64,000 bases of DNA. Origin: Paenibacillus sp. FSL K6-1096. Lineage in GTDB: Bacteria > Bacillota > Bacilli > Paenibacillales > Paenibacillaceae. The stretch spans positions 3,286,001-3,350,000 of the forward strand of contig NZ_CP150274.1 in the NCBI RefSeq assembly GCF_037977055.1, written 5' to 3'. This document shows, piece by piece, positions 1 to 64,000 of this stretch. The stretch's first letter is position 1. Each line of letters begins with the position of its first letter. The notes under the pieces were generated by a model. The model was not told where the DNA came from, ran no database searches, and saw nothing but the letters and a program-made list of their open reading frames with translations. Both the position numbers and the translations under genes were made by a program.

Positions 1-5
1 CTCAT
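1..5 (-). CDS. Start of a gene running off the left edge
   Basis: Only the first codon and part of the second are inside the window: an ATG on the minus strand at 5-3. A strong Shine-Dalgarno AGGAGG lies about 8 bases upstream (complement of 14-19), and a good promoter lies further up at 66-94. The product cannot be named. I call it a gene because start, ribosome binding site and promoter are all properly spaced. Confidence 0.6.
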
Positions 6-31
6 GTGGGGCACCTCCTATCCGTGTATGT

Positions 32-94
32 TTATCTTCAACTTAATTATCTTTAAGTTAAGATAAATATACGCTACTGGGAACAATCTGTCAA
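32..94 (-). promoter_or_regulatory. Promoter with overlapping palindromic operator
   Basis: On the minus strand TTGACA (94-89) and TATATT (71-66) are separated by 17 bases, close to the sigma-A consensus. A near-perfect inverted repeat covers the -10 edge and the predicted transcription start: TTATCTTCAACTTA at 32-45 and TAAGTTAAGATAA at 54-66, with 13 paired positions and one extra C. A palindrome at the start site usually marks a repressor operator. The repressor is not identified. Confidence 0.65.
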
Positions 95-145
95 GCGTAA
101 GAGGTGATTTAATTTTCAAGGATTATTTTAGACAGGAGATCCTTT

Positions 146-868
146 CTACTCACTGATTTGCTTCTGAAGAAATATATTCAGCTTATTTCTAAACAATGTA
201 GAGTTACTCTGCGATAACGGAAGGATATCTCCATTTGAAATATAGATATTATAGCCTTTCACATAACTGACATGGTTTAGATTGATAACAAAGCTCTTGT
301 GTGGAACTACAAAATCATACAGGCTCATCTTTTTTGAAATATTAGATATCTTTTCTTTATGGATTATGTACTGCTTACCTTTTGTGGTCTGTAAATATAT
401 ATCACGGTTCATGTATTCAAAGTATAGTATTTCCTGGCTTTGAAGAGATCTCACACCTTCTTTGAACAAAAATTTAACCTGCTGCACCTCTTTCTTGTGA
501 GGAGGAGTATACCGAACTGTATCTACAAGCAATGAGAAAAGGATATCGCGATTGACCGGCTTTACCAGATAACCAAAAGCATGAACGGAGAACGCATAAT
601 CTTTATTTATCGAATAGTTAGATATAAATACGATTTTCACCTCTGTATCCAGCTTACGGATTTCCCGTGCCAACTCGTAGCCGTTAATGCCCGACATATC
701 CAGATCCAGAATTAACAGATCAAAAACTTCCCTGTCCTTTAATATAGTCGTGCCAAAAACATATTCCTTAATGCTGTATTCGATTTGGTTGTTCAATGCT
801 TCTTGAATGTAACCGCTAATTTGATTAAGGACATGGAGTTCGTCCTCACATACTCCTATCTTCAGCAT
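146..868 (-). CDS. LytTR-family response regulator
   Basis: A 240-residue two-component response regulator. The N-terminal half is a CheY-like receiver with acidic pocket ED at 8-9, phospho-acceptor Asp55 in LLILDLDMSG, and the conserved Lys in VKPV. The C-terminal half, from about residue 130, is a LytTR DNA-binding domain (FLFKEG, ILYFEY, VPHKSFVINLNHV). Regulators of this AgrA/ComE/VirR type often control peptide or bacteriocin genes. It is the last gene of the minus-strand run that starts at 5115, 33 bases after the histidine kinase gene. Its cognate sensor is uncertain because the adjacent kinase has a classic HisKA core more typical of OmpR-type partners. Confidence 0.88.
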   Translation of the reverse strand: MLKIGVCEDELHVLNQISGYIQEALNNQIEYSIKEYVFGTTILKDREVFDLLILDLDMSGINGYELAREIRKLDTEVKIVFISNYSINKDYAFSVHAFGYLVKPVNRDILFSLLVDTVRYTPPHKKEVQQVKFLFKEGVRSLQSQEILYFEYMNRDIYLQTTKGKQYIIHKEKISNISKKMSLYDFVVPHKSFVINLNHVSYVKGYNIYISNGDILPLSQSNSTLFRNKLNIFLQKQISE

Positions 869-901
869 TCAGGTCATCTCCATACATGTTTACTATGCGA
901 T

Positions 902-1786
902 TCACAACCTAATTGTGATCTTCAGGTGATCTTCCAGCAATTCAGCATTGATCGATCCGCCTAGCTTATCAATCAGGATTTTGACAATGGACAATCCCAG
1001 TCCGGTGCTCCCTGCACTTCGTGATAGATCCGATGTATAGAAGCGGTCGAACAGCCTTTCCAGATTCACTTCATTCGGGCTCGAGATCCTATTGGTTATG
1101 ATTAATTCTGTTGTGCTGCCCTGCATCAGGGTAATCTTGATATCACCTGTGGCATACTTAGCTGCGTTATCCAGCAGGTTCTGCAAAATACGCCGCAGCA
1201 TATCCTCATCAGCCCAGACAAATACGGTATCTTCCGGGAGGATAATTTCAGGATGCAGGTTCCGTTCCTCGAACATAGCAGCGCTCTCCACCACGCTATC
1301 CATAATTACATTCGAGTAATTTACATTTTTGAGGTTCGGCTGAATCTCTTCGGAATCCAGTACAGCCAGTTCATAGAATAATTTGATCAACATCTGCAGA
1401 TGGGCAGCTTTGCGGAAGACTATTCCTATTTGCTCACGCTGCTCCGGATGAACTGCCCCTTTGCTCAGCAACTGAAGGTAGCCAATCATTGAGGTTAAGG
1501 GTGTGCGCAGATCATGTGAGATGTTGGCTATGGACTCTTTCAAGTGATTGCCGCTGCGTATCATCTGAATGCGGAGCTCACGCTGCTTCGTCAGATTCTT
1601 ATTGATCTCTGCAGTAAGTGAATTCAAATCCTTATCGATCAAAGAAATATTCAGTTTCTTGTCAACCGTTCCCGAAGACAATTCAACCAACTGTCTTGTT
1701 ATATTGCGAATTTGCCTTTTCAGTGAAAAGAGGCGGAACATAAGTGCTCCAAGTATTACCGAGAGCAGAGCAGTAATATATATCAT
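902..1786 (-). CDS. Sensor histidine kinase, single TM segment
   Basis: A 294-residue histidine kinase with one N-terminal transmembrane helix (about 2-20), a short linker, a HisKA dimerisation domain with the phosphorylated His91 in SHDLRTPLTS, and an HATPase domain with N box (LLDNAAKYA) and G box (GSTGLGLSIVK). It has no extracellular sensing domain. This short form is typical of kinases that work with lantibiotic or bacitracin ABC exporters. It lies directly after the two permease genes, and the OmpR-type regulator at 4426-5115 is its most likely partner. Confidence 0.88.
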   Translation of the reverse strand: MIYITALLSVILGALMFRLFSLKRQIRNITRQLVELSSGTVDKKLNISLIDKDLNSLTAEINKNLTKQRELRIQMIRSGNHLKESIANISHDLRTPLTSMIGYLQLLSKGAVHPEQREQIGIVFRKAAHLQMLIKLFYELAVLDSEEIQPNLKNVNYSNVIMDSVVESAAMFEERNLHPEIILPEDTVFVWADEDMLRRILQNLLDNAAKYATGDIKITLMQGSTTELIITNRISSPNEVNLERLFDRFYTSDLSRSAGSTGLGLSIVKILIDKLGGSINAELLEDHLKITIRL

Positions 1787-1810
1787 TGATTGCAGCGCCT
1801 CTTTTCACTC

Positions 1811-2557
1811 TTATTTAAGTTCAGAAGTATTGAACCGTTGAAATGAAAGTACGATGAACAGCAGCAGAAATAGCCCTCCTGAAAGTATGATCTCCGACAC
1901 CTGAACCGTAGAGAGCGAGTAGGCTAAGGAGACTCTGATCTGATTCATGGGCAGGAACCGCAGCCACGGCACCACTTCATACCAGCCCAGCGGCCCGGCA
2001 TAGGCAATACACATTGCACTGATAAAAAGAACAACCATCGATACAGACACTGTTCTGGCTGAGTCCTTGAATAAAAAAGCCATAAAGATACAGACTGAGA
2101 ATACTGCACTATTGAGCAGCACCGAAAACAGAATTACTCTGAGGATATACAAAATATCATGATTCCACGAGCTCCCCCAGCCCAATTGAAAGGACATTCT
2201 TATGCTCCCCACTACCGGCCCCAGCAGCATCAACAGGTTGAATACAGTTAAGTAGATAAAACATTTACTGAAGAATATTTCCAATCTCGAATGGCCCGCT
2301 GCGACCTCCAGATGAATCGTGCGGTTCGAAAAGTCCTGGCCCATCAGCAAAGCCACGATAGCAGAGAATAACACCAGCCAGACCGTTGAATCGTAAACCA
2401 TTGCATAAAATATTCCTATAGCATCCTTGTGTGTTGTCAGATCGGCAATATAGCTCTTGCTGGCAAGAAGCCCGTAAAGGATACTAAGCAGGGCACTGCC
2501 GATAAAAAGCCGGTTGTATTTCATGCGGTACCATTCCATTTGTATAAGATTATTCAT
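1811..2557 (-). CDS. ABC-2 type permease, second subunit
   Basis: A 248-residue membrane protein with six predicted helices, organised like the lantibiotic-immunity permeases LanE/LanG and the bacitracin exporter permease BcrB. The motif GQDFSNRTIHLEVAAGHSRLEIFFSK matches the ABC-2 cytoplasmic loop and is shared with its neighbour (GKDFADHTLYHMISAGHSRNHVFFSK). The gene ends 24 bases before the kinase start and begins 13 bases after the first permease. With the ATPase at 3262-4209 it probably expels or removes a membrane-active peptide. The substrate cannot be read from sequence. Confidence 0.82.
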   Translation of the reverse strand: MNNLIQMEWYRMKYNRLFIGSALLSILYGLLASKSYIADLTTHKDAIGIFYAMVYDSTVWLVLFSAIVALLMGQDFSNRTIHLEVAAGHSRLEIFFSKCFIYLTVFNLLMLLGPVVGSIRMSFQLGWGSSWNHDILYILRVILFSVLLNSAVFSVCIFMAFLFKDSARTVSVSMVVLFISAMCIAYAGPLGWYEVVPWLRFLPMNQIRVSLAYSLSTVQVSEIILSGGLFLLLFIVLSFQRFNTSELK

Positions 2558-2570
2558 GGCTTCCCCCCCT

Positions 2571-3302
2571 TTAATATAATTCTGACTGATTGAAGATTCT
2601 AACTGCCGCCAGGCAGAAACACATCAAAAAAATGATTCCGACCAGCAGCGCTGCACCAGCCGATGAAGAGTCCTCAAGTAATAACCTCAGCTGCCCCAAT
2701 GGAATAAAGCGTGCAATAGCCTGTGCGTTCGGACCATTAAGCAGGAAGATGTTCAGAAAATAAACCAGTGCTGGAATCGATAGGGTTCTACCGATGTCTC
2801 TACAGATAAAGGCCGTCAGCAGCGAAATTCCGCACATAGCTGCGTTTAGTATTGCTGTTGTAAGGAATAGGGCAGTTACTCTGCCAAAATCAGACCCGAA
2901 AGAATGACCACCCCATCCGTGAATTCCGGTGTTATATGCAATGCAAAGGATGGGCTGCAATAGCAGGATAACGTTTGACCCCACTATAAATACAATTGCT
3001 TTGCTAAAGAACACATGATTACGTGAATGTCCTGCGCTAATCATGTGGTACAGCGTGTGGTCTGCGAAGTCCTTACCCAGGTAGAGTGTTCCAAATACAC
3101 AAGTGAGCAGCATTAATATAGGTGCGTTATACAAGGCTGCCGATACACTGTCATATCCCTTGAGCTGCCCCTGATCCAGCATAAGGAAGCTGCCAAGCAT
3201 TACAGACAGGGCAGACAGGATGAAAAAACTCTTGTCATGCACCAGCTTATACAGCTCTGCCTTAATGAGACAATACATGCTTCTCTCCTCCAATACGCTC
3301 AA
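2571..3302 (-). CDS. ABC-2 type permease, first subunit
   Basis: A 243-residue integral membrane protein with six predicted helices and the loop motif GKDFADHTLYHMISAGHSRN shared with the next gene, indicating an ancient duplication and a heteromeric channel. Its coding region overlaps the 3' end of the ATPase gene by 41 bases if translation starts at 3302. A second in-frame Met (MYCLIKAELYKL, at 3278) would shorten the overlap and is a plausible start. Role inferred: membrane subunit of a lantibiotic or bacitracin-type immunity exporter. Confidence 0.8.
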   Translation of the reverse strand: MSVLEERSMYCLIKAELYKLVHDKSFFILSALSVMLGSFLMLDQGQLKGYDSVSAALYNAPILMLLTCVFGTLYLGKDFADHTLYHMISAGHSRNHVFFSKAIVFIVGSNVILLLQPILCIAYNTGIHGWGGHSFGSDFGRVTALFLTTAILNAAMCGISLLTAFICRDIGRTLSIPALVYFLNIFLLNGPNAQAIARFIPLGQLRLLLEDSSSAGAALLVGIIFLMCFCLAAVRIFNQSELY

Positions 3303-4209
3303 GAAAGTACCCTTCCAGCGTATCCCCGGCGATTGTCATTCCTGTGATCAGCACACCTTCTTTCATTAGGGTGGCCGAAATCCCCTCCATGTCATCTAAG
3401 TGATCATATAGCTTAATGGTGCCATCAGGCATAACCTGATAATCTTTGATATTCATCCGGCTCTCCAGAGCATGCAGGGCATTCTCGACATGATTCGTCT
3501 GAAGGGCAATATGGCGTTTGCATTTCTCATTTAACTGACTCTGCGTTAACTCCTCAATCAGAACACCTTGATTAATAAGGATGTATTGCGACACTGTCTG
3601 ATACAGCTCGTTGAGAATATGGCTGGATATCAATATCGTTGTCCCGCGTTCCTCATTCAAGCGTTTCAGCAAGATCCGCATTTCAGCGATGCCCATCGGG
3701 TCAAGCCCGTTAATAGGTTCATCTAGAATCAGCAGCTCGGGATCATGCAGCAAAGCAATCGCAATACCCAGCCGCTGGCGCATTCCGAGCGAAAAGTTAC
3801 GCACCGTCTTTCTGCCAGTGAGATGATCCTCCAGACCCACCAGCTTCAGTGTTTCCCTGATGATCTGCGGATCGGGTATCCCCCGCTGAAGCCGTTGCAC
3901 CTCCAGGTTCTGTACAGCAGTCATGTTAGGGTACAAGGCAGGCGTTTCAACCATGCAGCCGATCCGTTTGCGCTGTTCCTGCAAGGCCTGCTTCCCTGTC
4001 TTTCCGAACAGGTACAGCTCACCGCTCGTGGGAAAGGACAACCCTACAATAAGACGGATCAGCGTTGTTTTTCCCGCCCCGTTCTGCCCGATGAAGCCAT
4101 AGATCTTCCCCCGTTCAATGGTTAGATTAATATTATCCAAGGCCAAAGTATGATTATATTTCTTGGTGAGATTTTTGGTCATAAGGATGATGTCACTCAT
4201 ATCTGCCAC
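3262..4209 (-). CDS. ABC transporter ATPase, BcrA/LanF type
   Basis: A 315-residue nucleotide-binding protein. Walker A is GQNGAGKTT, the signature is SLGMRQRLG and Walker B is LLILDEPINGLDP. The C-terminal extension of about 90 residues is typical of the BcrA/SpaF/EpiF group that serves drug or lantibiotic resistance exporters. It is the first gene after the OmpR-type regulator and heads the ATPase-permease-permease-kinase run. The 216-base gap upstream holds a repeated element at 4270-4317 that is a good candidate for the regulator binding site. The first codons MADMSDIILMTKNLTKKY leave the exact start (4209 or the Met at residue 4) open. Confidence 0.88.
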   Translation of the reverse strand: MADMSDIILMTKNLTKKYNHTLALDNINLTIERGKIYGFIGQNGAGKTTLIRLIVGLSFPTSGELYLFGKTGKQALQEQRKRIGCMVETPALYPNMTAVQNLEVQRLQRGIPDPQIIRETLKLVGLEDHLTGRKTVRNFSLGMRQRLGIAIALLHDPELLILDEPINGLDPMGIAEMRILLKRLNEERGTTILISSHILNELYQTVSQYILINQGVLIEELTQSQLNEKCKRHIALQTNHVENALHALESRMNIKDYQVMPDGTIKLYDHLDDMEGISATLMKEGVLITGMTIAGDTLEGYFLERIGGEKHVLSH

Positions 4210-4269
4210 GCTCCTTATCTACAGTTAAGCTGAATTGCATAACCTTACTGACAATATTAAGCGGTAACC

Positions 4270-4317
4270 TTAAAGAAATTCTTAATTCTGCCCGAGTCAC
4301 TTTTAAAGAATTCGTAA
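4270..4317 (-). promoter_or_regulatory. Candidate response-regulator direct repeat
   Basis: Two copies of a near-palindromic element, TTAAAGAAATTCTTAA (4270-4285) and TTAAAGAATTCGTAA (4303-4317), start 33 bases apart, about three helical turns. They lie upstream of the ATPase gene where the -35 region is expected. OmpR-family regulators bind such direct repeats, so this is a probable site for the product of 4426-5115. The assignment is inference. Confidence 0.4.
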
Positions 4318-4425
4318 AGTTATGACCCTAACGTTCTTTGTACACAACAGGAAGAGCCGCTTGCGCCATGAGCAAACGGTATCTACTAGGTGAACCTATG
4401 ATATCTTAATTTATCTGATCTGGGA

Positions 4426-5115
4426 CTAGTCAAGTTTATACAAGCGGTAGCCTATTCCCCAAACCGTTTCTATGTAATGTTTATCCGGACTTACTGCCTT
4501 CAGCTTATTGCGTATATTGCTGATATGAACATTCAGCGTGTTGTCTTCACTCATGTACTCTTCATTCCAGATACTCTGAAACAAATTGGATTTAGAGTAT
4601 ATTTTCTCTGGATGTCTCATAAGCAGTTCAAGAATGCCGTATTCTTTGGCCGTAAGCGCAAGCTCATGCCCCGCAACCTCCACAATATGATTCAGCTCAT
4701 TAAGTTGAATATCCTGATAGGTTAAAATCCGGGGGCCTTCAGAATCCCGGTTCATTCGATTGCGCCTTACATTGCTTTCTATTCGTGCGAGGGTCTCATC
4801 AAGATCAAACGGTTTGGTGATGTAGTCATCCGCCCCGATCCGCAGAAGCTCAATCTTGGCCTGTATCGTATCCTTGGCTGAGATTATGATTACCGGAACG
4901 GCAGAATATTGCCGCAATTCATTAAGCAGCTGATCTCCGCTCTTATAGGGCAGCATCAGGTCTAGGAGGACTAGATCATAACAGTCTTTTTGAATGAGCT
5001 GCAAAGCCTCCAACCCATTATAAGCTGAAGTAGTCAAATACCCGTGTTCCGTCAAAAACTGGCGGAGCAGACTGTTTATCTCTTTCTCATCCTCAACAAT
5101 AAGTATATGCTCCAA
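4426..5115 (-). CDS. OmpR-family response regulator
   Basis: A 229-residue regulator. The receiver domain has acidic residues Glu8 to Glu10, phospho-acceptor Asp52 in LVLLDLMLP, and Lys in TKPF. The winged-helix domain (about 130-229) contains LTAKEYGILELLMRHP and VHISNIRNKL with the closing GYRLYKL. It is separated from the ATPase gene by 216 bases, and its partner kinase (902-1786) lies beyond the permeases. The set matches lantibiotic-response modules in which an OmpR regulator and a short kinase induce an immunity transporter. Confidence 0.88.
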   Translation of the reverse strand: MEHILIVEDEKEINSLLRQFLTEHGYLTTSAYNGLEALQLIQKDCYDLVLLDLMLPYKSGDQLLNELRQYSAVPVIIISAKDTIQAKIELLRIGADDYITKPFDLDETLARIESNVRRNRMNRDSEGPRILTYQDIQLNELNHIVEVAGHELALTAKEYGILELLMRHPEKIYSKSNLFQSIWNEEYMSEDNTLNVHISNIRNKLKAVSPDKHYIETVWGIGYRLYKLD

Positions 5116-5411
5116 CTAACCACATCCTTATATATCGCTTTCCTAATCACCATACGCTGCATCTCAGCTATTCTGCCTGACTCACAGATTCTTCCGGGTA
5201 TATTTTTTCCTTTTATCCTTTATTCTAGCACTTATTCTCGAAAAAACGATGATTAACATTACCTTGCGATCATCTTAATGTGGTCCTTATTCTAAGCTTC
5301 CCATAACCCTATTGCGCATTTGACCTGCCCTCCAAAACGGCGTACACTTTCAAAAGGTGAGTATGAAATGGAGGAATAAAACTTTTTTCTATAGATAGAA
5401 GGAGGCTGATT

Positions 5412-6120
5412 ATGGAATCGAAGGATCATCATCATTCCGGGGCCGCCGCGCACAGAGCTGCGGCGGAAAAACCCCCCGCGCCGCGCGTGCTGATCGTCAC
5501 CGCCGTCGCAGCTGAGCGCGACGCGGTGCTGCGCGGCCTGGCTGGCAGCCGCCGCTTCGATGTTATCGCGGCGGGTGGCCGGCACCGCTGCGGCAGCGGC
5601 GGGTACCGCCGCTGCCCTGGCAGCCGGCTCCTACGGCTGCGCCGTCAGCGCCGGGATCGGCGGCGGCTTCGCGGGACGCGCGCCCGTAGGCTCGCTGGTC
5701 GTCGCCAGCGAGATGCGGGACGCGGCCCTCGGCGCTGAGACGCCGGAGGGCTTCCGCAGCGCTGCCGAGCTTGGCTTCGGCAGCGTGTCCGTGCCTGCCC
5801 CGGGCGCCGCGGTGCAGGCTCTTGTGGCCGCGCTGGCAGCGGCCGGCCTTACGGTAAGCACAGGCACTGTGCTTACCGTGTCTACCGCGACCGGCACCGC
5901 CGGGACGGCCGCGGCTCTGGCCGCACGCCACCCGGAGGCGGCGGCGGAGGCGATGGAAGGCCACGGGGTTGCCGTGGCCGCCCAGGCGCTGGGGATCGCG
6001 GCGCTGGAGGTGCGCGCGATCTCGAACCCGGTCGGCCCGCGCGACCGGGCTGCGTGGAAGATCAATGAAGCGCTGGACGCTCTGGCAGCGGCGGCGGCTA
6101 TTTTACGGGAGGTGCTGTAA
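5412..6120 (+). pseudogene. mqnB: Futalosine hydrolase, frameshifted
   Basis: The 5' part (ATG at 5412 after AAGGAGG) encodes the nucleoside-phosphorylase start VLIVTAVAAERDAVLRGL and FDVIAAGG. The rest of the protein (SAGIGGGFAGRAPVGSLVVASE, AAEAMEGHGVAVAAQALG, EVRAISNPVGPRDRAAW) continues in another frame and ends at 6120. The switch lies at about 5575-5582. A loss of two bases inside a codon run for Gly-Gly-Val-Gly explains it. Futalosine hydrolase removes the base from futalosine to give dehypoxanthine futalosine in menaquinone synthesis. The downstream frame keeps family-like sequence without stops, so the lesion is recent or an assembly error in this GC-rich stretch. Confidence 0.8.
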
Positions 6121-6971
6121 TGACACAAGAGCTTCATATTGCTTATTCCCCTTGTCCGAACGATACCTTTGTCTTTCATGCCTGGGCGCATGACCTGATT
6201 CCCGGCGCACCCAAGCTGGATGTGACTTTTGCCGATATTGATATTACGAACGGGCTGGCAGCAGACGGCGCAGGACCTGAGGTGCTCAAAATCTCCTACG
6301 CCGCCCTGCCCTGGGTGCTGGACAAGTACAAGCTGCTGCCCTGCGGCGGTGCGCTGGGACGGGGCTGCGGCCCGCTGGTGCTGACCCGCAAAGGCCCCGG
6401 TGCGATCAAGCACCCGCGTGAGCTGTCCGGCCGCCGTATTGCTGTGCCAAGCGAACGCTCCACCGCCTATCTGCTCTTCCGCCTCTGGGCGGCGCAGCAG
6501 GTGCCGGGCGGACCGGCCGAAATCGTCGTCCTTCCTTTTGACGAGATCATGCCCGCTGTACAACAGGGGAAAATCGATGCCGGACTTGTCATCCATGAAG
6601 CCCGCTTCACCTATCCGTCCTATAATCTCAACCTGCTGACTGACCTGGGAAGCTGGTGGGAGAGCGACACCGGTCTGCCGATCCCGCTCGGAGCAATTAT
6701 TGCCCGCCGCGATCTGGACCATGAAGCCATCAGCGGCTGGATTCGCAGCTCGCTCCAGTATGCGTGGGATCACCCGCTGGACTGTCAGGAGTACGTGCTG
6801 AGTCATGCCCAGGAGCTCTCGCCGGAAGTCGCCAAGTCGCATATTGACCTCTATGTCAACGGGTTCACGATGAACCTGGGCGAGGATGGCTATGCGGCTA
6901 TCTCTGCACTGCTGACCCGAGCCGCTGCGGAGGGACTCGTTCCCGCCGTTGACCCGGTGCAGCTGCGTTAG
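6120..6971 (+). CDS. mqnD: 1,4-dihydroxy-6-naphthoate synthase
   Basis: A 283-residue periplasmic-binding-protein fold enzyme that converts cyclic dehypoxanthine futalosine to 1,4-dihydroxy-6-naphthoate in the futalosine route to menaquinone. Recognised by SPCPNDTFVFHAW at residues 10-22, the KISYAALPWVLDKY segment and GGALGRGCGPLVLTRK. Its ATG shares the last base of the mqnB stop (TAATG), with GGGAGG just upstream, so the two are translationally coupled. If mqnB is truly broken, coupling could also lower MqnD. The other pathway genes are not in the window. Confidence 0.92.
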   Translation: MTQELHIAYSPCPNDTFVFHAWAHDLIPGAPKLDVTFADIDITNGLAADGAGPEVLKISYAALPWVLDKYKLLPCGGALGRGCGPLVLTRKGPGAIKHPRELSGRRIAVPSERSTAYLLFRLWAAQQVPGGPAEIVVLPFDEIMPAVQQGKIDAGLVIHEARFTYPSYNLNLLTDLGSWWESDTGLPIPLGAIIARRDLDHEAISGWIRSSLQYAWDHPLDCQEYVLSHAQELSPEVAKSHIDLYVNGFTMNLGEDGYAAISALLTRAAAEGLVPAVDPVQLR

Positions 6972-7057
6972 AAAGAATACGGTGTCCGGGTAGCCGGGTG
7001 TTGACCTCCCCGGTGTTCAAGCTGAAATTCCACTCTCTCGCATAGGAGGCTGTTCTT

Positions 7058-7882
7058 ATGATTCCTTCAGACAACAGCAAGGCGAACATCGACCGGTTCC
7101 TGGGATACCAGGATGAATATGACCGGTACCGGCCTGAAGCACCGCAGCTGGTTATCACATTGCTCAGCAATTACCTGGGCCGCCGTCCTTCCCGCGTTGC
7201 TGATATTGGCTGCGGCACCGGCCTGTCCACCTTTCTCTGGAAGGACGCTGCCGATGCCGTCACCGGCGTAGAGCCTAATCCCGATATGCTGGGCAAGGCG
7301 CAGGAGAAGCTGCGTCTTCTCGGCGGCGGAGCAGATAATCTGACCTTTGTCCCCGGTTATTCGAATCAGTTGCCCTTCGATCCGGAGAGTGTGGACATTA
7401 TCACCTGCTCGCAGTCGTTCCACTGGATGGACCCGGCCAGCACGCTTCAGGAGATTGCCCGCTGCCTGCGGCCCGGCGGAGTGTTCGCCGCCTATGACTG
7501 CGACTGGCCCTTGGTGCTGGAGCCTTCCATCGAAGCCCGGTATAACCGGATGATTGCCGCTTCAGACGCCCGGCTAACCGAGCTTCAGCCTGCTGCCGAC
7601 CAGGCCCGCAAGTGGGACAAGGAAGGACATCTGGGCCGCATCCAGGCCAGCGGACGGTTCACCTATGCCAGAGAAATTGTGTTCCATAACTTCGAGTCGT
7701 GCGATGCTGAGCGTTATATCGGTCTGGCTCTCAGCCAGGGCGGCATGCAGTCACTCCTGAAGCTCAGCCCGGGTGCCCTTACGCAGGACATTGCCTTATT
7801 CTCGGCAGAGGTCGAGGCGTTCTTCCAGGGCCGCACCTTGCAGGTGCCCATCAGCTACCGGATGCGGGTTGGAGTGAAGTAA
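7058..7882 (+). CDS. Class I SAM-dependent methyltransferase
   Basis: A 274-residue methyltransferase of the Methyltransf_11/25 type. The SAM-binding motif I is VADIGCGTGLST at about 47-58, followed by the acidic strand end GVEPNPDML, DIITCSQSFHWMD (motif II, typical of this yeast CRG1/TMT1-like group) and LRPGGVFAAYD. Substrate unknown. It starts at ATG 7058 after AGGAGG and lies 86 bases after mqnD on the same strand, so it may be cotranscribed with the menaquinone genes. A terminator follows at 7898-7935. Confidence 0.85.
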   Translation: MIPSDNSKANIDRFLGYQDEYDRYRPEAPQLVITLLSNYLGRRPSRVADIGCGTGLSTFLWKDAADAVTGVEPNPDMLGKAQEKLRLLGGGADNLTFVPGYSNQLPFDPESVDIITCSQSFHWMDPASTLQEIARCLRPGGVFAAYDCDWPLVLEPSIEARYNRMIAASDARLTELQPAADQARKWDKEGHLGRIQASGRFTYAREIVFHNFESCDAERYIGLALSQGGMQSLLKLSPGALTQDIALFSAEVEAFFQGRTLQVPISYRMRVGVK

Positions 7883-7897
7883 CTCTTTTTAAAATAC

Positions 7898-7935
7898 ACC
7901 CTGGCTCCCTCTTAGGGGCTGCCGGGGTCTTTTTT
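7898..7935 (+). terminator. Rho-independent terminator
   Basis: Inverted arms ACCCTGGC (7898-7905) and GCCGGGGT (7921-7928), with an inner CCCT/AGGG pairing, run into a tract of eight T. It closes the mqnB-mqnD-methyltransferase run. Confidence 0.8.
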
Positions 7936-8013
7936 AGCCCCAAATGCGCTCTGCTCCCGGCATTCTTACAGTCTTCCCCTCCGCTTGTTCACCGTATCTA
8001 CTAATCCATTCTA

Positions 8014-8042
8014 TTGACCATTGGAATATTATCACATATTAT
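8014..8042 (+). promoter_or_regulatory. Promoter of the AloR-like gene
   Basis: TTGACC (8014-8019) and TATTAT (8037-8042) are 17 bases apart, 54 bases ahead of the start codon at 8096. The match to the sigma-A consensus is good. Confidence 0.65.
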
Positions 8043-8095
8043 TACATCAATGAAGCAATAATGTATTTACTGGAAAACGGTCAGGTGGTGATTCT

Positions 8096-9490
8096 ATGAA
8101 GTCTGCAACCACGATTCGCGATCAAATAACCGCTTATTTGTCTGAACAAGGTCTGTCCATTAATCAGTTCGCCATAGCTTCAGGAATCAATTCCGGCACA
8201 CTCAGCCGTGTAATCAAAGACCAGCAGCCGATTGCCATGGATCATCTGGAGCGGATCACCCGTGGAATGAACCTGCCGGAGGATTACTTCTACAGCTTAT
8301 ATGTGGACGAGTGCTTTCACCGTTCTCCCCCTACCTGGCGGCGTCTGCGGCCGTTCATTGAACGTTCTGCAGCGCTTGGCCGGCTTGACTGCGTGGAGCA
8401 GGTCGTTCAGAGTCTGCTGGATAATCTGGTCTATGCCCCCATGCTGTTTGAGGTTGCTGAGGGGTTATTTGAGCAGGGACTCTGGCAAGCAGCGGGACTG
8501 CTGTATAAGAATGTGAGTCTCAGTGAGAAGTATCAGAACTCCGAGCGGCTGGCCATCTGCCAGTACCGCCTGTTCAAGATTGGGCTGGGTGACGATCAGA
8601 GCGTGAATCTGCGGGAGGCCATCCTGTTCGAATGTTACATCGACCGCCTGAATGAGGCTGACCAGCTGGATGGATTGAAGGACCTGCTCGATGTCTATTA
8701 CTCCCTGCAAAAGTGGGCCAAGGTGAACGAGCTTGCCGAGAAGCTGCTCCTTTTAGCGACTCTCCGTTACAATTTACACCACCGGTCGAAACGAAAAGAA
8801 GAGCATGAAAGAAATCCGCGAAGCCCGCTATATGTATATATTCTACGTTCTCATCTCTTCCTCTCCAGTGTCTGTATGGAGTACGGAGACTATAAGGCTG
8901 CAATTGAACATGTACCTCAATATACCGAAGTCAACTGGATACAAGAAAAGGATGATGAAGCGAAGAGAATTATAGCCCAGTTTAGGGAGTGGGGTACTGC
9001 CAATATCTATTTATACCGATTACTTGATGGACAATTCGAGGTTCTGGCTGATTATGTCGAATATATCTCCACCAAGCCGGACGAGATTTTCACGGCGATG
9101 TACAATATTGTAAAATCAGCGAATCGGTACGGATGGAATATTGACCCCATTCTGGAGAGGTTCTCTGACCATATTCCTTACAGAACTTATACATCCGAAT
9201 TCGGTGAGTACAACCAGCAGGTGATGGTTGATAAACATACCCGGTTTCTTGCTGAATTAGCTGCCTATTATCTGCATAGTAATAGAACTGAAGGGATTAC
9301 TTTTATCCTGCAATGTTTGGAATCCTCTGCTAAAATTAACAACGAGAGTGTAGTCATCACCTGTGTCGATCTGTTTGAGCAATTCAGGTATATAGCAGGA
9401 GATGACGAAATCGAGAGATACAAACTTCTAATCAGAGAGGTGCACAAATCTAATGAGAAAAAGACTTTTCAAGCTTCTAGTTCTGTGTAG
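8096..9490 (+). CDS. AimR/AloR-like peptide-responsive regulator
   Basis: A 464-residue cytoplasmic regulator. Residues about 8-60 form an XRE-type helix-turn-helix (LSINQFAIASGINSGTLSRV). The rest is a long all-helical repeat region of TPR type, as in AimR, Rap and PlcR family receptors (for example LDCVEQVVQSLLDNLVY, WQAAGLLYKN, GDYKAAIEHV). Such proteins change DNA binding when a short imported peptide occupies the repeat groove. The context is decisive: a 46-codon secreted-peptide ORF (9453-9593) overlaps its 3' end in another frame, the usual receptor/pro-peptide layout. This N-terminal type resembles the AloR family described in Paenibacillus. Target genes are unknown. Confidence 0.82.
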   Translation: MKSATTIRDQITAYLSEQGLSINQFAIASGINSGTLSRVIKDQQPIAMDHLERITRGMNLPEDYFYSLYVDECFHRSPPTWRRLRPFIERSAALGRLDCVEQVVQSLLDNLVYAPMLFEVAEGLFEQGLWQAAGLLYKNVSLSEKYQNSERLAICQYRLFKIGLGDDQSVNLREAILFECYIDRLNEADQLDGLKDLLDVYYSLQKWAKVNELAEKLLLLATLRYNLHHRSKRKEEHERNPRSPLYVYILRSHLFLSSVCMEYGDYKAAIEHVPQYTEVNWIQEKDDEAKRIIAQFREWGTANIYLYRLLDGQFEVLADYVEYISTKPDEIFTAMYNIVKSANRYGWNIDPILERFSDHIPYRTYTSEFGEYNQQVMVDKHTRFLAELAAYYLHSNRTEGITFILQCLESSAKINNESVVITCVDLFEQFRYIAGDDEIERYKLLIREVHKSNEKKTFQASSSV

Positions 9491-9593
9491 TTTGGCCGCA
9501 GTAATTAGTTCCACCGCAGGAGCTTTTGAGATTATAGCAAGCAGTAATACACAATACTCACTTCAAACCATGTCTCATGGTATTGGAAGTTAA
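9453..9593 (+). CDS. Secreted pro-peptide, AloP/AimP-like pheromone
   Basis: A 46-codon ORF too short for ordinary gene calling. It starts at ATG 9453 with AGAGAGG about 12 bases upstream and overlaps the receptor gene by 38 bases in the +1 frame. The product has a textbook signal peptide: basic MRKR, hydrophobic core FKLLVLCSLAAVISS, and a cleavage site after AGA. The exported tail is about 20 residues, ending TMSHGIGS. In AimP and Phr-type systems the active pheromone is the C-terminal 5 to 10 residues, released by extracellular proteases, so the predicted signal is within the last six to eight residues here. Processing is inferred. Confidence 0.75.
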   Translation: MRKRLFKLLVLCSLAAVISSTAGAFEIIASSNTQYSLQTMSHGIGS

Positions 9594-9724
9594 ATGACCC
9601 TTTCGCCCTTAACTACATATTAGCATCCCCAATGCCTGGCCCCAATCCGGAACGCGATAAAAGGGTCAGTGACGCTATTGCCAAGTTGAAAAAGGAACGT
9701 TCGTCTGCCCGGGTTCGCCAATAA
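9549..9724 (+). other. Open frame without start after the pheromone gene
   Basis: Frame 3 of the plus strand is open from the stop at 9546-9548 to TAA at 9722-9724 and encodes a protein-like tail (NDPFALNYILASP, then a charged helix DKRVSDAIAKLKKE). The only ATG is at 9632, giving 30 residues without a clear ribosome binding site. It could be the remnant of a longer peptide gene fused by frameshift to the upstream signal sequence, or a short unknown gene. A terminator follows immediately. Confidence 0.35.
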
Positions 9725-9741
9725 AAAGGCGGGCCTTTTTT
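9723..9741 (+). terminator. Terminator of the receptor/pheromone unit
   Basis: AAAAAGG (9723-9729) pairs with CCTTTTT (9734-9740) across a four-base loop and ends in T residues. It closes the plus-strand unit and may also act on the minus-strand gene that ends at 9764. Confidence 0.6.
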
Positions 9742-9763
9742 ATATAGCAATATACATTCCGGC

Positions 9764-10396
9764 CTACTTCCCAAGAGTTCTCTGAACTTTGTCCTTAAAC
9801 TGCTGTTCATTGACTACTTGAACATCTTTGGAATTCATCTTCTTCTCATTGTCTTTCAGGAAATCGGCGGTTAATTCCTTGTCTTCGATATCTTCAAGCT
9901 GTTTATCATAGTACGATAGCTTCAGCAGCTGGCCTGTACCGGAGTCCTTATACATTCCCGTTTCTTCTCCCAGAATCCAATAGGTATTGGGTTCATCGAT
10001 GCCAACCGCCTTCTTCAGGAATAGGACATAACGTTCTTTTTCTGAAAACAAATCATTGTCGTTAAACCTCCACTCGCTGTTACCTTGTTGAAGGATATGA
10101 ATTTGATCCGTATTTAGCGCTGGATCGGGTTTAAGCTGCTCAAGAATTTTGGCCTGAAAAAGGGTTTTCGGTGACGGCTCAGATAATTCTCTTGCCTTAT
10201 TCTCAACTTCGATCTTGACCACCAAATCAGAGTTGTCGAGAGCCTCTTCAAAATCATACACTTGAAGTGTCGATTGCATTGTTTTTTGAACAGGTTGTTC
10301 TGGTTCTGCTTTCTCTTTTTTATTTACGGCGACACTCAATATGATAGACAGAGCTACGACACACCGCACGCCAATTAATACATACTTACGCTTCAT
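9764..10396 (-). CDS. Secreted protein of unknown function
   Basis: A 210-residue protein with a basic N terminus (MKRKY) and one hydrophobic segment at about 6-24 that serves as signal peptide or anchor. There is no lipobox cysteine. The mature part is hydrophilic with an even mixture of strands and helices (DFEEALDNSDLVVKIEV, KERYVLFLKKA, NTYWILGEETGMYKD). I do not recognise a family with confidence. It is a monocistronic minus-strand gene convergent with the AloR-like unit, with AAGGAGGACG ahead of its ATG. Confidence 0.7.
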   Translation of the reverse strand: MKRKYVLIGVRCVVALSIILSVAVNKKEKAEPEQPVQKTMQSTLQVYDFEEALDNSDLVVKIEVENKARELSEPSPKTLFQAKILEQLKPDPALNTDQIHILQQGNSEWRFNDNDLFSEKERYVLFLKKAVGIDEPNTYWILGEETGMYKDSGTGQLLKLSYYDKQLEDIEDKELTADFLKDNEKKMNSKDVQVVNEQQFKDKVQRTLGK

Positions 10397-10462
10397 GCTA
10401 GTCGTCCTCCTTAGAAATTCCGCTTAAGCTCTCACCTAAACATAGGTTACCATAAAAATACC

Positions 10463-10500
10463 AAAACCCCCGCCTGCGCACACGCACATAACGGGGGTTT
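10463..10500 (-). terminator. Terminator of the pot operon
   Basis: AAAACCCCCG (10463-10472) and CGGGGGTTT (10492-10500) form a GC-rich stem. Read on the minus strand it ends in TTTT, 25 bases after the potD stop. Confidence 0.8.
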
Positions 10501-10524
10501 CACTGCCGGCCTACAACTTGCCGG

Positions 10525-11598
10525 TTACTTCTTATTCATCTTGAACATCAGGAACAGTTCATTATAGTGGGCGAGCATCCGCTTGCCGAGGTTATCGTAG
10601 ACCTCCAGGCGGTCGGTGAGCCCGGCGGGCGGGTAGAAGCGTTCGTCGCCGGAGATGTCCTCCGGCAGGAGCTTCAGCGCGGGCACATTCGGCGTGGAGT
10701 AGCCGACGTATTCCGCGTTCTGGGCCGCGACCTCGGGGCGGAGCATGAAGTTGATGAACTTGTGCGCGCCTTCGACATTGCCGGCGGTACGCGGAATGAC
10801 CATGTTATCGAACCATTTGTTCGAGCCTTCCTCCGGCACGATGTAATCGAGCTTGTCGTTATCGTCCATAATCTCCGAAGCATCGCCGGACCAGACGATA
10901 CCGACTGCCGCTTCTTCGTTGGCGAGCAGCATTTTGACCTCGTCACCGACAATCGCCTTCACGTTCGGAGACAGCTTGTTCAGCTTGGCCAGCGCCTCCT
11001 GCAGATGCGCCTCATTCGTGTCGTTGACCGAGTAGTGCAGGCTGTTCAGCGCCATGCCCATGACCTCACGGGCACCGTCCACCAGGAAGATGTTATTCTT
11101 CAGCCGCTTATCCCACAGGGAATCCCAGCTGCTGAAGTCGATGCCCTTCGTCATCTCCGGGTTGAAGATGATCCCCACCGTTCCCCAGAAATAAGGGACC
11201 GAATACTTATTGCCGGGATCGAAGGACAGATCCATGAACTTGGCATCGATGTTGGCGAGATTCGGCAGCTTGCTGTGATCCAGCGGCAGCAGCAGATTCT
11301 CCTCCCGCATCTTAGCGATAGCATAATCGGAGGGGACTACGACATCGAAGATCGTACCGCCCTGCTCCACCTTGGTCAGCATCGCTTCATTGGAATCGAA
11401 CGTCTGATAAATGACCGTAATTCCGGTCTCCTCCTGGAATTGCTTCAGCAGGTCGGGGTCCACGTAGTCACCCCAGTTGTAGATCGTCAGCGTATTGCCG
11501 CCTGAATAACCCTGGGCTGAGTTCAGCCGGGAGGCCAGAAACATCAGCCCGAAGGCGACGATCAGAATGGCCAGAAATGTATTCACTAACTGCTTCAT
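10525..11598 (-). CDS. potD: Spermidine/putrescine-binding protein PotD
   Basis: A 357-residue extracellular solute-binding protein of the PotD/PotF family, with LTIYNWGDYVDPDLLKQFQEETGI near the N terminus, FDVVVPSDYAIAKM and a C-terminal DNLGKRMLAHYNELF. It delivers polyamines to the PotBC channel. The N terminus has a hydrophobic segment (about 5-24) but no lipobox cysteine, whereas most Gram-positive binding proteins are lipoproteins. It is probably held by an uncleaved helix or released. Its start codon overlaps the potC stop by 4 bases (ATGA). Last gene of potABCD. Confidence 0.93.
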   Translation of the reverse strand: MKQLVNTFLAILIVAFGLMFLASRLNSAQGYSGGNTLTIYNWGDYVDPDLLKQFQEETGITVIYQTFDSNEAMLTKVEQGGTIFDVVVPSDYAIAKMREENLLLPLDHSKLPNLANIDAKFMDLSFDPGNKYSVPYFWGTVGIIFNPEMTKGIDFSSWDSLWDKRLKNNIFLVDGAREVMGMALNSLHYSVNDTNEAHLQEALAKLNKLSPNVKAIVGDEVKMLLANEEAAVGIVWSGDASEIMDDNDKLDYIVPEEGSNKWFDNMVIPRTAGNVEGAHKFINFMLRPEVAAQNAEYVGYSTPNVPALKLLPEDISGDERFYPPAGLTDRLEVYDNLGKRMLAHYNELFLMFKMNKK

Positions 11599-12440
11599 CT
11601 AGGCACCCCCGCTTCGGCCACCGGCTCGGCAATTTGCATCGGCGGACGGCTCTTGCGCTGGTTCAGATAGTAATACCCGATAACCAGCAGAATGGTGAAA
11701 AGGAAGATCAGCGTGGACAGCGCATTAATTGACAGCGAGACCCCTTGCCGGGCGCGGGAATAGATCTCCACCGACAGGGTCGAATAGCCGTTGCCCGTGA
11801 CAAAGAAGGTGACCGCGAAATCGTCCAGGGAATAGGTCAGAGCCATGAAAAATCCGCTGAAGATACCCGGCTTGATAATCGGCAGAATGACCTTCGTCAG
11901 CACATCGCGGCGCGTAGCGCCAAGATCGCGGGCGGCATCCGTCAGGGTCGGACTCATCTCCTGCAGATGAGGCAGGATCATAATGACGGCAATCGGGATG
12001 CTGAACGCCACATGCGAGAGCAGCACGGAGGTGAAGCCCAGCTTGATCCCGACAATGGTGAACAGAATCAGGAACGAGGCTCCGATAATGACGTCTGGAC
12101 TGACGATCAGCACATTGTTCAGCGAGAGCAGCGTGTTCTTCGCCCGGCGGCTGCGGACATGATGAATCGCCAGCGCGCCGATCACCGCGATCACTGTCGC
12201 AATGGCTGAGGACAACAGCGCGATAACCAGCGTGTTAATGACGATGATCATCAGCCGGGTATCCGCCACCACCTCACGGTAATAATCCAGCGTAAAGCCC
12301 TCGAACTTATGCATCGTCCCGCCGCTGTTGAACGAGTAATACATCAGGTAGAAGATCGGCGCGTACAGCACCACGAAGACCAGCACCAGATAAAGATTGG
12401 CGATGCCGTTTTTATTTTTGACCCTACGTGTGTTCCTCAT
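11595..12440 (-). CDS. potC: Polyamine ABC permease PotC
   Basis: A 281-residue inner-membrane permease with six helices and the EAA loop ([26 protein letters not shown]) that contacts the ATPase. It matches the PotC/YdcV group by order and by N-terminal LVLVFVVLYAPIFYLMYYSFN. It overlaps potB and potD by four bases on each side, so the four subunits are translationally coupled. Confidence 0.92.
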   Translation of the reverse strand: MRNTRRVKNKNGIANLYLVLVFVVLYAPIFYLMYYSFNSGGTMHKFEGFTLDYYREVVADTRLMIIVINTLVIALLSSAIATVIAVIGALAIHHVRSRRAKNTLLSLNNVLIVSPDVIIGASFLILFTIVGIKLGFTSVLLSHVAFSIPIAVIMILPHLQEMSPTLTDAARDLGATRRDVLTKVILPIIKPGIFSGFFMALTYSLDDFAVTFFVTGNGYSTLSVEIYSRARQGVSLSINALSTLIFLFTILLVIGYYYLNQRKSRPPMQIAEPVAEAGVPR

Positions 12441-13243
12441 CCGCGCACCCCTTTCCGCGAGCCGCCCGTCAGAATCATGAACAGCGCCATAATAGCGATC
12501 AGGAATACCGCAACGGTAGAGCCCATGCCCCAGTCCTGCGTAACCAGGAAGTGCTGCTCAATGGCCGTACCGAGCGTAATGACCCGGTTCCCGGCAATCA
12601 GCCGCGTAATCATGAACAGCGACAGCGCCGGAATGAATACCGCCATGCAGCCGGAGCGCACACCCGAGATCGTCAGCGGGAAGACCACCCGCCGGAACGT
12701 CGTCCAGCCCGAGGCGCCCAGATCGCGCGCCGCATCGACCAGCGACAGGTTCATTTCCTCCAGTGCGCTGAAGATCGGCAGAATCATGAACGGAATGAAA
12801 ATATACACCGACACGAACACAAAACTAAAGCCTGTGAACAGGATCTGCTGTTCGCCCAGCCCGAGCAGGTCCAGGAAGTTGTTGACCGGGCCGAAGGTGC
12901 CGAAGATGCCGATGAAGGCATACGTCTTCAGCAGCAGATTGATCCAGGTCGGCAAAATAATCAGCAGCAGCCAGAGCTGCTTGTGCTTGGTGCGCGTCAG
13001 CAGATAAGCGGCCGGATACGCCACCAGCAGCGAGAACAGCGTGATCAGAAAAGCATACCAGAACGAATTCAGCATCATCCGCATATACACCGGCGTGAAG
13101 AAGTTAACGTAATTGTCCAGCGTCAGCTTCCCGTCCAGATCGAACAGGGAATAATAGACCACCAGCAGCACCGGGGCAATGACAAACAGCGCGATCCACA
13201 GATAGTAGGGGATGAGGTAATACGATTTGCCCTTACTGTTCAT
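12437..13243 (-). CDS. potB: Polyamine ABC permease PotB
   Basis: A 268-residue permease starting at [19 protein letters not shown] (13243), where the true hydrophobic N terminus begins. The frame stays open further upstream, but that part lies within potA and looks like shadow sequence. It has six helices and the EAA loop ([26 protein letters not shown]). The start lies 11 bases inside potA. With PotC it forms the polyamine channel. Confidence 0.92.
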
Positions 13244-14357
13244 GGCTCTCCACCTCGCCGTAGGCCTCCAGACGCTTGTCGAACTCTTCCTCCGTTTCAC
13301 CGAAGCGCATGACATGAATGGCCTCCGGGTCAAAATACAGGCCGATCTCAGAGCCCACCTCCGCCTTGCGGGTAGAATGAACGAGCCATTCATGGCCCGA
13401 GCCGTCATAACAGCTGATCTCGTAATGCACGCCGCGGAACAGCTGCGAGTCCACACGGACCTTCAGCTTGCCCGCCTCAACAGTAGCAATCTCCAGATCC
13501 TCGGGACGGATGACAATCTCCACCGCTTCATTCGGCCGCAGGCCGGCATCGACACACTCGAAGCGGTGGCCGTTGAATTCAACTACGTAGTCCTCAATCA
13601 TCACACCCGGCACAATGTTCGACTCTCCGATGAAGTCAGCCACGAACCGGTTGATCGGCTCATCATAGATATCGTTCGGCGTGCCGCTCTGCTCAATCCG
13701 TCCGCCGTTCATAACGAAGATCCAGTCGGACATCGCCAGCGCCTCTTCCTGGTCATGGGTGACGAAGATGAAGGTAATGCCCAGCCGCTGCTGCATCTCC
13801 CGCAAAATATACTGCATCTCGGTGCGCAGCTTCAGGTCCAGTGCAGAGAGCGGCTCATCCAGCAGCAGCACCTGCGGCTCGTTGACTATGGCGCGAGCAA
13901 TAGCCACACGCTGTCTCTGCCCGCCGGACATTTCATTAATGGCCCGCTGCTCATAGCCGACCAGGTTGACGAAGCGCAGCGCTTCCTGAACCTTTTGCCG
14001 GATGACATCCTTCTTAAGCTTCTTAATGCGCAGTCCGAAGGCCACATTCTCGAATACATTCAGGTGCGGAAACAGCGCATAATCCTGAAACACCGTATTG
14101 ACCTGCCGCTCGTTGGCGGGAATGTGGTTGATGATCTTGCCGTTTAGATAGATCGAACCCTCCGTTGGTTCCGCGAAGCCGGCGATCAGCCGCAGGATGG
14201 TCGTTTTACCGCAGCCCGAGGGGCCCAGCAGAGTGTAGAATTTACCGCGTTCAATTTCAAAGCTGACGCCTTTGAGTACAGGCTCTTCATCGTCATATTG
14301 CTTAATGACCTGATCAAAAGAAATAATAGTGCCTTCCGGGGTAGCTATAGCTAACAA
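13233..14357 (-). CDS. potA: Polyamine ABC ATPase PotA
   Basis: A 374-residue ATPase with Walker [10 protein letters not shown], signature [14 protein letters not shown], Walker [13 protein letters not shown] and a C-terminal TOBE-type domain ([14 protein letters not shown]) typical of PotA and other MOI importers. The only likely start is TTG at 14357, which directly abuts GGGAGG; the unusually short spacing may reflect coupling with the leader ORF that ends at 14364, seven bases earlier. First structural gene of potABCD. Confidence 0.92.
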
Positions 14358-14363
14358 CCTCCC

Positions 14364-14450
14364 TTACCTTATGTAGGTACAACCTATTTTACCCGCTTCC
14401 TGCGGGAGACAATCCGGCCGGAACCAGCCCGGGTGCCACATAAGCGACAT
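14364..14450 (-). CDS. Short leader ORF upstream of potA
   Basis: A 28-codon ORF in the potA leader, MSLMWHPGWFRPDCLPQEAG at its start, ending TAA six bases before the potA TTG. GGGAGGAA lies just ahead; the second Met (14441) has the better spacing. The arrangement suggests translational coupling or a regulatory leader peptide. No homology is claimed. Confidence 0.4.
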   Translation of the reverse strand: MSLMWHPGWFRPDCLPQEAGKIGCTYIR

Positions 14451-14476
14451 TTCCTCCCTCGGTTCGACAGACTTCC

Positions 14477-14505
14477 ATAATATATAGCATAAAGGAATCG
14501 TGCAA
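14477..14505 (-). promoter_or_regulatory. Promoter of the pot operon
   Basis: On the minus strand TTGCAC (14505-14500) and TATTAT (14482-14477) are 17 bases apart, about 120 bases ahead of the potA start. The resulting leader carries the short ORF at 14364-14450. Confidence 0.6.
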
Positions 14506-14593
14506 CATATGCGATAGCTTACATTGTGAAACCGCGCACAAAAACTTAACAAGTTCGTAAAATCTTGCCCGCCTCCAGCCTGTTTTGAGGTGC

Positions 14594-14599
14594 TATAAT
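14594..14599 (+). promoter_or_regulatory. Extended -10 element for the FUSC-type gene
   Basis: TGCTATAAT gives an extended -10 element about 48 bases ahead of the start codon at 14647. No clear -35 box is seen, as is common for this promoter type. Confidence 0.45.
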
Positions 14600-14646
14600 G
14601 AAAACGGATGAAAACCATAAAATTTTTCCTATTTACATGAAAGAAG

Positions 14647-15759
14647 ATGACAAACATGAACGAGGGCCTGCAGGAGCGCCTTGAAAAGTTCGGATTATCC
14701 CTATATATGATACGGATTACGCTCGCCGCTTCGCTCTCGTGGCTGGCCGTGCACATCATCTACGGAGACCATTACCTCTACTTCGCGCCGCTGGCGGCGA
14801 TTCTGATTACCCAGAGCAGTGTCAAGGCCTCCCTGGAGAAAGGTGTCTACCGCATGACCGGCGTGGTCCTTGGCGGCATCGTCAGCCTGATCGTGGGCAA
14901 GTTCTTCGATGTGGGCGCACTGTCGATCCTGCTGATGCTGCTGATCGGTATCGGTGTAGCCACCGCCTGCCGGATCAATATCCAGGCTGTCTCGCAGGTC
15001 GGCGTCACTTCAGTCCTTGCACTCACCTTCTATCATGACCAATATATCGTCTGGAGAGTCGCCGAGACGCTGATCGGCGTGCTGATTGCCTTGATTATCA
15101 ATATGATTATCGTGCCGCCCAAGAGCTTCGTCAAGGTGAAGGACCTGGCGCTGAAGGGCAGCCTGACGTTATCCGATGCCTTGACCGGACTCGCCGCAAG
15201 CGGGCGGGATGCCGCACAGGCCAAGAAGGCCCTTGAAGCTTCGGGCGAGCTGCTGAAGAAGAGCGAACGGCTACAGAAGGAGATCCATTATACTTTATCT
15301 CATTACCAGTGCCGCAAGGACATCGGTAAGCTGTCACAATCAACCTCGCATCTGATCAAGGTTCATGCCTATGTCAAAGGCATTGCCGAAGAGATCGCCC
15401 TGCTGCCGGCCCATTATGCCGCAGCCGACTGGATGCTGGAGGTCCTGAGCGCAACCTCAGACTGCATCGCCCTGTACGGCACCCGGACATTGTCAGATGC
15501 TGAAACCGGCGGACGTTCACTCCCTGAGAGCCTGAGACGGGCCCGCGATCTGCAGCTGGCCTGGTATGCGGAGCTGCAGGACCAATGCCCGCTGGCCGCC
15601 TTCCGCGACCTCGGTGCAGTGTTCTCCCACCTGAACCGGATTCTTGAAGAGATTGAACGGGCAGATTACGCGGCACTCTCGGCCGCACCGCAGCCCGTCA
15701 AGGCCCATCCTGCACGGGCTATACAATTCATACAAAAGGGACTCTTCCACAAGCTTTAA
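14647..15759 (+). CDS. FUSC-like / aromatic acid exporter family protein
   Basis: A 370-residue membrane protein. The N-terminal 160 residues hold about five helices in the pattern of aromatic-acid exporter and FUSC-type proteins (YFAPLAAILITQSSVKASLEKGVYRMTGVVLGG and the closing NMIIVPP), followed by a helical soluble domain of about 200 residues. The family includes AaeB-like efflux proteins, but substrates of the Firmicute members are largely unknown. It is monocistronic, divergent from potABCD, and its stop codon lies in the loop of its terminator. Confidence 0.8.
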   Translation: MTNMNEGLQERLEKFGLSLYMIRITLAASLSWLAVHIIYGDHYLYFAPLAAILITQSSVKASLEKGVYRMTGVVLGGIVSLIVGKFFDVGALSILLMLLIGIGVATACRINIQAVSQVGVTSVLALTFYHDQYIVWRVAETLIGVLIALIINMIIVPPKSFVKVKDLALKGSLTLSDALTGLAASGRDAAQAKKALEASGELLKKSERLQKEIHYTLSHYQCRKDIGKLSQSTSHLIKVHAYVKGIAEEIALLPAHYAAADWMLEVLSATSDCIALYGTRTLSDAETGGRSLPESLRRARDLQLAWYAELQDQCPLAAFRDLGAVFSHLNRILEEIERADYAALSAAPQPVKAHPARAIQFIQKGLFHKL

Positions 15760-15780
15760 GCCTGGAAGCGTCCCTTTTTT
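15734..15780 (+). terminator. Bidirectional terminator containing a stop codon
   Basis: AAAAGGGAC and a nearby CTTCC arm pair with GGAAG and GTCCCTTTTTT. The stop codon of the FUSC-type gene (15757-15759) is in the loop. Read backwards it ends in TTTT and can serve the allophanate hydrolase gene that stops at 15811. Confidence 0.75.
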
Positions 15781-15810
15781 CTGCCTTATGCTATTTTACC
15801 CCATTCACAA

Positions 15811-17568
15811 TCAGGCAGGCACATATCTCCAGCCCCCGTAACCCGTAATGTTCTCCGCTCCGGCTTCTGCCCCGGCATAGCCTTCACAGATGAAGCCGGT
15901 TACCTCCCGGCCGTCCGCCAGCAGCACCCGCCCCAGGCCCAGCGGGGCCGGAATAAGCTGCGCGAACGATCCCAGCGATTCCACCGGCATCCGCCACAGC
16001 TCCAGCTCCACCGCGCCGCCTCCTTGCGCCTGCCTCAGCAGACCCGGCTTGGCCGGCTTCGTGGGAAGCTTGACCAGTTCGTAGCAGGCGGCGGTCTGCG
16101 CCGTCTGCCAGAACCGGGCGCCATGCGCCAGCATCTGCGGCTCCAACGGGAAGCCGCGCATATGCAGCCCGCAGACGGCCAGCGTCATCATGCCGGCCTC
16201 CTCGTCCGGTGCCAGGCGCTCCACCAGAAGCTGCGCCCCGGCTCCGGCCAGCAGATGCTCGCTGTCGGCCAGCGCGAACAGAGTAAGGCCGAACGGCAGA
16301 TCCTCGGCAGCATCCCCGGCCGGAACTGCCAGCGCAGACAGATCGAGCAGGTTGCAATGATTCGTATAGCGCCCCATCGCCGAGTTGGCTCCTGCCGGAT
16401 CAGCAGCAACCTGCTCCCGGGTCCAGGTCCCACCGCAGGTCGGGAGCACCAGCACCGCCTCGCGCAGCAGCAGCTCCGCTGCCCGCTTGTAGCCCTGCAG
16501 CCGGTGCATCGCCCCGAACAGGCTCGCAGCGGTATGCTGCTCCGCCGCCCCGGACGACAGGATAGACGCCGTCACTGGCAGCACAGCTTCGCGGTGGCTC
16601 TCCACGAACGCGCCCAGCCCGGCCCAGCGTTCTGCAACCCACGGCCCTTCGTACAGAATGGCTGCCGCTTCGTAGAACAGCGTGCAGTCCACCCGTTCCA
16701 CCGGCAGGCCCATCGCCTGGACTGCCGCTTCTGCCCGCTCCCAGGCCTGGCGGTATTCGTCCGCATGGGGGCCATAGAACCCAGGCGGGTCCGCCGGAAG
16801 CAGCAGCTTCGCGGGGAGTGCGGCGGACCGCCGCTTCACGGCACGCGACCAGGGATCAGCCGCGTCGAAGCCCCGGGCCACGCGGTCCACCGCGAGGGCC
16901 CCGTCCAGATTGTGTGCAAATACGGTCACACAATCCAGGCTGGCACAGGCCGGTACAACGCCGCGTACCGGCCAGGCGCCCAGGCTGGGCTTGTAGCCGA
17001 CCAGCCCGTTCAGTGCGGCAGGCACGCGGCCCGAGCCTGCTGTATCGGTGCCCAGGCTGAATACGGCCTGGCCCCGGGCCACAGCTACAGCGGAGCCGGC
17101 ACTGGAGCCGCCGCTGATGTATTCGGGACGCAGGGCATTATGCGTCTCGCCGTACGGGCTGCGCACACCGACCAGGCCGGTGGCGAACTGGTCGAGGTTG
17201 GTTTTGCCGACCGGGATGGCCCCTGCCGCAACAAGCCTCGCTACAACGGCAGCATCCGCCTCCGGCTGATAAGCATATTCAGGACAGGCCGCCGTTGTCG
17301 GCAGCCCCTGCACATCGATATTGTCCTTAACCGCGAACGGGAGGCCCCATAACGGATAGCGCTCCAGATCCATCCCGCCAAGCGCCTCAAGGTAAGGACG
17401 GATATGCGCCTCTGCCGGTGGTTCAATCCAGATATTCATCGCCTGGTCGCGCTCCGCACGGCGGATGATCTCATGGATGACCTCCTCCGGGCTTAACATA
17501 CCGCTTGCATATTGCCCATGCAGCCACTCAGCGGTCAGCTTGGCGGGAAATGTATTGTTAACCGTCAT
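15811..17568 (-). CDS. atzF: Allophanate hydrolase (AtzF type)
   Basis: A 585-residue amidase-signature enzyme that splits allophanate into two ammonia and two carbon dioxide. The catalytic triad is visible: Lys81 in FAVKDNIDV, cis-Ser156 in GGSSAGSA, and nucleophile Ser179 in GTDTAGSG. A C-terminal domain of about 150 residues (AVCGLHMRGFPLEPQMLAHGA onward) is characteristic of AtzF and the allophanate hydrolase part of urea amidolyase. The length is close to that of known AtzF. No urea carboxylase gene is nearby, so its substrate here comes from biuret, not urea. It is the last gene of the 24060-15811 operon. Confidence 0.92.
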   Translation of the reverse strand: MTVNNTFPAKLTAEWLHGQYASGMLSPEEVIHEIIRRAERDQAMNIWIEPPAEAHIRPYLEALGGMDLERYPLWGLPFAVKDNIDVQGLPTTAACPEYAYQPEADAAVVARLVAAGAIPVGKTNLDQFATGLVGVRSPYGETHNALRPEYISGGSSAGSAVAVARGQAVFSLGTDTAGSGRVPAALNGLVGYKPSLGAWPVRGVVPACASLDCVTVFAHNLDGALAVDRVARGFDAADPWSRAVKRRSAALPAKLLLPADPPGFYGPHADEYRQAWERAEAAVQAMGLPVERVDCTLFYEAAAILYEGPWVAERWAGLGAFVESHREAVLPVTASILSSGAAEQHTAASLFGAMHRLQGYKRAAELLLREAVLVLPTCGGTWTREQVAADPAGANSAMGRYTNHCNLLDLSALAVPAGDAAEDLPFGLTLFALADSEHLLAGAGAQLLVERLAPDEEAGMMTLAVCGLHMRGFPLEPQMLAHGARFWQTAQTAACYELVKLPTKPAKPGLLRQAQGGGAVELELWRMPVESLGSFAQLIPAPLGLGRVLLADGREVTGFICEGYAGAEAGAENITGYGGWRYVPA

Positions 17569-17573
17569 AATAC

Positions 17574-19211
17574 TCAGCTCCTTCTCTGGGAATCCGAACG
17601 TCTGCTGCGGCCCTGACCCATCTCAAACAGCTTGAGCGCCAGCTGCAGCTCCAGCATATCGTTCCCGTCATCCTGGTTCAGCCCGAGCAGCTCGCAGGCC
17701 CGGTCAATCCGGTAGGTGACGGTATTATAATGCGTGAACAGCTCGCCGGAAGTCCGCTTGATGTTGCGGTTGCACTTGAAATAGAGCTGGAGGGTATGCA
17801 GCAGCGAGGCATTATGCCTGCTGTCATACTCCAGCAGCGGAACCACGTACTGGTCCCTGTACGCATTGATCTCCTCCAGCTCAGGCAGATGATACAGCAG
17901 CCGGAACACCCCCAGCTTGCGGTAGTCCACATAGGTTCCGCTGTAGCCGCTGATCTCGCGGATACGGGCGATCTTGCGGGCCGACTCGTAGCTGAAGCGC
18001 ACCTGGTCGGGACCTTCCGCGAGGTCGCCGATGCAGAAGGCGCACTCCCCCTTGGGGAATGCCCGGTTCAGCTCGGCAAGCAGGAGCGCCAGCGTCTCCT
18101 CCGGCGGCAGCTCCGGCTCCCCGGGCACCGTCAGGACCAGCTCCCCCTCCATGATGGTGATCTTCATCTGCTGAAGATCCCCCCTGGCCCGCACCCGTCT
18201 CACCACCTGTTGGAGCTGCTTCAGCTCCGGCTTCGCATCCAGCCAGCCTACGGCTACAGCGCGCAGCGGCCTCTCCGGAAGCGGACAGCCGCAGGCCTCG
18301 CCCCGCAGCTTGAGGTCTCCGGGAGCGGTAATCCGCCCGCTGATCCAGTCCTGCAGGAACTGGTCCACGTACTTCAATTCTACCTCCCGGCGTGCACCGG
18401 CATTGATCAGCTCCAGCCCGACCAGCACACCTACCCGGTCAATGGTCAGCTGGTCGACTACCGACAGCTCGCTGTTCCATTCAAGCAGCACCAGCAGGCA
18501 CTGGTCCGGCCCCTTGTCATTGACGGCCGAGACATAGGCACGGATGCGCCGCTCCCCGACCGTCAGGAAGGTGATGCCGAGACTGCCCTCCTGGCGCAGC
18601 TGCATCCAGGCCGGAAGCTGCTCCTCCAGCTCCAGTGCCTCCGCCTGCGGAGAACAGAAGACCTGGTCGGTCTCATCCAGCAGCACAACCGGATTATGCA
18701 GCATCCCGTCCAGCGTCTGCAGGAAATCCTCGATGCCGTCGCCGTGGAGAAGCTGTCTGGACAGCTTTTGGAAGCGGCTCTGTAACTGCGACAGCTCCCG
18801 GGCCTCCTGGACCAGCACCCGCTCCATGATGTCGCGCACGACATCCGAGAAGGAGGTCGCAGCCGGCAGCTCGAACACCGGAAAGTCCAGCTGGTCCGCC
18901 AGCTCCAGCGCCCGGGCCGGAACCTGATCGATATAACGCTTGGTCTTGATCCCCAGTGCCGATACCCCCTTCTGATTAAGCTGGGGAATAATCGCAGTCA
19001 GAAGGTCCGGCTGGCCCTGGAAGGGGAAGCCGCTCGTAATCAGGAATTCTCCGGGCCGGACCCAGTCAATGACATCGGGAACCTCCATAACATTGACCCG
19101 GTTAATGTAACGGCCCAGCCCTCCCGCTCCCGCGAGGACCACCGCCTCCTTCAGATCGGGGATCAGCAGTAGGTCGCTGCAGGTCAATCCGTTGATGACT
19201 TGAGTACCCAT
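17574..19211 (-). CDS. PucR-family transcriptional regulator
   Basis: A 545-residue regulator with an N-terminal PucR domain (TCSDLLLIPDLKEAVVLAGAGG, then VPDVIDWVRPGEFLITSG), a central GGDEF-like fold segment, and the C-terminal PucR helix-turn-helix (TSGELFTHYNTVTYRIDRACELLGLN). PucR of Bacillus subtilis controls purine catabolism, and relatives control breakdown of N-heterocycles. It lies five bases upstream of atzF and thirteen bases after the cupin gene, so it is probably the pathway-specific regulator, possibly sensing cyanurate or allophanate. Confidence 0.88.
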   Translation of the reverse strand: MGTQVINGLTCSDLLLIPDLKEAVVLAGAGGLGRYINRVNVMEVPDVIDWVRPGEFLITSGFPFQGQPDLLTAIIPQLNQKGVSALGIKTKRYIDQVPARALELADQLDFPVFELPAATSFSDVVRDIMERVLVQEARELSQLQSRFQKLSRQLLHGDGIEDFLQTLDGMLHNPVVLLDETDQVFCSPQAEALELEEQLPAWMQLRQEGSLGITFLTVGERRIRAYVSAVNDKGPDQCLLVLLEWNSELSVVDQLTIDRVGVLVGLELINAGARREVELKYVDQFLQDWISGRITAPGDLKLRGEACGCPLPERPLRAVAVGWLDAKPELKQLQQVVRRVRARGDLQQMKITIMEGELVLTVPGEPELPPEETLALLLAELNRAFPKGECAFCIGDLAEGPDQVRFSYESARKIARIREISGYSGTYVDYRKLGVFRLLYHLPELEEINAYRDQYVVPLLEYDSRHNASLLHTLQLYFKCNRNIKRTSGELFTHYNTVTYRIDRACELLGLNQDDGNDMLELQLALKLFEMGQGRSRRSDSQRRS

Positions 19212-19224
19212 GGCTCCGCCGCCT

Positions 19225-19665
19225 TTACTTTAGCTTGCTAGAATAGACATCCTCAATCAGTGTTGTGCCAAAAAAGCTGTTCCCCGGCACATCCGCCTCC
19301 GCCGGTACAAAAATGCTGATCTGCTCCGACGGTGTATCGCCAACATTCGCAACGGAATGGACAACGCCCGCAGGCACATGGAACGTATCTCCGGCCCGGT
19401 AGCTGTACCACTCCCCGCCTGACAGCAGCTTGACCTCGCCCGCTGTGATATGAATAATCTCAACGACATCATGATAGTGCGGCACGACCTGCCCGCCGAC
19501 GCCCAGCTTCTCCCACAGAATGGAGCTCATGCGGATGCCCAGGCGGTCCGCCTGCTCGGCCGAGACGATCTCCCGGTGGTACAGTTCAATGTGGTTGGGC
19601 ATAAGCTCCCATGTCATGTCCGCCGCGCTCAGCACTTCGGTAACCTGTGTCTGTGTATGCATCAT
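19225..19665 (-). CDS. Small cupin-domain protein
   Basis: A 146-residue single-domain cupin. The metal-binding motifs are visible as VVPHYHDVVEIIHITAGEV and DTFHVPAGVVHSVANVG, with histidines at the usual places. The function in this operon is unknown; possible roles are a small-molecule sensor or an isomerase or decarboxylase-like helper acting on a ring-opened intermediate. It sits between the ring hydrolase and the PucR regulator. Confidence 0.8.
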   Translation of the reverse strand: MMHTQTQVTEVLSAADMTWELMPNHIELYHREIVSAEQADRLGIRMSSILWEKLGVGGQVVPHYHDVVEIIHITAGEVKLLSGGEWYSYRAGDTFHVPAGVVHSVANVGDTPSEQISIFVPAEADVPGNSFFGTTLIEDVYSSKLK

Positions 19666-19687
19666 TCATTCCTCCAGAATGGATAAG

Positions 19688-20767
19688 TTATAGTTCGTTC
19701 TGCCTGCGGAATACCGCCGCCACCGGCCCCCCGCCCTTCGGGCCCTGATGCTCGCCCCCGCCGGAGACGTAGATCATCGGATCGCCGCCGACATAGGCCA
19801 GCACCCCGCCGACCACCGCCCGGGCATGGCGGGTATGATTGATATCGGAATCATCCAGCATGATATGCCGCCGTCCGCGGATGACACCATCCGGGTCCGC
19901 TTCGGCCTTGGCCAGCACCTGGACCAGCTCATCGCCGGGATACCGGTCCAGCAGACCTTGCAGCGCCGCGCCGTCGACCGCATCCTTCATCACAGCGTGA
20001 TCGATATGATACGGACCGCCCGCAGCCGCCGAATTGCCGAAGACAATGACCTCACAGCAGGACAGCTCGCTGCCCGCCGAGGTAGAGGCGACTGTGCTGT
20101 ATTTGCCCCAGTTCACGCAGATGTCTTCTTCATTCAAGGAAGAGCGCTCCACTTCGCCCAGCGCAACAGCGGTCCCCAGGGCGGAAGCGCCTCTGGAATA
20201 TCCCATCGATTTGTACGTATCCTCTGTCACCAGGGACGCCTGACGGCTATGCGCCTCGTAGATCTGCTCTGCGGTGAGCAGCGGGCATTTGATCTGCACG
20301 AAATGCACATCCGCAGGCGATACGATTCCGGCATCCAGAACCGCCCGGGCTACCGCATCGGCCACTTCGTCCACCTGAGTGAGCCGCCCCAGCTCCTCCG
20401 GCCGGAAGTCCCTTGTTCTGGCTACGCCTACCGCCAGCGATTTCTGCCCGCCGCCAGAGCCTGAAGGCTCCGCCTGGCCGCTGCGGCTGATCACTGTGAA
20501 GTGCGGGCTAAGCACGCCTTCGGTTCCGCCGGACATCACATAGGAGATATCAGCAGCTCCTCCCTTGGCGGATGCTGCGAAGAACCCCTTCAGCGCCATG
20601 ACCGCGTAACCGCGGGTGAAGTCGTTGACACAGCCGTTCCCCTCGGTCTTGCCCAATACGGCGACCACCTCTTCCGGCCGGAGCCGTCCGTCTTCAATTA
20701 ACAACTGCAGGCCGGACATATCGTGCGGCGCACCTGCAGGGATTTTGAATACTGAGCATTTCATCAT
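19688..20767 (-). CDS. atzD: Cyanuric acid hydrolase / barbiturase family
   Basis: A 359-residue ring-opening amidohydrolase of the AtzD/TrzD/barbiturase family, which has three related domains each with a Lys-Ser pair. The three serine loops are visible: SYVMSGGTEGV, YSRGASALGTAVALGE and YVSGGGEHQGPKGGGPVA, with lysines in VLGKTEGNG, VQIKCPLL and VLAKAEAD. The family opens either cyanuric acid (to carboxybiuret) or barbituric acid (to ureidomalonate). Biuret and allophanate hydrolases in the same operon favour cyanuric acid, and no ureidomalonase-type gene is seen. The gene overlaps the permease gene by four bases. Confidence 0.9.
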   Translation of the reverse strand: MMKCSVFKIPAGAPHDMSGLQLLIEDGRLRPEEVVAVLGKTEGNGCVNDFTRGYAVMALKGFFAASAKGGAADISYVMSGGTEGVLSPHFTVISRSGQAEPSGSGGGQKSLAVGVARTRDFRPEELGRLTQVDEVADAVARAVLDAGIVSPADVHFVQIKCPLLTAEQIYEAHSRQASLVTEDTYKSMGYSRGASALGTAVALGEVERSSLNEEDICVNWGKYSTVASTSAGSELSCCEVIVFGNSAAAGGPYHIDHAVMKDAVDGAALQGLLDRYPGDELVQVLAKAEADPDGVIRGRRHIMLDDSDINHTRHARAVVGGVLAYVGGDPMIYVSGGGEHQGPKGGGPVAAVFRRQNEL

Positions 20768-21516
20768 AGATCATCACTCCTGGTCCAGAAAATAACCTTC
20801 TTCTCCAGCAGCCCGATACCCCAGAACAGCAGCAGGCCGCACAGCGCGGAGGCAATAATCGCCGAGAACATCACCGGGGTGTCCATATGATAGGAAGAGA
20901 CCAGCACCACATAACCCAGCCCCTTGTTAGCCCCGACGAATTCACCGACAATCGCTCCGACAATGGCCAGCGAGGTCGAGATTTTCAGGGCAGAGAAGAT
21001 GTAAGGCAGGCTGGTCGGCAGCCGCAGCTTCCAGAAGATCTCGCGCTTGGTGCCCTTATAGGTCGAGAACAGCTCCCAGGCTTCATATTCAATGGCCTTC
21101 AGGCCCTTGACACTGTTCACCAGGATCGGGAAAAAGCAAATCAGCATCGAAGCAATCACCTTCGAGGAATATCCGGTCCCCAGCCACACGACCAGGAGCG
21201 GCGCCAGCGCCACCAGCGGAGTCGTCTTCAGGGCGATAGCAAGCGGGAACATTCCCTTCTCAATCGGCTTGGAATGCACGAATATAATGGCGGTCACCAG
21301 GCCGAGGATGTTGGCCAGAATGAATCCGGCCAGGGCTTCGCCCAGCGTAACCAGCGTATGCGACCACAGGGAGCCGGTGAGGGCCGAGACCACTGCGGTC
21401 GGCGCCGGCAGCAGGTAGACCGGTACGGACAGGAGCCGTACAGCCAGCTCCCATAGAATCAGGAAGCCGAGAGCAAAAGTAACGGGGTACAGACTGTCTT
21501 TGATTCTGGCGGTCAT
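20764..21516 (-). CDS. ABC permease, SsuC/TauC type
   Basis: A 250-residue permease with six helices and the EAA-like loop of the nitrate/sulfonate/taurine group (YKGTKREIFWKLRLPTSLPYIFSALKIS). It overlaps the ATPase gene by four bases and the ring-hydrolase gene by four. With the binding protein and ATPase it forms a complete importer. Operon context suggests cyanuric acid or a related triazine or pyrimidine as substrate. Confidence 0.88.
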   Translation of the reverse strand: MTARIKDSLYPVTFALGFLILWELAVRLLSVPVYLLPAPTAVVSALTGSLWSHTLVTLGEALAGFILANILGLVTAIIFVHSKPIEKGMFPLAIALKTTPLVALAPLLVVWLGTGYSSKVIASMLICFFPILVNSVKGLKAIEYEAWELFSTYKGTKREIFWKLRLPTSLPYIFSALKISTSLAIVGAIVGEFVGANKGLGYVVLVSSYHMDTPVMFSAIIASALCGLLLFWGIGLLEKKVIFWTRSDDL

Positions 21517-22322
21517 AGATGCTTCACCTGCTTCCTTAGTGCTTTGACGGTCCGGTGGAATTCCGGCAGCTCCTCCATCCCGGCTTCACGCGGAGACGGG
21601 AGCGGGACCGGAATAATATCTGTGACTCCGGCCGGGCGGGGTGACATCATCACAACCCGGTCCGACAGCAGCACCGATTCCTGAATCGAATGGGTCACCA
21701 TGACAATGCTACTGAGACTGGTCTCGGGACTCTCCCACAGCCGGAGCAGCTCGAAGTTCAGCTTCTCGCGGGTCAGCTCGTCGAGTGCACCGAACGGCTC
21801 ATCCATCAGCAGCACGGTCGGATCGGCAGCCAGCGCGCGGGCAATCGCCGCCCGCTGCTGCATCCCGCCGCTGAGCTGATGCGGGTAATGGTTCAGGTAA
21901 TCCTGCAGGCCGACCAGCCGCAGGGCGCTTTCCGCCTTCTCCCGTGCTTCGCTCTTACTAAATTTCTTCTTCTCGCCCAGCTCCAGCGGCAGCATGACAT
22001 TCTGCAGCGCACTGAGCCACGGCATCAGGACCGGCTTCTGAAAAACCATGCCCAGCGACAGATCAGGCGAGGAATAAGCAACCTCCCCGCCCGCTTCCGG
22101 GCTTAACAGCCGCAGCATCAGCCGCAGTGTCGTAGATTTCCCGCAGCCGCTTGGCCCGAGAATGGAGATGAACTCATTCCGGTACACATCGAGGCTGACA
22201 TTATTGAGAACCGGTACATCTCCGAAGGATAGGGAGCAATTGCGCAGAGAGAGCATGACCTCGCGGGCATCGGGATTCTGCACGGGGGCAGAATCCGTCT
22301 TACGTTGGATCGCTGTTGTCAT
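21513..22322 (-). CDS. ABC ATPase, SsuB/TauB type
   Basis: A 269-residue ATPase with Walker A GPSGCGKST, Q loop FQKPVLMPW, signature LSGGMQQRAAIARA and Walker B VLLMDEPFGALD. These features match the SsuB/TauB/ThiZ group. It energises the permease of the next gene and lies 13 bases downstream of the binding-protein gene. Confidence 0.9.
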   Translation of the reverse strand: MTTAIQRKTDSAPVQNPDAREVMLSLRNCSLSFGDVPVLNNVSLDVYRNEFISILGPSGCGKSTTLRLMLRLLSPEAGGEVAYSSPDLSLGMVFQKPVLMPWLSALQNVMLPLELGEKKKFSKSEAREKAESALRLVGLQDYLNHYPHQLSGGMQQRAAIARALAADPTVLLMDEPFGALDELTREKLNFELLRLWESPETSLSSIVMVTHSIQESVLLSDRVVMMSPRPAGVTDIIPVPLPSPREAGMEELPEFHRTVKALRKQVKHL

Positions 22323-22335
22323 CTTCGGTCCCTCC

Positions 22336-23349
22336 TTAGTTCAGATACTCGTTGGTGAATAATGCGCCCAGATCCTGTTCTTTTTTGACAAACTTCAGGT
22401 CGATCAGATTCTCCTGCAGTGTCTTCCAGGCGTCCTCATCCATCGAGCCCAGCGGCAGCTTCTCCGGCTCCAGCAGCGGAATGCTGGCCTTCATCATACT
22501 GACCTCATGCTTCAGATCGAGCTTCTCCCCGTATTTCAGGCCGAACTCTGCCGCTTCCTCCGGATGCTGCACCGCGTAGTCCCAGCCCTTCATCGAGGCC
22601 TGAACGAATCCCCGCACCATCTCAGGGTCCTTCTTGATCACCGATTCGGTGGTAAACAGCGTGTCTGCATAGAAGTTGATGCCGTAGTCGTTCGGATCAA
22701 TAATATTGACTTCCTTACCTTGCTCCTCTACCGCCAGCACCTCATTAATTACATAGCCGGGCCAAGCCTTGACCTGTCCGGTCAGCAGCGGACTGAGGTC
22801 ATATTTGATCGGCATCTCTTCAATCTGCGACGTTTCGATGCCTGCGCTTTTCTCCATGGCCCGGAAGGTCAGCTCTTCATTGCCGCCCAGCTTGATGCCC
22901 ACCTTCTGGCCGACCAGGTCGTCCATCGTCTTAATGCCGGACTCCTTGAGCGCGAACATTACGAACGGGGTTTTGCGGTAGATGGCCGATAATGCGGTGA
23001 CCGGCACGCCCTTTTCTCTGGCGATAATGATCTGGTCCGCTCCGGTCACTCCGAATTCCTCACTGCCGGAAGCGACCATCTGCACCGCCGGGAAATCCGA
23101 GCCCCCCGGGCGGATCTCGACATCAAGCCCTGCTTCCTTATAGAAACCCTTCTCTACCGCGGTATAAAAACCGGCGAACTGTGCCTGATGAATCCACTTC
23201 AGCCGGAGCACCACCTTTTTCAGCTCACCGGAGCCTTCCGCTCCCTGGCCTTCGGCCTTCTCTGTCCCTGCATTATTGCCGCAGGCTGTCAGGAGCAGCA
23301 GCAGTGAAGTTAACAGCATAAACGCTTTGGTTCTGGACTTGTTCCACAT
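22336..23349 (-). CDS. NMT1/THI5-like substrate-binding lipoprotein
   Basis: A 337-residue lipoprotein: signal peptide with lipobox LLTAC at about 19-23, then an NMT1/SsuA-like fold (VVLRLKWIHQAQFAGFYTAVEKGFYKEAGLDVEIRPGG). This group binds thiamine precursors, pyrimidines, sulfonates and related small molecules. The lead motif KWIHQAQFAGFY is shared with pyrimidine-type binders. Given the catabolic genes downstream, cyanuric acid or biuret is the likely ligand, but this is inference. Confidence 0.88.
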   Translation of the reverse strand: MWNKSRTKAFMLLTSLLLLLTACGNNAGTEKAEGQGAEGSGELKKVVLRLKWIHQAQFAGFYTAVEKGFYKEAGLDVEIRPGGSDFPAVQMVASGSEEFGVTGADQIIIAREKGVPVTALSAIYRKTPFVMFALKESGIKTMDDLVGQKVGIKLGGNEELTFRAMEKSAGIETSQIEEMPIKYDLSPLLTGQVKAWPGYVINEVLAVEEQGKEVNIIDPNDYGINFYADTLFTTESVIKKDPEMVRGFVQASMKGWDYAVQHPEEAAEFGLKYGEKLDLKHEVSMMKASIPLLEPEKLPLGSMDEDAWKTLQENLIDLKFVKKEQDLGALFTNEYLN

Positions 23350-23376
23350 GATGATTCCCCCAATTTATGAAGTAGT

Positions 23377-24060
23377 TTAGTATTGCTCCAGTGCCCGAAG
23401 CACTGCCTGCGAATCGCTCACACTGCCGAAGACGCCGCCCTGCATTTGAACCATATTCAGTGCCGCCAGATGATTCGCTTCATCCGTAGCACCCGTGCAA
23501 TCCGACAGAATCAGGCACTCGTACCCGCGGTCATTGGCTTCCCGCATCGTGGTGTGCACGCAGACATCGGTGGTGATTCCGGTCAGAATCAGATGGGTAA
23601 TGCCTTTATTTTTCAGGATCAGGTCCAGGTCTGTGGCATAAAAGCTGCCTTTGCCCGGCTTGTCCACAATGTACTCTCCTTCGGCAGGGGCCAGCTCATC
23701 GATGATCTGCCAGCCGCGTTCGCCCCGCACCAGGATACGTCCCGCCGGTCCCTCCGAGCCGATCTCGGCGCCGATCTGTTTACTCCGCCACCGTTTGTTC
23801 GCCGGAAGATCGGACAGATCGGGCTTGTGGCCCTCCCGGGTATGAATCACGGTGAAGCCTTCAATCTCCCGGATGCGGGCCAGCAGCCGCTGAATCGGCG
23901 GGATTGCTCTTGCCGTCAGCGAGAGGTCATAGCCCATTCTGTCCACGTAACCGCCTTTGCCGCAGAAATCCGTCTGCATGTCGATAATCATCAGTGCCGT
24001 CTTCGCCGGGTCAAGCGTACCGTCATACGGCCAAGTGTAGGGTGCTGCTGCAATCTGCAT
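23377..24060 (-). CDS. biuH: Biuret amidohydrolase, isochorismatase family
   Basis: A 227-residue cysteine hydrolase. The triad is Asp27 (MIIDMQTDF), Lys134 (VDKPGKGSF) and Cys167 (TTDVCVHTT). Biuret hydrolase of Rhizobium belongs to this family and deaminates biuret to allophanate. The family also contains ureidoacrylate hydrolase RutB and other amidases, so biuret as substrate rests on context: ring hydrolase and allophanate hydrolase in the same operon. First gene of the operon, with its promoter about 90 bases upstream between two GlnR/TnrA-like boxes. Confidence 0.85.
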   Translation of the reverse strand: MQIAAAPYTWPYDGTLDPAKTALMIIDMQTDFCGKGGYVDRMGYDLSLTARAIPPIQRLLARIREIEGFTVIHTREGHKPDLSDLPANKRWRSKQIGAEIGSEGPAGRILVRGERGWQIIDELAPAEGEYIVDKPGKGSFYATDLDLILKNKGITHLILTGITTDVCVHTTMREANDRGYECLILSDCTGATDEANHLAALNMVQMQGGVFGSVSDSQAVLRALEQY

Positions 24061-24097
24061 GGTTCATGCTCCTCTCCTGTTGCCCTGTCTCTATTAA

Positions 24098-24114
24098 TGT
24101 TAACTTTATTAACA
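24098..24114. promoter_or_regulatory. GlnR/TnrA-like box, proximal
   Basis: TGTTAACTTTATTAACA keeps the TGTNA-N7-TNACA frame of the GlnR/TnrA site. It lies between the predicted transcription start (about 24137) and the biuH start codon, near +31, a position suited to repression. Confidence 0.55.
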
Positions 24115-24143
24115 TTTATTTATGTTTCTTTGGTATGAGTTAG

Positions 24144-24172
24144 ATTATATTACAAAGAATTTAGAGTGTCTT
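24144..24172 (-). promoter_or_regulatory. Promoter of the cyanurate operon
   Basis: On the minus strand AAGACA (24172-24167) and a perfect TATAAT (24149-24144) are 17 bases apart. The start would fall near 24137, leaving a leader of about 77 bases before biuH. Confidence 0.6.
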
Positions 24173-24210
24173 CGTTTTTATTACGAAATATTAAGATAAA
24201 AATTTGTGTT

Positions 24211-24227
24211 TATTAACATAGTTAACA
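24211..24227. promoter_or_regulatory. GlnR/TnrA-like box, distal
   Basis: TATTAACATAGTTAACA differs from the TGTNA-N7-TNACA frame at one position. It lies about 82 bases upstream of the predicted start. Two sites flanking a promoter are common at GlnR/TnrA targets. Confidence 0.45.
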
Positions 24228-24338
24228 CATAAGTGACATTTAAAAGGTGTGAATCACCCCGTTTACGGTCGCTTTCTACCTTTCGCGCGCATCCGTTACC
24301 TCACACCCATATCTGCCCCTCGTATCCCGCGTCTGCCC

Positions 24339-24516
24339 AATGTGATCGGTTTTTCGATTACATTCCGCTCCATAGCCCCGCGTTTGCCCAATGTGATCGG
24401 TTTTTCAACTATATTCCGCCCACACACCCTCTTGCCCTCCAATGTGATCGGTTTTTCGACTACATTCCGCCCACACACCCCGCGCCAGCCAATTGTGATC
24501 GGTTTTTCGACTACAT
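24339..24516. repeat. Tandem hairpin repeats, cluster 1 (4 copies)
   Basis: Four copies of a 22-base hairpin element start at 24341, 24392, 24442 and 24493, a period of 50-51 bases. Each reads TGTGATCG, GTTTTT, then CG(A)(A/C/T)(C/T)TA(C/T)A, with arms able to pair across the T-rich loop. The roughly 28-base stretches between copies vary but stay C-rich. A related but different repeat set lies at 43240-43466 and a single copy at 50898. The 51-base period keeps one minus-strand frame open (17-residue repeat with VVEKPIT), but no start or ribosome site supports translation. Confidence 0.75.
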
Positions 24517-24639
24517 CCGGTCTGCACGCCCCCATCGCCGCCCCGCCGTCTTCCATAAGCTGTAAACGCTGGGAAACCAGTTTTTCTGAAAAATTAGTGT
24601 TGCAGATATTACGAAACTTGATAAATAGGCATAATATAG

Positions 24640-24668
24640 TTGAAAAATAGCTCTTTAAGTACTAGAAT
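24640..24668 (+). promoter_or_regulatory. Candidate promoter for the riboswitch transcript
   Basis: TTGAAA (24640-24645) and TAGAAT (24663-24668) are 17 bases apart, about 105 bases ahead of the aptamer. Moderate match only. Confidence 0.35.
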
Positions 24669-24773
24669 TAAGCTTGTTTGCAGAAGTTAATATAACGAAG
24701 GAACCAGTTTCAGCTCTTTTTGTCGATTACAGTCGATCCATAAACTCCCTCATACAGTGTGTATATCATTGAT

Positions 24774-24872
24774 CTATTTCTAAAAGGCAAACTTCCCGAA
24801 AGGGCAGGACGCAAAGCAATGGGCCTAACAACGCAGTCGTAACCGCGTTCATGGTCGCCAGGCCGCCAATAG
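24774..24872 (+). ncRNA. Cyclic-di-GMP-I (GEMM) riboswitch
   Basis: The aptamer core is unmistakable: AGGCAAAC, a short stem with GAAA loop (CCCGAAAGGG), AGGACGCAAAGC, then GGGCCTAAC, with the closing stem CTATT (24774) and AATAG (24872). It sits in the leader of the DUF342 gene at 24982. Two short hairpins follow (24879-24898 and 24897-24912), sharing two bases, so only one can form fully. Neither has a clear T run, so the switch may act on translation or by a weak terminator. The ligand assignment follows from the class. Confidence 0.88.
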
Positions 24873-24981
24873 AGACCACGTAAGCCGGCTGTCTTACGGG
24901 AGTGTGCTCCCGCTTCCAGGCTTTATGATGTTCTTGTCTGTACGAATGCCATTGATTATACGAAAAAGTGAGGTAACTATA

Positions 24982-26589
24982 ATGCCGCAGCAGTTCATCG
25001 AACCAAAACGATATGAATTCGTGGAGTCCCTGATGCTTGAGCGGGGCGGTCTGCTGGATTCATTCTCTGTAGAGGGCCGAGCTTCTGACGGGACTAATGG
25101 AGATAAGAATGGAATCATCCTCGTGCAGAACAACCAGATTTTCATCACTCCCCCGCTGGCTGGCGGTATACCCGCCAGAATCTCTGCTGTTCACCCTGTT
25201 GTCCTGAAAATTAACGGCAAGACCGTCACAGAACCGACCGAGGTAACCGCAGCAGATGATATTACCTGGGAGATCTGCGAGAAGCCGCAGTATCAGATCA
25301 CTGCCTCCCCGGACAAGCTCAAAGTCTATTTCACCCTATACCGCGCAGAAAAGTACGCCTGGAATCTGGTCAACTCCCCCGCTGCCTGCGAGGCGGTCGT
25401 CCGCGCCCGGCCCAATCCGGCGGCACTGTTGTCCACACTTACTATAGAACAGATTATCGCTTCCCTGGATAACCGTTATATCCTGCGCAACCTGAACATC
25501 CCGGCCCTGTACGCAGAGCTTGAGAACCCTACCTATCTTCCGGTCTGCATCGCCGAAGGGCGGGCCCCGCGGCCCGGCAAGGAATCGCGGCTGGAGTTCA
25601 CGCTGCCGGAGCATACGCTGGCGGGCAACGGAATGCTCCAGGCGAATCACGGGGAGGAAGCGGCAGACCCGCTGGAGTATCTCCGCTTCCCCGGAGCCCC
25701 CTTCGCCTGGGAGGGCGAGGTCTTCGCCCGCAAGCTGCCGGCCGAAGACGGCATTCCCGGCTTCGATACAGACGGAGGCGTTCTGCCTCCGCCTCCGCCG
25801 CAGGATATCACCGTTACCGCAGGAAAGGATGTCCGTCTCCTGCCCTGCGGCAGCATTATGGCACTGCATTCCGGCCGTCCCCGGATCTGCGGAACAGGCG
25901 GCAGCGTCCGGACCTGCGATTTCCCGCCGGTCCGGCTTATGGCCCCGGAGATGATTGAGGAAGCCGGGGACTTCCTGTTCGCAGGCGATATCATTGTAAA
26001 TGGAGATTTGGAAGGGCCAGCATGTATTGAGGCGCTGGGGAACGTGTATATCTATGGCTGCGTAAGCAAGTCTACCATTATAGCAACCGGGAGCATCTAT
26101 ATAAGCGGCCACGTTACCGGCAGCAGCCTGTACGCCGGACTGGCCGGAGTGCAGCAGCACCGCCTGCACCGCCTCTCCAGTCTGCTGCTGGCCGAAGCGG
26201 AAGGGCTGCGGGAAGCTGCGGGGCAGTTGGCCCGGAATGTAGAGGCCCGTCAGCAATCCGTAAAATACGGGCTGGTGGTTATGCTGCTGCTGGAGGACAA
26301 ATACTGCCACTTTGGAGGCATGATTGATGGACTTCAATCCGCACTGGCTGTGATGAAAGGGGAGTCTGCGCCGGATACGGCCCAGCTCCGGCAGATGCTG
26401 GAGATCTTCGCCCATCCGGGCCAGTTCACTGAACATATTACAGATAGCCTGCTGGGCAGTCTCACCAAGCTGCTGCGCAGACTGGCCGGAGCTGTCGAGC
26501 AGCTTCAGGAGGAGCATGCGATGATCAGTCTGGCCGGCTCGCAGGACAGCCGTCTGGAGCCGGACGGAGCGCTGCTTCTGCGCGGGTGA
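24982..26589 (+). CDS. FapA/DUF342-domain protein
   Basis: A 535-residue protein of the FapA (DUF342) family. The N-terminal third is a mixed region (QNNQIFITPPLAGGIPARISA), the centre has the short beta-helix repeats typical of the family (GDIIVNGDLEGPACIEALGNVYIYGCVSKSTIIATGSIYISG), and the C terminus is helical. The start at 24982 follows GAGG at a proper distance; an in-frame GTG at 24904 lies inside the riboswitch tail and is rejected. FapA-type proteins are cytoplasmic, have been linked to motility and surface functions, and their biochemical role is open. Control by a cyclic-di-GMP riboswitch fits a surface-lifestyle role. Confidence 0.85.
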   Translation: MPQQFIEPKRYEFVESLMLERGGLLDSFSVEGRASDGTNGDKNGIILVQNNQIFITPPLAGGIPARISAVHPVVLKINGKTVTEPTEVTAADDITWEICEKPQYQITASPDKLKVYFTLYRAEKYAWNLVNSPAACEAVVRARPNPAALLSTLTIEQIIASLDNRYILRNLNIPALYAELENPTYLPVCIAEGRAPRPGKESRLEFTLPEHTLAGNGMLQANHGEEAADPLEYLRFPGAPFAWEGEVFARKLPAEDGIPGFDTDGGVLPPPPPQDITVTAGKDVRLLPCGSIMALHSGRPRICGTGGSVRTCDFPPVRLMAPEMIEEAGDFLFAGDIIVNGDLEGPACIEALGNVYIYGCVSKSTIIATGSIYISGHVTGSSLYAGLAGVQQHRLHRLSSLLLAEAEGLREAAGQLARNVEARQQSVKYGLVVMLLLEDKYCHFGGMIDGLQSALAVMKGESAPDTAQLRQMLEIFAHPGQFTEHITDSLLGSLTKLLRRLAGAVEQLQEEHAMISLAGSQDSRLEPDGALLLRG

Positions 26590-26640
26590 CAGCGGGCAGT
26601 AATGATCTGAGTCTGCTACAGCCTATCTATTCTCTGAACC

Positions 26641-26681
26641 AAGAAACGGCTGCCCCCTTCTCCAGGGAGCAGCCGTTTCTT
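26641..26681. terminator. Bidirectional terminator
   Basis: A perfect 13-base stem, AAGAAACGGCTGC (26641-26653) and GCAGCCGTTTCTT (26669-26681), separates the convergent DUF342 and DMT genes and includes the last bases of the DMT stop codon. Confidence 0.85.
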
Positions 26682-27597
26682 AGTCCTTGCCTGTTTCTGT
26701 TACCGGGGACTGCACAGCTTGCCTTGCGCTCCGGCCTATTCTGGCATTCACCAGGATAATACTGCCTACAATCAGCAACATGCCGATAACCAGATTCACC
26801 GTAATCTGCTCATGCATAAGAATTACACTTGAGCCGATCGATACCAGTGGAATCAGGAAGGTGAACGAACCCACCTTGCCCGCTTCCCCTTCATTGATGA
26901 GCTTGAAATAGACCATCCACCCAAGCGCGATCACAAACACCGCAATGAACAGTGTATTCGCTACAAAGGTTCCGCTCCAGTTAATATCACTCCAGCTCTC
27001 CGAGACGGAGCCTGCCGCCAGCAGGATAACTCCGCCGATCATGATCTGCATCGCTGTCATCCACAGCATATCGACCCGGACCGCATTGCGTTTGGTGTAG
27101 ACCGTCGCCAGCGCCCAACTGACCGCACTGGCTAAGGCCAGCAGTACACCGACCGCCGAGATACTGCCAGTCAATCCCCCAATACTTAATGAACCGACCC
27201 CAAGGAATCCGATGACAAGCCCGGCAATCTTAAGCCCGTACATCCGCTCACCCAGCCAGAGCCAGGCAAAGATCCCCAGCAGCACCGGCTGCAGGAATAC
27301 AATCGCCGAGAATAGCCCTGACGGCACATACTGCAGGCCAACCGTCTGAAAGCCATAGTAGAAGACTATACTTAGGAAAGCAGACGTCAGATAGACTGGC
27401 CAGAGCTGCCGGAAATGCAGCCGCCTCCAATTCGGCATGGCGGCAAGAATCAGCAGAATACCGGCAATGACCGTACGGATGCCGGCAAACAGCAAGGGCG
27501 GAGCGTAGGTTAAGGCTATTTTGGAGAGCGGCCAGTTAATTCCCCAGACCAGAACCAGGAAGATTAACAAGCCTATCGTTTGGTTTCGCTTCTGCAT
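26680..27597 (-). CDS. EamA/DMT-family transporter
   Basis: A 305-residue protein with ten predicted helices in two EamA repeats, as in RhaT/YdcZ-type drug and metabolite exporters (VWGINWPLSKIALTYAPPLLFAGIRTVIAG, then AVSWALATVYTKR at the start of the second repeat). Substrate unknown. It is divergent from the LysR-type gene at 27694, a layout in which the regulator often controls the exporter. Confidence 0.85.
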   Translation of the reverse strand: MQKRNQTIGLLIFLVLVWGINWPLSKIALTYAPPLLFAGIRTVIAGILLILAAMPNWRRLHFRQLWPVYLTSAFLSIVFYYGFQTVGLQYVPSGLFSAIVFLQPVLLGIFAWLWLGERMYGLKIAGLVIGFLGVGSLSIGGLTGSISAVGVLLALASAVSWALATVYTKRNAVRVDMLWMTAMQIMIGGVILLAAGSVSESWSDINWSGTFVANTLFIAVFVIALGWMVYFKLINEGEAGKVGSFTFLIPLVSIGSSVILMHEQITVNLVIGMLLIVGSIILVNARIGRSARQAVQSPVTETGKD

Positions 27598-27693
27598 TCC
27601 TTCACCCCTTGCCTTGTTTTCTTATCAAATGATACAATAGTTCTAGTCATAATTGAAATGAATAATAATCATGAGGGGCATAACAAATAAGAT

Positions 27694-28617
27694 ATGAACA
27701 ACACTCAGATTCGTCTGTTTGTCTTAATCGCCGAGAGCCGCAGCTTCACCAGAGCCGGCGAGGAGCTGAATATGACCCAGCCTGCGGTCAGCCGGGCCAT
27801 CTCCGCCCTTGAAGCGGAGCTGGATGTGAAGCTGCTGGTGCGTGACCGGCGCAACGGGCTGATGCTGACCGGTATCGGCAAGCGGATTCTGGTCATCTGT
27901 CGCAGCATTCTCAGCGGCCTCGACAAGATTGACCAGGAGATCGCCGCCGAGAAGGGGCTGGAGAAGGGCCACATCCGCATTGGCGCTTTTCCGGTTGCCG
28001 CCGCTTATTTTGTCCCGAAGATCATACGCACCCTCTCAGCCCGGTACCCCGGCATCGGGATCAGCCTGCATGAAGGCTCGGTTGCCGAGGTGAAGGAATG
28101 GCTGGCCTCACGCTACATTGACATAGGTCTGGTGATTTCTCCAGGGGAAGAGTTCGATGCCGTGCCCCTGTTCCGGGAGAAGCTCTACGCCGTGCTTCCC
28201 CGTGAGCACAGGCTTGCGCAGCACCCGGTTATTAGTGTGAAGGAGTTGGAAGACGAGCCTATGCTGCTCTGCAGGTCAGGCTATGAGCCTCCTGTTGTAG
28301 AGGTATTCCGCAGAGCCGGCAGCACAATGAACGTGAAATTTGAAGTGAGCAGCTACCCTACCTCGTTGAATATGATTAAGGAGGGACTTGCTGTCGGCGT
28401 CATGTCCCAGCTCTCCCTCCTGTCACTGCCGCCGGATGTCGTCGTCCGGGAGCTTGCTGAGGGGGCTTACCGTGATATTCACCTGGCTGTCCCTTCCCTG
28501 CAGGAGGCCTCGATTGCCGTACAGGTTGCGATAGATACCGCAACGCAGCTATTCTCCGGTACAGAGGCTCCATTGCCGTCCCCGGCCGGAGGTGCAGGAC
28601 ACACTACTATGACCTGA
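27694..28617 (+). CDS. LysR-family transcriptional regulator
   Basis: A 307-residue LysR-type regulator. The N-terminal winged helix is standard (IRLFVLIAESRSFTRAGEELNMTQPAVSRAISALEAELDVKLL), followed by a periplasmic-binding-like effector domain (KGHIRIGAFPVAAAYFVPKIIRTL). The DMT gene is divergent, 96 bases away, and the aldo/keto reductase gene follows 12 bases downstream, so both are candidate targets. The effector is unknown. Confidence 0.9.
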   Translation: MNNTQIRLFVLIAESRSFTRAGEELNMTQPAVSRAISALEAELDVKLLVRDRRNGLMLTGIGKRILVICRSILSGLDKIDQEIAAEKGLEKGHIRIGAFPVAAAYFVPKIIRTLSARYPGIGISLHEGSVAEVKEWLASRYIDIGLVISPGEEFDAVPLFREKLYAVLPREHRLAQHPVISVKELEDEPMLLCRSGYEPPVVEVFRRAGSTMNVKFEVSSYPTSLNMIKEGLAVGVMSQLSLLSLPPDVVVRELAEGAYRDIHLAVPSLQEASIAVQVAIDTATQLFSGTEAPLPSPAGGAGHTTMT

Positions 28618-28629
28618 GGAGTGATTATT

Positions 28630-29604
28630 ATGCAATATAACCGTCTGGGACACAGCGGGCTGCAGGTATCCGCCCTGGGCCTGGGAACCAACTCGTTCGG
28701 TAAACGGGCTGACCAGGAGACCTCAATCCGCATCATCCACACCGCCATGGATCAGGGAATTAACTTCATCGATACGGCCAATATCTATGCCGGCTCCGAA
28801 TCGGAGCGGATCATCGGCCTTGCGCTCGAAGGCAGGCGCCAGGAGGCCGTGCTGACGACCAAGGCCGGTCTTCCGAAGCATGACGGCCCCGGCGGCAGCG
28901 GCTCCTCCCGCCGCCATCTGATGCAGGAGCTGGAGGGCAGCCTGCGCCGCCTGAAGACCGACTATGTGGATCTGTATCAGATCCATACCTTCGATCCCTA
29001 TACCCCGCTGGAGGAGACGCTCCGCACGCTCGATGATATGATCACAGCGGGCAAAGTGCGCTATATCGGCGCCTCCAACTATGCCGCCTGGGAGCTGATG
29101 AAGGCGCTCGGCATCAGCGAAGCCCGGCACTGGGCCAAGTATATATCCATCCAGTGCAGCTACTCGCTGGCTGACCGCACCCCGGAGACCGAACTGCTGC
29201 CATTGTGCCTGGATCAGGGCCTTGGGATCATCCCTTACTTCCCGCTGGCCGGAGGCATTCTCACCGGCAAATACGCTTCCGGCGGCAGCGCTCCTGCTGC
29301 TTCCAGAGCAGTCACCGATCCGAACTTCCGCCGCTTCCTGACCCCGGAGCGAATCTCGCTTGGGGAGCAGGTTCAAGCAATAGCGGAGGAGCTGGGCACA
29401 ACACCTGCGGCACTGTCCCTGGCCTGGCTGATGAACCGGCCCGCCGTCTCCACGGTGATTGTCGGTGCCACCCGCGCGGAGCAGGTGCAGGAGAATCTGC
29501 TCAGCCTCTCCGTCCAGCCGGACGCAGCGGCGCTGGAGCGGCTGGAGCAGGCCAGCGCCGCCTTCCGCACCGGCGAGCCGTTCGCCTTCTACCGGCTGCC
29601 GTAA
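28630..29604 (+). CDS. Aldo/keto reductase
   Basis: A 324-residue NADPH-dependent oxidoreductase of the aldo/keto reductase family. The catalytic region is visible (FIDTANIYAGSESERIIG with Asp and Tyr, TTKAG with Lys, QIHTFDPYTPLEETLRTLDDMITAGKVRYIGASNY). I choose ATG 28630, nine bases after GAGGA, over the GTG at 28621. It lies 12 bases after the LysR-type gene and is probably cotranscribed. Substrate unknown. Confidence 0.9.
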   Translation: MQYNRLGHSGLQVSALGLGTNSFGKRADQETSIRIIHTAMDQGINFIDTANIYAGSESERIIGLALEGRRQEAVLTTKAGLPKHDGPGGSGSSRRHLMQELEGSLRRLKTDYVDLYQIHTFDPYTPLEETLRTLDDMITAGKVRYIGASNYAAWELMKALGISEARHWAKYISIQCSYSLADRTPETELLPLCLDQGLGIIPYFPLAGGILTGKYASGGSAPAASRAVTDPNFRRFLTPERISLGEQVQAIAEELGTTPAALSLAWLMNRPAVSTVIVGATRAEQVQENLLSLSVQPDAAALERLEQASAAFRTGEPFAFYRLP

Positions 29605-29749
29605 CCGCCGGCCGGTATCCATCCTCTGAGTCATTAACTGCTCATGGATAACTTTTCCTCAGCCTTCTTATGCTTTATAGAAAAACAGATTGTAGTGTGC
29701 TATACTTGGCACACAGGAAATTTAATTTTGTTTTCGGTAATAATAAAAA

Positions 29750-29779
29750 ATAGCCGTGATGTTGACGCATCACGACTAT
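29750..29779. terminator. Hairpin, second minus-strand terminator
   Basis: ATAGCCGTGATG and CATCACGACTAT pair with one mismatch. On the minus strand the stem runs into TTTTTTATTATT, so a transcript passing the first terminator would stop here. Confidence 0.6.
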
Positions 29780-29829
29780 CCAGACAATTTGCCAGTGGGC
29801 GACCACGGCGAGAGTTTCATTCTTACGCG

Positions 29830-29873
29830 AAAAACCACCGGATCAAGGGCCCAACCTATCGCCGGTGGTTTTT
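29830..29873. terminator. Bidirectional terminator in the toxin locus
   Basis: A perfect 12-base stem, AAAAACCACCGG (29830-29841) and CCGGTGGTTTTT (29862-29873), ends in a T run on both strands. The stop codon of the small peptide gene (29856-29858) lies inside the loop. Confidence 0.8.
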
Positions 29874-29984
29874 CTTGTCTTTACGTGGTTTCTGTTTCCG
29901 GTTGCACAAAGTCTTTAAGCCAGCAAAAATACCGACCATCTTCAGCAACACGTCCAGAAGCTTCACGAGCAGATCAAGTGACAC
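29856..29984 (-). CDS. Candidate type I toxin peptide
   Basis: A 42-residue ORF starting at GTG 29984 with GAGGGGG seven bases upstream. The product has a hydrophobic N-terminal helix (LDLLVKLLDVLLKMVGIFAGL) and a strongly basic tail (NRKQKPRKDKKNHRR), the usual build of small membrane toxins in type I systems. An extended -10 element (TGA then TATAAT, complement of 30050-30055) lies upstream. An opposing transcript and shared terminator complete the pattern. I do not match it to a named toxin family. Confidence 0.55.
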   Translation of the reverse strand: MSLDLLVKLLDVLLKMVGIFAGLKTLCNRKQKPRKDKKNHRR

Positions 29985-30049
29985 AGCGTCACCCCCTCTC
30001 GGGTAGCTTCGCCGTGTCATAAATCCCACCGGTTACTTGTCTATTTCCC

Positions 30050-30055
30050 ATTATA
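30050..30055 (-). promoter_or_regulatory. Extended -10 element for the toxin gene
   Basis: On the minus strand TGATATAAT forms an extended -10 box, giving a leader of about 60 bases before the GTG start at 29984. No good -35 box is seen. Confidence 0.45.
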
Positions 30056-30169
30056 TCAGGTTTGAACTATGGTCGATAGCTGGTCCGGTTAAGAAACCCC
30101 AATAGGTTACAGCCTGTTTCAAGCAGCTTATTTCTTCAATTGGATTCATGTAACTCAGGACTTTCTAAT

Positions 30170-31822
30170 CTACACCGCAGCAATAAACCGCTCCATATCC
30201 TCCTGCACCGTTGTTATTCCGCCGATGCCGAAGTTATCCACCAGTACCTTGGCCACATTAGGCGACAGGAACGCCGGAAGAGTCGGGCCAAGGTGAATGT
30301 TCTTCACGCCCAGATGGAGCAGCGCGAGCAGCACGATGACCGCCTTTTGCTCGTACCAGGCAATGTTGTAGGAGATCGGCAGATCGTTGATGTCTGCAAG
30401 GCCGAAGACCTCCTTCAGCTTCAGGGCAATGACGACCAGCGAGTAGGAATCATTGCACTGGCCGGCGTCAAGCACACGCGGAATCCCGCCGATGTCGCCA
30501 AGCGGCAGCTTGTTGTATTTGTATTTGGCGCAGCCGGCGGTAAGAATGACCGTATCCTGCGGCAGCTCTGACGCAAAGTCCGTATAATAGTTCCGGCTCT
30601 TCATCCGTCCGTCGCAGCCGGCCATAACGAAGAATTGCTTGATTGCGCCGCTCTCCACTGCTCCGACTACCTGATCCGCCACGTTCATTACAGCCGCATG
30701 GGCGAAGCCGCCGACAATCTCGCCTGTCTCAATCTCCACCGGAGCGTCGCAGCTCTTCGCCTGCTCAATAATGGCCGAGAAATCCTTCACGCCGTCTGCT
30801 CCTGCCGCGACATGAGGAACGCCCGGATAACCCGTGTTGCCTGTGGTGTACAGCCGGTGCTTGTAGCTGTCCTTCGGCGGTACGATGCAGTTCGTTGTCA
30901 TCAGAATCGGGCCGTTGAAGCTGGCGAACTCTTCATTCTGCTTCCACCAGGCATTGCCGTAGTTGCCCACGAAGTGGCTGTACTTCTTGAAGGCCGGATA
31001 ATAGTGGGCCGGCAGCATCTCGCTGTGTGTATACACGTCAACTCCGGTTCCCTCTGTCTGCTTCAGCAGCTCCTCCATATCCTTCAGATCATGTCCGCTG
31101 ATTAGAATACCGGGATTCGTACCAACTCCGATATTTACTTTGGTAATCTCCGGGTTGCCGTAAGCCGCCGTATTCGCACGGTCAAGCAGCGCCATCACAT
31201 CCACGCCGAACTTGCCGCATTCCAGCACAAGAGCCGTCAGCTCACCGCCGCTCAGGCTGTCATCCAGCGTTGCCGTCAAGCCTTTTTCCATAAAAGCATG
31301 TGCACCCGCTTCATAGAAGCCCAGCACCGCCGCATGCTCCATGTAGGCTGCCATGCCCTTCAGGCCATAGGTCAGCACCTCACGCAGGGAGCGGATATCC
31401 TCATGCTCTGTAGCAAGTACACCGACGGTTGCCGCCTTGTCCATCAGCTCTTCATCCGTACCCGCATTCCACTTCGCCGCGTCTTGATCAGACAGATACG
31501 CCGCCACTCCGGCATCCGCGACCCTGCTGCGCCATGTATCCCGCAGGGCCAGCCCCTCGCGGATCTTCGCGGTGAAATATTCCGGGACAAAATTGGCATT
31601 GGTAATGGTAGCGAACAAGCTCTCTATTATAAATTTCTCCGTCACCGGGTCGGTGATCCCCAGCTCGCGGCCGCTGCGCGCAAAAATGGCAATGCCTTTG
31701 AGTGTATATACCAGCAGGTCCTGCAGGTTGGCTACTTCACTGGTCTTGCCGCATACTCCCTGAATCGTACAACCCGTTCCCTTCGCCGCCTCCTGGCACT
31801 GAAAACAAAACATCTCGCTCAC
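30170..31822 (-). CDS. hcp: Hybrid cluster protein (hydroxylamine reductase)
   Basis: A 550-residue iron-sulfur-oxygen enzyme of the Hcp family, which reduces nitric oxide or hydroxylamine and protects against nitrosative stress. The N-terminal cysteine motif is present ([23 protein letters not shown]), as are hybrid-cluster segments [20 protein letters not shown] and [10 protein letters not shown] place the start at GTG 31822, eight bases after AAGGAG; ATG 31813 is the alternative. It is divergent from a Crp/Fnr-type regulator, and the shared palindrome lies at -41.5 from the predicted start, as expected for activation. Confidence 0.92.
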
Positions 31823-31896
31823 TACCTTCACTCCTTCTCATATATGGGTGTACTGACCGGGACTACGCTACAGCCCCGCCTTTACAGTTACCAATA

Positions 31897-31902
31897 ATTG
31901 TA
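31897..31902 (-). promoter_or_regulatory. Predicted -10 box of hcp
   Basis: TACAAT on the minus strand, with no good -35 box at 17 bases upstream, as is usual for activator-dependent promoters. The start would be near 31890. Confidence 0.5.
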
Positions 31903-31919
31903 GTAGACTTTCGTCTATC

Positions 31920-31943
31920 AATCGGTAACGGATGTTACCGATT
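31920..31943. promoter_or_regulatory. Perfect palindrome between hcp and crp/fnr
   Basis: AATCGGTAAC (31920-31929) and GTTACCGATT (31934-31943) form perfect 10-base arms around GGAT. The centre, 31931.5, is 41.5 bases upstream of the predicted hcp start and 34 bases before the regulator start codon. A looser half copy, GTTACCAAT, lies near 31887-31895. It is the likely operator of the Crp/Fnr-type protein. Confidence 0.7.
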
Positions 31944-31965
31944 ACCATGAATGTGGAGGAAAGTT

Positions 31966-32670
31966 ATGAGACCGGAGCCTGCCGCACTGCAAGCCTGCCT
32001 GCTCTTCCGGGGGAAGTCCGCCGAGGAGATCAGCTTGCTGCTGGACACGCTGGCCTATTCCGTCAGCACTTACCGCAAGAATGCCATCATCCTTGCCGAA
32101 GGCGACCCGGCGGACCGGCTGGGCATTCTGCTCTCCGGCCGTGTGGAGGTGCAGAAGACGCATTCCACCGGCAGCAGCGTGACCATCGCCCATCTGAAGG
32201 AAGGGCAGACGATCTGCGAAGCCGTGTTATTCCGCAAAATAAATGTAGTACCCGCCACCGTAACTGCCACCGGCCCTTGTAGGGTCATGTTCATCAGCAA
32301 GCAGGAGCTGCTGCGGTTATTTGCGGCAGATGCGGATATCCTTACCCGCTTCATTGAGAATCTCTCCGAGCGGCTGGTGCTGGTCAACCGGAAGATTGAG
32401 AATCTGTCCGCCGGCCCGCTGCGCCGCCGGATTATCGACTTCCTGCTGGAGCAGGGTGAGCAGCAGGGCACGGACCAGCTGAAGCTGCCCTTCAGCCGGA
32501 AGGAATGGGCCGGGCATATGAATACCGCCCGCCCTTCGCTGTCCCGCGAGCTTGGATTCCTGCGCGACCAGGGCTGGATCGCCTTCAAGGGCAATGAAAT
32601 CACGCTGCTGGACCGGGGGCGGATGAATGATTACATTCAGAGCCTGCCTTCTTCTTCAGGCAACCTGTAG
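31966..32670 (+). CDS. Crp/Fnr-family transcriptional regulator
   Basis: A 234-residue regulator with an N-terminal cyclic-nucleotide-like beta barrel (GDPADRLGILLSGRVEVQKTHSTGSSVTIAHLKEGQ), a long dimer helix and a C-terminal helix-turn-helix (SRKEWAGHMNTARPSLSRELGFLRDQG). It lacks the cysteine cluster of Fnr. Start ATG 31966 follows GGAGG at proper distance. Divergence from hcp and the shared palindrome suggest it activates hcp in response to nitrosative stress or oxygen loss and may repress itself. The sensed signal is unknown. Confidence 0.88.
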   Translation: MRPEPAALQACLLFRGKSAEEISLLLDTLAYSVSTYRKNAIILAEGDPADRLGILLSGRVEVQKTHSTGSSVTIAHLKEGQTICEAVLFRKINVVPATVTATGPCRVMFISKQELLRLFAADADILTRFIENLSERLVLVNRKIENLSAGPLRRRIIDFLLEQGEQQGTDQLKLPFSRKEWAGHMNTARPSLSRELGFLRDQGWIAFKGNEITLLDRGRMNDYIQSLPSSSGNL

Positions 32671-32743
32671 GCCTCCTGAAGCCAGCGCCGAGACACACCC
32701 GCCCTTCCATTCCCATTGACATTACCGAGGAGGATGCAAGCAT

Positions 32744-34138
32744 ATGACGCTGCCACTCACAGACGAACAACTGATCCATTTGCTGGCTGAGCATAGAGAG
32801 TATTTCAACACCGGCATCACAAGAACGCTTCGTTTCCGGCTGGAGCAGCTGCAGAAGCTGAAGACAGCTATCAAGCGCAGCGAAGCAAGAATTATAGCTG
32901 CACTGAACCAGGACCTGCACAAGAGCGAATTCGAGGCTTACGCCACCGAGATCGGCTTCACACTGGACAGCATCGGTTATATGATGAAGCATCTGCGGCG
33001 TTGGATGAAGCCGGTGAAAGTCGGCTCACCGCTGCATCTCTTCCCGGCCAGAAGCAGAATTCTGTCCGAGCCTTACGGCACCGTACTCATTATCGGACCG
33101 TTCAACTATCCCTTCCAGCTGTTAATCGAGCCCCTGATCGGGGCCATTGCCGCAGGCAACTGTGCGGTACTGAAGCCTTCGGAGAGCACACCGGCCACCT
33201 CCGCTGTCATCAGGGAGATGATCCGGGAGACCTTCGACCCGGGTTATATCCGGGTGGTGGAGGGTGAGAAGGAGACGACAAGTCTTTTGATCCACGCTGC
33301 ATTCGACTATATTTTCTTCACCGGGAGCGTACCGGTAGGGAGGCTGGTGATGGAGGCGGCCGCGAAGAAGCTGGTTCCAGTCACCCTGGAGCTGGGCGGC
33401 AAAAGCCCGGTCATCGTCGACCGGACCGCCGACCTGGAGGCAGCGGCGAAACGGATTGTATGGGGCAAGCTGATCAATGCCGGGCAGACCTGCATTGCAC
33501 CGGACTATCTGCTGGTTCACAGCGGGGTGGCGGCAGAGCTGATTGAGCGGATGAAGCGCTGCATTACCCGCTTCTATGGGGCTGATGCCCGGCTCAGCGC
33601 AGATTATGGGCGGATCGTAAATGAACGCCAGCTGCGGCGGATTGAGGACATGCTGGTGCGGGACCGCGGGAAGCTGATCCTTGGCGGGGCAGTTGTAGCG
33701 GAGGAGCTGTACATTGAGCCGTCCCTGATCTATCCGGCCGACTGGAGTGACGCCTCGATGGAGGAAGAGATCTTCGGTCCGGTGCTGCCCATTATCGAAT
33801 ACCAGCGGCTGGAGGATGCCATCCAGAGCATCAATGCCCGCCCCAAGCCGCTCGCCTTATATCTGTTCACTGAAGACAAGCAGGTGGAGCAGCAGGTGCT
33901 GAGCCAGGTGTCCTTCGGGGGCGGCTGCATCAACGATACGATCTCCCATGTCGCCAGCACCCGCCTGCCGTTCGGCGGGGTCGGCAGCTCGGGAATCGGC
34001 AGCTATCACGGCAAGCACAGCTTCGATCTGTTCTCCCATCGCAAAAGCATTGTTAAACGAAGCACACGATTCGATACCGGGATCGTCTATCCGCCTTACG
34101 GCAGCAAGGTCAAGCTGGCGCGGAAGCTGCTGAAGTAG
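32744..34138 (+). CDS. Aldehyde dehydrogenase
   Basis: A 464-residue NAD(P)-dependent aldehyde dehydrogenase of the class 3 type. Catalytic residues are visible: general base Glu in TLELGGKSPVIV, nucleophile Cys in NAGQTCIAPDY; the substrate-side NYPFQL and the closing FGGVGSSGIGSYHGKHSFDLFSH are typical. The length is close to class 3 enzymes such as YwdH of Bacillus. It starts with AGGAGG upstream, 73 bases after the Crp/Fnr gene. The natural aldehyde is unknown. Confidence 0.92.
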   Translation: MTLPLTDEQLIHLLAEHREYFNTGITRTLRFRLEQLQKLKTAIKRSEARIIAALNQDLHKSEFEAYATEIGFTLDSIGYMMKHLRRWMKPVKVGSPLHLFPARSRILSEPYGTVLIIGPFNYPFQLLIEPLIGAIAAGNCAVLKPSESTPATSAVIREMIRETFDPGYIRVVEGEKETTSLLIHAAFDYIFFTGSVPVGRLVMEAAAKKLVPVTLELGGKSPVIVDRTADLEAAAKRIVWGKLINAGQTCIAPDYLLVHSGVAAELIERMKRCITRFYGADARLSADYGRIVNERQLRRIEDMLVRDRGKLILGGAVVAEELYIEPSLIYPADWSDASMEEEIFGPVLPIIEYQRLEDAIQSINARPKPLALYLFTEDKQVEQQVLSQVSFGGGCINDTISHVASTRLPFGGVGSSGIGSYHGKHSFDLFSHRKSIVKRSTRFDTGIVYPPYGSKVKLARKLLK

Positions 34139-34178
34139 TTGAGGTGGGGGCAGGCCCGAAGAGGGGAAGCCCCCTCAA
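34138..34178. terminator. Possible convergent terminator
   Basis: TTGAGG and GGGGGC pair with GCCCCCTCAA, with one bulged base, between the convergent aldehyde dehydrogenase and GGDEF-EAL genes. It lacks a T run, so termination is uncertain. Confidence 0.35.
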
Positions 34179-37135
34179 CCTGCTCTGCGCTCCGCCACCC
34201 AGCCCGCCACCTCTTTCTCGGGAATCGGCTTACTGATATAGTACCCCTGGATTTTGTCGCAGCGGGTGCGCTCCAGAAAAGCAAGCTGCTCCGGCGTCTC
34301 CACGCCCTCCGCAGTCACATTCAGCCCCATATCGTGGCCGATGGTTACAATGGAGCTGGCCAGTGACCTGTGGTTCGGGGTGTCAATATTGTCAATGAAG
34401 GATTTGTCGATCTTCAGGGTCGTAATCGGCAGCTGCTTCAGGTAGCTGAGCGAGGAGTAGCCGGTTCCGAAGTCATCCAGGGCGATGCCAATGCCCATTC
34501 TTTTCAGCGCTTCCAGCTTGGAGCTGATCGCCTCGAAGGAGCCCATGAAGATCGATTCCGTAATCTCCAGCTCCAGATATTCCGGCGCAAGCCCGGTATC
34601 CCGCAGCACCGCAAGCACCATGTCCGTGAAGTCCTCCTGCATCAGCTGAATCACCGAGATATTGACCGAGATATGATAGCCTTCGTTCCCCTGATTGTGC
34701 AGGTCCCGGGTGAACCGGCAGGCGGCGCGCAGCACCCACTCCCCGACGGGAACAATCAGCCGGCAGTCCTCGGCAATCCGGATGAAGGATAACGGCGACA
34801 CGAAGCCCAGTACTGGACTGTTCCAGCGGATCAGCGCCTCGAAGCCCCAGATTTCACCCGATCCGGTGTCCACCAGCGGCTGATAATGCAGGGACAGCTC
34901 GTTATTCGAGATGGCGCTGCGCAGATGCTTTTCAATAATCATCCGCTCGTCGAAATGCCGCTGCATCTCCTGCCCATAGATTACATAACCGCCCTTGCCC
35001 GCCTGCTTCGCCTTGTACATGGCAATGTCAGCATTCTTCAGCAGCTCCTCTGCGTTCACGCCATTCTCCGGGTACTCCGCAATTCCAATGCTGGCCGAGA
35101 TATGCACCACGCTCGCGTTCAGCTGGAACGGCTCCTTGAAGCCCTGAACCAGCGCCTCCGCATAGCGGATCACCTCATCTGTCCCGCCTGCATCCTTGAA
35201 CAGAATCACGAACTCGTCACCGCCGAAGCGGAAATGCCTGCTGCGTCCATCCGAGCGGCCCAGCAGCCGTTCCCCCACCTTCACCAGCAGCTCATCGCCG
35301 AACGTGTGGCCCATGGTATCGTTAATGTATTTGAAATTATCAATATCGAGAAAAAAGAGCGCCGCATGCCCGCCCGCATGCTCTTCGATGAATTGCTTCA
35401 GCGCCTCGGACAGCGACAGCCGGTTCGGCAGGCCGCTCAGCACATCATTGTACGCCAGCAGCCGGTACTTCTCCTCACTGACTTGAAGCAGCGCCTGATT
35501 CTCCACTACCTTGTTATACTGCTCCAGCAGTTCGTCCTGCAGTGCCGTCAATTCCTCATACGTGGACTCCAGCTCCTGGTAGCTCAACTGCAGCTTGCTC
35601 TCAACCCCCTTCCGGTCGGTCACATCCACCATAGACCCGGCGAACCGGATGTATCCGCCGCCGGCGCTGCGCAGCACCTTGCCGCGTGCCTGAAACCACT
35701 TGTATTCCCCCGACTTGCACCGCATCCGGTATTCAGCATAATAATAGGACGACCGGCCCTCCAGGTGCTGGGTCCGCAGCCGGTCCTCCTCCCCGGCATC
35801 CTCCGGATGGACAAGCTCCCGCCAGCCGCCGCGGCTCTCATTGATCTCCCCCCGCTCATAGCCCAGCAGCTCATACCAGCTATCCGAGAAATAGTAGAGC
35901 ATCGTAGTCATGTCCACATCCCAGATGACGGCATCCGAGCCGTAGGTCGCGAGGCTGAAGCGCTCATTGCTTTTTTCCAGATTGCTTCTGATCCGCTTGA
36001 CGAGCTGCACGTAGAACAATAATACGAGGATGAAGGTGACCAGCATGATAAAAGCAGCCACCACGCTAAGCACCAGTACCTTGTACGTCTGATAAAAGGA
36101 AAACGGTCTGTTGATAATCTCACTGCCCTCCGGCAGCCTGTCCGGCGCGATATTGAACCGCTTCAGCTCATTGTAATCAAATACACTACGCAAGGTGCTG
36201 TCCGTTACCACCGGAATCCTCCCAGCGTCTTCCCCCTGAAGAACACGCTGAGCCAGCGCGGCCGCAGTCTGGCCCTGGATTCTGCCGCTGATCAGACTGC
36301 CCCCGAAGGCGCCGTGATTCAGCCCGAAATCATAGATATGGTACACCGGGACACTGCTGCTCCTGCCAAGCTCGCTGGCGAACTTGTCGAATTCGACAAT
36401 TCTTCCGGTGGCATCACTGTAATATGTAGTCATTAACACAATGCTGTCCGGGGTGAGGGACGATGCCGTGGCTTTGATCTGCTCAAGGGATAAGCGGTCC
36501 ATGGGGATGACCTCCAGCCCTTGATGCATAGCATCAATCTGCTCCTTGACCATAGAACCGGTGGACACACCGCTCTCCGACCGGTCATAGAGCACATAGA
36601 CCTTTTTAATGGAAGGATTGAGCTCCAGTGCCATACGGAGGGTCGGGGCCGCATCGATCTTCTCAATCACTCCGGTGATATGATTAAGATCCGGGAGACT
36701 GCCGAAGCCCCGTTCATTGACACCGCTGAAGATAATGGGAGCATCGTTCAGAAGCTCATGGCGGTATTTCATTGCGAAGGTTAAGGCCGCATCATCGGTT
36801 GTGAGCACAGCGCTGATCTGGACCTTCTGATACTTGAATTTGATCGTTTCGTAGAAATGTTCGAGGTTCTCCTGACTGGGATACCGTTTCCAGTCCATGT
36901 ACTCCGTGTAGATCACTGGTGAATCGGGGGTGTTCTTCAGGCCTGCTTCGATTCCGGCACTCTGCTCATCCGTCCAATCGAAGCCCTTCTGATAGGAGTG
37001 CAGCACCAGCACATTGCGGACAGGCGGCTCCCCGGCAGCAGCAGCGGAATCCGCAGCACCGGTTATGTACAGCAAGATAAACAGAGGCAAGAGCAAGCTT
37101 CTTAACAACCTGAGATGAATATGATCTACACTCAT
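34175..37135 (-). CDS. Membrane PAS-GGDEF-EAL protein with binding domain
   Basis: A 986-residue protein starting at Met 37135 (MSVDHIHLR, eight bases after GGGAG); a longer open frame runs upstream to 37228. In order: signal peptide, an ABC substrate-binding-like sensor domain (about 40-330, RNVLVLHSYQKGFDWTDEQ), one transmembrane helix (about 350-375), PAS with PAC motif, a coiled coil, GGDEF (FRFGGDEFVILF) and EAL (GFEALIRW, DDFGTGYSSLSYL). Both output signatures look intact, so it could make or degrade cyclic-di-GMP; in such fusions one activity usually dominates. It probably responds to an extracellular ligand. Monocistronic. Confidence 0.9.
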   Translation of the reverse strand: MSVDHIHLRLLRSLLLPLFILLYITGAADSAAAAGEPPVRNVLVLHSYQKGFDWTDEQSAGIEAGLKNTPDSPVIYTEYMDWKRYPSQENLEHFYETIKFKYQKVQISAVLTTDDAALTFAMKYRHELLNDAPIIFSGVNERGFGSLPDLNHITGVIEKIDAAPTLRMALELNPSIKKVYVLYDRSESGVSTGSMVKEQIDAMHQGLEVIPMDRLSLEQIKATASSLTPDSIVLMTTYYSDATGRIVEFDKFASELGRSSSVPVYHIYDFGLNHGAFGGSLISGRIQGQTAAALAQRVLQGEDAGRIPVVTDSTLRSVFDYNELKRFNIAPDRLPEGSEIINRPFSFYQTYKVLVLSVVAAFIMLVTFILVLLFYVQLVKRIRSNLEKSNERFSLATYGSDAVIWDVDMTTMLYYFSDSWYELLGYERGEINESRGGWRELVHPEDAGEEDRLRTQHLEGRSSYYYAEYRMRCKSGEYKWFQARGKVLRSAGGGYIRFAGSMVDVTDRKGVESKLQLSYQELESTYEELTALQDELLEQYNKVVENQALLQVSEEKYRLLAYNDVLSGLPNRLSLSEALKQFIEEHAGGHAALFFLDIDNFKYINDTMGHTFGDELLVKVGERLLGRSDGRSRHFRFGGDEFVILFKDAGGTDEVIRYAEALVQGFKEPFQLNASVVHISASIGIAEYPENGVNAEELLKNADIAMYKAKQAGKGGYVIYGQEMQRHFDERMIIEKHLRSAISNNELSLHYQPLVDTGSGEIWGFEALIRWNSPVLGFVSPLSFIRIAEDCRLIVPVGEWVLRAACRFTRDLHNQGNEGYHISVNISVIQLMQEDFTDMVLAVLRDTGLAPEYLELEITESIFMGSFEAISSKLEALKRMGIGIALDDFGTGYSSLSYLKQLPITTLKIDKSFIDNIDTPNHRSLASSIVTIGHDMGLNVTAEGVETPEQLAFLERTRCDKIQGYYISKPIPEKEVAGWVAERRAG

Positions 37136-37271
37136 TCGCACACTCCCGTTCATCTGTCCCGAAGTCAGTTTCTGAGGACTTGCTTTGATACCAATTATAG
37201 GGGGAAACTGTGTTTTTAGAAACAACAAATAGCGACAGCAGGCGGCCTGGTTCGAGGAAGCTCCGGAACAT

Positions 37272-37305
37272 AAAAAAAGACCCAGGACAACATCCGCCCG
37301 GGTCT
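37272..37305 (-). terminator. Terminator of the Rpn-family gene
   Basis: On the minus strand AGACCCG pairs with TGGGTCT and runs into seven T, just after the stop at 37316. Confidence 0.75.
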
Positions 37306-37315
37306 GTATTCACAT

Positions 37316-38293
37316 TCACATCAGCTTCTTAATCTCATCAAGCGGCAGCTCCACAGCTTTGGATACCGCCTCGGGAGAAAATCCGTGGAGCAGCAGTTTA
37401 CGGATCGTCTCCGCCTGGCCTTCTTCTTTGCCTTCCGCTTTGCCTTTCTCAATGCCTTCTGCAATACCTTTCTCAATACCTTTCTCAATGCCTTCCGCAA
37501 TACCCTCTTCATAACCCCAACGCTTCCAGGCTGGCATAAGCTCCATAATTGCTTCTCCCTCCTCCGGGTAATGATTGATTAATTCTTTTAGAATCTCTTC
37601 GTCCTGTGCCCGGTCCGGCTTGAAGTACAGATCCGCTACTGACATAATCAATGCCAACCGGCCCTGATCCAGCCGCGCTCTCAGCTTCATGAACATCCGC
37701 AGGAATTCCCGGCGCACTTCTCTCGCTTCTCTTGTAGTATACCCCATCTTTGCCAATAACGCAGCAGCCACCGCATTATCCGAATCGATGAACCGCCGCC
37801 AGTTCTGCTTGCGCAGCTCCACCTTAAGAAACTGGAAGCGCAGAATGTTGTGTTCCGGGATGGACATCTCCAGCGTGTCCTGTTCCTCCCTTACCTCATC
37901 CGAGGTAAAAATCGCAATCGGGATAATCAGCTTATGGTCTTTGCGGTAGCGCTCAAACAGGCGACTGAAATAGATAAACATTCTTTCGCGAAATTCATGA
38001 TCCTTGTACGATTGCGGCTCCAGGTGAATCAGAATATAGCCATCCAGCCCTTTGTAGCGGGTCTCCAGCAGCAGATCCAGCTCCCGCGCCTCTTCGCCGA
38101 CAATATCCACCAGCAATTCCTGCATCAGAAACCGGGTCTCACTATAGTCCAACATAGCATCCAGCTCAGGAAAGAACAGCTCAATGAATTCCTGAAAAAA
38201 CGTCTCCAGCAGCTTCTTAAAAGCTTCATCATGCGGTATAGAGATCTTTGTCGCCTCCCGATTCAAGCTAAATACAAAACGTCCGCCCTCCAT
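37316..38293 (-). CDS. Rpn family (PD-(D/E)XK) nuclease-like protein
   Basis: A 325-residue protein of the Rpn/YhgA-like recombination-promoting nuclease or transposase-related family. Nuclease-like residues are seen in the order HDEAFKKLLETF, ELDLLLETRYKG, YILIHLEPQSYKD. The C terminus ends in a short-period Glu-Gly-Ile-Glu-Lys-Gly tract (about 265-295), encoded by near-identical DNA repeats at about 37420-37510, a feature common in this family where length varies between strains. No inverted repeats or duplicated target sites suggest a mobile unit here. Its natural role is unclear. Confidence 0.82.
   Translation of the reverse strand: MEGGRFVFSLNREATKISIPHDEAFKKLLETFFQEFIELFFPELDAMLDYSETRFLMQELLVDIVGEEARELDLLLETRYKGLDGYILIHLEPQSYKDHEFRERMFIYFSRLFERYRKDHKLIIPIAIFTSDEVREEQDTLEMSIPEHNILRFQFLKVELRKQNWRRFIDSDNAVAAALLAKMGYTTREAREVRREFLRMFMKLRARLDQGRLALIMSVADLYFKPDRAQDEEILKELINHYPEEGEAIMELMPAWKRWGYEEGIAEGIEKGIEKGIAEGIEKGKAEGKEEGQAETIRKLLLHGFSPEAVSKAVELPLDEIKKLM
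37420..37510 (-). repeat. Short-period coding repeat in the Rpn-like gene
   Basis: Units of 12 to 15 bases, such as AATACCTTTCTC and AATGCCTTC(C/T)GC, repeat about six times and encode Gly-Ile-Glu-Lys and Gly-Ile-Ala-Glu blocks. Slippage in this tract would change repeat number in frame. Confidence 0.6.
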
Positions 38294-38491
38294 ATTCCAT
38301 GAATTCCAAATAAAAGAGAATCTTTTAAATCATTATCCAATATTGTAATTACGCAAGTAAGTGACTAAAGTCACGTTTTTACGACATTATCTGCAAGAAT
38401 CACAACCATCTAACTTTCACTTAACCCCCTCCAGACCACCTTCAATTTGCATGATGCTTACTTAAAGTGTGTAAATTATAATAATTCATGG

Positions 38492-38497
38492 TATAAT
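38492..38497 (+). promoter_or_regulatory. Extended -10 element for the LLM gene
   Basis: TGG followed by TATAAT, 74 bases ahead of the start codon. No strong -35 box. The remainder of the gap 38294-38571 is AT-rich and shows nothing else recognisable. Confidence 0.45.
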
Positions 38498-38571
38498 TGC
38501 GGGTACACCTTTACACTGCTGCAAATACTGCTTACAGATAGGCAAGGCATTTTGATACAGGAGGGATTTAA

Positions 38572-39585
38572 GTGAAAAGACTTCAGGATATACCATTCTC
38601 CGTGCTGGACCTGGCCCCCATCCGGGAGGGCGGAACAGCGGCAGATTCTTTCCATAACACCCTTGATCTGGCGCGTCATGCCGAGGAATGGGGCTATCAC
38701 CGGTACTGGCTGGCGGAGCATCATAATATGCCCGGCATCGCCAGCTCCGCCACCTCGGTGGTCATTGGTCATGTGGCTGCCGGGACCAAAAGCATCCGCG
38801 TAGGCTCAGGAGGCATCATGCTCTCCAACCACGCCCCGCTGGTGATTGCCGAGCAATTCGGCACGCTGGAATCCTTGTATCCGGGACGGATTGATCTCGG
38901 TCTGGGCCGGGCGCCCGGCTCCGACCAGGCGGCATCCAGAGCGCTGCGCCGCGGCCTCGGCAGCGACGGCAGCGAATTCCCCGAGCAGCTTGCTGAGCTG
39001 CGGGCATACTTCGATCCGGACGGGTCGGGTTCCCGTCCGGCCGGTGTACGCGCCTTCCCCGGCGAGGGGCTGAACATCCCGATCTGGCTGCTCGGCTCCA
39101 GCGGCTTCAGCGCCCAGCTTGCGGGCCAGCTTGGGCTGCCGTTTGCTTTTGCCAGCCACTTCGCACCGGATTATCTGCTGCCCGCGCTGCATCTGTACCG
39201 CACCAGCTTCCGCCCGTCTGCGGTACTCGATAAGCCGCATGTCATGGTCGGCCTGGGCGTTACAGCAGCAGATACGGCGGAGCAGGCCCGCAGGCTGGCC
39301 ACCTCCCAGCAGCTTCAATTCCTGAATATTATCCGCGGCCGCACAGGCAAGCTCCAGCCGCCTATCGCCAGTCTGGACGGAATCTGGACATCCCAGGAGA
39401 AGGCACTGCTGATGAGCAAACAGCAATATTCTATTGCCGGCGATCCGCCACTAATTAAGGAACGGCTGCTGCAGATTCTCGAAGAGACGGATGCAGATGA
39501 GTTCATTGTCGCCTCGCAGGTGTATGACCACTCCGCCCGGCTTCATTCCTATGAGCTTGTTGCTGATTTGCTGAAGGAGAACTAA
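38572..39585 (+). CDS. LLM-class flavin-dependent oxidoreductase
   Basis: A 337-residue protein of the bacterial luciferase-like monooxygenase family, close to the MsnO8 subgroup ([12 protein letters not shown] at the N terminus, [43 protein letters not shown], then [10 protein letters not shown]). These enzymes use reduced FMN; substrate unknown. Start GTG 38572 follows AGGAGGG. Monocistronic. Confidence 0.9.
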
Positions 39586-40067
39586 TCCCAAAGCACCCGT
39601 ATCCAATATCGCCGCACAGCCACACAGCCTATTGAACCGCCTATGGAGAAAGACCATAGCAGCCGTCCAATGGGCTGTTTGGTATGCCGCAAAATGTCCC
39701 CCGCAAGAATAAATTGTTCTTAATAAAATACAATTCGCCGACAAAAACAAGAGTAAAAACGAGATAAGCAGACTAAATTAACGATAATAATCATTTCCAA
39801 CGAATAATAATTAAAATACGGCTATTTTAAACCAAATTTCATATTTCCAATTCAATCAATTATTGATTATACTGAATATTATTCGTTATAACGAACGACA
39901 AGCGTATATCCCTGCATACATTCGTCCTGCACAGTACTATCACCCTAATTCTTCGTGGTTCTTCATAGAACTACTTTATTCGACAGGTTGCGGGATAGAA
40001 TTTCGAAACAACGCGGAATATGGCGGGAAACGCCGGATGGTTATGAGAAGAAAGGAGCGGTGGAGCA
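39586..40067. other. AT-rich intergenic region, no gene seen
   Basis: 482 bases between the LLM gene and the surface-protein gene. The second half is strongly AT-rich and probably holds the promoter of the surface-protein/sortase pair. No convincing small gene, RNA motif or terminator was found. Confidence 0.5.
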
Positions 40068-41069
40068 TTGAAGAAGCGGCATACAGCCATAATAGGGGCT
40101 TACATTCTGGTTGTCCTGGCAGGTGTGATCTGGCATAGCGGAGGAGCCAGCGCAGAGGATACGATTAAGCTCACCGTGAATTCGCATAAGACCGCCGGCG
40201 CCGCGATGAACAACATGCAGCCTGGAGATACGGTATCGACCGATTATACAGTCATTAATGGCGGTAATGAGCCGTTTGATTACTCTGTAGCCGTCCGGCT
40301 GCTTGCCGGAGATGAAGAATTATTCAATATTCTGCAGCTGACCCTGCAAAAAGAGGGAGTAATCCTCTATTCCGGGGGGATGAACGGGGCGTCAGGCGCG
40401 TTAACCCTTGGCTCGCTTGCAGGTGAAGCTGAAGCTACGGTCCAGATGAAGGTGCTGTTCCCGCCGGAAGCGGGGAACGAGTTCCAGCAGAAGGCGGTAA
40501 GCATCGCCTTGGATTTCACGGCAACGGGCACCGGTCCTGAGCCGACACCCGGGCCGGGCAGCACTCCAGAGCCGACGCCGGGCCCGACAGCGGAGCCAAC
40601 GGCAGGACCATCGGCCGGGGCATCGCCAGGGCCGACCGCGGGACCGTCCGCCGAGGCATCGCCGGAGCCGACCGGCAGCCCGGGGAGCACTCCGGGAGCA
40701 ACAGCCGGACCGGGCAGCAGCACACCGCCTGTGCTGACACCGGCGCCTTCACCGGCTGCGCCAGCGTTACCGCAGGAGGAGGAAGTCACCGTAAGCGAGG
40801 CTCCTGTTCCGCTGGGCGGGGGCAGTGACCCAGTTAGTGGTGGTCCATCCGCCACGCCGGGCTCTGGAGCTGTCGCACCGGGCAGCACTCCGGCACCTTC
40901 ACCAGGCGGGGAAGTGACACTTGCCGATGATGAGCTTCCGCTGGGCGCACCCGATGGCAGCGGCAGGCTGCCGGATACCGCCAGTCCCTGGTACAATCTG
41001 CTTGCGGCCAGCCTGGCTGCGGCCGTGATCTGCGTCCTGGCGATCCGCAGACTGGGCCAGAAGAAATAA
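40068..41069 (+). CDS. LPDTA surface protein, sortase D substrate
   Basis: A 333-residue cell-wall protein. Signal peptide (about 1-28), a folded beta-rich domain (30-150; KLTVNSHKTAGAAMNNMQPGDTVSTDYTV), a long Pro/Gly/Ser/Thr/Ala-rich stalk (about 155-295), then the sorting signal LPDTA at 301-305, a hydrophobic helix and basic tail RRLGQKK. LPXTA-type signals are read by class D sortases, and such a gene follows 28 bases downstream. Start is TTG 40068. The stalk DNA is C/G-rich and repetitive, so its length may vary. The function of the head domain is unknown. Confidence 0.85.
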   Translation: MKKRHTAIIGAYILVVLAGVIWHSGGASAEDTIKLTVNSHKTAGAAMNNMQPGDTVSTDYTVINGGNEPFDYSVAVRLLAGDEELFNILQLTLQKEGVILYSGGMNGASGALTLGSLAGEAEATVQMKVLFPPEAGNEFQQKAVSIALDFTATGTGPEPTPGPGSTPEPTPGPTAEPTAGPSAGASPGPTAGPSAEASPEPTGSPGSTPGATAGPGSSTPPVLTPAPSPAAPALPQEEEVTVSEAPVPLGGGSDPVSGGPSATPGSGAVAPGSTPAPSPGGEVTLADDELPLGAPDGSGRLPDTASPWYNLLAASLAAAVICVLAIRRLGQKK

Positions 41070-41097
41070 GATTCCGCACAAGTCTGGAGGAGAGAGT

Positions 41098-41772
41098 ATG
41101 AGGATACGTTCCGGTCTATCACTTGCCGCGAAGCTGATCCTCCTGCTCTCTTTGTGCGTTATGCTGTATTCCGCCTTCCAGATTGTCAGAGCGCCCGCCG
41201 AAGCCCGGCAGGCGCTGCACATCTGGGACAAAAAGAGGGAGGAAGCCCGGCTGTCCCAAGTCTCTGAAGAGGAAATCCCGCTGCCCGAAGGAATGATGAG
41301 CCGCCCTGCAGAGATGACAGACCTGGCGGAAGCCCGCCCGGCTTCTTACAAGGAGGGCGAGGTGATTGGCGAGCTCTATTTCCCGAAGCTGGATCAGCGG
41401 ATGGCCATTCTGGAGGGAACCGGCCGCGCTGAGCTGAGACAGGGCGCAGGTCATGATGCCGCCAGCGCCGCACCGGGCAGCTCCGGCAACAGTGTGCTGG
41501 CCGGCCACCGCGATACTGTTTTCCGCAGCCTCGGCAAGCTGGAGCCCGGCGATACACTCACGCTGGAGACGGCGGACGGGGTATTTACCTATGAAGTAAC
41601 AGGGAGCAGAATTGTGGACAAGGAGATAAGGGGAGCGATTAAGCCCGGCAGCGAGCCTGTTCTTACCTTAATCACCTGTTACCCTTTCGCTTACACCGGT
41701 CCGGCACCGGACCGCTACCTGCTCTCAGCCAAGCTTGTCTCCCGTGAAAAGCCCCGGCCGCACCGCCCGTAA
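41098..41772 (+). CDS. Class D sortase
   Basis: A 224-residue membrane-anchored transpeptidase. After one N-terminal helix (about 8-28) and a linker comes the sortase barrel with His137 (LAGHRDTVFR), Cys194 (LITCYPF) and Arg206 (APDRYLL), the full triad. CYPF followed by APDRY is typical of class D. It most likely links the LPDTA protein of the preceding gene to the cell wall. The two genes form a small operon. Confidence 0.92.
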   Translation: MRIRSGLSLAAKLILLLSLCVMLYSAFQIVRAPAEARQALHIWDKKREEARLSQVSEEEIPLPEGMMSRPAEMTDLAEARPASYKEGEVIGELYFPKLDQRMAILEGTGRAELRQGAGHDAASAAPGSSGNSVLAGHRDTVFRSLGKLEPGDTLTLETADGVFTYEVTGSRIVDKEIRGAIKPGSEPVLTLITCYPFAYTGPAPDRYLLSAKLVSREKPRPHRP

Positions 41773-41884
41773 CCAGACCGCTCTCCTCCCTAAGCGGCCC
41801 GCCTCCCTTATATTACCTGCTAGAGTATGAGACCTTGTTCAGATCGTGATAATATAGACATACGCAAGCTGAAGAGGAGATGAC

Positions 41885-43123
41885 TTGGTTTTGAGAGAAG
41901 AGCTGATTAGACGTTTTGTATCGTATGCTCAGATGGATACCCAATCGAATGAGGACAGTGAGACCTGCCCTTCCACCCCAGGCCAGATGGAGCTGGCCCG
42001 CAAGCTGGCGGGAGAGCTCCAGGAGCTGGGACTGACAGAGATCACAGTGGACGAGAATGGCTATGTTATGGCTTCGCTGCCGGCTAACACAGATAAGGAT
42101 GTTCCTGTCATCGGCTTCCTGGCTCATCTGGATACTGCAACAGAACTCACCGGCGCGAATGTGAAGCCGCAGATTGTCGAGAACTATGACGGGAAGGATC
42201 TGGTGCTGAACCAGGAGCAGAATGTTGTACTCTCCACAGAGAGCTTCCCGGAGCTGAGCGGCTACAAGGGGCATACCCTGATTACAACAGACGGCACCAC
42301 CCTGCTGGGGGCGGACAACAAGGCAGGAATTGCGGAGATCATGACCGCCATGGCGTATCTGCTGGAACACCCGGAGATCCGGCACGGGAAGATCCGGGTT
42401 GCTTTTACCCCCGATGAAGAAATCGGACGCGGCCCGCATAAGTTCGACGTTGCCGCCTTCGGCGCTTCCTATGCCTATACCGTGGACGGAGGTCCGCTCG
42501 GGGAGCTGGAATATGAGAGCTTCAATGCTGCCGCCGCCAAAATCACCTTCCGCGGAGTCAACGTGCATCCCGGTACAGCCAAGGGCAAGATGATCCATTC
42601 GTCCAAAATCGCCATGGCCTTCCATCTCCGGCTGCCCGCCGGTGAAGCCCCGGAATTCACAGACGGCTACGAGGGCTTCTACCACCTGCTCTCCATACAG
42701 GGCAATGCCGAAGAGAGCAAGCTGCACTATATCATCCGCGACTTCGACCGCACGGGCTTCGAGAACCGTAAATCCACCATCGCCGCCATTGTAGAGGAAT
42801 TCAAGAGCACCTACGGAGCAGACAGCATCGTGCTGGACATGAAGGACCAATACTACAACATGCGCGAGAAAATCGAGCCGGTAAGCCATATCGTCGACAT
42901 CGCCCGGGAAGCAATGGAGAATCTCGGCATCACGCCGCTGATCCACCCGATCCGCGGAGGCACCGACGGTTCACAGCTGTCCTATATGGGACTGCCTACC
43001 CCGAACATATTCACCGGCGGTGAGAATTACCACGGTAAATACGAATACATCTCTGTGGACGTTATGGAGAAGGCCGTACAGGTTATCGTGGAGATCGTCA
43101 GTCTGGCGGAGCAGCGCGCTTAA
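41885..43123 (+). CDS. pepT: Peptidase T (tripeptidase)
   Basis: A 412-residue zinc-dependent tripeptidase of the M20B family. Recognised by [18 protein letters not shown] near the N terminus, zinc-ligand motifs FLAHLDTA and LLGADNKAG, catalytic [15 protein letters not shown] and the C-terminal [31 protein letters not shown]. It releases N-terminal residues from tripeptides in the cytoplasm. Start TTG 41885 with GAGGAG five bases upstream; a second TTG at 41891 is possible. Followed by a terminator. Confidence 0.95.
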
Positions 43124-43142
43124 GCGTCTGCCGGAGCAGCAC

Positions 43143-43185
43143 AAGAACCCCCGCAAAAAGCACAATCCGCTCATTCGGGGTTCTT
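43143..43185 (+). terminator. Terminator of pepT
   Basis: AAGAACCCCCG (43143-43153) pairs with CGGGGTTCTT (43176-43185), 20 bases after the pepT stop. Confidence 0.7.
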
Positions 43186-43239
43186 CGTGTTGTCCGGAAC
43201 TTCTGCCGGGGAACCCCCTGTACCTTCGCGGCTGCTAAT

Positions 43240-43466
43240 TGTATTCGCTTTTTCGCATACATCTACCCGCAATCCTCCACACCAGCACATTGTATTCGGT
43301 TTTTCACATACATTCAGCCCACCAACTCTCACGCCTACCCATTGTGTTCGGTTTTTCGAATACATCTGCCCGCAACCTTCCACGCCAGCCCATTATATTC
43401 GCTTTTTCGCATACATTCAGTCCACGCGCCTCGCCCTCGCCCAATGTATTCGCTTTCCTACACACC
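43240..43466. repeat. Tandem hairpin repeats, cluster 2 (5 copies)
   Basis: Five copies of a 22-base hairpin start at 43240, 43291, 43343, 43394 and 43445 (period 51). The best copy has arms TGTGTTCG and CGAATACA around GTTTTT; others read TGTATTCG, (C/G)TTTTT, CG(C)ATACA. Arms change in a paired manner between clusters 1 and 2 (GATCG in cluster 1, ATTCG here) while the T-rich loop is kept, which suggests selection on structure or a family of duplicating elements. The spacers are C-rich and variable. No protein gene is seen in 43186-43497. Confidence 0.75.
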
Positions 43467-43497
43467 CCCCCCTGCACAGTAACATTATTCCCCAATC

Positions 43498-43536
43498 AAA
43501 AACCCCGGACCACCCAACTACAGGCGATCCGGGGTT
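43498..43536 (-). terminator. Terminator of the OYE-family gene
   Basis: AACCCCGGA (43501-43509) and TCCGGGGTT (43528-43536) form a nine-base stem. Read on the minus strand it ends in TTTT after the stop at 43544. Confidence 0.75.
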
Positions 43537-43543
43537 CCAATGG

Positions 43544-44680
43544 TTATTGCTTCAGCGGCAGCCAGCCCGGCGTATGAACCAATGCTCTCCAGAGCGGGTC
43601 CGGGATCACAAGCTCAGCCTGCGCTTCCGTATCCAGCTCCGTCTTAATCTCATTGGCCCGGCCCTCAGCCAATTTCTGCACCCAGTCCGGATCGATCAGG
43701 AGCGGACGGCCCAGCGCAACCAGGCTGATGCCGCTGTCCAGAGCCTTCAGGGCATCGGCAGCGGTATAGAGCGAGCCAACTCCGATCACAGGAGCCTTAC
43801 CGGCCGCGCGGTCTACAATTTGATCGATCCGCGGACGGCTGTCCTCCGTTCCCCGGCGCGGCAGCGACCATAGCTCCATGAGGGAGACATGGAGATAATC
43901 CAGCCCTTCGGCGGTCAGGGCATCGACCAGCGCGAAGGTCTCTGCCATCGTAATCCCCGGCGTCTCCGGCTCTTCAGGCGAGAAGCGGTAGCCTACAATG
44001 AAGGCCTCCCGGGCATGCTCCCGCACCGCTTCCTTCACGCTGCGCAGCACGGCCAGCGGGAAGGCCAGGCGCTTCTGCAGATCTCCGCCCCAGCGGTCGT
44101 CGCGGCGGTTCGAGTGCGGCGAGAAGAACTGCTGCACCAGATAGCCGTTCGCGCCGTGAATCTCCACGCCATCGAAGCCGGCTTCGATGGCCCGGCGGGT
44201 GGCTTCCCCGAAGTCCGCGATGATTCCAGTAATCTCTTCGTCCGTCAGCGGACGGGGCACCGGACCGGTTCCTCCGCCCGGCAGCTCAGACGGCACAGCG
44301 CTTGCGCTGACCGGCTGGCCGTCCGGAAGCTGCTCCGGCGGGCATTGGCGTCCGCCGTGGAAAATCTGCAGGATGGCCTTCGCCCCCTGCCCCTTGATCG
44401 CATCCGCCAGCTCGCGCAGGCTGGGAATCAGCCCGTCATGGTCGGCTCCGAATTCACCCGGGAAGCCTTTGCCGCCGCGGTTCACATAGACACACGCGGT
44501 AATGACCATCCCCGCTCCCCCGGAGCGGCGGATGTAATAATCCAGCTCCTCGCGGGAGACCGCTCCATCCTCATGTGAGGAGAAATTCGTCATCGGTGCC
44601 ATCACCAGCCGGTTCTTCAGCTCCACTCCATTCGCGAAGCGGAACGTTTCCAGCAGCGGGCTATACTCTGTTTTCAGCAT
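43544..44680 (-). CDS. Old-yellow-enzyme family NADH:flavin oxidoreductase
   Basis: A 378-residue FMN enzyme. MLKTEYSPLLETFRFANGVELKNRLVMAPMTN is the typical start of the family; FHGGRQ, FDGVEIHGANGYLVQQFFSPHSNRRDD carries the catalytic HxxN-type pair and active-site loop, and ALGRPLLIDPDW closes the barrel. Start chosen at 44680 (the longer frame to 44707 lacks a ribosome site). Substrates are probably small enones or similar; unknown here. Monocistronic, divergent from the MATE gene. Confidence 0.9.
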   Translation of the reverse strand: MLKTEYSPLLETFRFANGVELKNRLVMAPMTNFSSHEDGAVSREELDYYIRRSGGAGMVITACVYVNRGGKGFPGEFGADHDGLIPSLRELADAIKGQGAKAILQIFHGGRQCPPEQLPDGQPVSASAVPSELPGGGTGPVPRPLTDEEITGIIADFGEATRRAIEAGFDGVEIHGANGYLVQQFFSPHSNRRDDRWGGDLQKRLAFPLAVLRSVKEAVREHAREAFIVGYRFSPEEPETPGITMAETFALVDALTAEGLDYLHVSLMELWSLPRRGTEDSRPRIDQIVDRAAGKAPVIGVGSLYTAADALKALDSGISLVALGRPLLIDPDWVQKLAEGRANEIKTELDTEAQAELVIPDPLWRALVHTPGWLPLKQ

Positions 44681-44869
44681 GGTTATCCATCCCTTCATTA
44701 ATATCATTCAGAATCACTAATTTACCCGGTATACAGGCCGGGCCTCTCCCGGCTATTATCATACTACAATGGATGGACAATCGCACATTTGTGAAATGCC
44801 GCTGCATTTTTACATAGGCTGTGCTACCATACATGTGGTCTCCGAAAATTCTGAATAACAAGAAGGTGT

Positions 44870-46261
44870 ATGATGGACACAAGCAAGCCCGCAGAAATGA
44901 AGTTAATGAAGCTGACCTGGCCGATTTTTCTGGAGCTGTTCCTGTTCATGCTCATGGGAACCATGGATACGTTCATGATCAGCTCCGTCTCCGATGATGC
45001 CGTCTCCGGCGTCGGGGCGGCCAATCAGATTATTGCCATAGCTATCCTGGCGCTCAGCGTCATCGGGAACGGCGCGGCGATTGTCGTGTCGCAGTATCTC
45101 GGCTCCAAGCAGCCACGGGAGGCCGCAAGGGTCATCGGCAATGCCGTTACCCTCAATCTCGCGGTCGGTCTAATTCTAAGCACCGTCATGCTGCTGTTCG
45201 GAAGCCATCTGCTGCAGGCGCTTAATGTAAAAGGTGATATTCTCGCCTACGGCCGTTCCTATATCAATATTGTCGGAGGCGCCATTTTCCTGCAGGCACT
45301 GATTAATGCCCTGGCTGCCGCCATCCGCTCCCACGGCTTCACCAGGCAGTCGATGATGGTATCGCTGCTGATGAATATCATCCATGTCGGGGGCAACTAT
45401 CTGCTGATCTTCGGGCATCTCGGATTGCCTGTACTTGGAGTGGAAGGAGCGGCCATCTCAACAATTACCAGCCGTTTCATCGCTCTTATTATGTTCTTCA
45501 TCATGCTCTACCGGATTATGGAGGTGAAGGTGAAATGGAGCTATTACATTCATCTCTCCCGGAAGTACGTGCTGCAGATTCTGAAGATCGGGATTCCGTC
45601 CGCTTTTGAATCGGTGATTTATCAGTGCTGCCAGCTGGTCTTCACCCTGTACATTACCTATCTCGGCGCCGAAGCGATGGCTACCCGCCAGTACGCGGTG
45701 AATATCTCGAGCTACATCTTCCTGTTCAGCGTGGCGGTGGCGATGGGCACTTCAATCATTGTCGGTCATCTCGTCGGTGCCAGAAGAATGCAGGAGGCCT
45801 ACTCGCGGGTATTCACCAGTGTAAAGTGGGCGCTGCTGGTTACCGTTCTTATGGATGCGCTGGTCATCCTGTTCCGCAAGCCGCTGCTGGGCCTGTTCAC
45901 AGACAATGAGATGATCATCGCCATGGGGGCACAGGTAATCCTGCTCAGCTTCTTCCTGGAGACCGGACGGACCTGCAATCTGGTCATCATCAACTCGCTG
46001 CGCGCGTCCGGCGATGCCCGCTTCCCGGTCTACATGGGCCTGATCTCGATGGTGTGCATGAGCCTGCCGCTCGGCTACTTCCTCGTATTCACGCTTGACC
46101 TGGGCCTGGCCGGGGTCTGGCTGGCAACCGCCTTCGACGAATGGGTGCGGGCGGTCATTATGTACTTCCGCTGGAAGAGCAGAGCGTGGGAGAAGCATGG
46201 CCTGATCCAGCATGAGCCGGCTGAGCCGGCGGGCGCTGCACCGGCAGCCCCAGCTCATTAA
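44870..46261 (+). CDS. MATE-family efflux transporter
   Basis: A 463-residue protein with twelve helices in two related halves, as in MATE multidrug/cation antiporters (LTWPIFLELFLFMLMGTMDTFMIS and VVSQYLGSKQPREAARVIGNAV in the first half, LKIGIPSAFESVIYQCCQLV in the second). Exports organic cations or similar with ion antiport; substrate unknown. ATG 44870 follows AGAAGG. A terminator follows. Confidence 0.92.
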   Translation: MMDTSKPAEMKLMKLTWPIFLELFLFMLMGTMDTFMISSVSDDAVSGVGAANQIIAIAILALSVIGNGAAIVVSQYLGSKQPREAARVIGNAVTLNLAVGLILSTVMLLFGSHLLQALNVKGDILAYGRSYINIVGGAIFLQALINALAAAIRSHGFTRQSMMVSLLMNIIHVGGNYLLIFGHLGLPVLGVEGAAISTITSRFIALIMFFIMLYRIMEVKVKWSYYIHLSRKYVLQILKIGIPSAFESVIYQCCQLVFTLYITYLGAEAMATRQYAVNISSYIFLFSVAVAMGTSIIVGHLVGARRMQEAYSRVFTSVKWALLVTVLMDALVILFRKPLLGLFTDNEMIIAMGAQVILLSFFLETGRTCNLVIINSLRASGDARFPVYMGLISMVCMSLPLGYFLVFTLDLGLAGVWLATAFDEWVRAVIMYFRWKSRAWEKHGLIQHEPAEPAGAAPAAPAH

Positions 46262-46273
46262 CCAGCAACGAAC

Positions 46274-46316
46274 AAGGGATGCCCCAGCCGCAACGATCCG
46301 GCTGATGGCATCCCTT
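46274..46316. terminator. Bidirectional terminator
   Basis: AAGGGATGCC (46274-46283) and GGCATCCCTT (46307-46316), with an inner CAGCCG/CGGCTG stem, sit between the convergent MATE and binding-protein genes. Confidence 0.8.
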
Positions 46317-46329
46317 ATATGTTCCCGGC

Positions 46330-47664
46330 TCAGCTTCCCTTGGCGAATGCTTCCTTGTGCCTCTCGGCGAACTGCTCCGGCGTAACCGCCTTGCCGAACA
46401 GCGCCTGGATCATGTCCAGATGAACCTGTGCTGCACTCGGCTTCATCTGGACATCGGCGAACAGCGCAATGCTGCTGGCATGGTACAATTCATTCAGCAG
46501 ATCTACATAGAGCTGCGGCAGCGCCTCATCCGTGGTATCCACCCGGGTCGCCGGGATGACCCCGGCACTGGTTACCGATGTTTCCCCCCATTTGTCAACG
46601 AAGTATTCCACAAAAGCCTTGGCCTCCTCCTTCACCTTGGAGGACTCCGCCACAAACAGTCCAACCCCAGGTCCTCCCATCCAGCTGCGGATATTGCCCT
46701 TCCCGCCTTCTATAGTGGGGAACTTGAAGAACCCGACCTTGTCCTTGAACTCCTGCGTGATTTCCGGGTTCGTGGTGAAGTTCGGCAGCTCCCAGGTTCC
46801 GGTCAGGTACATAGCAGCTTGCTCATCCATGAATTCCGATTTGCCCTCATCATAAGACAGCCCGTTGAAGCCGCGGTTGAAGGCGTTCATATCCACCAGC
46901 GTCTGCACCTCAGCCGCCGCCCGGACCAGGCCGGGATCATCGAAATAGCTGGTCCCCTTCGTTGCCCGCTTCAGCGTCTCGCTGCCGGCAATGCGGTCGG
47001 CAAGATACATATACCACAGCGAACCGGTCCAGCGGTCCTTGTTCCCCAGTGCCACCGGAGCTACACCATGGCTGGAGAGCGCTCTCACAACATCTTTGAA
47101 TTCCTCATAGGTAGTGGGAACCTCAAGATTATATTTGGCAAAAATGGCCTTGTTATAGAAGATCGGCGAGATATTCATCTCAATCGGCAGCGCATAGGTC
47201 TTATCATCGACCACATAGGCCTCCGTAGCGCCGTTCACGAATTTGCCCTTAAGCCGCGCACCTTGCAGAATATCATCCAGCGGCGCGAACAATCCCCCTC
47301 TGGCATAAGGCTCAATGAAGCCCGCCGCCCAGGTAATGCCCACATCAGGGAGATCGTTGGAGGCGGAGAGCACCTTCAATTTATTTTTATACTGCTCGTT
47401 CTCCAGCACGTCCTGCTTAATATTAATATTGGGATGGTCCTGCTCATATTCGCTGATAATCTGGCTAACCAGCTTGTACTGCTGGGCGGAGAGTCCGGCG
47501 GGCCACAGGTGCATCATATGAATTGTAATTTTCCTGGCCGATGCATCAGTGAATGCTGCCCCGCTGTTATCGCTTGTGAAGCTGCAGCCTGACAGGGCAA
47601 GCACCAGAGCAAGCACCACGGCAAAGACCGTGAACAAACTTCCCGCTGTGTGATTCCTTCGCAT
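46330..47664 (-). CDS. Extracellular sugar-type solute-binding lipoprotein
   Basis: A 444-residue lipoprotein: signal peptide with lipobox LSGC (about 24-27), then a family 1 binding fold (ISEYEQDHPNINIKQDVLENEQYKNKLKVLSASNDLPDVGITWAAGFIEPYA). Such proteins normally feed carbohydrates to ABC permeases, but no permease gene is adjacent. Instead it follows a YesN-type regulator and a YesM-type kinase on the same strand, 111 bases after the regulator. It may work with distant permeases or help the kinase sense a sugar. Ligand unknown. Confidence 0.88.
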   Translation of the reverse strand: MRRNHTAGSLFTVFAVVLALVLALSGCSFTSDNSGAAFTDASARKITIHMMHLWPAGLSAQQYKLVSQIISEYEQDHPNINIKQDVLENEQYKNKLKVLSASNDLPDVGITWAAGFIEPYARGGLFAPLDDILQGARLKGKFVNGATEAYVVDDKTYALPIEMNISPIFYNKAIFAKYNLEVPTTYEEFKDVVRALSSHGVAPVALGNKDRWTGSLWYMYLADRIAGSETLKRATKGTSYFDDPGLVRAAAEVQTLVDMNAFNRGFNGLSYDEGKSEFMDEQAAMYLTGTWELPNFTTNPEITQEFKDKVGFFKFPTIEGGKGNIRSWMGGPGVGLFVAESSKVKEEAKAFVEYFVDKWGETSVTSAGVIPATRVDTTDEALPQLYVDLLNELYHASSIALFADVQMKPSAAQVHLDMIQALFGKAVTPEQFAERHKEAFAKGS

Positions 47665-47775
47665 TGCTTAGCCTCCCATTTCACGTTACAAGGCCCTTTG
47701 AAATCGCTATCAATCAAATTCTAGCATCGTCCCCGGAGGCAGATAAGACTACACTTATTGGGTATAACTCCACAT

Positions 47776-48576
47776 TTATTGGATTTCCTGCGGTCCGCCC
47801 TTCATCTGCTGCCGGTACCGGCTTGGGCTTACCGCTTCAAGTGACTTGAATACTTTGATAAAATATTTATCCGTCCGGTAGCCGACACGCTCCGCAATCT
47901 CCCCGATGGTCAGCCCGGTCTGCAGCAGCATCTCCTTGGCCCGCTGAATGCGCAGACGCGCCAGATACTCCGTGAAGGACACGCCCACCTGCTCTTTGAA
48001 CAATACGCTGAAGTAACTGGCGTTCAGATGGATCAGCCCCGCTACCTCGGCCATCGTCAGCTGTTCATGCAGGTGCTGCTCCACGTATGTGATCGCCTCC
48101 TTGACCGGCTGCCCCATCCCTGCCTTGTCGGTGTCAATCTCCAGCAGCTTGTGATCCACCAGCTTCTCCAGCTTCACATGGCGCTGGCGCTCCTCCTCGC
48201 GCTTCAGCGCGTCCTCCACCACGGACAGCAGCTCGGACTTGTCCAGCGGCTTCAGAAGATAATTAACAGCCCCCAGCCGCATGGCCTGTTGTACATAATC
48301 GAATTCGGCATAACCGGAGATGACAATAATCACCGGCTTCCAGGCTGCGTCCTGAAGCGAGTTGATCAGATCCAGCCCGCTGACCTCCGGCATCCGCACA
48401 TCCGTAATGAGCAGATGCACCCGCTCCTGCCGCAGCCGCTCGCGCGCCTCCACCCCGTTGTCGCAGGTCTCCACAGTATACCGCCCGGCCGCCCATACCT
48501 CCAGCGTCTGCCGGATGCCCTGCCGGGTTCTCGGTTCATCATCTACGATCAATATGGTCCTGTTGCCCAGACTCAT
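47776..48576 (-). CDS. YesN-type response regulator with AraC domain
   Basis: A 266-residue regulator. The receiver has DDEPRTR, phospho-acceptor Asp in LLITDVRMPEVSG and Lys in LLKPLDK; the C-terminal AraC domain has two helix-turn-helix units (TMAEVAGLIHLNASYFSVLFKEQVGVSFTEYLARLRIQRAKEML and GEIAERVGYRTDKYFIKVFKSLEAVSPSRYR). Start at 48576 (MSLGNRT) follows GGAGG; the frame open to 48606 lacks one. It overlaps the kinase gene by 38 bases and probably activates the binding-protein gene. Confidence 0.9.
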   Translation of the reverse strand: MSLGNRTILIVDDEPRTRQGIRQTLEVWAAGRYTVETCDNGVEARERLRQERVHLLITDVRMPEVSGLDLINSLQDAAWKPVIIVISGYAEFDYVQQAMRLGAVNYLLKPLDKSELLSVVEDALKREEERQRHVKLEKLVDHKLLEIDTDKAGMGQPVKEAITYVEQHLHEQLTMAEVAGLIHLNASYFSVLFKEQVGVSFTEYLARLRIQRAKEMLLQTGLTIGEIAERVGYRTDKYFIKVFKSLEAVSPSRYRQQMKGGPQEIQ

Positions 48577-50335
48577 AGGAATATCCTCCATTGCTCGGAA
48601 TTTCAAACATAATTACAGTGCCTTCTGTCAGCCGGCTCTCAATGATCAGGCCCTCCGACTTGAGGCCGTCCTCCATGTAATAGAGCCTCAGCCTCCGCTG
48701 CACATTCACCAGGCCGACGCCGCTGCCCTTGGACGAGATAGACGGCCCGCCCTCCAGCGCATGACGCAGCGCCGCAAGAGTCTCCTCATCCATGCCAGGC
48801 CCGTTGTCCGACACCTTCACCAGCGTCCAGCCCTCCCGGGAGGACGGGCCGATGTCCACTTCGATTCTCCCGCACCCTACCCGGCTCTCCACGCCATGGT
48901 TGATAGCGTTCTCCACAATCGGCTGAATCAGCAGCTTGGGCACCGGCACCGCGGCCTCATGCGGGTCAAGCCGGATGTCCCAGGTCAGGCGTTCCCCCAT
49001 CCGCATCTCCATAATCCGCAGATACCGCCTGATCTGCTCGACTTCTTCACTAAGCGTGACCCATTCATCCTTATTGTCAGGACTGCCCATAATATAGCGG
49101 AACAGCCTGGACATGATGACCATCAGACTGGCCAGCTCCTCCTCACCCTTCTCCTCCAGCGACCAGTTGAAGGCCTCCAGCGTGTTGAACAGGAAATGGG
49201 GATTGATCTGGGCCTGCAGAGCCTTAAGCTCGGTGCGGCTCTGCAGAACCTCCTTCTCGTAGACAACACGGATCAGATCATTGATATTGGCAACCATTCC
49301 ATTGTAGGTATAATTCAGCTCCCGCAGCTCCATCGTCGATACCTTCTGCGAATTGGGGGTCAGCACCCCCAGGCGGGATTTGCGCATCGCCCGGATCAGA
49401 TGGATAATCGGCCTGGTAATCATCGTGGACAGCAGGAAGGACATAATCAGGAACAGCAGGGTGCCTATCCCGCCCGACACCAGCAGCACCGTCCGCAGCA
49501 CAGACAGCCCCTTGGTCACATAGCTGACCGGAGTCAGCACCAGCAGCGTCCACTGGGTCTTGTCCGACCGCAGCTTGACCTGGACATACTCCTTGTCCAG
49601 ATAGGTCACCGTCTGATCCCCGCTCTCCAGAAGCGGGAGCAGATCGGCCTTCGGCGTCTCGCTGCTGCCCAGGAGCTGGCCCGCATCGTTCACCAGCAGC
49701 ACCGACTCGCCGCCGTCACTGCCGGAGAGCGGATCATCCAGCTGGAAATAGCTACGCTGGATGCGGGCCATCAGATACCCGCCCCGCGAGAACCAGCGGT
49801 CCATCAGGCTGACCTGGCGGATCGCCAGCAGGCTCTGGTCATCGTCCGGGTCCACACCGATCCAGACCAGCCGCCCCTTCTGGTCATTCGCCTCAGTGAT
49901 GTCCGGCTCGCTGATCCGGGCCGTCAGGCTGCCGTCCTTAATCGGGAAGAGCAGCCGGTAATCGGCGGTGTACAGCTCCAGCGAGCCCACGCTCGGCATG
50001 TACGCCTGGTAGCTGGAGACAATCTGCAGCAGCGACTGGCGCTGATTGAAGGACACTTCATTGCCGTTCAATTCCTCCAGCAGAAGCTGCTGGACTGTAG
50101 GATGATTGGCCACCTGCTCCATCAGGCTGTCAATCTGGCCGATCAGCGCATCCAGCCGCCCGTTGGCCTGAACCGCCGTCTGCTGGATATGCCGCTCGGC
50201 GTTATCTTTGAGCAGAACCGATACCCGGTCGTATACAAACACCCCGGATACCAAAATAATAATCAGCATAACGAGCAAAAAACCGATGAATATCTGATTG
50301 CGCAGTGTGTTAAGCTCTCTGAACCTCTGAAACAT
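48539..50335 (-). CDS. YesM-type sensor histidine kinase
   Basis: A 598-residue kinase: helix at about 15-35, a large extracellular dCache-like domain (about 40-285), second helix (about 295-320), HAMP (ITRPIIHLIRAMRKS), then a His_kinase core with the histidine in QINPHFLFNTLEAFNW and an HATPase domain (VENAINHGVES, GSGVGLVNVQRRL). This build is typical of Firmicute kinases that govern carbohydrate uptake. Start chosen at 50335 (MFQRFRELNTLRNQIF) after GAAGGAA. Its 3' end runs 38 bases into the regulator gene. Confidence 0.9.
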   Translation of the reverse strand: MFQRFRELNTLRNQIFIGFLLVMLIIILVSGVFVYDRVSVLLKDNAERHIQQTAVQANGRLDALIGQIDSLMEQVANHPTVQQLLLEELNGNEVSFNQRQSLLQIVSSYQAYMPSVGSLELYTADYRLLFPIKDGSLTARISEPDITEANDQKGRLVWIGVDPDDDQSLLAIRQVSLMDRWFSRGGYLMARIQRSYFQLDDPLSGSDGGESVLLVNDAGQLLGSSETPKADLLPLLESGDQTVTYLDKEYVQVKLRSDKTQWTLLVLTPVSYVTKGLSVLRTVLLVSGGIGTLLFLIMSFLLSTMITRPIIHLIRAMRKSRLGVLTPNSQKVSTMELRELNYTYNGMVANINDLIRVVYEKEVLQSRTELKALQAQINPHFLFNTLEAFNWSLEEKGEEELASLMVIMSRLFRYIMGSPDNKDEWVTLSEEVEQIRRYLRIMEMRMGERLTWDIRLDPHEAAVPVPKLLIQPIVENAINHGVESRVGCGRIEVDIGPSSREGWTLVKVSDNGPGMDEETLAALRHALEGGPSISSKGSGVGLVNVQRRLRLYYMEDGLKSEGLIIESRLTEGTVIMFEIPSNGGYSYESGQQDHIDRR

Positions 50336-50427
50336 CGGAATTCCTTCTTTCCCTGGCAGCATTTCCACCTCTATTCTCCAATACTCCAGAGGTTTGTCAA
50401 GAGAAATCCTTGCCCGGGGTGACGCCA

Positions 50428-50475
50428 AAGAGCCCTTCGGGCAGCTCTTCCGGTTCAGAAGCTGTCCAAGGGCTC
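50428..50475 (-). terminator. Large imperfect hairpin upstream of the kinase gene
   Basis: AGAGCCCTT (50428-50436) pairs with AAGGGCTCT (50467-50475), with further imperfect pairing inside. On the minus strand it is followed only by TTT, so it may be a weak terminator or an attenuator in the kinase leader. Confidence 0.4.
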
Positions 50476-50598
50476 TCGCAGATGCTATCAAGTTAATCTA
50501 TCTTTTTCCATTTATGTATTCTTAGCCCTTATCTCCAACTATCCCTTAATCGCCTGTGCTTGTCAACCCCGGCATATCATGCCGGCAGAAGCGGCAGA

Positions 50599-50829
50599 CT
50601 ACCGGATTGTAACGCCCTGCTTCTTCGCCTTCATATCTCTGTTCTTGTTCACCAGCTTGGGCAGCATCTTCATGCTTCTGGTCATCGGCGAGCCGCATTG
50701 CCAGCATGTAGGCACCTGCTGGAAGGCGAAGTCATCGCGCACCCATCCTGTGCACCCTTCCTTCGTGCAGGACCAGACCGCCGTCTCTTCCTGCGGGAGA
50801 TTCAATACCGGTTTTTTACGAAAATACAT
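50599..50829 (-). CDS. YdjO-related cold-inducible protein
   Basis: A 76-residue protein, start at MYFRKKPVLNLPQ (50829) after AGGAGGGG. Four cysteines in two pairs (CTKEGC and CWQC) suggest a small zinc ribbon. The sequence CTKEGCTGWVRDDFAF followed by PTCWQCGSPM matches YdjO-type cold-inducible proteins of bacilli. It lies downstream of the cold-shock gene on the same strand, behind that gene's terminator. The molecular role is unknown. Confidence 0.75.
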   Translation of the reverse strand: MYFRKKPVLNLPQEETAVWSCTKEGCTGWVRDDFAFQQVPTCWQCGSPMTRSMKMLPKLVNKNRDMKAKKQGVTIR

Positions 50830-50897
50830 ATGTACCCCTCCTGTCACAGAACTGTGCCTGCGCATAAAATAACCCCACGAAGTGGAGCTTGTGTTTG

Positions 50898-50920
50898 GTG
50901 TTCGGTTTTTCATTTACATT
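50898..50920. repeat. Single copy of the hairpin repeat family
   Basis: TGTTCGGTTTTTC followed by ATTTACATT shares the TTCGGTTTTTC core and TACATT end of the repeats at 24339 and 43240. It lies between the csp terminator and the YdjO-like start. Confidence 0.5.
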
Positions 50921-50935
50921 CCATTTCTGCACAAT

Positions 50936-50967
50936 AAAAAAACCGCCCTCAACTGGTGTCAAGGGCA
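50936..50967 (-). terminator. Terminator of the cold-shock gene
   Basis: On the minus strand GCCCTT and AGGGCGG pair and run into seven T, 15 bases after the stop codon. Confidence 0.75.
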
Positions 50968-50981
50968 GCTTATTGGTGTTA

Positions 50982-51182
50982 TTACAGCTTTACAACGTTT
51001 TCAGCCTGTGGTCCGCGTGCGCCTTCTACTACATTGAACTCAACCTGTTGGCCTTCGTCCAGTGTCTTGAAGCCTTCGCCAGTGATTGCGGAGAAGTGTA
51101 CGAATACGTCGCTTCCGCCTTCAACCTCGATGAAGCCGAAACCTTTGTCTGCGTTGAACCATTTAACTGTACCTGTTTGCAT
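50982..51182 (-). CDS. Cold-shock protein
   Basis: A 66-residue single-domain cold-shock protein. The RNA-binding motifs RNP1 (KGFGFIEV) and RNP2 (VFVHFSAI) are intact. It acts as an RNA chaperone. The start [10 protein letters not shown] (51182) follows TTGGAGG. It has a strong promoter at 51336-51364 and a leader of about 147 bases, as expected for cold-regulated messages. The codons are highly biased, consistent with strong expression. Confidence 0.95.
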
Positions 51183-51335
51183 TGATATTACCTCCAAAAT
51201 TAATTTAACACATGTCCTTTTATTACTGCGTACGAAACGAGCAAATAAAAATTCACACATTGGAAAAGGATTCATCGTACAAATGATAACCTTTTACAAT
51301 ATGTGAATGCATGGGTTAAATTTACGATTGACCTC

Positions 51336-51364
51336 ATTGTAGCACACCGTTCATCCAATTGCAA
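51336..51364 (-). promoter_or_regulatory. Promoter of the cold-shock gene
   Basis: On the minus strand TTGCAA (51364-51359) and TACAAT (51341-51336) are exactly 17 bases apart. The start would fall near 51329, giving a long leader. Confidence 0.75.
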
Positions 51365-51454
51365 TGGACCCGCAGATATTTATTTAAATTTAAATAAATC
51401 AGGGTGGACGCACGATAGCCGGGCAGTTACCGCACGTCCGCCTGCTGCAGAGCC

Positions 51455-51748
51455 TTAGTCGATGTATCCGGCCAGACCCTTGTCCATCAGATAATCCATC
51501 TCAGCATCCAGAATGGTCTCCACGGTCAGTTCGTCCAGCTTCACATCGCGCTGTGCGGTAACATAATCGACCAGATCATCATGATCGATATCCACCTCGC
51601 CCTTGGCATTAGCCTTGGCCTTATTGATGAAGGCCTGCTCATGCTTCAGCACCAGCCGGATGGCGGCCGGAGCCACCTTCGTCTCTGCGGACAGCACCTC
51701 GACCAGCTCCCGCTCATTCACTTCATTGCTCTTGCTCATCTTCGTCAT
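51455..51748 (-). CDS. Small acidic protein of unknown function
   Basis: A 97-residue, largely helical acidic protein (LVEVLSAETKVAPAAIRLVLKHEQAFINKAKANAKGEVDIDHDDLVDYVTAQ). I do not recognise a family. The first half could be a small helical binding domain. AAGGAG lies four bases ahead of ATG 51748; a second Met is at 51739. It stands alone between the csp promoter region and the MBL operon, on the same strand as both. Confidence 0.65.
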   Translation of the reverse strand: MTKMSKSNEVNERELVEVLSAETKVAPAAIRLVLKHEQAFINKAKANAKGEVDIDHDDLVDYVTAQRDVKLDELTVETILDAEMDYLMDKGLAGYID

Positions 51749-51808
51749 TCAACTCCTTGGCATTGATGCACCCTGATTGTATCACAAGTCCTGCAGAGGC
51801 GTGCATTC

Positions 51809-52915
51809 TCATTCTCTCCACCAGGGAGCAGACGGAACCGTCTCATCCTCCGCAGCTACCGTCTCCCCGATTCTCGGCATAGCCAGCCTTACCCCTCTTG
51901 CCGCCGCTGCTGCGAAGACCCGCTCCGCAGGATCGTTCCAGTCGTGCATGGCCAGGGTGAAGGCTCCCCAATGAATGGGGATCAGCAGCCCGCCCTGCAC
52001 ATCGATATGCGCCTGGACCGTCTGCTCCGGCAGCATATGAATATCGGCCCAGCGCGGATCATATTGGCCGCATTCCATCAGGGTCAGGGCGAAGGGGCCA
52101 TACTTGCGTCCAATCTCGGCAAAATGCGGCCCGTAGCCGCTGTCCCCGCTGAAGAAGACCCTGTTCTTCCCGCCCTGGATAATCCAGGAGCACCACAGTG
52201 TGGTGTTACGGTCCAGCAGGCTCCGGCCGGAGAAGTGCCGCGCCGGGGTACAGGTAAAGGTGATCCCGGCATAGGTCAATTCGTCGCCCCAGTCCTGCTC
52301 GCGGATCTTCTCCCCGCTCACTCCCCAGCGGCGCAGGTGGGCGCCGGCGCCCAGCGGGACGATGAACAAGCCCACCCGGTCCTTGAGCTTGCGGATCGTT
52401 CCGTAATCCAAATGATCATAGTGGTCGTGAGAGAGCAGCACGGCATCGATCTGCGGCAGCTCGGAGACATCCAGCGGAAGCTGCTTGCTGTAGCGGCCGC
52501 CGCCGGCGAACGGAAACGGCGACGGGGCGCGGCCGAGCATCGGGTCCAGAAACAGCACAGCGCCATCAATCTCCAGCAGCACCGCAGAATGTCCAAACCA
52601 GGTGGCCCGGGTCTCCCGGCCCTGCCCGATCGATTCAGGCCGCAGCGGGAGCGGCTGCAGGGGAACAGCAGGCCTCGACAGCGGATTACCCCGCACAAAA
52701 TCCTTCAGGATAGAGAGGCTTCCGGCAACACCTCCGCTGCTTAATGAGGTCGCCTGCGGATAAACAAATTTGCCCTCGCGGTAATTCAGCGAACGGCTGT
52801 ACCGCTCCCGCTCCCGTCTACCGGCTCTGCGCCCGAAAGCCGGGTAGAGCGTCATGACGAGATAGGCGGCCGCAACCAGTGCTGCAAGTACAAACGCAAT
52901 GATGATTAAGATCAT
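51809..52915 (-). CDS. MBL-fold metallo-hydrolase, NAPE-PLD-like
   Basis: A 368-residue protein with one N-terminal helix (about 1-25) followed by a metallo-beta-lactamase domain. Metal ligands appear in LLSHDHYDHLDY, with TWFGHSAVLLEIDG before it, PARHFSGR and FSGDSGYGPHFAEIG after it, and IPIHWGAF near the end. This pattern matches the UlaG/NAPE-PLD-like group of membrane-associated hydrolases, which may act on phospholipid-type substrates. It lies 13 bases after the DUF3999 gene, as third gene of the run 56796-51809. Confidence 0.85.
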   Translation of the reverse strand: MILIIIAFVLAALVAAAYLVMTLYPAFGRRAGRRERERYSRSLNYREGKFVYPQATSLSSGGVAGSLSILKDFVRGNPLSRPAVPLQPLPLRPESIGQGRETRATWFGHSAVLLEIDGAVLFLDPMLGRAPSPFPFAGGGRYSKQLPLDVSELPQIDAVLLSHDHYDHLDYGTIRKLKDRVGLFIVPLGAGAHLRRWGVSGEKIREQDWGDELTYAGITFTCTPARHFSGRSLLDRNTTLWCSWIIQGGKNRVFFSGDSGYGPHFAEIGRKYGPFALTLMECGQYDPRWADIHMLPEQTVQAHIDVQGGLLIPIHWGAFTLAMHDWNDPAERVFAAAAARGVRLAMPRIGETVAAEDETVPSAPWWRE

Positions 52916-52928
52916 ATAATCCTTCTTT

Positions 52929-54254
52929 CTACTTCGTCCGGCCCAGCCGGCGGGCTACAATGAGGATCAGCAGGAGCGAGACGGCAAGCATCATGAGGTT
53001 GAACAGCCATGGCTCCTGGAACCAGCGGCCGCCGTCCCCAGGGCCTTCCGCAGCCTCGGCAGGAATAGCCGTCTCTGCGCCAAGCGCAGCCGCCGCCGGC
53101 TGCTCACCGTCGATCCGGTCTTTGAAGTTAATGATGTCATACTGCGGGGCAGCAGCCTGGCCGTTACCATAGACCAATGTATAAGGTGCCTTATCCCCCT
53201 GCGCCTCTCCTGCGAATACCAGCCGGTCCACCAGGTACTCCATACTGAGGCCGGTAACCGGAATCGGCGCATCATCCAGATTGTAGATAACAATCCGCAG
53301 CTTCGCTGCGGAGGACGGCATGAGCGGCTGAATCTCCGTCCGGGCAATCCGGGTATTCTTGAAATCGAGCCGGTACAGCTCCCCGCTTCCAGCTAACGGA
53401 AGCTTAACTCCGTCCGCGTCATACAGCTCAACCCGCCGCAGGAAGGTCCCGCTGCTGCTGAGATTCACCTTGGCAATTTTAAGCCGGTCTGCATTGTTAA
53501 TGACGATCTCGGTGCGGTTCCCGCTCTGGGTTGTCTCTGCGTCTGCTGTCTTTTGCCGGATGAACGGCGTCATCCGCTCCTCCCTGCCGCTGTCCAGCAG
53601 CGTAAGGCCGGGGAACTTCAGCCCCTCCGCGTTATTCTTCACCACCAGCCGGTAATAACTGAACTTGTAGCTGCGCTCTAGCACGATGCTGTCGGCCTGC
53701 TGCCCGCCGGTGGTGTACAGCTCCCCATAGGCCAACCGCTCCCAGGCTGTGCCGTCATAACCGCCCCATACCTCCACATGCTTCAGGAACGGTTCGGCCG
53801 GAAGCTCGAACACAAGCTTATTGCCCTGGATATCCACATGCTCTGCCAACGGCTGTATCTGATAATCCAGCAGAGTGTCCGGCCCTTTCACCGCCTCGTG
53901 GATCAGCTCCGATGAATAGGCCTTGTTACGCTCCTCCACCGACTCCACTCCGCGCTCCAGATAATAAGGGACGGCAGCCCCGGTACCGTCCTTCACCCGC
54001 AGATCGCGCAAATCCTCCGCCGCGGAACGGTAGACCGCTTCATCCAGATACAGCTCGTAATAATCAGCGGGCTGCGGAACTGTAATGGCACGCGAGAACC
54101 TCCACGAGCCGCTGTCTGTCTTCTCCGCTGATCCGGATGCCGCTGTCCTATCCGGCACCGGACCACCCGTTAGCCCGAGCAGCGACCCGCCGATCATCAC
54201 CGCAAGCAACGCAGCCGCTCTAGCTCTCTTCCCGGTCTGTTTCTGCCTGCGCAT
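52929..54254 (-). CDS. DUF3999-family exported protein
   Basis: A 441-residue protein: signal peptide (about 12-40), a large beta-rich extracellular region (WRFSRAITVPQPADYYELYLDEAVYRSAAEDLRDLRVKDGTGAAVPYYLERG) and one C-terminal helix (LFNLMMLAVSLLLILIVARRLG). This matches the DUF3999 family, whose members commonly lie beside DUF2339 genes. It overlaps the DUF2339 gene by 35 bases. The pair probably forms an envelope complex of unknown function. Confidence 0.8.
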   Translation of the reverse strand: MRRQKQTGKRARAAALLAVMIGGSLLGLTGGPVPDRTAASGSAEKTDSGSWRFSRAITVPQPADYYELYLDEAVYRSAAEDLRDLRVKDGTGAAVPYYLERGVESVEERNKAYSSELIHEAVKGPDTLLDYQIQPLAEHVDIQGNKLVFELPAEPFLKHVEVWGGYDGTAWERLAYGELYTTGGQQADSIVLERSYKFSYYRLVVKNNAEGLKFPGLTLLDSGREERMTPFIRQKTADAETTQSGNRTEIVINNADRLKIAKVNLSSSGTFLRRVELYDADGVKLPLAGSGELYRLDFKNTRIARTEIQPLMPSSAAKLRIVIYNLDDAPIPVTGLSMEYLVDRLVFAGEAQGDKAPYTLVYGNGQAAAPQYDIINFKDRIDGEQPAAAALGAETAIPAEAAEGPGDGGRWFQEPWLFNLMMLAVSLLLILIVARRLGRTK

Positions 54255-56796
54255 AGGCTTCCTCCATTCTGGCCGATATCCGCTGATAGAGGTAAGAGAT
54301 CCCCAGCAGACAGAGCCCGAAGCTGAAATAAGCGATGATCTTGCTGCCGGTGTTCAGCAGGGTCAGATCATAGAGCAACAGCTTGCCGGTAGCCAGCAGG
54401 GACAGCCCCAGCCCGAAACGGCGGATATACAGGTACCGCTTCCAGAAGCCGTATATAATGAACAGCACGGCCAACAGCAGATAGACCAGACTGAAGGCCA
54501 GACCGCCGTCACGGACCTGCAGCTGCACGCTGAGGAACGCCGTAATCATCACCAGCAGGTAGATGCCCATGGCTACCGGATACAGCTCCATGTCCTTATA
54601 TTCGCGCAGCAGCCGGTTCCGCAGCAGCCGTCCGGCGCTGATCCACACGAAGACATTGAAGAGAATCAGGACAGCCAGCGCCAGAATATCCGCAAATGAG
54701 CTTCCGGCCACGCCCTCCGGCAGGCTCGGCATCCGGAGCGTGACGCCGATGCAGATGGCATAAGTGATTCCGTATAGCAGCATGACCATGATGCCAACCA
54801 CGGCATCGTACAGCACCCTGATCTTCGGCAGCGCATAGGCAAGCCCCGAAGCGAGCAGTGCCGCCACCAGCAGCTTGTAGAAGCCATTGTGCGCCATATT
54901 CTCCGGCACCGCCAGGTCGTACAGGCGAAGCGCTTCATACACAGCATAGGCATAGAAGTTAACGATCGCGGCATATTTGAACCAGACGGCGGCCTGAACC
55001 TCTGCCGGCGTACTGAGCAGCAGAATCTCCTTGTCACCATGACGGATAGCATACAGCAAGGCCACGGTAACCATCCCTGCCGTGATGAAGGTATACTTCA
55101 GATCGAAGTAGGAAGGAATGTAGTAGATTGCCCCATTATACACGGAGAGCTGCAGCAGCACATCGAAGCCGAAGAAGGCCAGCAGACAGAGCGACAGCAC
55201 ACCCCAGCCTGCGCGTTCCACACCCTTGAAGCGGTTCAGATGGCCGTAGACGGTTAGAGCTACACCTTCCACCAGCCAGCCGATCGACCACCAGTCTGCT
55301 CCCAGCTGGAACGGAACCATCAGGATGGCGAAGGTCAGCGAGGTGATATAGAAAAGCAGACGGCTCTCCCGTTCGCCGGGCATCCGCTTCTCCAGCAGCA
55401 TTCCCAGTCCCAGATACATCAGGCAGAAGGCCAGCGCGAGCGCCCCCTTGTACGCATCCAGACCAGCATCCAGGAGGAGCAGATACAGCGTGACACAGCT
55501 GACGAGCGTATTGCAAGCCAACAGGCCGAAATCCAGCCAGTTCAGCTTCAGCTTGAACCTGAGCGGGTACCAGAGGGTAATGCCCAGATACATGGCGAAG
55601 GTCAGCACCGCACAGAGCATGGCTGCCGCGTGGCTGTCTGACAGGTAGATCAGCACTGAAATGGACGGCGTATTGAACACGAAGCTGATGTAATGGACAA
55701 CCACCCAGCGCTTGCGCAGGGAGACCAGCAGAATCAGCAGATTCAGCAGGAACAGATAGCCCATCGCCACATATACGGCACTGCCCTCCAGCCCGAACGC
55801 CCCTATGTATGAGAACAGCGGCAGATAGCCTCCGATCAGGCCCATGGAACATATCGTGCGTGACTCATAGCGCAGCGACAGCAGAACAGCAGCCAGGGTC
55901 ACCAGAACCGACAGCCCGAGCGCAGGCCATAACCCGATAATCTCCAGCAGAAAATAACTGTAAAAGATCGAGCCGTACAGCACCGATATCCCGCCCCCGA
56001 TTAACCCGAGCGCAAAGGGCCCTCTGCCCTTGCGGAACAGCCACTCCCCGCCGCCGAGCATGACAGCCCCCAGCAGGAAAAAGGCACTGCCCTTCATATA
56101 ATCATTGAACCAGGTGGAATAAGTGTACCTGAACCCGGCTCCGACCGCCAGAATCAGCAGCAGAATGCCCAGGCGGTTAATCCAGTTCAGGCCGATCTTC
56201 ATTTCGATCCGGTTCTGCCTGCGGCGGCGCAGCAGCGTCTCCTCGCTGACCCCCTCGGCCTCGAAGCGGTCCAGCCCGCTGCCCACCTGCTGCTTAAGCG
56301 TACGCTCCGCCTCCCGCTGCCACTGCCGGCGCAAGAGGATGCTCTCATTCAGCTTACTCTGCACCTCATCCAGGATGTAGGTAATCTGTGTCTTGTCCTG
56401 GCCCAGCTCACGGGCGCCGATGCGGTACATCTCTTCAATCCGCCGTTTGGCCTCCTGCTCATAGGCCGTCAGCCGGTCCAGATAGGCGTTATCCTGTGAG
56501 CCGAAGTACGTCTGCAGCTTCTGCCGCGATACCCGCAGAATGCCCAGCTTCTCATCCAGGATCTGCTCCGCCAGCGCGGTCCGCAGCTCCGCATTGTCGC
56601 GCTCAAGCTGCGCAGCCTTCTGCTTCAGCTCGGCCAGCCCCTGCCGGGCGGTCTCATTCTCCTTCCTTAATGACTCATTCTCGCGGACCAGATCACTGCC
56701 CTCATACTCTTCAATCAATGCCCGGTATTCCTTAAGCAGCATATCCTGCTGCTGCTGGACCGCCTTCATCCGCTCTCTGAAATCCTCCATAGCCAT
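54220..56796 (-). CDS. DUF2339-family polytopic membrane protein
   Basis: An 858-residue protein. Residues about 1-170 are a cytoplasmic coiled coil (repeated Glu/Lys/Gln/Leu heptads). From about 205 there are more than twenty predicted helices with short loops, as in DUF2339 proteins (NRLGILLLILAVGAGFRYTYSTWFNDY near the first helix). Function unknown; the family has been considered an envelope or glycan-related membrane protein, but I know of no firm assignment. First gene of the DUF2339-DUF3999-MBL run. Confidence 0.82.
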   Translation of the reverse strand: MAMEDFRERMKAVQQQQDMLLKEYRALIEEYEGSDLVRENESLRKENETARQGLAELKQKAAQLERDNAELRTALAEQILDEKLGILRVSRQKLQTYFGSQDNAYLDRLTAYEQEAKRRIEEMYRIGARELGQDKTQITYILDEVQSKLNESILLRRQWQREAERTLKQQVGSGLDRFEAEGVSEETLLRRRRQNRIEMKIGLNWINRLGILLLILAVGAGFRYTYSTWFNDYMKGSAFFLLGAVMLGGGEWLFRKGRGPFALGLIGGGISVLYGSIFYSYFLLEIIGLWPALGLSVLVTLAAVLLSLRYESRTICSMGLIGGYLPLFSYIGAFGLEGSAVYVAMGYLFLLNLLILLVSLRKRWVVVHYISFVFNTPSISVLIYLSDSHAAAMLCAVLTFAMYLGITLWYPLRFKLKLNWLDFGLLACNTLVSCVTLYLLLLDAGLDAYKGALALAFCLMYLGLGMLLEKRMPGERESRLLFYITSLTFAILMVPFQLGADWWSIGWLVEGVALTVYGHLNRFKGVERAGWGVLSLCLLAFFGFDVLLQLSVYNGAIYYIPSYFDLKYTFITAGMVTVALLYAIRHGDKEILLLSTPAEVQAAVWFKYAAIVNFYAYAVYEALRLYDLAVPENMAHNGFYKLLVAALLASGLAYALPKIRVLYDAVVGIMVMLLYGITYAICIGVTLRMPSLPEGVAGSSFADILALAVLILFNVFVWISAGRLLRNRLLREYKDMELYPVAMGIYLLVMITAFLSVQLQVRDGGLAFSLVYLLLAVLFIIYGFWKRYLYIRRFGLGLSLLATGKLLLYDLTLLNTGSKIIAYFSFGLCLLGISYLYQRISARMEEAYAQAETDREES

Positions 56797-56998
56797 CCCC
56801 CAGTGCCTGCGATCAGCGAATTTTGCTTACCATTGTATCTTATGTCTATATCCTTAATTAACCATTACATCCCCTGTAAAAATCACACTTCCTCCGCCGC
56901 GCATGATCCGTTCCGGGAACCCGGCAGCACTTTTGAATTCTGCAGCGTCATAGGTTTATTATTAGCATATAGATTCGGAATACGGGGAGACATGGACC

Positions 56999-58213
56999 AT
57001 GGAACTAAACATCCGGAATTTGCAGAAGCGTTATATCCTCATTATTGTATTGCTGTTACTCTGTCTGCCTGTTCCCCTTATGCTTAAGCTAACGAAGCCG
57101 AAGCTTGAGATCATCGGTATTGACGGTGAACGGATTACTACCGATGCCTATACAGTTACACCAGAGCATCAGCTCCTGCTGTCCCGGAGTATTGCCGAGC
57201 AGGCACTTCATGCCCGGATCGCCATGACGCTGCCCGCTCCGCTCCCCAAAGGAATTTACTACAGGGACCAGGTTGCGGTCCTGATGTATCACCATCTTGC
57301 CGAACAGGCCCTACCGCTGTATCCCGGCGTCTTGACCGCTGCGCAATTCGATGAACAGATGCAGTTGCTGAAGCAGGACGGTTTCCATGTCATTACGATG
57401 AAGCAGTACCGGCAATTCATGCTGGAGAATGCTCCGGTTCCCGACAATGCGGTGCTGCTGACATTCGATGACGGGTATGAGAGCTTCTACAAGCTGGCTT
57501 ACCCCATTTTGCAAAAATATGGCTACACCGCAGTCAACTTCGTAATTGTCTCCGACGTGGACCACCCCGGCCCGCATCAGGTGCCTAAGCTGACCTGGGC
57601 GCAGATGCGGGAGATGAAGCGCGCCGGAATGGACTTTTATAATCATACTTACAATCTTCATTATTATGGCGTTGTTGATGCAGAGGGCGATAAGCGTCCG
57701 GCAGCAAGCTCGCTGCTGTACATCCCGGATGAGAACCGCCATGAGCTGAATGAGGAATATTACCGGAGAGTGACCGGGGACCTGGCTCTGGCCGAACGCA
57801 GGCTTAAGGAGGAGCTGGGCAATACGGATTCAGCCATCGCCTTCCCCTACGGCTCCTATAATGACAGGCTGCTGGAAGCGTGCGACTCCCTCGGAATCCG
57901 GCTGAAATTCAATATCGGGCTGGGCTTAAGCTCAAGAATGACGCTGAATGCGCCGCGCATTAACGAGGGCAGCCGGACGCTCTCTCCGGTACTGGCCATC
58001 AATGAGCTGAAGCAGATGAAGGCGCAGCCCGAGCTGACCGTCAATTCTGTCAAGGTCCCTCTGGCCGGAACGAAGCCGCAGCTGGGCAAGGACCGGCTCA
58101 TGGTCCCTCTGGCGGAGCTGTGCAAAGCGCTGGGAGTTAAGCTGTATTACGACAACAGCAGCAACGCTCTCAAGCTGCTCCCCGGCCGCCCCGGCGCAGC
58201 GGTCAGATCTTAA
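56999..58213 (+). CDS. Polysaccharide deacetylase family protein
   Basis: A 404-residue exported protein with an N-terminal anchor helix (about 11-30) and a NodB-type deacetylase domain: LMYHHLAE, LLTFDDGYES (metal-binding Asp pair), HTYNLHYYG (histidines) and AIAFPYGSYNDRLLEACDSLGI. This PgaB/IcaB-like type removes acetyl groups from surface glycans. The C-terminal 55 residues (VNSVKVPLAGTKPQLGKDRLMVPLAELCKALGVKLYYDN) resemble a truncated copper-amine-oxidase-like N domain, common in Paenibacillus exported proteins. The 3' end overlaps the opposing diguanylate cyclase gene by 11 bases. Confidence 0.88.
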   Translation: MELNIRNLQKRYILIIVLLLLCLPVPLMLKLTKPKLEIIGIDGERITTDAYTVTPEHQLLLSRSIAEQALHARIAMTLPAPLPKGIYYRDQVAVLMYHHLAEQALPLYPGVLTAAQFDEQMQLLKQDGFHVITMKQYRQFMLENAPVPDNAVLLTFDDGYESFYKLAYPILQKYGYTAVNFVIVSDVDHPGPHQVPKLTWAQMREMKRAGMDFYNHTYNLHYYGVVDAEGDKRPAASSLLYIPDENRHELNEEYYRRVTGDLALAERRLKEELGNTDSAIAFPYGSYNDRLLEACDSLGIRLKFNIGLGLSSRMTLNAPRINEGSRTLSPVLAINELKQMKAQPELTVNSVKVPLAGTKPQLGKDRLMVPLAELCKALGVKLYYDNSSNALKLLPGRPGAAVRS

Positions 58214-59777
58214 CCGTCTCGCGGGCCACGGGCTGGCGGCCCAGGGTGACCCGGTTCTTCCCGGCAGCCTTGGACTGGTACAGGGCCTCGTCCGCCTCGC
58301 GGTACAAATCCTCGAAGGTGACGTCCTTCCGGTCTGTGAAAGCAATGCCGATGCTGACCGTAAGCCGGATGGCATAGCCCCCGTCCAGCTTGACGGTATG
58401 CCCGCTCATGGCGGTGCGGAAGCTCTCAGCCTCCTTCAGGGCCGCAGCCTCGCTATCGGCAAAGAAGCAGACCGCGAATTCTTCGCCGCCGACCCGGCCG
58501 GCAATCCCTTTATTATGATAAATCTGCATAATCCGCCCGGACAGGTCCATGAGTGCCTGATCCCCGGCCATATGCCCGTATGTATCGTTAATGCATTTGA
58601 AATCATCGATATCGAACAGCAGCAGGGCCATGCCTGCTCCAAGCTGGAGGGAATAATTCTGCACCAGCCGCATGAAGTGCCTGCGGTTATACAGCCCGGT
58701 CAGATCATCCACCGTTGCCTGGTACAGCAGCTCCTGCTCGTATCTTTTCTTCTCGCTAAGGTCCGTGAGTACAATCAGCATCCCCGCACTCTTCGTCCTC
58801 TCCCGTTCCATCGCGATGAGGGCCACACCGTAGCATAAGCCGTCCCTCCCGGGAGGCTCGATTTCGAACTGCCCTTCCCTCCGGTCCATGTAATGCTCCG
58901 AGAGCTGCCCGTACCGGCGGAGCAGCGGCCGGATGCTTGCGCCCATCCAGGCTTCCGGCTGCTCCTCCGCCAGCTCGCCGAGCATCTCTCCCGCCGCCCG
59001 ATTAACATCAATAATGTCGTCATAGTGGTCGGTCAGCACAATGCCGTCCTTCATATTCTCGAAGATTTTATTCTTGGCCAGCGGATATAGGGAGAGTCTG
59101 GGATCACGGAACAAGGTGAGGTAGGCGGCGATGATGGGAGGCAGATAAGTGAATGCGGTGAAGCCTGTAAGGGTAATCCGCAGCAGCGGCAGCAGGAAGA
59201 CGGAAACGACCGGCACCAGCAGGCTGAGCAGCAGCAGCAGATGATGGCGGAAGTGATATTTGGGCGCGTTGAGAAGGGAGATGGCCAGCAGATAGACGGC
59301 ATACAGCCCGAACAGCTGGTCATAGGCAATGAAGATCATACTTAAGACCGTAGGCTCCACGGCAATTCCGGTGATTCCCGCTACGGTAGCCAGTCCAACC
59401 CCGCTGCGCATCAGATGGTGATAGGAGTCCGTGCAGATCAGCAGCACATCGGCCACAACCGGCAGACAGAACAGAAGCAGCCTCCCCGGCAGACCTTCAG
59501 AGGAGCGCGAGACATACTCTTTGATTACAGCATAAGTGAAGATGGTGCTCAGAAAAAGCGGCCCCTGCTGCGCATTCTTCCACCAGAGCTTGGCCTCGAA
59601 GGAGCGGGACAGAATCTCTCCTGCCGTGGCGGCAAACACCAGACTGACCAGCAGCATCAAGATCCATAAATAGCTTCTTCCCGGAGTGTGGCGGTGCTTG
59701 TAAGAGCCAATGCCCATATAGAGACTTAGAACACTGCCCATTACGAGATAGAACGGATAACCCTGCATCCACGGCAT
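58203..59777 (-). CDS. Diguanylate cyclase with 7TM-type and PAS domains
   Basis: A 524-residue membrane protein. About eight helices form a histidine-kinase-type 7TM sensor (to about 225), then a PAS domain (GIVLTDHYDDIIDVNRAAGEMLG) and a GGDEF domain. The signature is GGEEF in RVGGEEFAVCFF, and the substrate segment DDFKCINDTYGHMAGDQAL is intact, so active cyclic-di-GMP synthesis is expected. An inhibitory-site RxxD is not seen directly upstream (MQIYHNKGIAGRVGGEEF). Monocistronic and convergent with the deacetylase gene. Confidence 0.9.
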   Translation of the reverse strand: MPWMQGYPFYLVMGSVLSLYMGIGSYKHRHTPGRSYLWILMLLVSLVFAATAGEILSRSFEAKLWWKNAQQGPLFLSTIFTYAVIKEYVSRSSEGLPGRLLLFCLPVVADVLLICTDSYHHLMRSGVGLATVAGITGIAVEPTVLSMIFIAYDQLFGLYAVYLLAISLLNAPKYHFRHHLLLLLSLLVPVVSVFLLPLLRITLTGFTAFTYLPPIIAAYLTLFRDPRLSLYPLAKNKIFENMKDGIVLTDHYDDIIDVNRAAGEMLGELAEEQPEAWMGASIRPLLRRYGQLSEHYMDRREGQFEIEPPGRDGLCYGVALIAMERERTKSAGMLIVLTDLSEKKRYEQELLYQATVDDLTGLYNRRHFMRLVQNYSLQLGAGMALLLFDIDDFKCINDTYGHMAGDQALMDLSGRIMQIYHNKGIAGRVGGEEFAVCFFADSEAAALKEAESFRTAMSGHTVKLDGGYAIRLTVSIGIAFTDRKDVTFEDLYREADEALYQSKAAGKNRVTLGRQPVARETVKI

Positions 59778-59869
59778 GTCAAATTTCCCCTATTTTCAGA
59801 TCACTTGGCCTTATTATATCCTACTCTTTCGCACAAATGAATGACTCTGCCAAAAAATACAAAACGCAA

Positions 59870-59912
59870 AGAGGATATTCCAACGCCATGGGTATGGCCG
59901 GGAATATCCTCT
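59870..59912 (-). terminator. Terminator of the L31 gene
   Basis: A perfect 12-base stem, AGAGGATATTCC (59870-59881) and GGAATATCCTCT (59901-59912). Read on the minus strand it continues into TTTGCGTTTTG. Confidence 0.75.
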
Positions 59913-59927
59913 ATAGCAGGAGCACCA

Positions 59928-60176
59928 TTATTTCTTCTGGGCAAGACGTTGTTTGAACTTGTCAACACGGCCGCCAGTTTCGGTATCTCTTTGTTTGCCT
60001 GTGTAGAACGGGTGGGATGCAGAGCTGGAGTCTACACGGATCACCGGGTAAGTGTTGCCGTCTTCCCATTCCATTGTTTCACCGGATGACTTGGTGGAGG
60101 AGCTAAGGAACTTGTAGCCCACGCTGGCATCGAAGAAAATAACCTGTTGGAACTTAGGGTGAATGCCTTGTTTCAT
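59928..60176 (-). CDS. rpmE2: 50S ribosomal protein L31 type B
   Basis: An 82-residue ribosomal protein. [28 protein letters not shown] and [25 protein letters not shown] identify L31. It has no cysteine, so it is the zinc-independent type B form. In Bacillus this form replaces the zinc-binding one under zinc shortage and is repressed by Zur; I found no clear Zur box (TCGTAAT-type palindrome) upstream. Start follows AAAGGAGG at the usual distance. Confidence 0.95.
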
Positions 60177-60360
60177 TTGGAATAACCTCCTTTCGGTGCG
60201 GATACAGCTTGAAAGCAGTTATTGAAGCCATCTCTTAGTCTATTGGGTCATTCCGCTTAGACGGAGGGAGATACGTAAATCTTCCGATTTTTACACGCCA
60301 TACTATCATACGTGAAACCCTGCTTGGAGTCAAGGCCTAAATCCCCGTAACGGCACTGTT

Positions 60361-61215
60361 TTACACATCGTATTCCAGCTGTTTTTTGGCCTGGACGATG
60401 AAGTCGAGCGGGTTCTCGATTTTCTCCGCCTCATATTCCACCGCGCCGATCTTCAGGCCCAGATTGACCTTGTATTTGCCGGAGAATTCCGTGTCATTCA
60501 GATGCTGCAGCCGCTGCTTGATCCGCTCAATGACAATTTTGGCGCCCTCGCGGTCTGTGAACAGCAGCAGCCCCCACGTGGCATCCTCCTTGTCCAGCAG
60601 ATACAGCGCATCATTGGTACGGATACTGGACTGGCTGAGCTGGGACACATCGTAGATCGCCTCCGAGAGCTGCTCCTCCGGGATCAGGCGGCGGATCTCG
60701 CTCCAGTACTTCACCTTCACGACCAGCAGGGTCAGCGGAATATGGTAACGGGTCGAGATTCCGGTGAACAGGCTGGCATCCTTCTGAAAAGAAATGCTGT
60801 TGCGCAGATCCGTATTCTCATCCACAGCCGCCAGGTTGGCCGTCCGCTTCAGCAGCCGTTCATTCTCCTCCTGCAGCTCGCGGGTATGGGAGGTGAAGAC
60901 CCAGAGCACTACTGTAAGCAGCGGGGTCATAATCAGCCAGAAGTACGTATCGACCCCGATGGACGCGCCTTGGGATACCGTCTGGTAGACGACGAAGAAG
61001 CCGTAGCCGAAGATGAACGCCAGATTTAGTGTAAGTCCGGCGGTGACCGTGGTGAAATACGTGACCAGGGCCAGGATGAACGATACATTAAGAATAATAA
61101 TATTCTGAACGTAGCGGTCCGGAGAGCCCGCGATGTAGACGATGCAGGCGAAGATCAGGACCAGAAACGCCAGGAAGCCGAGATCCGAGGCCAGACTGCT
61201 GCGGTTACGTCTCAC
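60361..61215 (-). CDS. ydaK: Degenerate-GGDEF membrane receptor, YdaK-like
   Basis: A 284-residue protein with four helices (about 10-108), a short coiled coil and a GGDEF-fold domain that has lost the catalytic signature: the position of GGDEF reads LDKED (207-211). The upstream inhibitory-site motif RxxD is kept as RTND (199-202), so it can probably still bind cyclic-di-GMP. This is the build of Bacillus subtilis YdaK, a cyclic-di-GMP receptor in an exopolysaccharide operon. It overlaps the BcsB-like gene by four bases. Role inferred: ligand-dependent activator of the glycosyltransferase. Confidence 0.82.
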   Translation of the reverse strand: MRRNRSSLASDLGFLAFLVLIFACIVYIAGSPDRYVQNIIILNVSFILALVTYFTTVTAGLTLNLAFIFGYGFFVVYQTVSQGASIGVDTYFWLIMTPLLTVVLWVFTSHTRELQEENERLLKRTANLAAVDENTDLRNSISFQKDASLFTGISTRYHIPLTLLVVKVKYWSEIRRLIPEEQLSEAIYDVSQLSQSSIRTNDALYLLDKEDATWGLLLFTDREGAKIVIERIKQRLQHLNDTEFSGKYKVNLGLKIGAVEYEAEKIENPLDFIVQAKKQLEYDV

Positions 61216-63299
61216 GCTTGATCACCCCGCTTCTTCTTATGTTTGCGGTAGAGCAGCAGCAGGGATACGATCACCAGCGCAACGATCATAACCGCCGCAG
61301 TCACGAAGCCCAGCACATCCGTACGCTCCAGCGCCTTCGAGACCAGTGAGCTGCTTGCCGCGCCGGAGATGGTCTTGAAGCGGTACGCCTGGACGGTGCC
61401 GTCCTTGTCCGCCACCACCCCGTCACCGTATACCTTCCACCGGTCCTTCTCGGTGCCGATCAGCTTGGAGACGATGAAGTTGCTCTCGGAGCTTACCGCT
61501 GTCACCGCCAGCAGGCCGCGTCCGCTCTCGTAAGGCGATTCCAGCAGCTGCAGGGTGCCTATTCCGGCGCCGTACTGCTGCTCAATCGCTAACTTTTCGT
61601 TGGACAGGAGGGTAGAACCGTCTTTGCTGAACTTGAAGAAGAGCTTGTCATTATTGTCGCGGATAACCTTGTTGTTCTTATAGGTCCCGATGGCAATGAT
61701 GTTGTTGTCCTTCAGATTGTCCGCGGTTGCGTTGTCGTTATAGTAGTGGACATCCCCGGTATTTCCTTCGGCATATTGGCCCAGCATGTTCAGGAGGTTG
61801 CCCAGGCTCCGGTAGGTGTAATCATCCCGCTCCTGCGGCAGCACCACCGCGAGCCGGTTGAAGATACCGTCACGCAGGAACGGATACGGGTAATTGCCCA
61901 GCAGCAGATCGGTGCGGTCCTTCGTATTCAGGCGCATCGCCGATTCCTTGCTGATATAGGCCCATGGCATCTGCTCCCGGTTCGGTGTGCAGAGCACGCT
62001 TGCCAGCTCCAGGTCGAAGGCGACCGTCACCGTGAAGTTGCCGGAGATGTTCAGGCTCTGCGGCACATTCAGATTCAGGACATCCCCGTTCGCCAGCTCC
62101 TTCGTCAGCTTCTTGCTGCCGATCGGCGTATCGTTGATACTGACCGTTACCAGAGAGCGGTTGAAGTCCAGGTTCTGTGCATAACGGAAGTCCAGGCTGA
62201 TCCGCCCGTCATCCGCAATGGAGCGGTTGGACGGCAGGGACACGAAATAGGTCTGCTCCTGATGATTCGGCCCGGTCAGCTTATCCCCTGTCTCCGTGAA
62301 GGTGATGTTCGTGCTGATCGGCGGTGCGGCCTCGGCCACATCGGTGGCATCACTCACAACCTTCCGGTCCTGGCTGAGCTGGCTTACCAGCGTTCTGCTC
62401 GCCAGCAGCCTGCCGGCCTTGATCAGCAGGCTCTCATCCTTGGAGGTCACAACCAGCGTTGGCTGTGACTCCTTGTTCACCAGCTCGATAACCGCATACT
62501 TGCTAAGATCATTCTCTGTGCTTACCAGCTTTTTGATCCGGTCCGGGAGATGATCATACATGGCAACCAGCACAACAGCCTCCTTATCTGCTGCGGTGTC
62601 CTCACGGTAAGGCAGCAGCAGGATGGTCCGGTCATTCAGCGTGTTGCCTTTGGCAAACCCTGCAAGGGCATAGGTGGCACTCTCCAGCTCCGCCCCGCTG
62701 GCCTTCTGCGGCACAGCCAGCAGGCTCTGCCCCTCTCTCACCGTATCCATTCCCGAGAATCTGGCGCTGAAATCCTCAATTCCCCCGGTAATCGGCTTTG
62801 CTGTGTATCTCACCGCAATATTGGAGGTATTGAACAGATGCAGCCAGCTGTCCTGCTCATCATCCATACTGCATAATTGATACTCGCCCGAGTCTGTTCT
62901 CAGGCTGCCCTGGATGCTCAGCGTGTTGCTGCCCTCCTTCAGGAAGCCCTTGGGGGCGGTGATGCTCAGGCTCTGCTGTCCGTTACTGTCACGGGACGGC
63001 CGGAACGAGTAGAACGGGATGCCGTTCAGCGACAGCGTAACGCTGGAGCGGGTATCCTCATTCAGCTGGGAGGACTGATAATGCAGATTAACCGTCACCT
63101 GCTCCACATCCCAATACTTCATGACCGTGAAGTATTGCTGCTGGGAGCTTGAGCCCCGCAGCGAGATTTCGCTGCCGGTGAACGAGGTTTCATAGGTCTG
63201 CCCGGCTTCACCCGGGAGAGCTGCCGCTGCCGGTGCCGGAAGCTGGACGAGGAGGATGGCAAGGCAGAGCAGCATTGTTATGATCCGTTTTGTCGTCAT
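61212..63299 (-). CDS. ydaN: BcsB-like exopolysaccharide protein, YdaN-like
   Basis: A 695-residue exported protein: signal peptide (about 1-27), a long extracellular region with jelly-roll-like repeats of the cellulose synthase subunit B family (YWDVEQVTVNLHYQSSQLNEDTRSSVTLSLNGIPFYSFRP; SLDFRYAQNLDFNRSLVTVSINDTPIGSKKL), and one C-terminal helix with basic tail. BcsB guides the growing glucan through the envelope. In Bacillus YdaN takes the same place beside YdaM. It lies 40 bases after the glycosyltransferase gene and overlaps ydaK. Confidence 0.85.
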   Translation of the reverse strand: MTTKRIITMLLCLAILLVQLPAPAAAALPGEAGQTYETSFTGSEISLRGSSSQQQYFTVMKYWDVEQVTVNLHYQSSQLNEDTRSSVTLSLNGIPFYSFRPSRDSNGQQSLSITAPKGFLKEGSNTLSIQGSLRTDSGEYQLCSMDDEQDSWLHLFNTSNIAVRYTAKPITGGIEDFSARFSGMDTVREGQSLLAVPQKASGAELESATYALAGFAKGNTLNDRTILLLPYREDTAADKEAVVLVAMYDHLPDRIKKLVSTENDLSKYAVIELVNKESQPTLVVTSKDESLLIKAGRLLASRTLVSQLSQDRKVVSDATDVAEAAPPISTNITFTETGDKLTGPNHQEQTYFVSLPSNRSIADDGRISLDFRYAQNLDFNRSLVTVSINDTPIGSKKLTKELANGDVLNLNVPQSLNISGNFTVTVAFDLELASVLCTPNREQMPWAYISKESAMRLNTKDRTDLLLGNYPYPFLRDGIFNRLAVVLPQERDDYTYRSLGNLLNMLGQYAEGNTGDVHYYNDNATADNLKDNNIIAIGTYKNNKVIRDNNDKLFFKFSKDGSTLLSNEKLAIEQQYGAGIGTLQLLESPYESGRGLLAVTAVSSESNFIVSKLIGTEKDRWKVYGDGVVADKDGTVQAYRFKTISGAASSSLVSKALERTDVLGFVTAAVMIVALVIVSLLLLYRKHKKKRGDQA

Positions 63300-63339
63300 A
63301 TTCCTATCTCCTGTTGTCTAATTTCTGGACTCCCGGCGC

Positions 63340-64000
63340 TCAGTACCGCTCGGTCTTATACCATTTGGCTTCCCGCTTGAAAATAACGTCCTTGAGGTAG
63401 TTGTACAGCCCGTAGGCTGCAACCACCATCCAGAGCTGGCAATACGACACATACATCAGCAATATAATCCACAGGTTCGACAGGCTCATCTCCCCCTTCT
63501 CCGTCGTCAGGGTCACGAAGATCCCGACCACGAACAGCACAATGGCAAGCAGCCACAGGAAGCTGCTGAGCCCGGCAATGGTAGTATGAACATACCCCAT
63601 CGCATGGAGGACCAGCAGGGTGTCAGAGGTGAGCAGCGAGATCAGCAGCAGGAAGTAGATAGAGACATAATACAGAATATCGAAGCGGATCTTCGCCGCC
63701 TTCCGGTTGAAGAGCAGCGGAAGGTTCTTCACGATGACATAGATATTGCCCTTGGCCCAGCGGGTCCGCTGCTTGAACCACACCTTGACCGTCTGCGGCT
63801 CCTGCTCCCAGGTGACCGATTTCGGCTGGAACTTGATCCGGTAGCCCATCATATAGATGCGAAAGCTGATCTCCGTGTCCTCGGCGATTGCCTTCACATC
63901 CCAGCCGCCGATGCTCTCGACGATGGACCGGCGCATAATGAAGTTAGTTCCCGGAATCGTACAGAGCTTGAAGAGCTTCCAGCGTCCCGCCTGGGCCATC
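63340..64000 (-). CDS. ydaM: Family 2 glycosyltransferase, YdaM-like (partial)
   Basis: The C-terminal 220 or so residues of a membrane glycosyltransferase whose start lies beyond the right edge. The visible part holds IAEDTEISFRI (catalytic Asp), the acceptor motif QRTRWAKGN (QxxRW), and four or five helices. These are the hallmarks of processive BcsA/IcaA-type synthases. No PilZ domain is present at the C terminus, so cyclic-di-GMP control would need a separate receptor, which the YdaK-like protein can supply. Confidence 0.88.
   Translation of the reverse strand, partial: MAQAGRWKLFKLCTIPGTNFIMRRSIVESIGGWDVKAIAEDTEISFRIYMMGYRIKFQPKSVTWEQEPQTVKVWFKQRTRWAKGNIYVIVKNLPLLFNRKAAKIRFDILYYVSIYFLLLISLLTSDTLLVLHAMGYVHTTIAGLSSFLWLLAIVLFVVGIFVTLTTEKGEMSLSNLWIILLMYVSYCQLWMVVAAYGLYNYLKDVIFKREAKWYKTERY

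Follow-up and report, generated by a model that had tools for sequence, protein, structure and literature searches.

The RRNPP regulators are TPR peptide receptors encoded beside exported pro-peptides, and published criteria for recognizing them ask for an HTH/TPR receptor of 250–500 aa next to a Sec pro-peptide of 10–100 aa (PMC10075063). Among the described members, the AloR–AloP pairs of Paenibacillus polymyxa are closest to the locus discussed here. In the AloR13–AloP13 pair of P. polymyxa ATCC 842, a chromosomal gene encodes an HTH+TPR receptor, and the small ORF behind it overlaps its end and specifies a signal peptide. Mass spectrometry established that the tails of P. polymyxa AloPs are secreted and processed at the C-terminus (Voichek et al. 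2020, PMC7425212). The hexapeptide SHGRGG lowered the AloR13-driven expression of the downstream spo0E-like gene from a concentration of 10 nM and nearly shut it off at 5 µM, and a spo0E-like gene lies downstream in only 6 of the P. polymyxa Alo systems (PMC7425212). The founding study defined AloR homologues by an MMseqs2 search with E below 1e-10 over 250 aa, and its first scan had missed divergent TPRs (PMC7425212). The window, a stretch of 64,000 nt from the chromosome of Paenibacillus sp. FSL K6-1096, contains a pair of genes, aloR and aloP, that we interpret as an AloR–AloP cell–cell signalling module working in the manner proposed below, with a probability of roughly 0.9.

The receptor gene aloR occupies positions 8096–9490 of the plus strand and encodes 464 aa, predicted to fold into an N-terminal HTH (about residues 7–57) and a TPR superhelix. 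Curated libraries say little about the protein: Pfam and NCBIfam returned weak HTH matches only (HTH_3 at the N terminus with E 0.0014, below the curated cut-off), no Pfam TPR family matched, and no curated profile specific to AloR was found in the libraries searched. PHROG 2439, a transcriptional regulator family, matches at E 3e-7, and the AloR alignment profile finds HTH regulators in the PDB. An AlphaFold model built from an alignment of 60 sequences (mean pLDDT 87.4, pTM 0.79) displays a four-helix unit at the N terminus followed by a helical superhelix. Its structural matches (Foldseek, VIA-align) are TPR proteins, which include NprR with NprX (Z 16.3), RapI (Z 15.8) and other Raps, PlcR among the Foldseek matches, and also unrelated eukaryotic TPR proteins. 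As TPR matches are common, these results support the fold and the RRNPP type, not a single subfamily. NprR–NprX, PlcR–PapR and Rap–Phr resemble the window pair in combining a TPR receptor with an adjacent exported pro-peptide, but NprR, PlcR and Rap belong to different subfamilies from AloR, with no sequence match in the PDB search, and Rap lacks the HTH.

The pro-pheromone gene aloP (9453–9593, plus strand; 46 codons) encodes MRKRLFKLLVLCSLAAVISSTAGAFEIIASSNTQYSLQTMSHGIGS. It overlaps the end of aloR by 38 bases (9453–9490) in a different frame, and its ribosome site GAGAGGTG (9435–9442, plus strand) lies within the aloR codons R-E-V, 10 nt 5' of the ATG. The aloR stop TAG falls within TGT AGT, the Cys-Ser codons of AloP; a CS pair is common at the overlap in AloPs, perhaps because the aloR stop may constrain these codons. 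By inspection and hydropathy score, codons 9453–9524 (plus strand) specify a predicted signal peptide, MRKRLFKLLVLCSLAAVISSTAGA, with a basic n-region, a hydrophobic core (peak hydropathy 3.0) and the end STAGA|FE. Cleavage there would leave an exported pro-peptide of 22 residues, FEIIASSNTQYSLQTMSHGIGS (9525–9590, plus strand), whose last six codons (9573–9590, plus strand) are predicted to specify the mature pheromone SHGIGS, by analogy with SHGRGG of AloP13 (PMC7425212). In the AloPs of relatives a Q-[TP]-M sequence commonly precedes the [GSTN]HGxG block, which makes M|SHGIGS the likely cut in the window peptide. AloP itself had no convincing match in Pfam or NCBIfam. The first-pass annotation judged the gene short enough for gene callers to miss; of three plasmid homologues inspected, aloP is without annotation in two and a 'hypothetical protein' in one, in a gene table that is incomplete. 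The layout given here bears out most of the first-pass annotation, which had proposed a 464-residue HTH–TPR regulator (an ORF now confirmed at 8096–9490, its fold supported by the model), a 46-codon ORF overlapping it by 38 bases in another frame, a ribosome site of its own, cleavage after AGA and an end in SHGIGS. The exported tail, which it had counted as 20 residues, needed correction to 22.

What kind of system does this pair represent? We searched 396 Paenibacillaceae genomes with the AloP13 tail, SYFHNITIGNGSQITVSSHGRGG, which matched in three, one of them at 100%. The alo13 locus of the latter genome contains published alo13 primer sequences, and by these matches the genome is P. polymyxa or very near it. 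Against the full-length AloR-like loci of this genome, window AloR aligns with E-values from 3.5e-128 to 3.2e-67 and a best identity of 44%; AloR13 itself, a distant paralogue, is 34–35% identical (E 2.7e-82). These values lie inside the published homology cut-off, though the search method differs. The receptor and the pro-peptide, whose Sec export is predicted, also have the sizes and arrangement of an RRNPP pair, and AloP agrees with its family in size (46 aa as compared to 32–50 aa), in overlapping position and in having an N-terminal hydrophobic helix. Three features of the sequence, namely direct homology to AloRs, an overlap that is conserved across loci and a peptide terminus of the SHGxG type, make the pair a member of the already described AloR–AloP family and not a new kind of system. 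It differs from AloR13–AloP13 in the overlap (38 bases as opposed to 50), in the predicted hexapeptide (SHGIGS as opposed to SHGRGG) and in the absence of the downstream spo0E-like gene found at alo13. A nearer counterpart is the Alo system of P. helianthi, with a 75% identical receptor, a –38 overlap, an SHGIG core and the promoter box described below, but this system sits at another chromosomal place and its peptide is one residue longer, with AloP ending in SHGIGGS.

A spo0E target downstream of window aloP was considered and rejected, as none of the five Spo0E-like genes of the genome is at this locus; three of them adjoin other alo loci or an alo remnant. One such locus (L074, G000:C1:3176500-3186500) carries an aloR–aloP pair whose peptide ends in GHGTGA, followed by a spo0E-like gene; beyond it stand two receptors in tandem, both with a shortened C terminus, for which no peptide was found. 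At a second (L083, G000:C1 about 137156-137736), a broken aloR remnant is followed by a hydrophobic small ORF ending in AHGWGT and a spo0E-like gene. In Brevibacillus phage SecTim467 (L202), an AloR-like gene of 28% identity is overlapped by a small ORF, which is annotated as hypothetical, and has a spo0E-like gene immediately upstream of it. An ORF at 9632–9724 (plus strand) was entertained as an AloR target gene and discarded: it is the 3' remnant of an unrelated small gene that is longer in a relative, 29 of its 30 residues being shared with the 3' end of an ORF at the related locus L143, and it stands outside the alo system. An inverted repeat, TGACCCTTT...AAAGGGTCA, flanking 9595–9669 was likewise rejected as an operator, its right arm being a coding part of the same remnant, also present in L143. 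A terminator-like hairpin at 9711–9736 (plus strand) is the likely end of the aloR–aloP transcript. Gene content beyond aloP varies among related genomes: a DUF559-domain gene is found in three relatives and is degraded in a fourth, G102, which also has a further ORF and a small gene. Of this small gene, the final 30 codons are all that the window retains.

Evidence for the small gene comes from comparison across 93 distinct AloR-family receptors, drawn from the same genome and from relatives. Behind 69 of them lies a candidate hydrophobic small ORF with an ATG start, though a few of these candidates, for example that of L026, are probably due to chance. The start falls at exactly –38 in 54 of the 93, and a Shine–Dalgarno-like sequence precedes aloP in all 54 of these loci, as GAGGTG in 43. 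An HGxG end with at most four further residues terminates the small ORFs of 55 receptors. Of the 44 receptors that share at least 58% identity with window AloR, 37 have a peptide; 35 of these peptides start at –38 and all 37 have the HGxG end. First-order Markov shuffles of the same regions produced a hydrophobic ORF in 4% of cases, and none of 4,650 gave an ORF that ended in HGxG. Outside the overlap, closest-pair comparisons of aloP gave a pS of 0.254 and a pN of 0.147; this excess of synonymous change indicates that the aloP frame is read and under protein-level constraint. On these comparisons aloP is more than a chance ORF. At two loci (L026 and L035) two similar pro-peptide ORFs stand in tandem behind one receptor, with ends such as HGWGGL and HGWGSGEY, or DHGIGS and NHGFGS.

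A quick tree of the 93 receptors with SH-aLRT support groups window AloR with nine others in one clade, and every peptide present in this clade carries SHGIG or SHGVG. Among the 25 receptors of the sister clade, the peptides have mostly GHGxGG, GHGxGD or NHGxGG. AloR13 is far from window AloR, on another branch, so that the S-H-G start common to both peptides is either old or was reached twice. Over 55 peptides the H, the G and the second G are constant, by search pattern as well as by prevalence, while the H is mostly preceded by G, S, T or N and the third residue is widely variable. It had been expected that the last six residues would vary among paralogues; this holds for the residue before H and for x, and does not hold for the fixed H, G and G of HGxG. 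The comparison suggests a specificity hypothesis, in which a fixed HGxG frame is combined with a variable residue before H and a variable third position.

Is the window peptide the one that its receptor senses? Four related genomes (G113, G114, G102 and G115) have a receptor at the same site, with flanks that are 85–99% identical: a spermidine-type ABC operon borders the receptor at one end, methyltransferase and menaquinone-biosynthesis genes at the other. Two of these four orthologues keep an aloP, with a peptide ending in SHGVGGS. The other two (L143 and L144) lack it and have an identical truncated receptor end, which points to a single aloP deletion before the two lineages parted. Their receptors differ by a dS of 0.33 and a dN of 0.043, and the ratio of 0.13 suggests that the receptor has been kept under constraint without the peptide; these two receptors are candidate eavesdroppers. 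In G092, where the copy is at a different chromosomal place, aloP is frameshifted. The losses in two of four syntenic orthologues, together with this frameshift, imply that some lineages can do without the peptide. The first-pass annotation had named relatives without the small ORF, or with a frameshifted one, as evidence that would count against its reading; such relatives do occur, yet as secondary losses. One may then ask whether window AloR, though functional, is in effect an orphan or an eavesdropper, its own aloP decaying or unused and the peptides of paralogues or other strains being sensed instead. Receptors without a partner are common in the family (24 of the 93 sampled have no candidate peptide), and the constrained receptors at L143 and L144 speak for such a course. 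However, window aloP is intact from its ribosome site and start codon through the signal peptide to the HGxG end, and aloP in general is under constraint at the protein level, so that we consider this alternative improbable.

A phage arbitrium system, AimR–AimP, in a prophage or prophage remnant is still less credible, and we assign it a very small chance. The gene order and the HTH+TPR receptor are identical in kind to those of the Bacillus phage systems, and AimR aligns with nearly the whole AloR model (Z 13.6, residues 4 to 456, at an rmsd of about 18 Å). By contrast, neither phmmer nor profile searches with AloR found an AimR chain at E up to 1. AimR–AimP is phage-borne with an aimX target, whereas the window pair lies among the menaquinone-biosynthesis, methyltransferase and spermidine-type transporter genes just described, in the same order in four relatives. 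The close homologues of AloR are chromosomal paralogues, with one distant homologue only among 50,697 phage records. Judged from its flanks, the locus is a conserved chromosomal, non-prophage site. The initial label of an AloR/AimR-type receptor is upheld in its first half by the homology to P. polymyxa AloRs, the layout and the SHGxG end, while AimR is a likeness of layout and fold and not of family or biology. A further alternative treats the small ORF as an open frame that arose by chance near the 3' end of aloR, as its shortness, its overlap and its absence from some relatives might suggest. It is refuted at the family level and very improbable for this copy, since dozens of loci show the –38 start together with a ribosome site and an HGxG end, the end motif never arises in shuffles, and synonymous changes outnumber non-synonymous ones outside the overlap.

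For the preferred reading, an AloR–AloP module, we propose the following mechanism. The promoter at 8012–8042 would drive joint transcription of aloR and aloP, and translation of aloP would start from its own ribosome site inside aloR. Gene structure, conservation of the overlap and of the ribosome site, constraint on aloP and homology to the family are the parts of the proposal that comparative sequence analysis has shown. The Sec pathway would then export AloP and signal peptidase would cleave it, after which an extracellular protease would free the C-terminal hexapeptide SHGIGS and an oligopeptide permease would bring it back into the cell. There SHGIGS would bind the TPR groove of AloR and switch the HTH regulator at target promoters; if AloR13 is a guide, the switch would turn an activator into an inactive form. 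For export and processing, as for the identity of the peptide, its uptake and binding and the sign of regulation, the proposal draws on the published alo13 case.

The aloR promoter offers a further clue to regulation. A promoter scan placed the box TATTGACCATTGGAATATTAT at 8012–8042 (plus strand), with a –35 TTGACC at 8014–8019 and a –10 TATTAT at 8037–8042; the box overlaps the –35 and the spacer. Upstream lies a second element, GTTCACCGTATCTACTAATC (7987–8006, plus strand), of the form GTTCAC-N8-CTAATC; both recur before the aloR genes of the clade. The distance from the start of the GTTCAC element to the core (TATTGA) is 25 bp in 14 loci and 35 bp in 13; the two spacings differ by one helical turn, which is what the binding of an activator to DNA would lead one to expect. 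Across 40 aloR promoters the 35-nt core has a mean pairwise identity of 78.7%, compared with 53.4% at third codon positions of aloR, and identity falls to 46% in the 25 nt after the core and to 31.5% in a region further upstream. Core variants also precede many, not all, aloRs of only 38–50% identity, at positions near –81 to –88. In the window's genome the exact core has two sites and the exact GTTCACCGTATCTACTAATC pattern has two, all of them 5' of aloR genes; the non-aloR near-matches inspected are mostly within other open frames, look like chance and were dismissed as further sites. Autoregulation of AloR through the box is a natural guess from these sequences. No box was seen by eye before the spo0E genes at alo13 or at two spo0E loci of the window's own genome, which makes AloR a less likely binder of the box. 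We put forward only tentatively, as a conjecture more likely wrong than right, that the two elements form an operator through which AloR and its peptide exert auto- and cross-regulation, that in this clade about ten channels with an xHGxG code are joined in one network, and that receptors at this site which have lost their peptide eavesdrop on neighbours.

What are the implications for the AloR–AloP family? With the window pair, a clade of the genus in which no tested Alo system was found gains a clear signal together with its receptor, and SHGIGS is close enough to the AloP13 peptide for immediate synthesis and assay. One chromosomal site offers a natural case in which the peptide has been lost and the receptor retained. 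The box is a candidate cis-element for the control of aloR, with no mention in the founding AloR paper. If the tentative network is real, near-identical promoters would link about ten peptide channels that are told apart by one or two residues of xHGxG.
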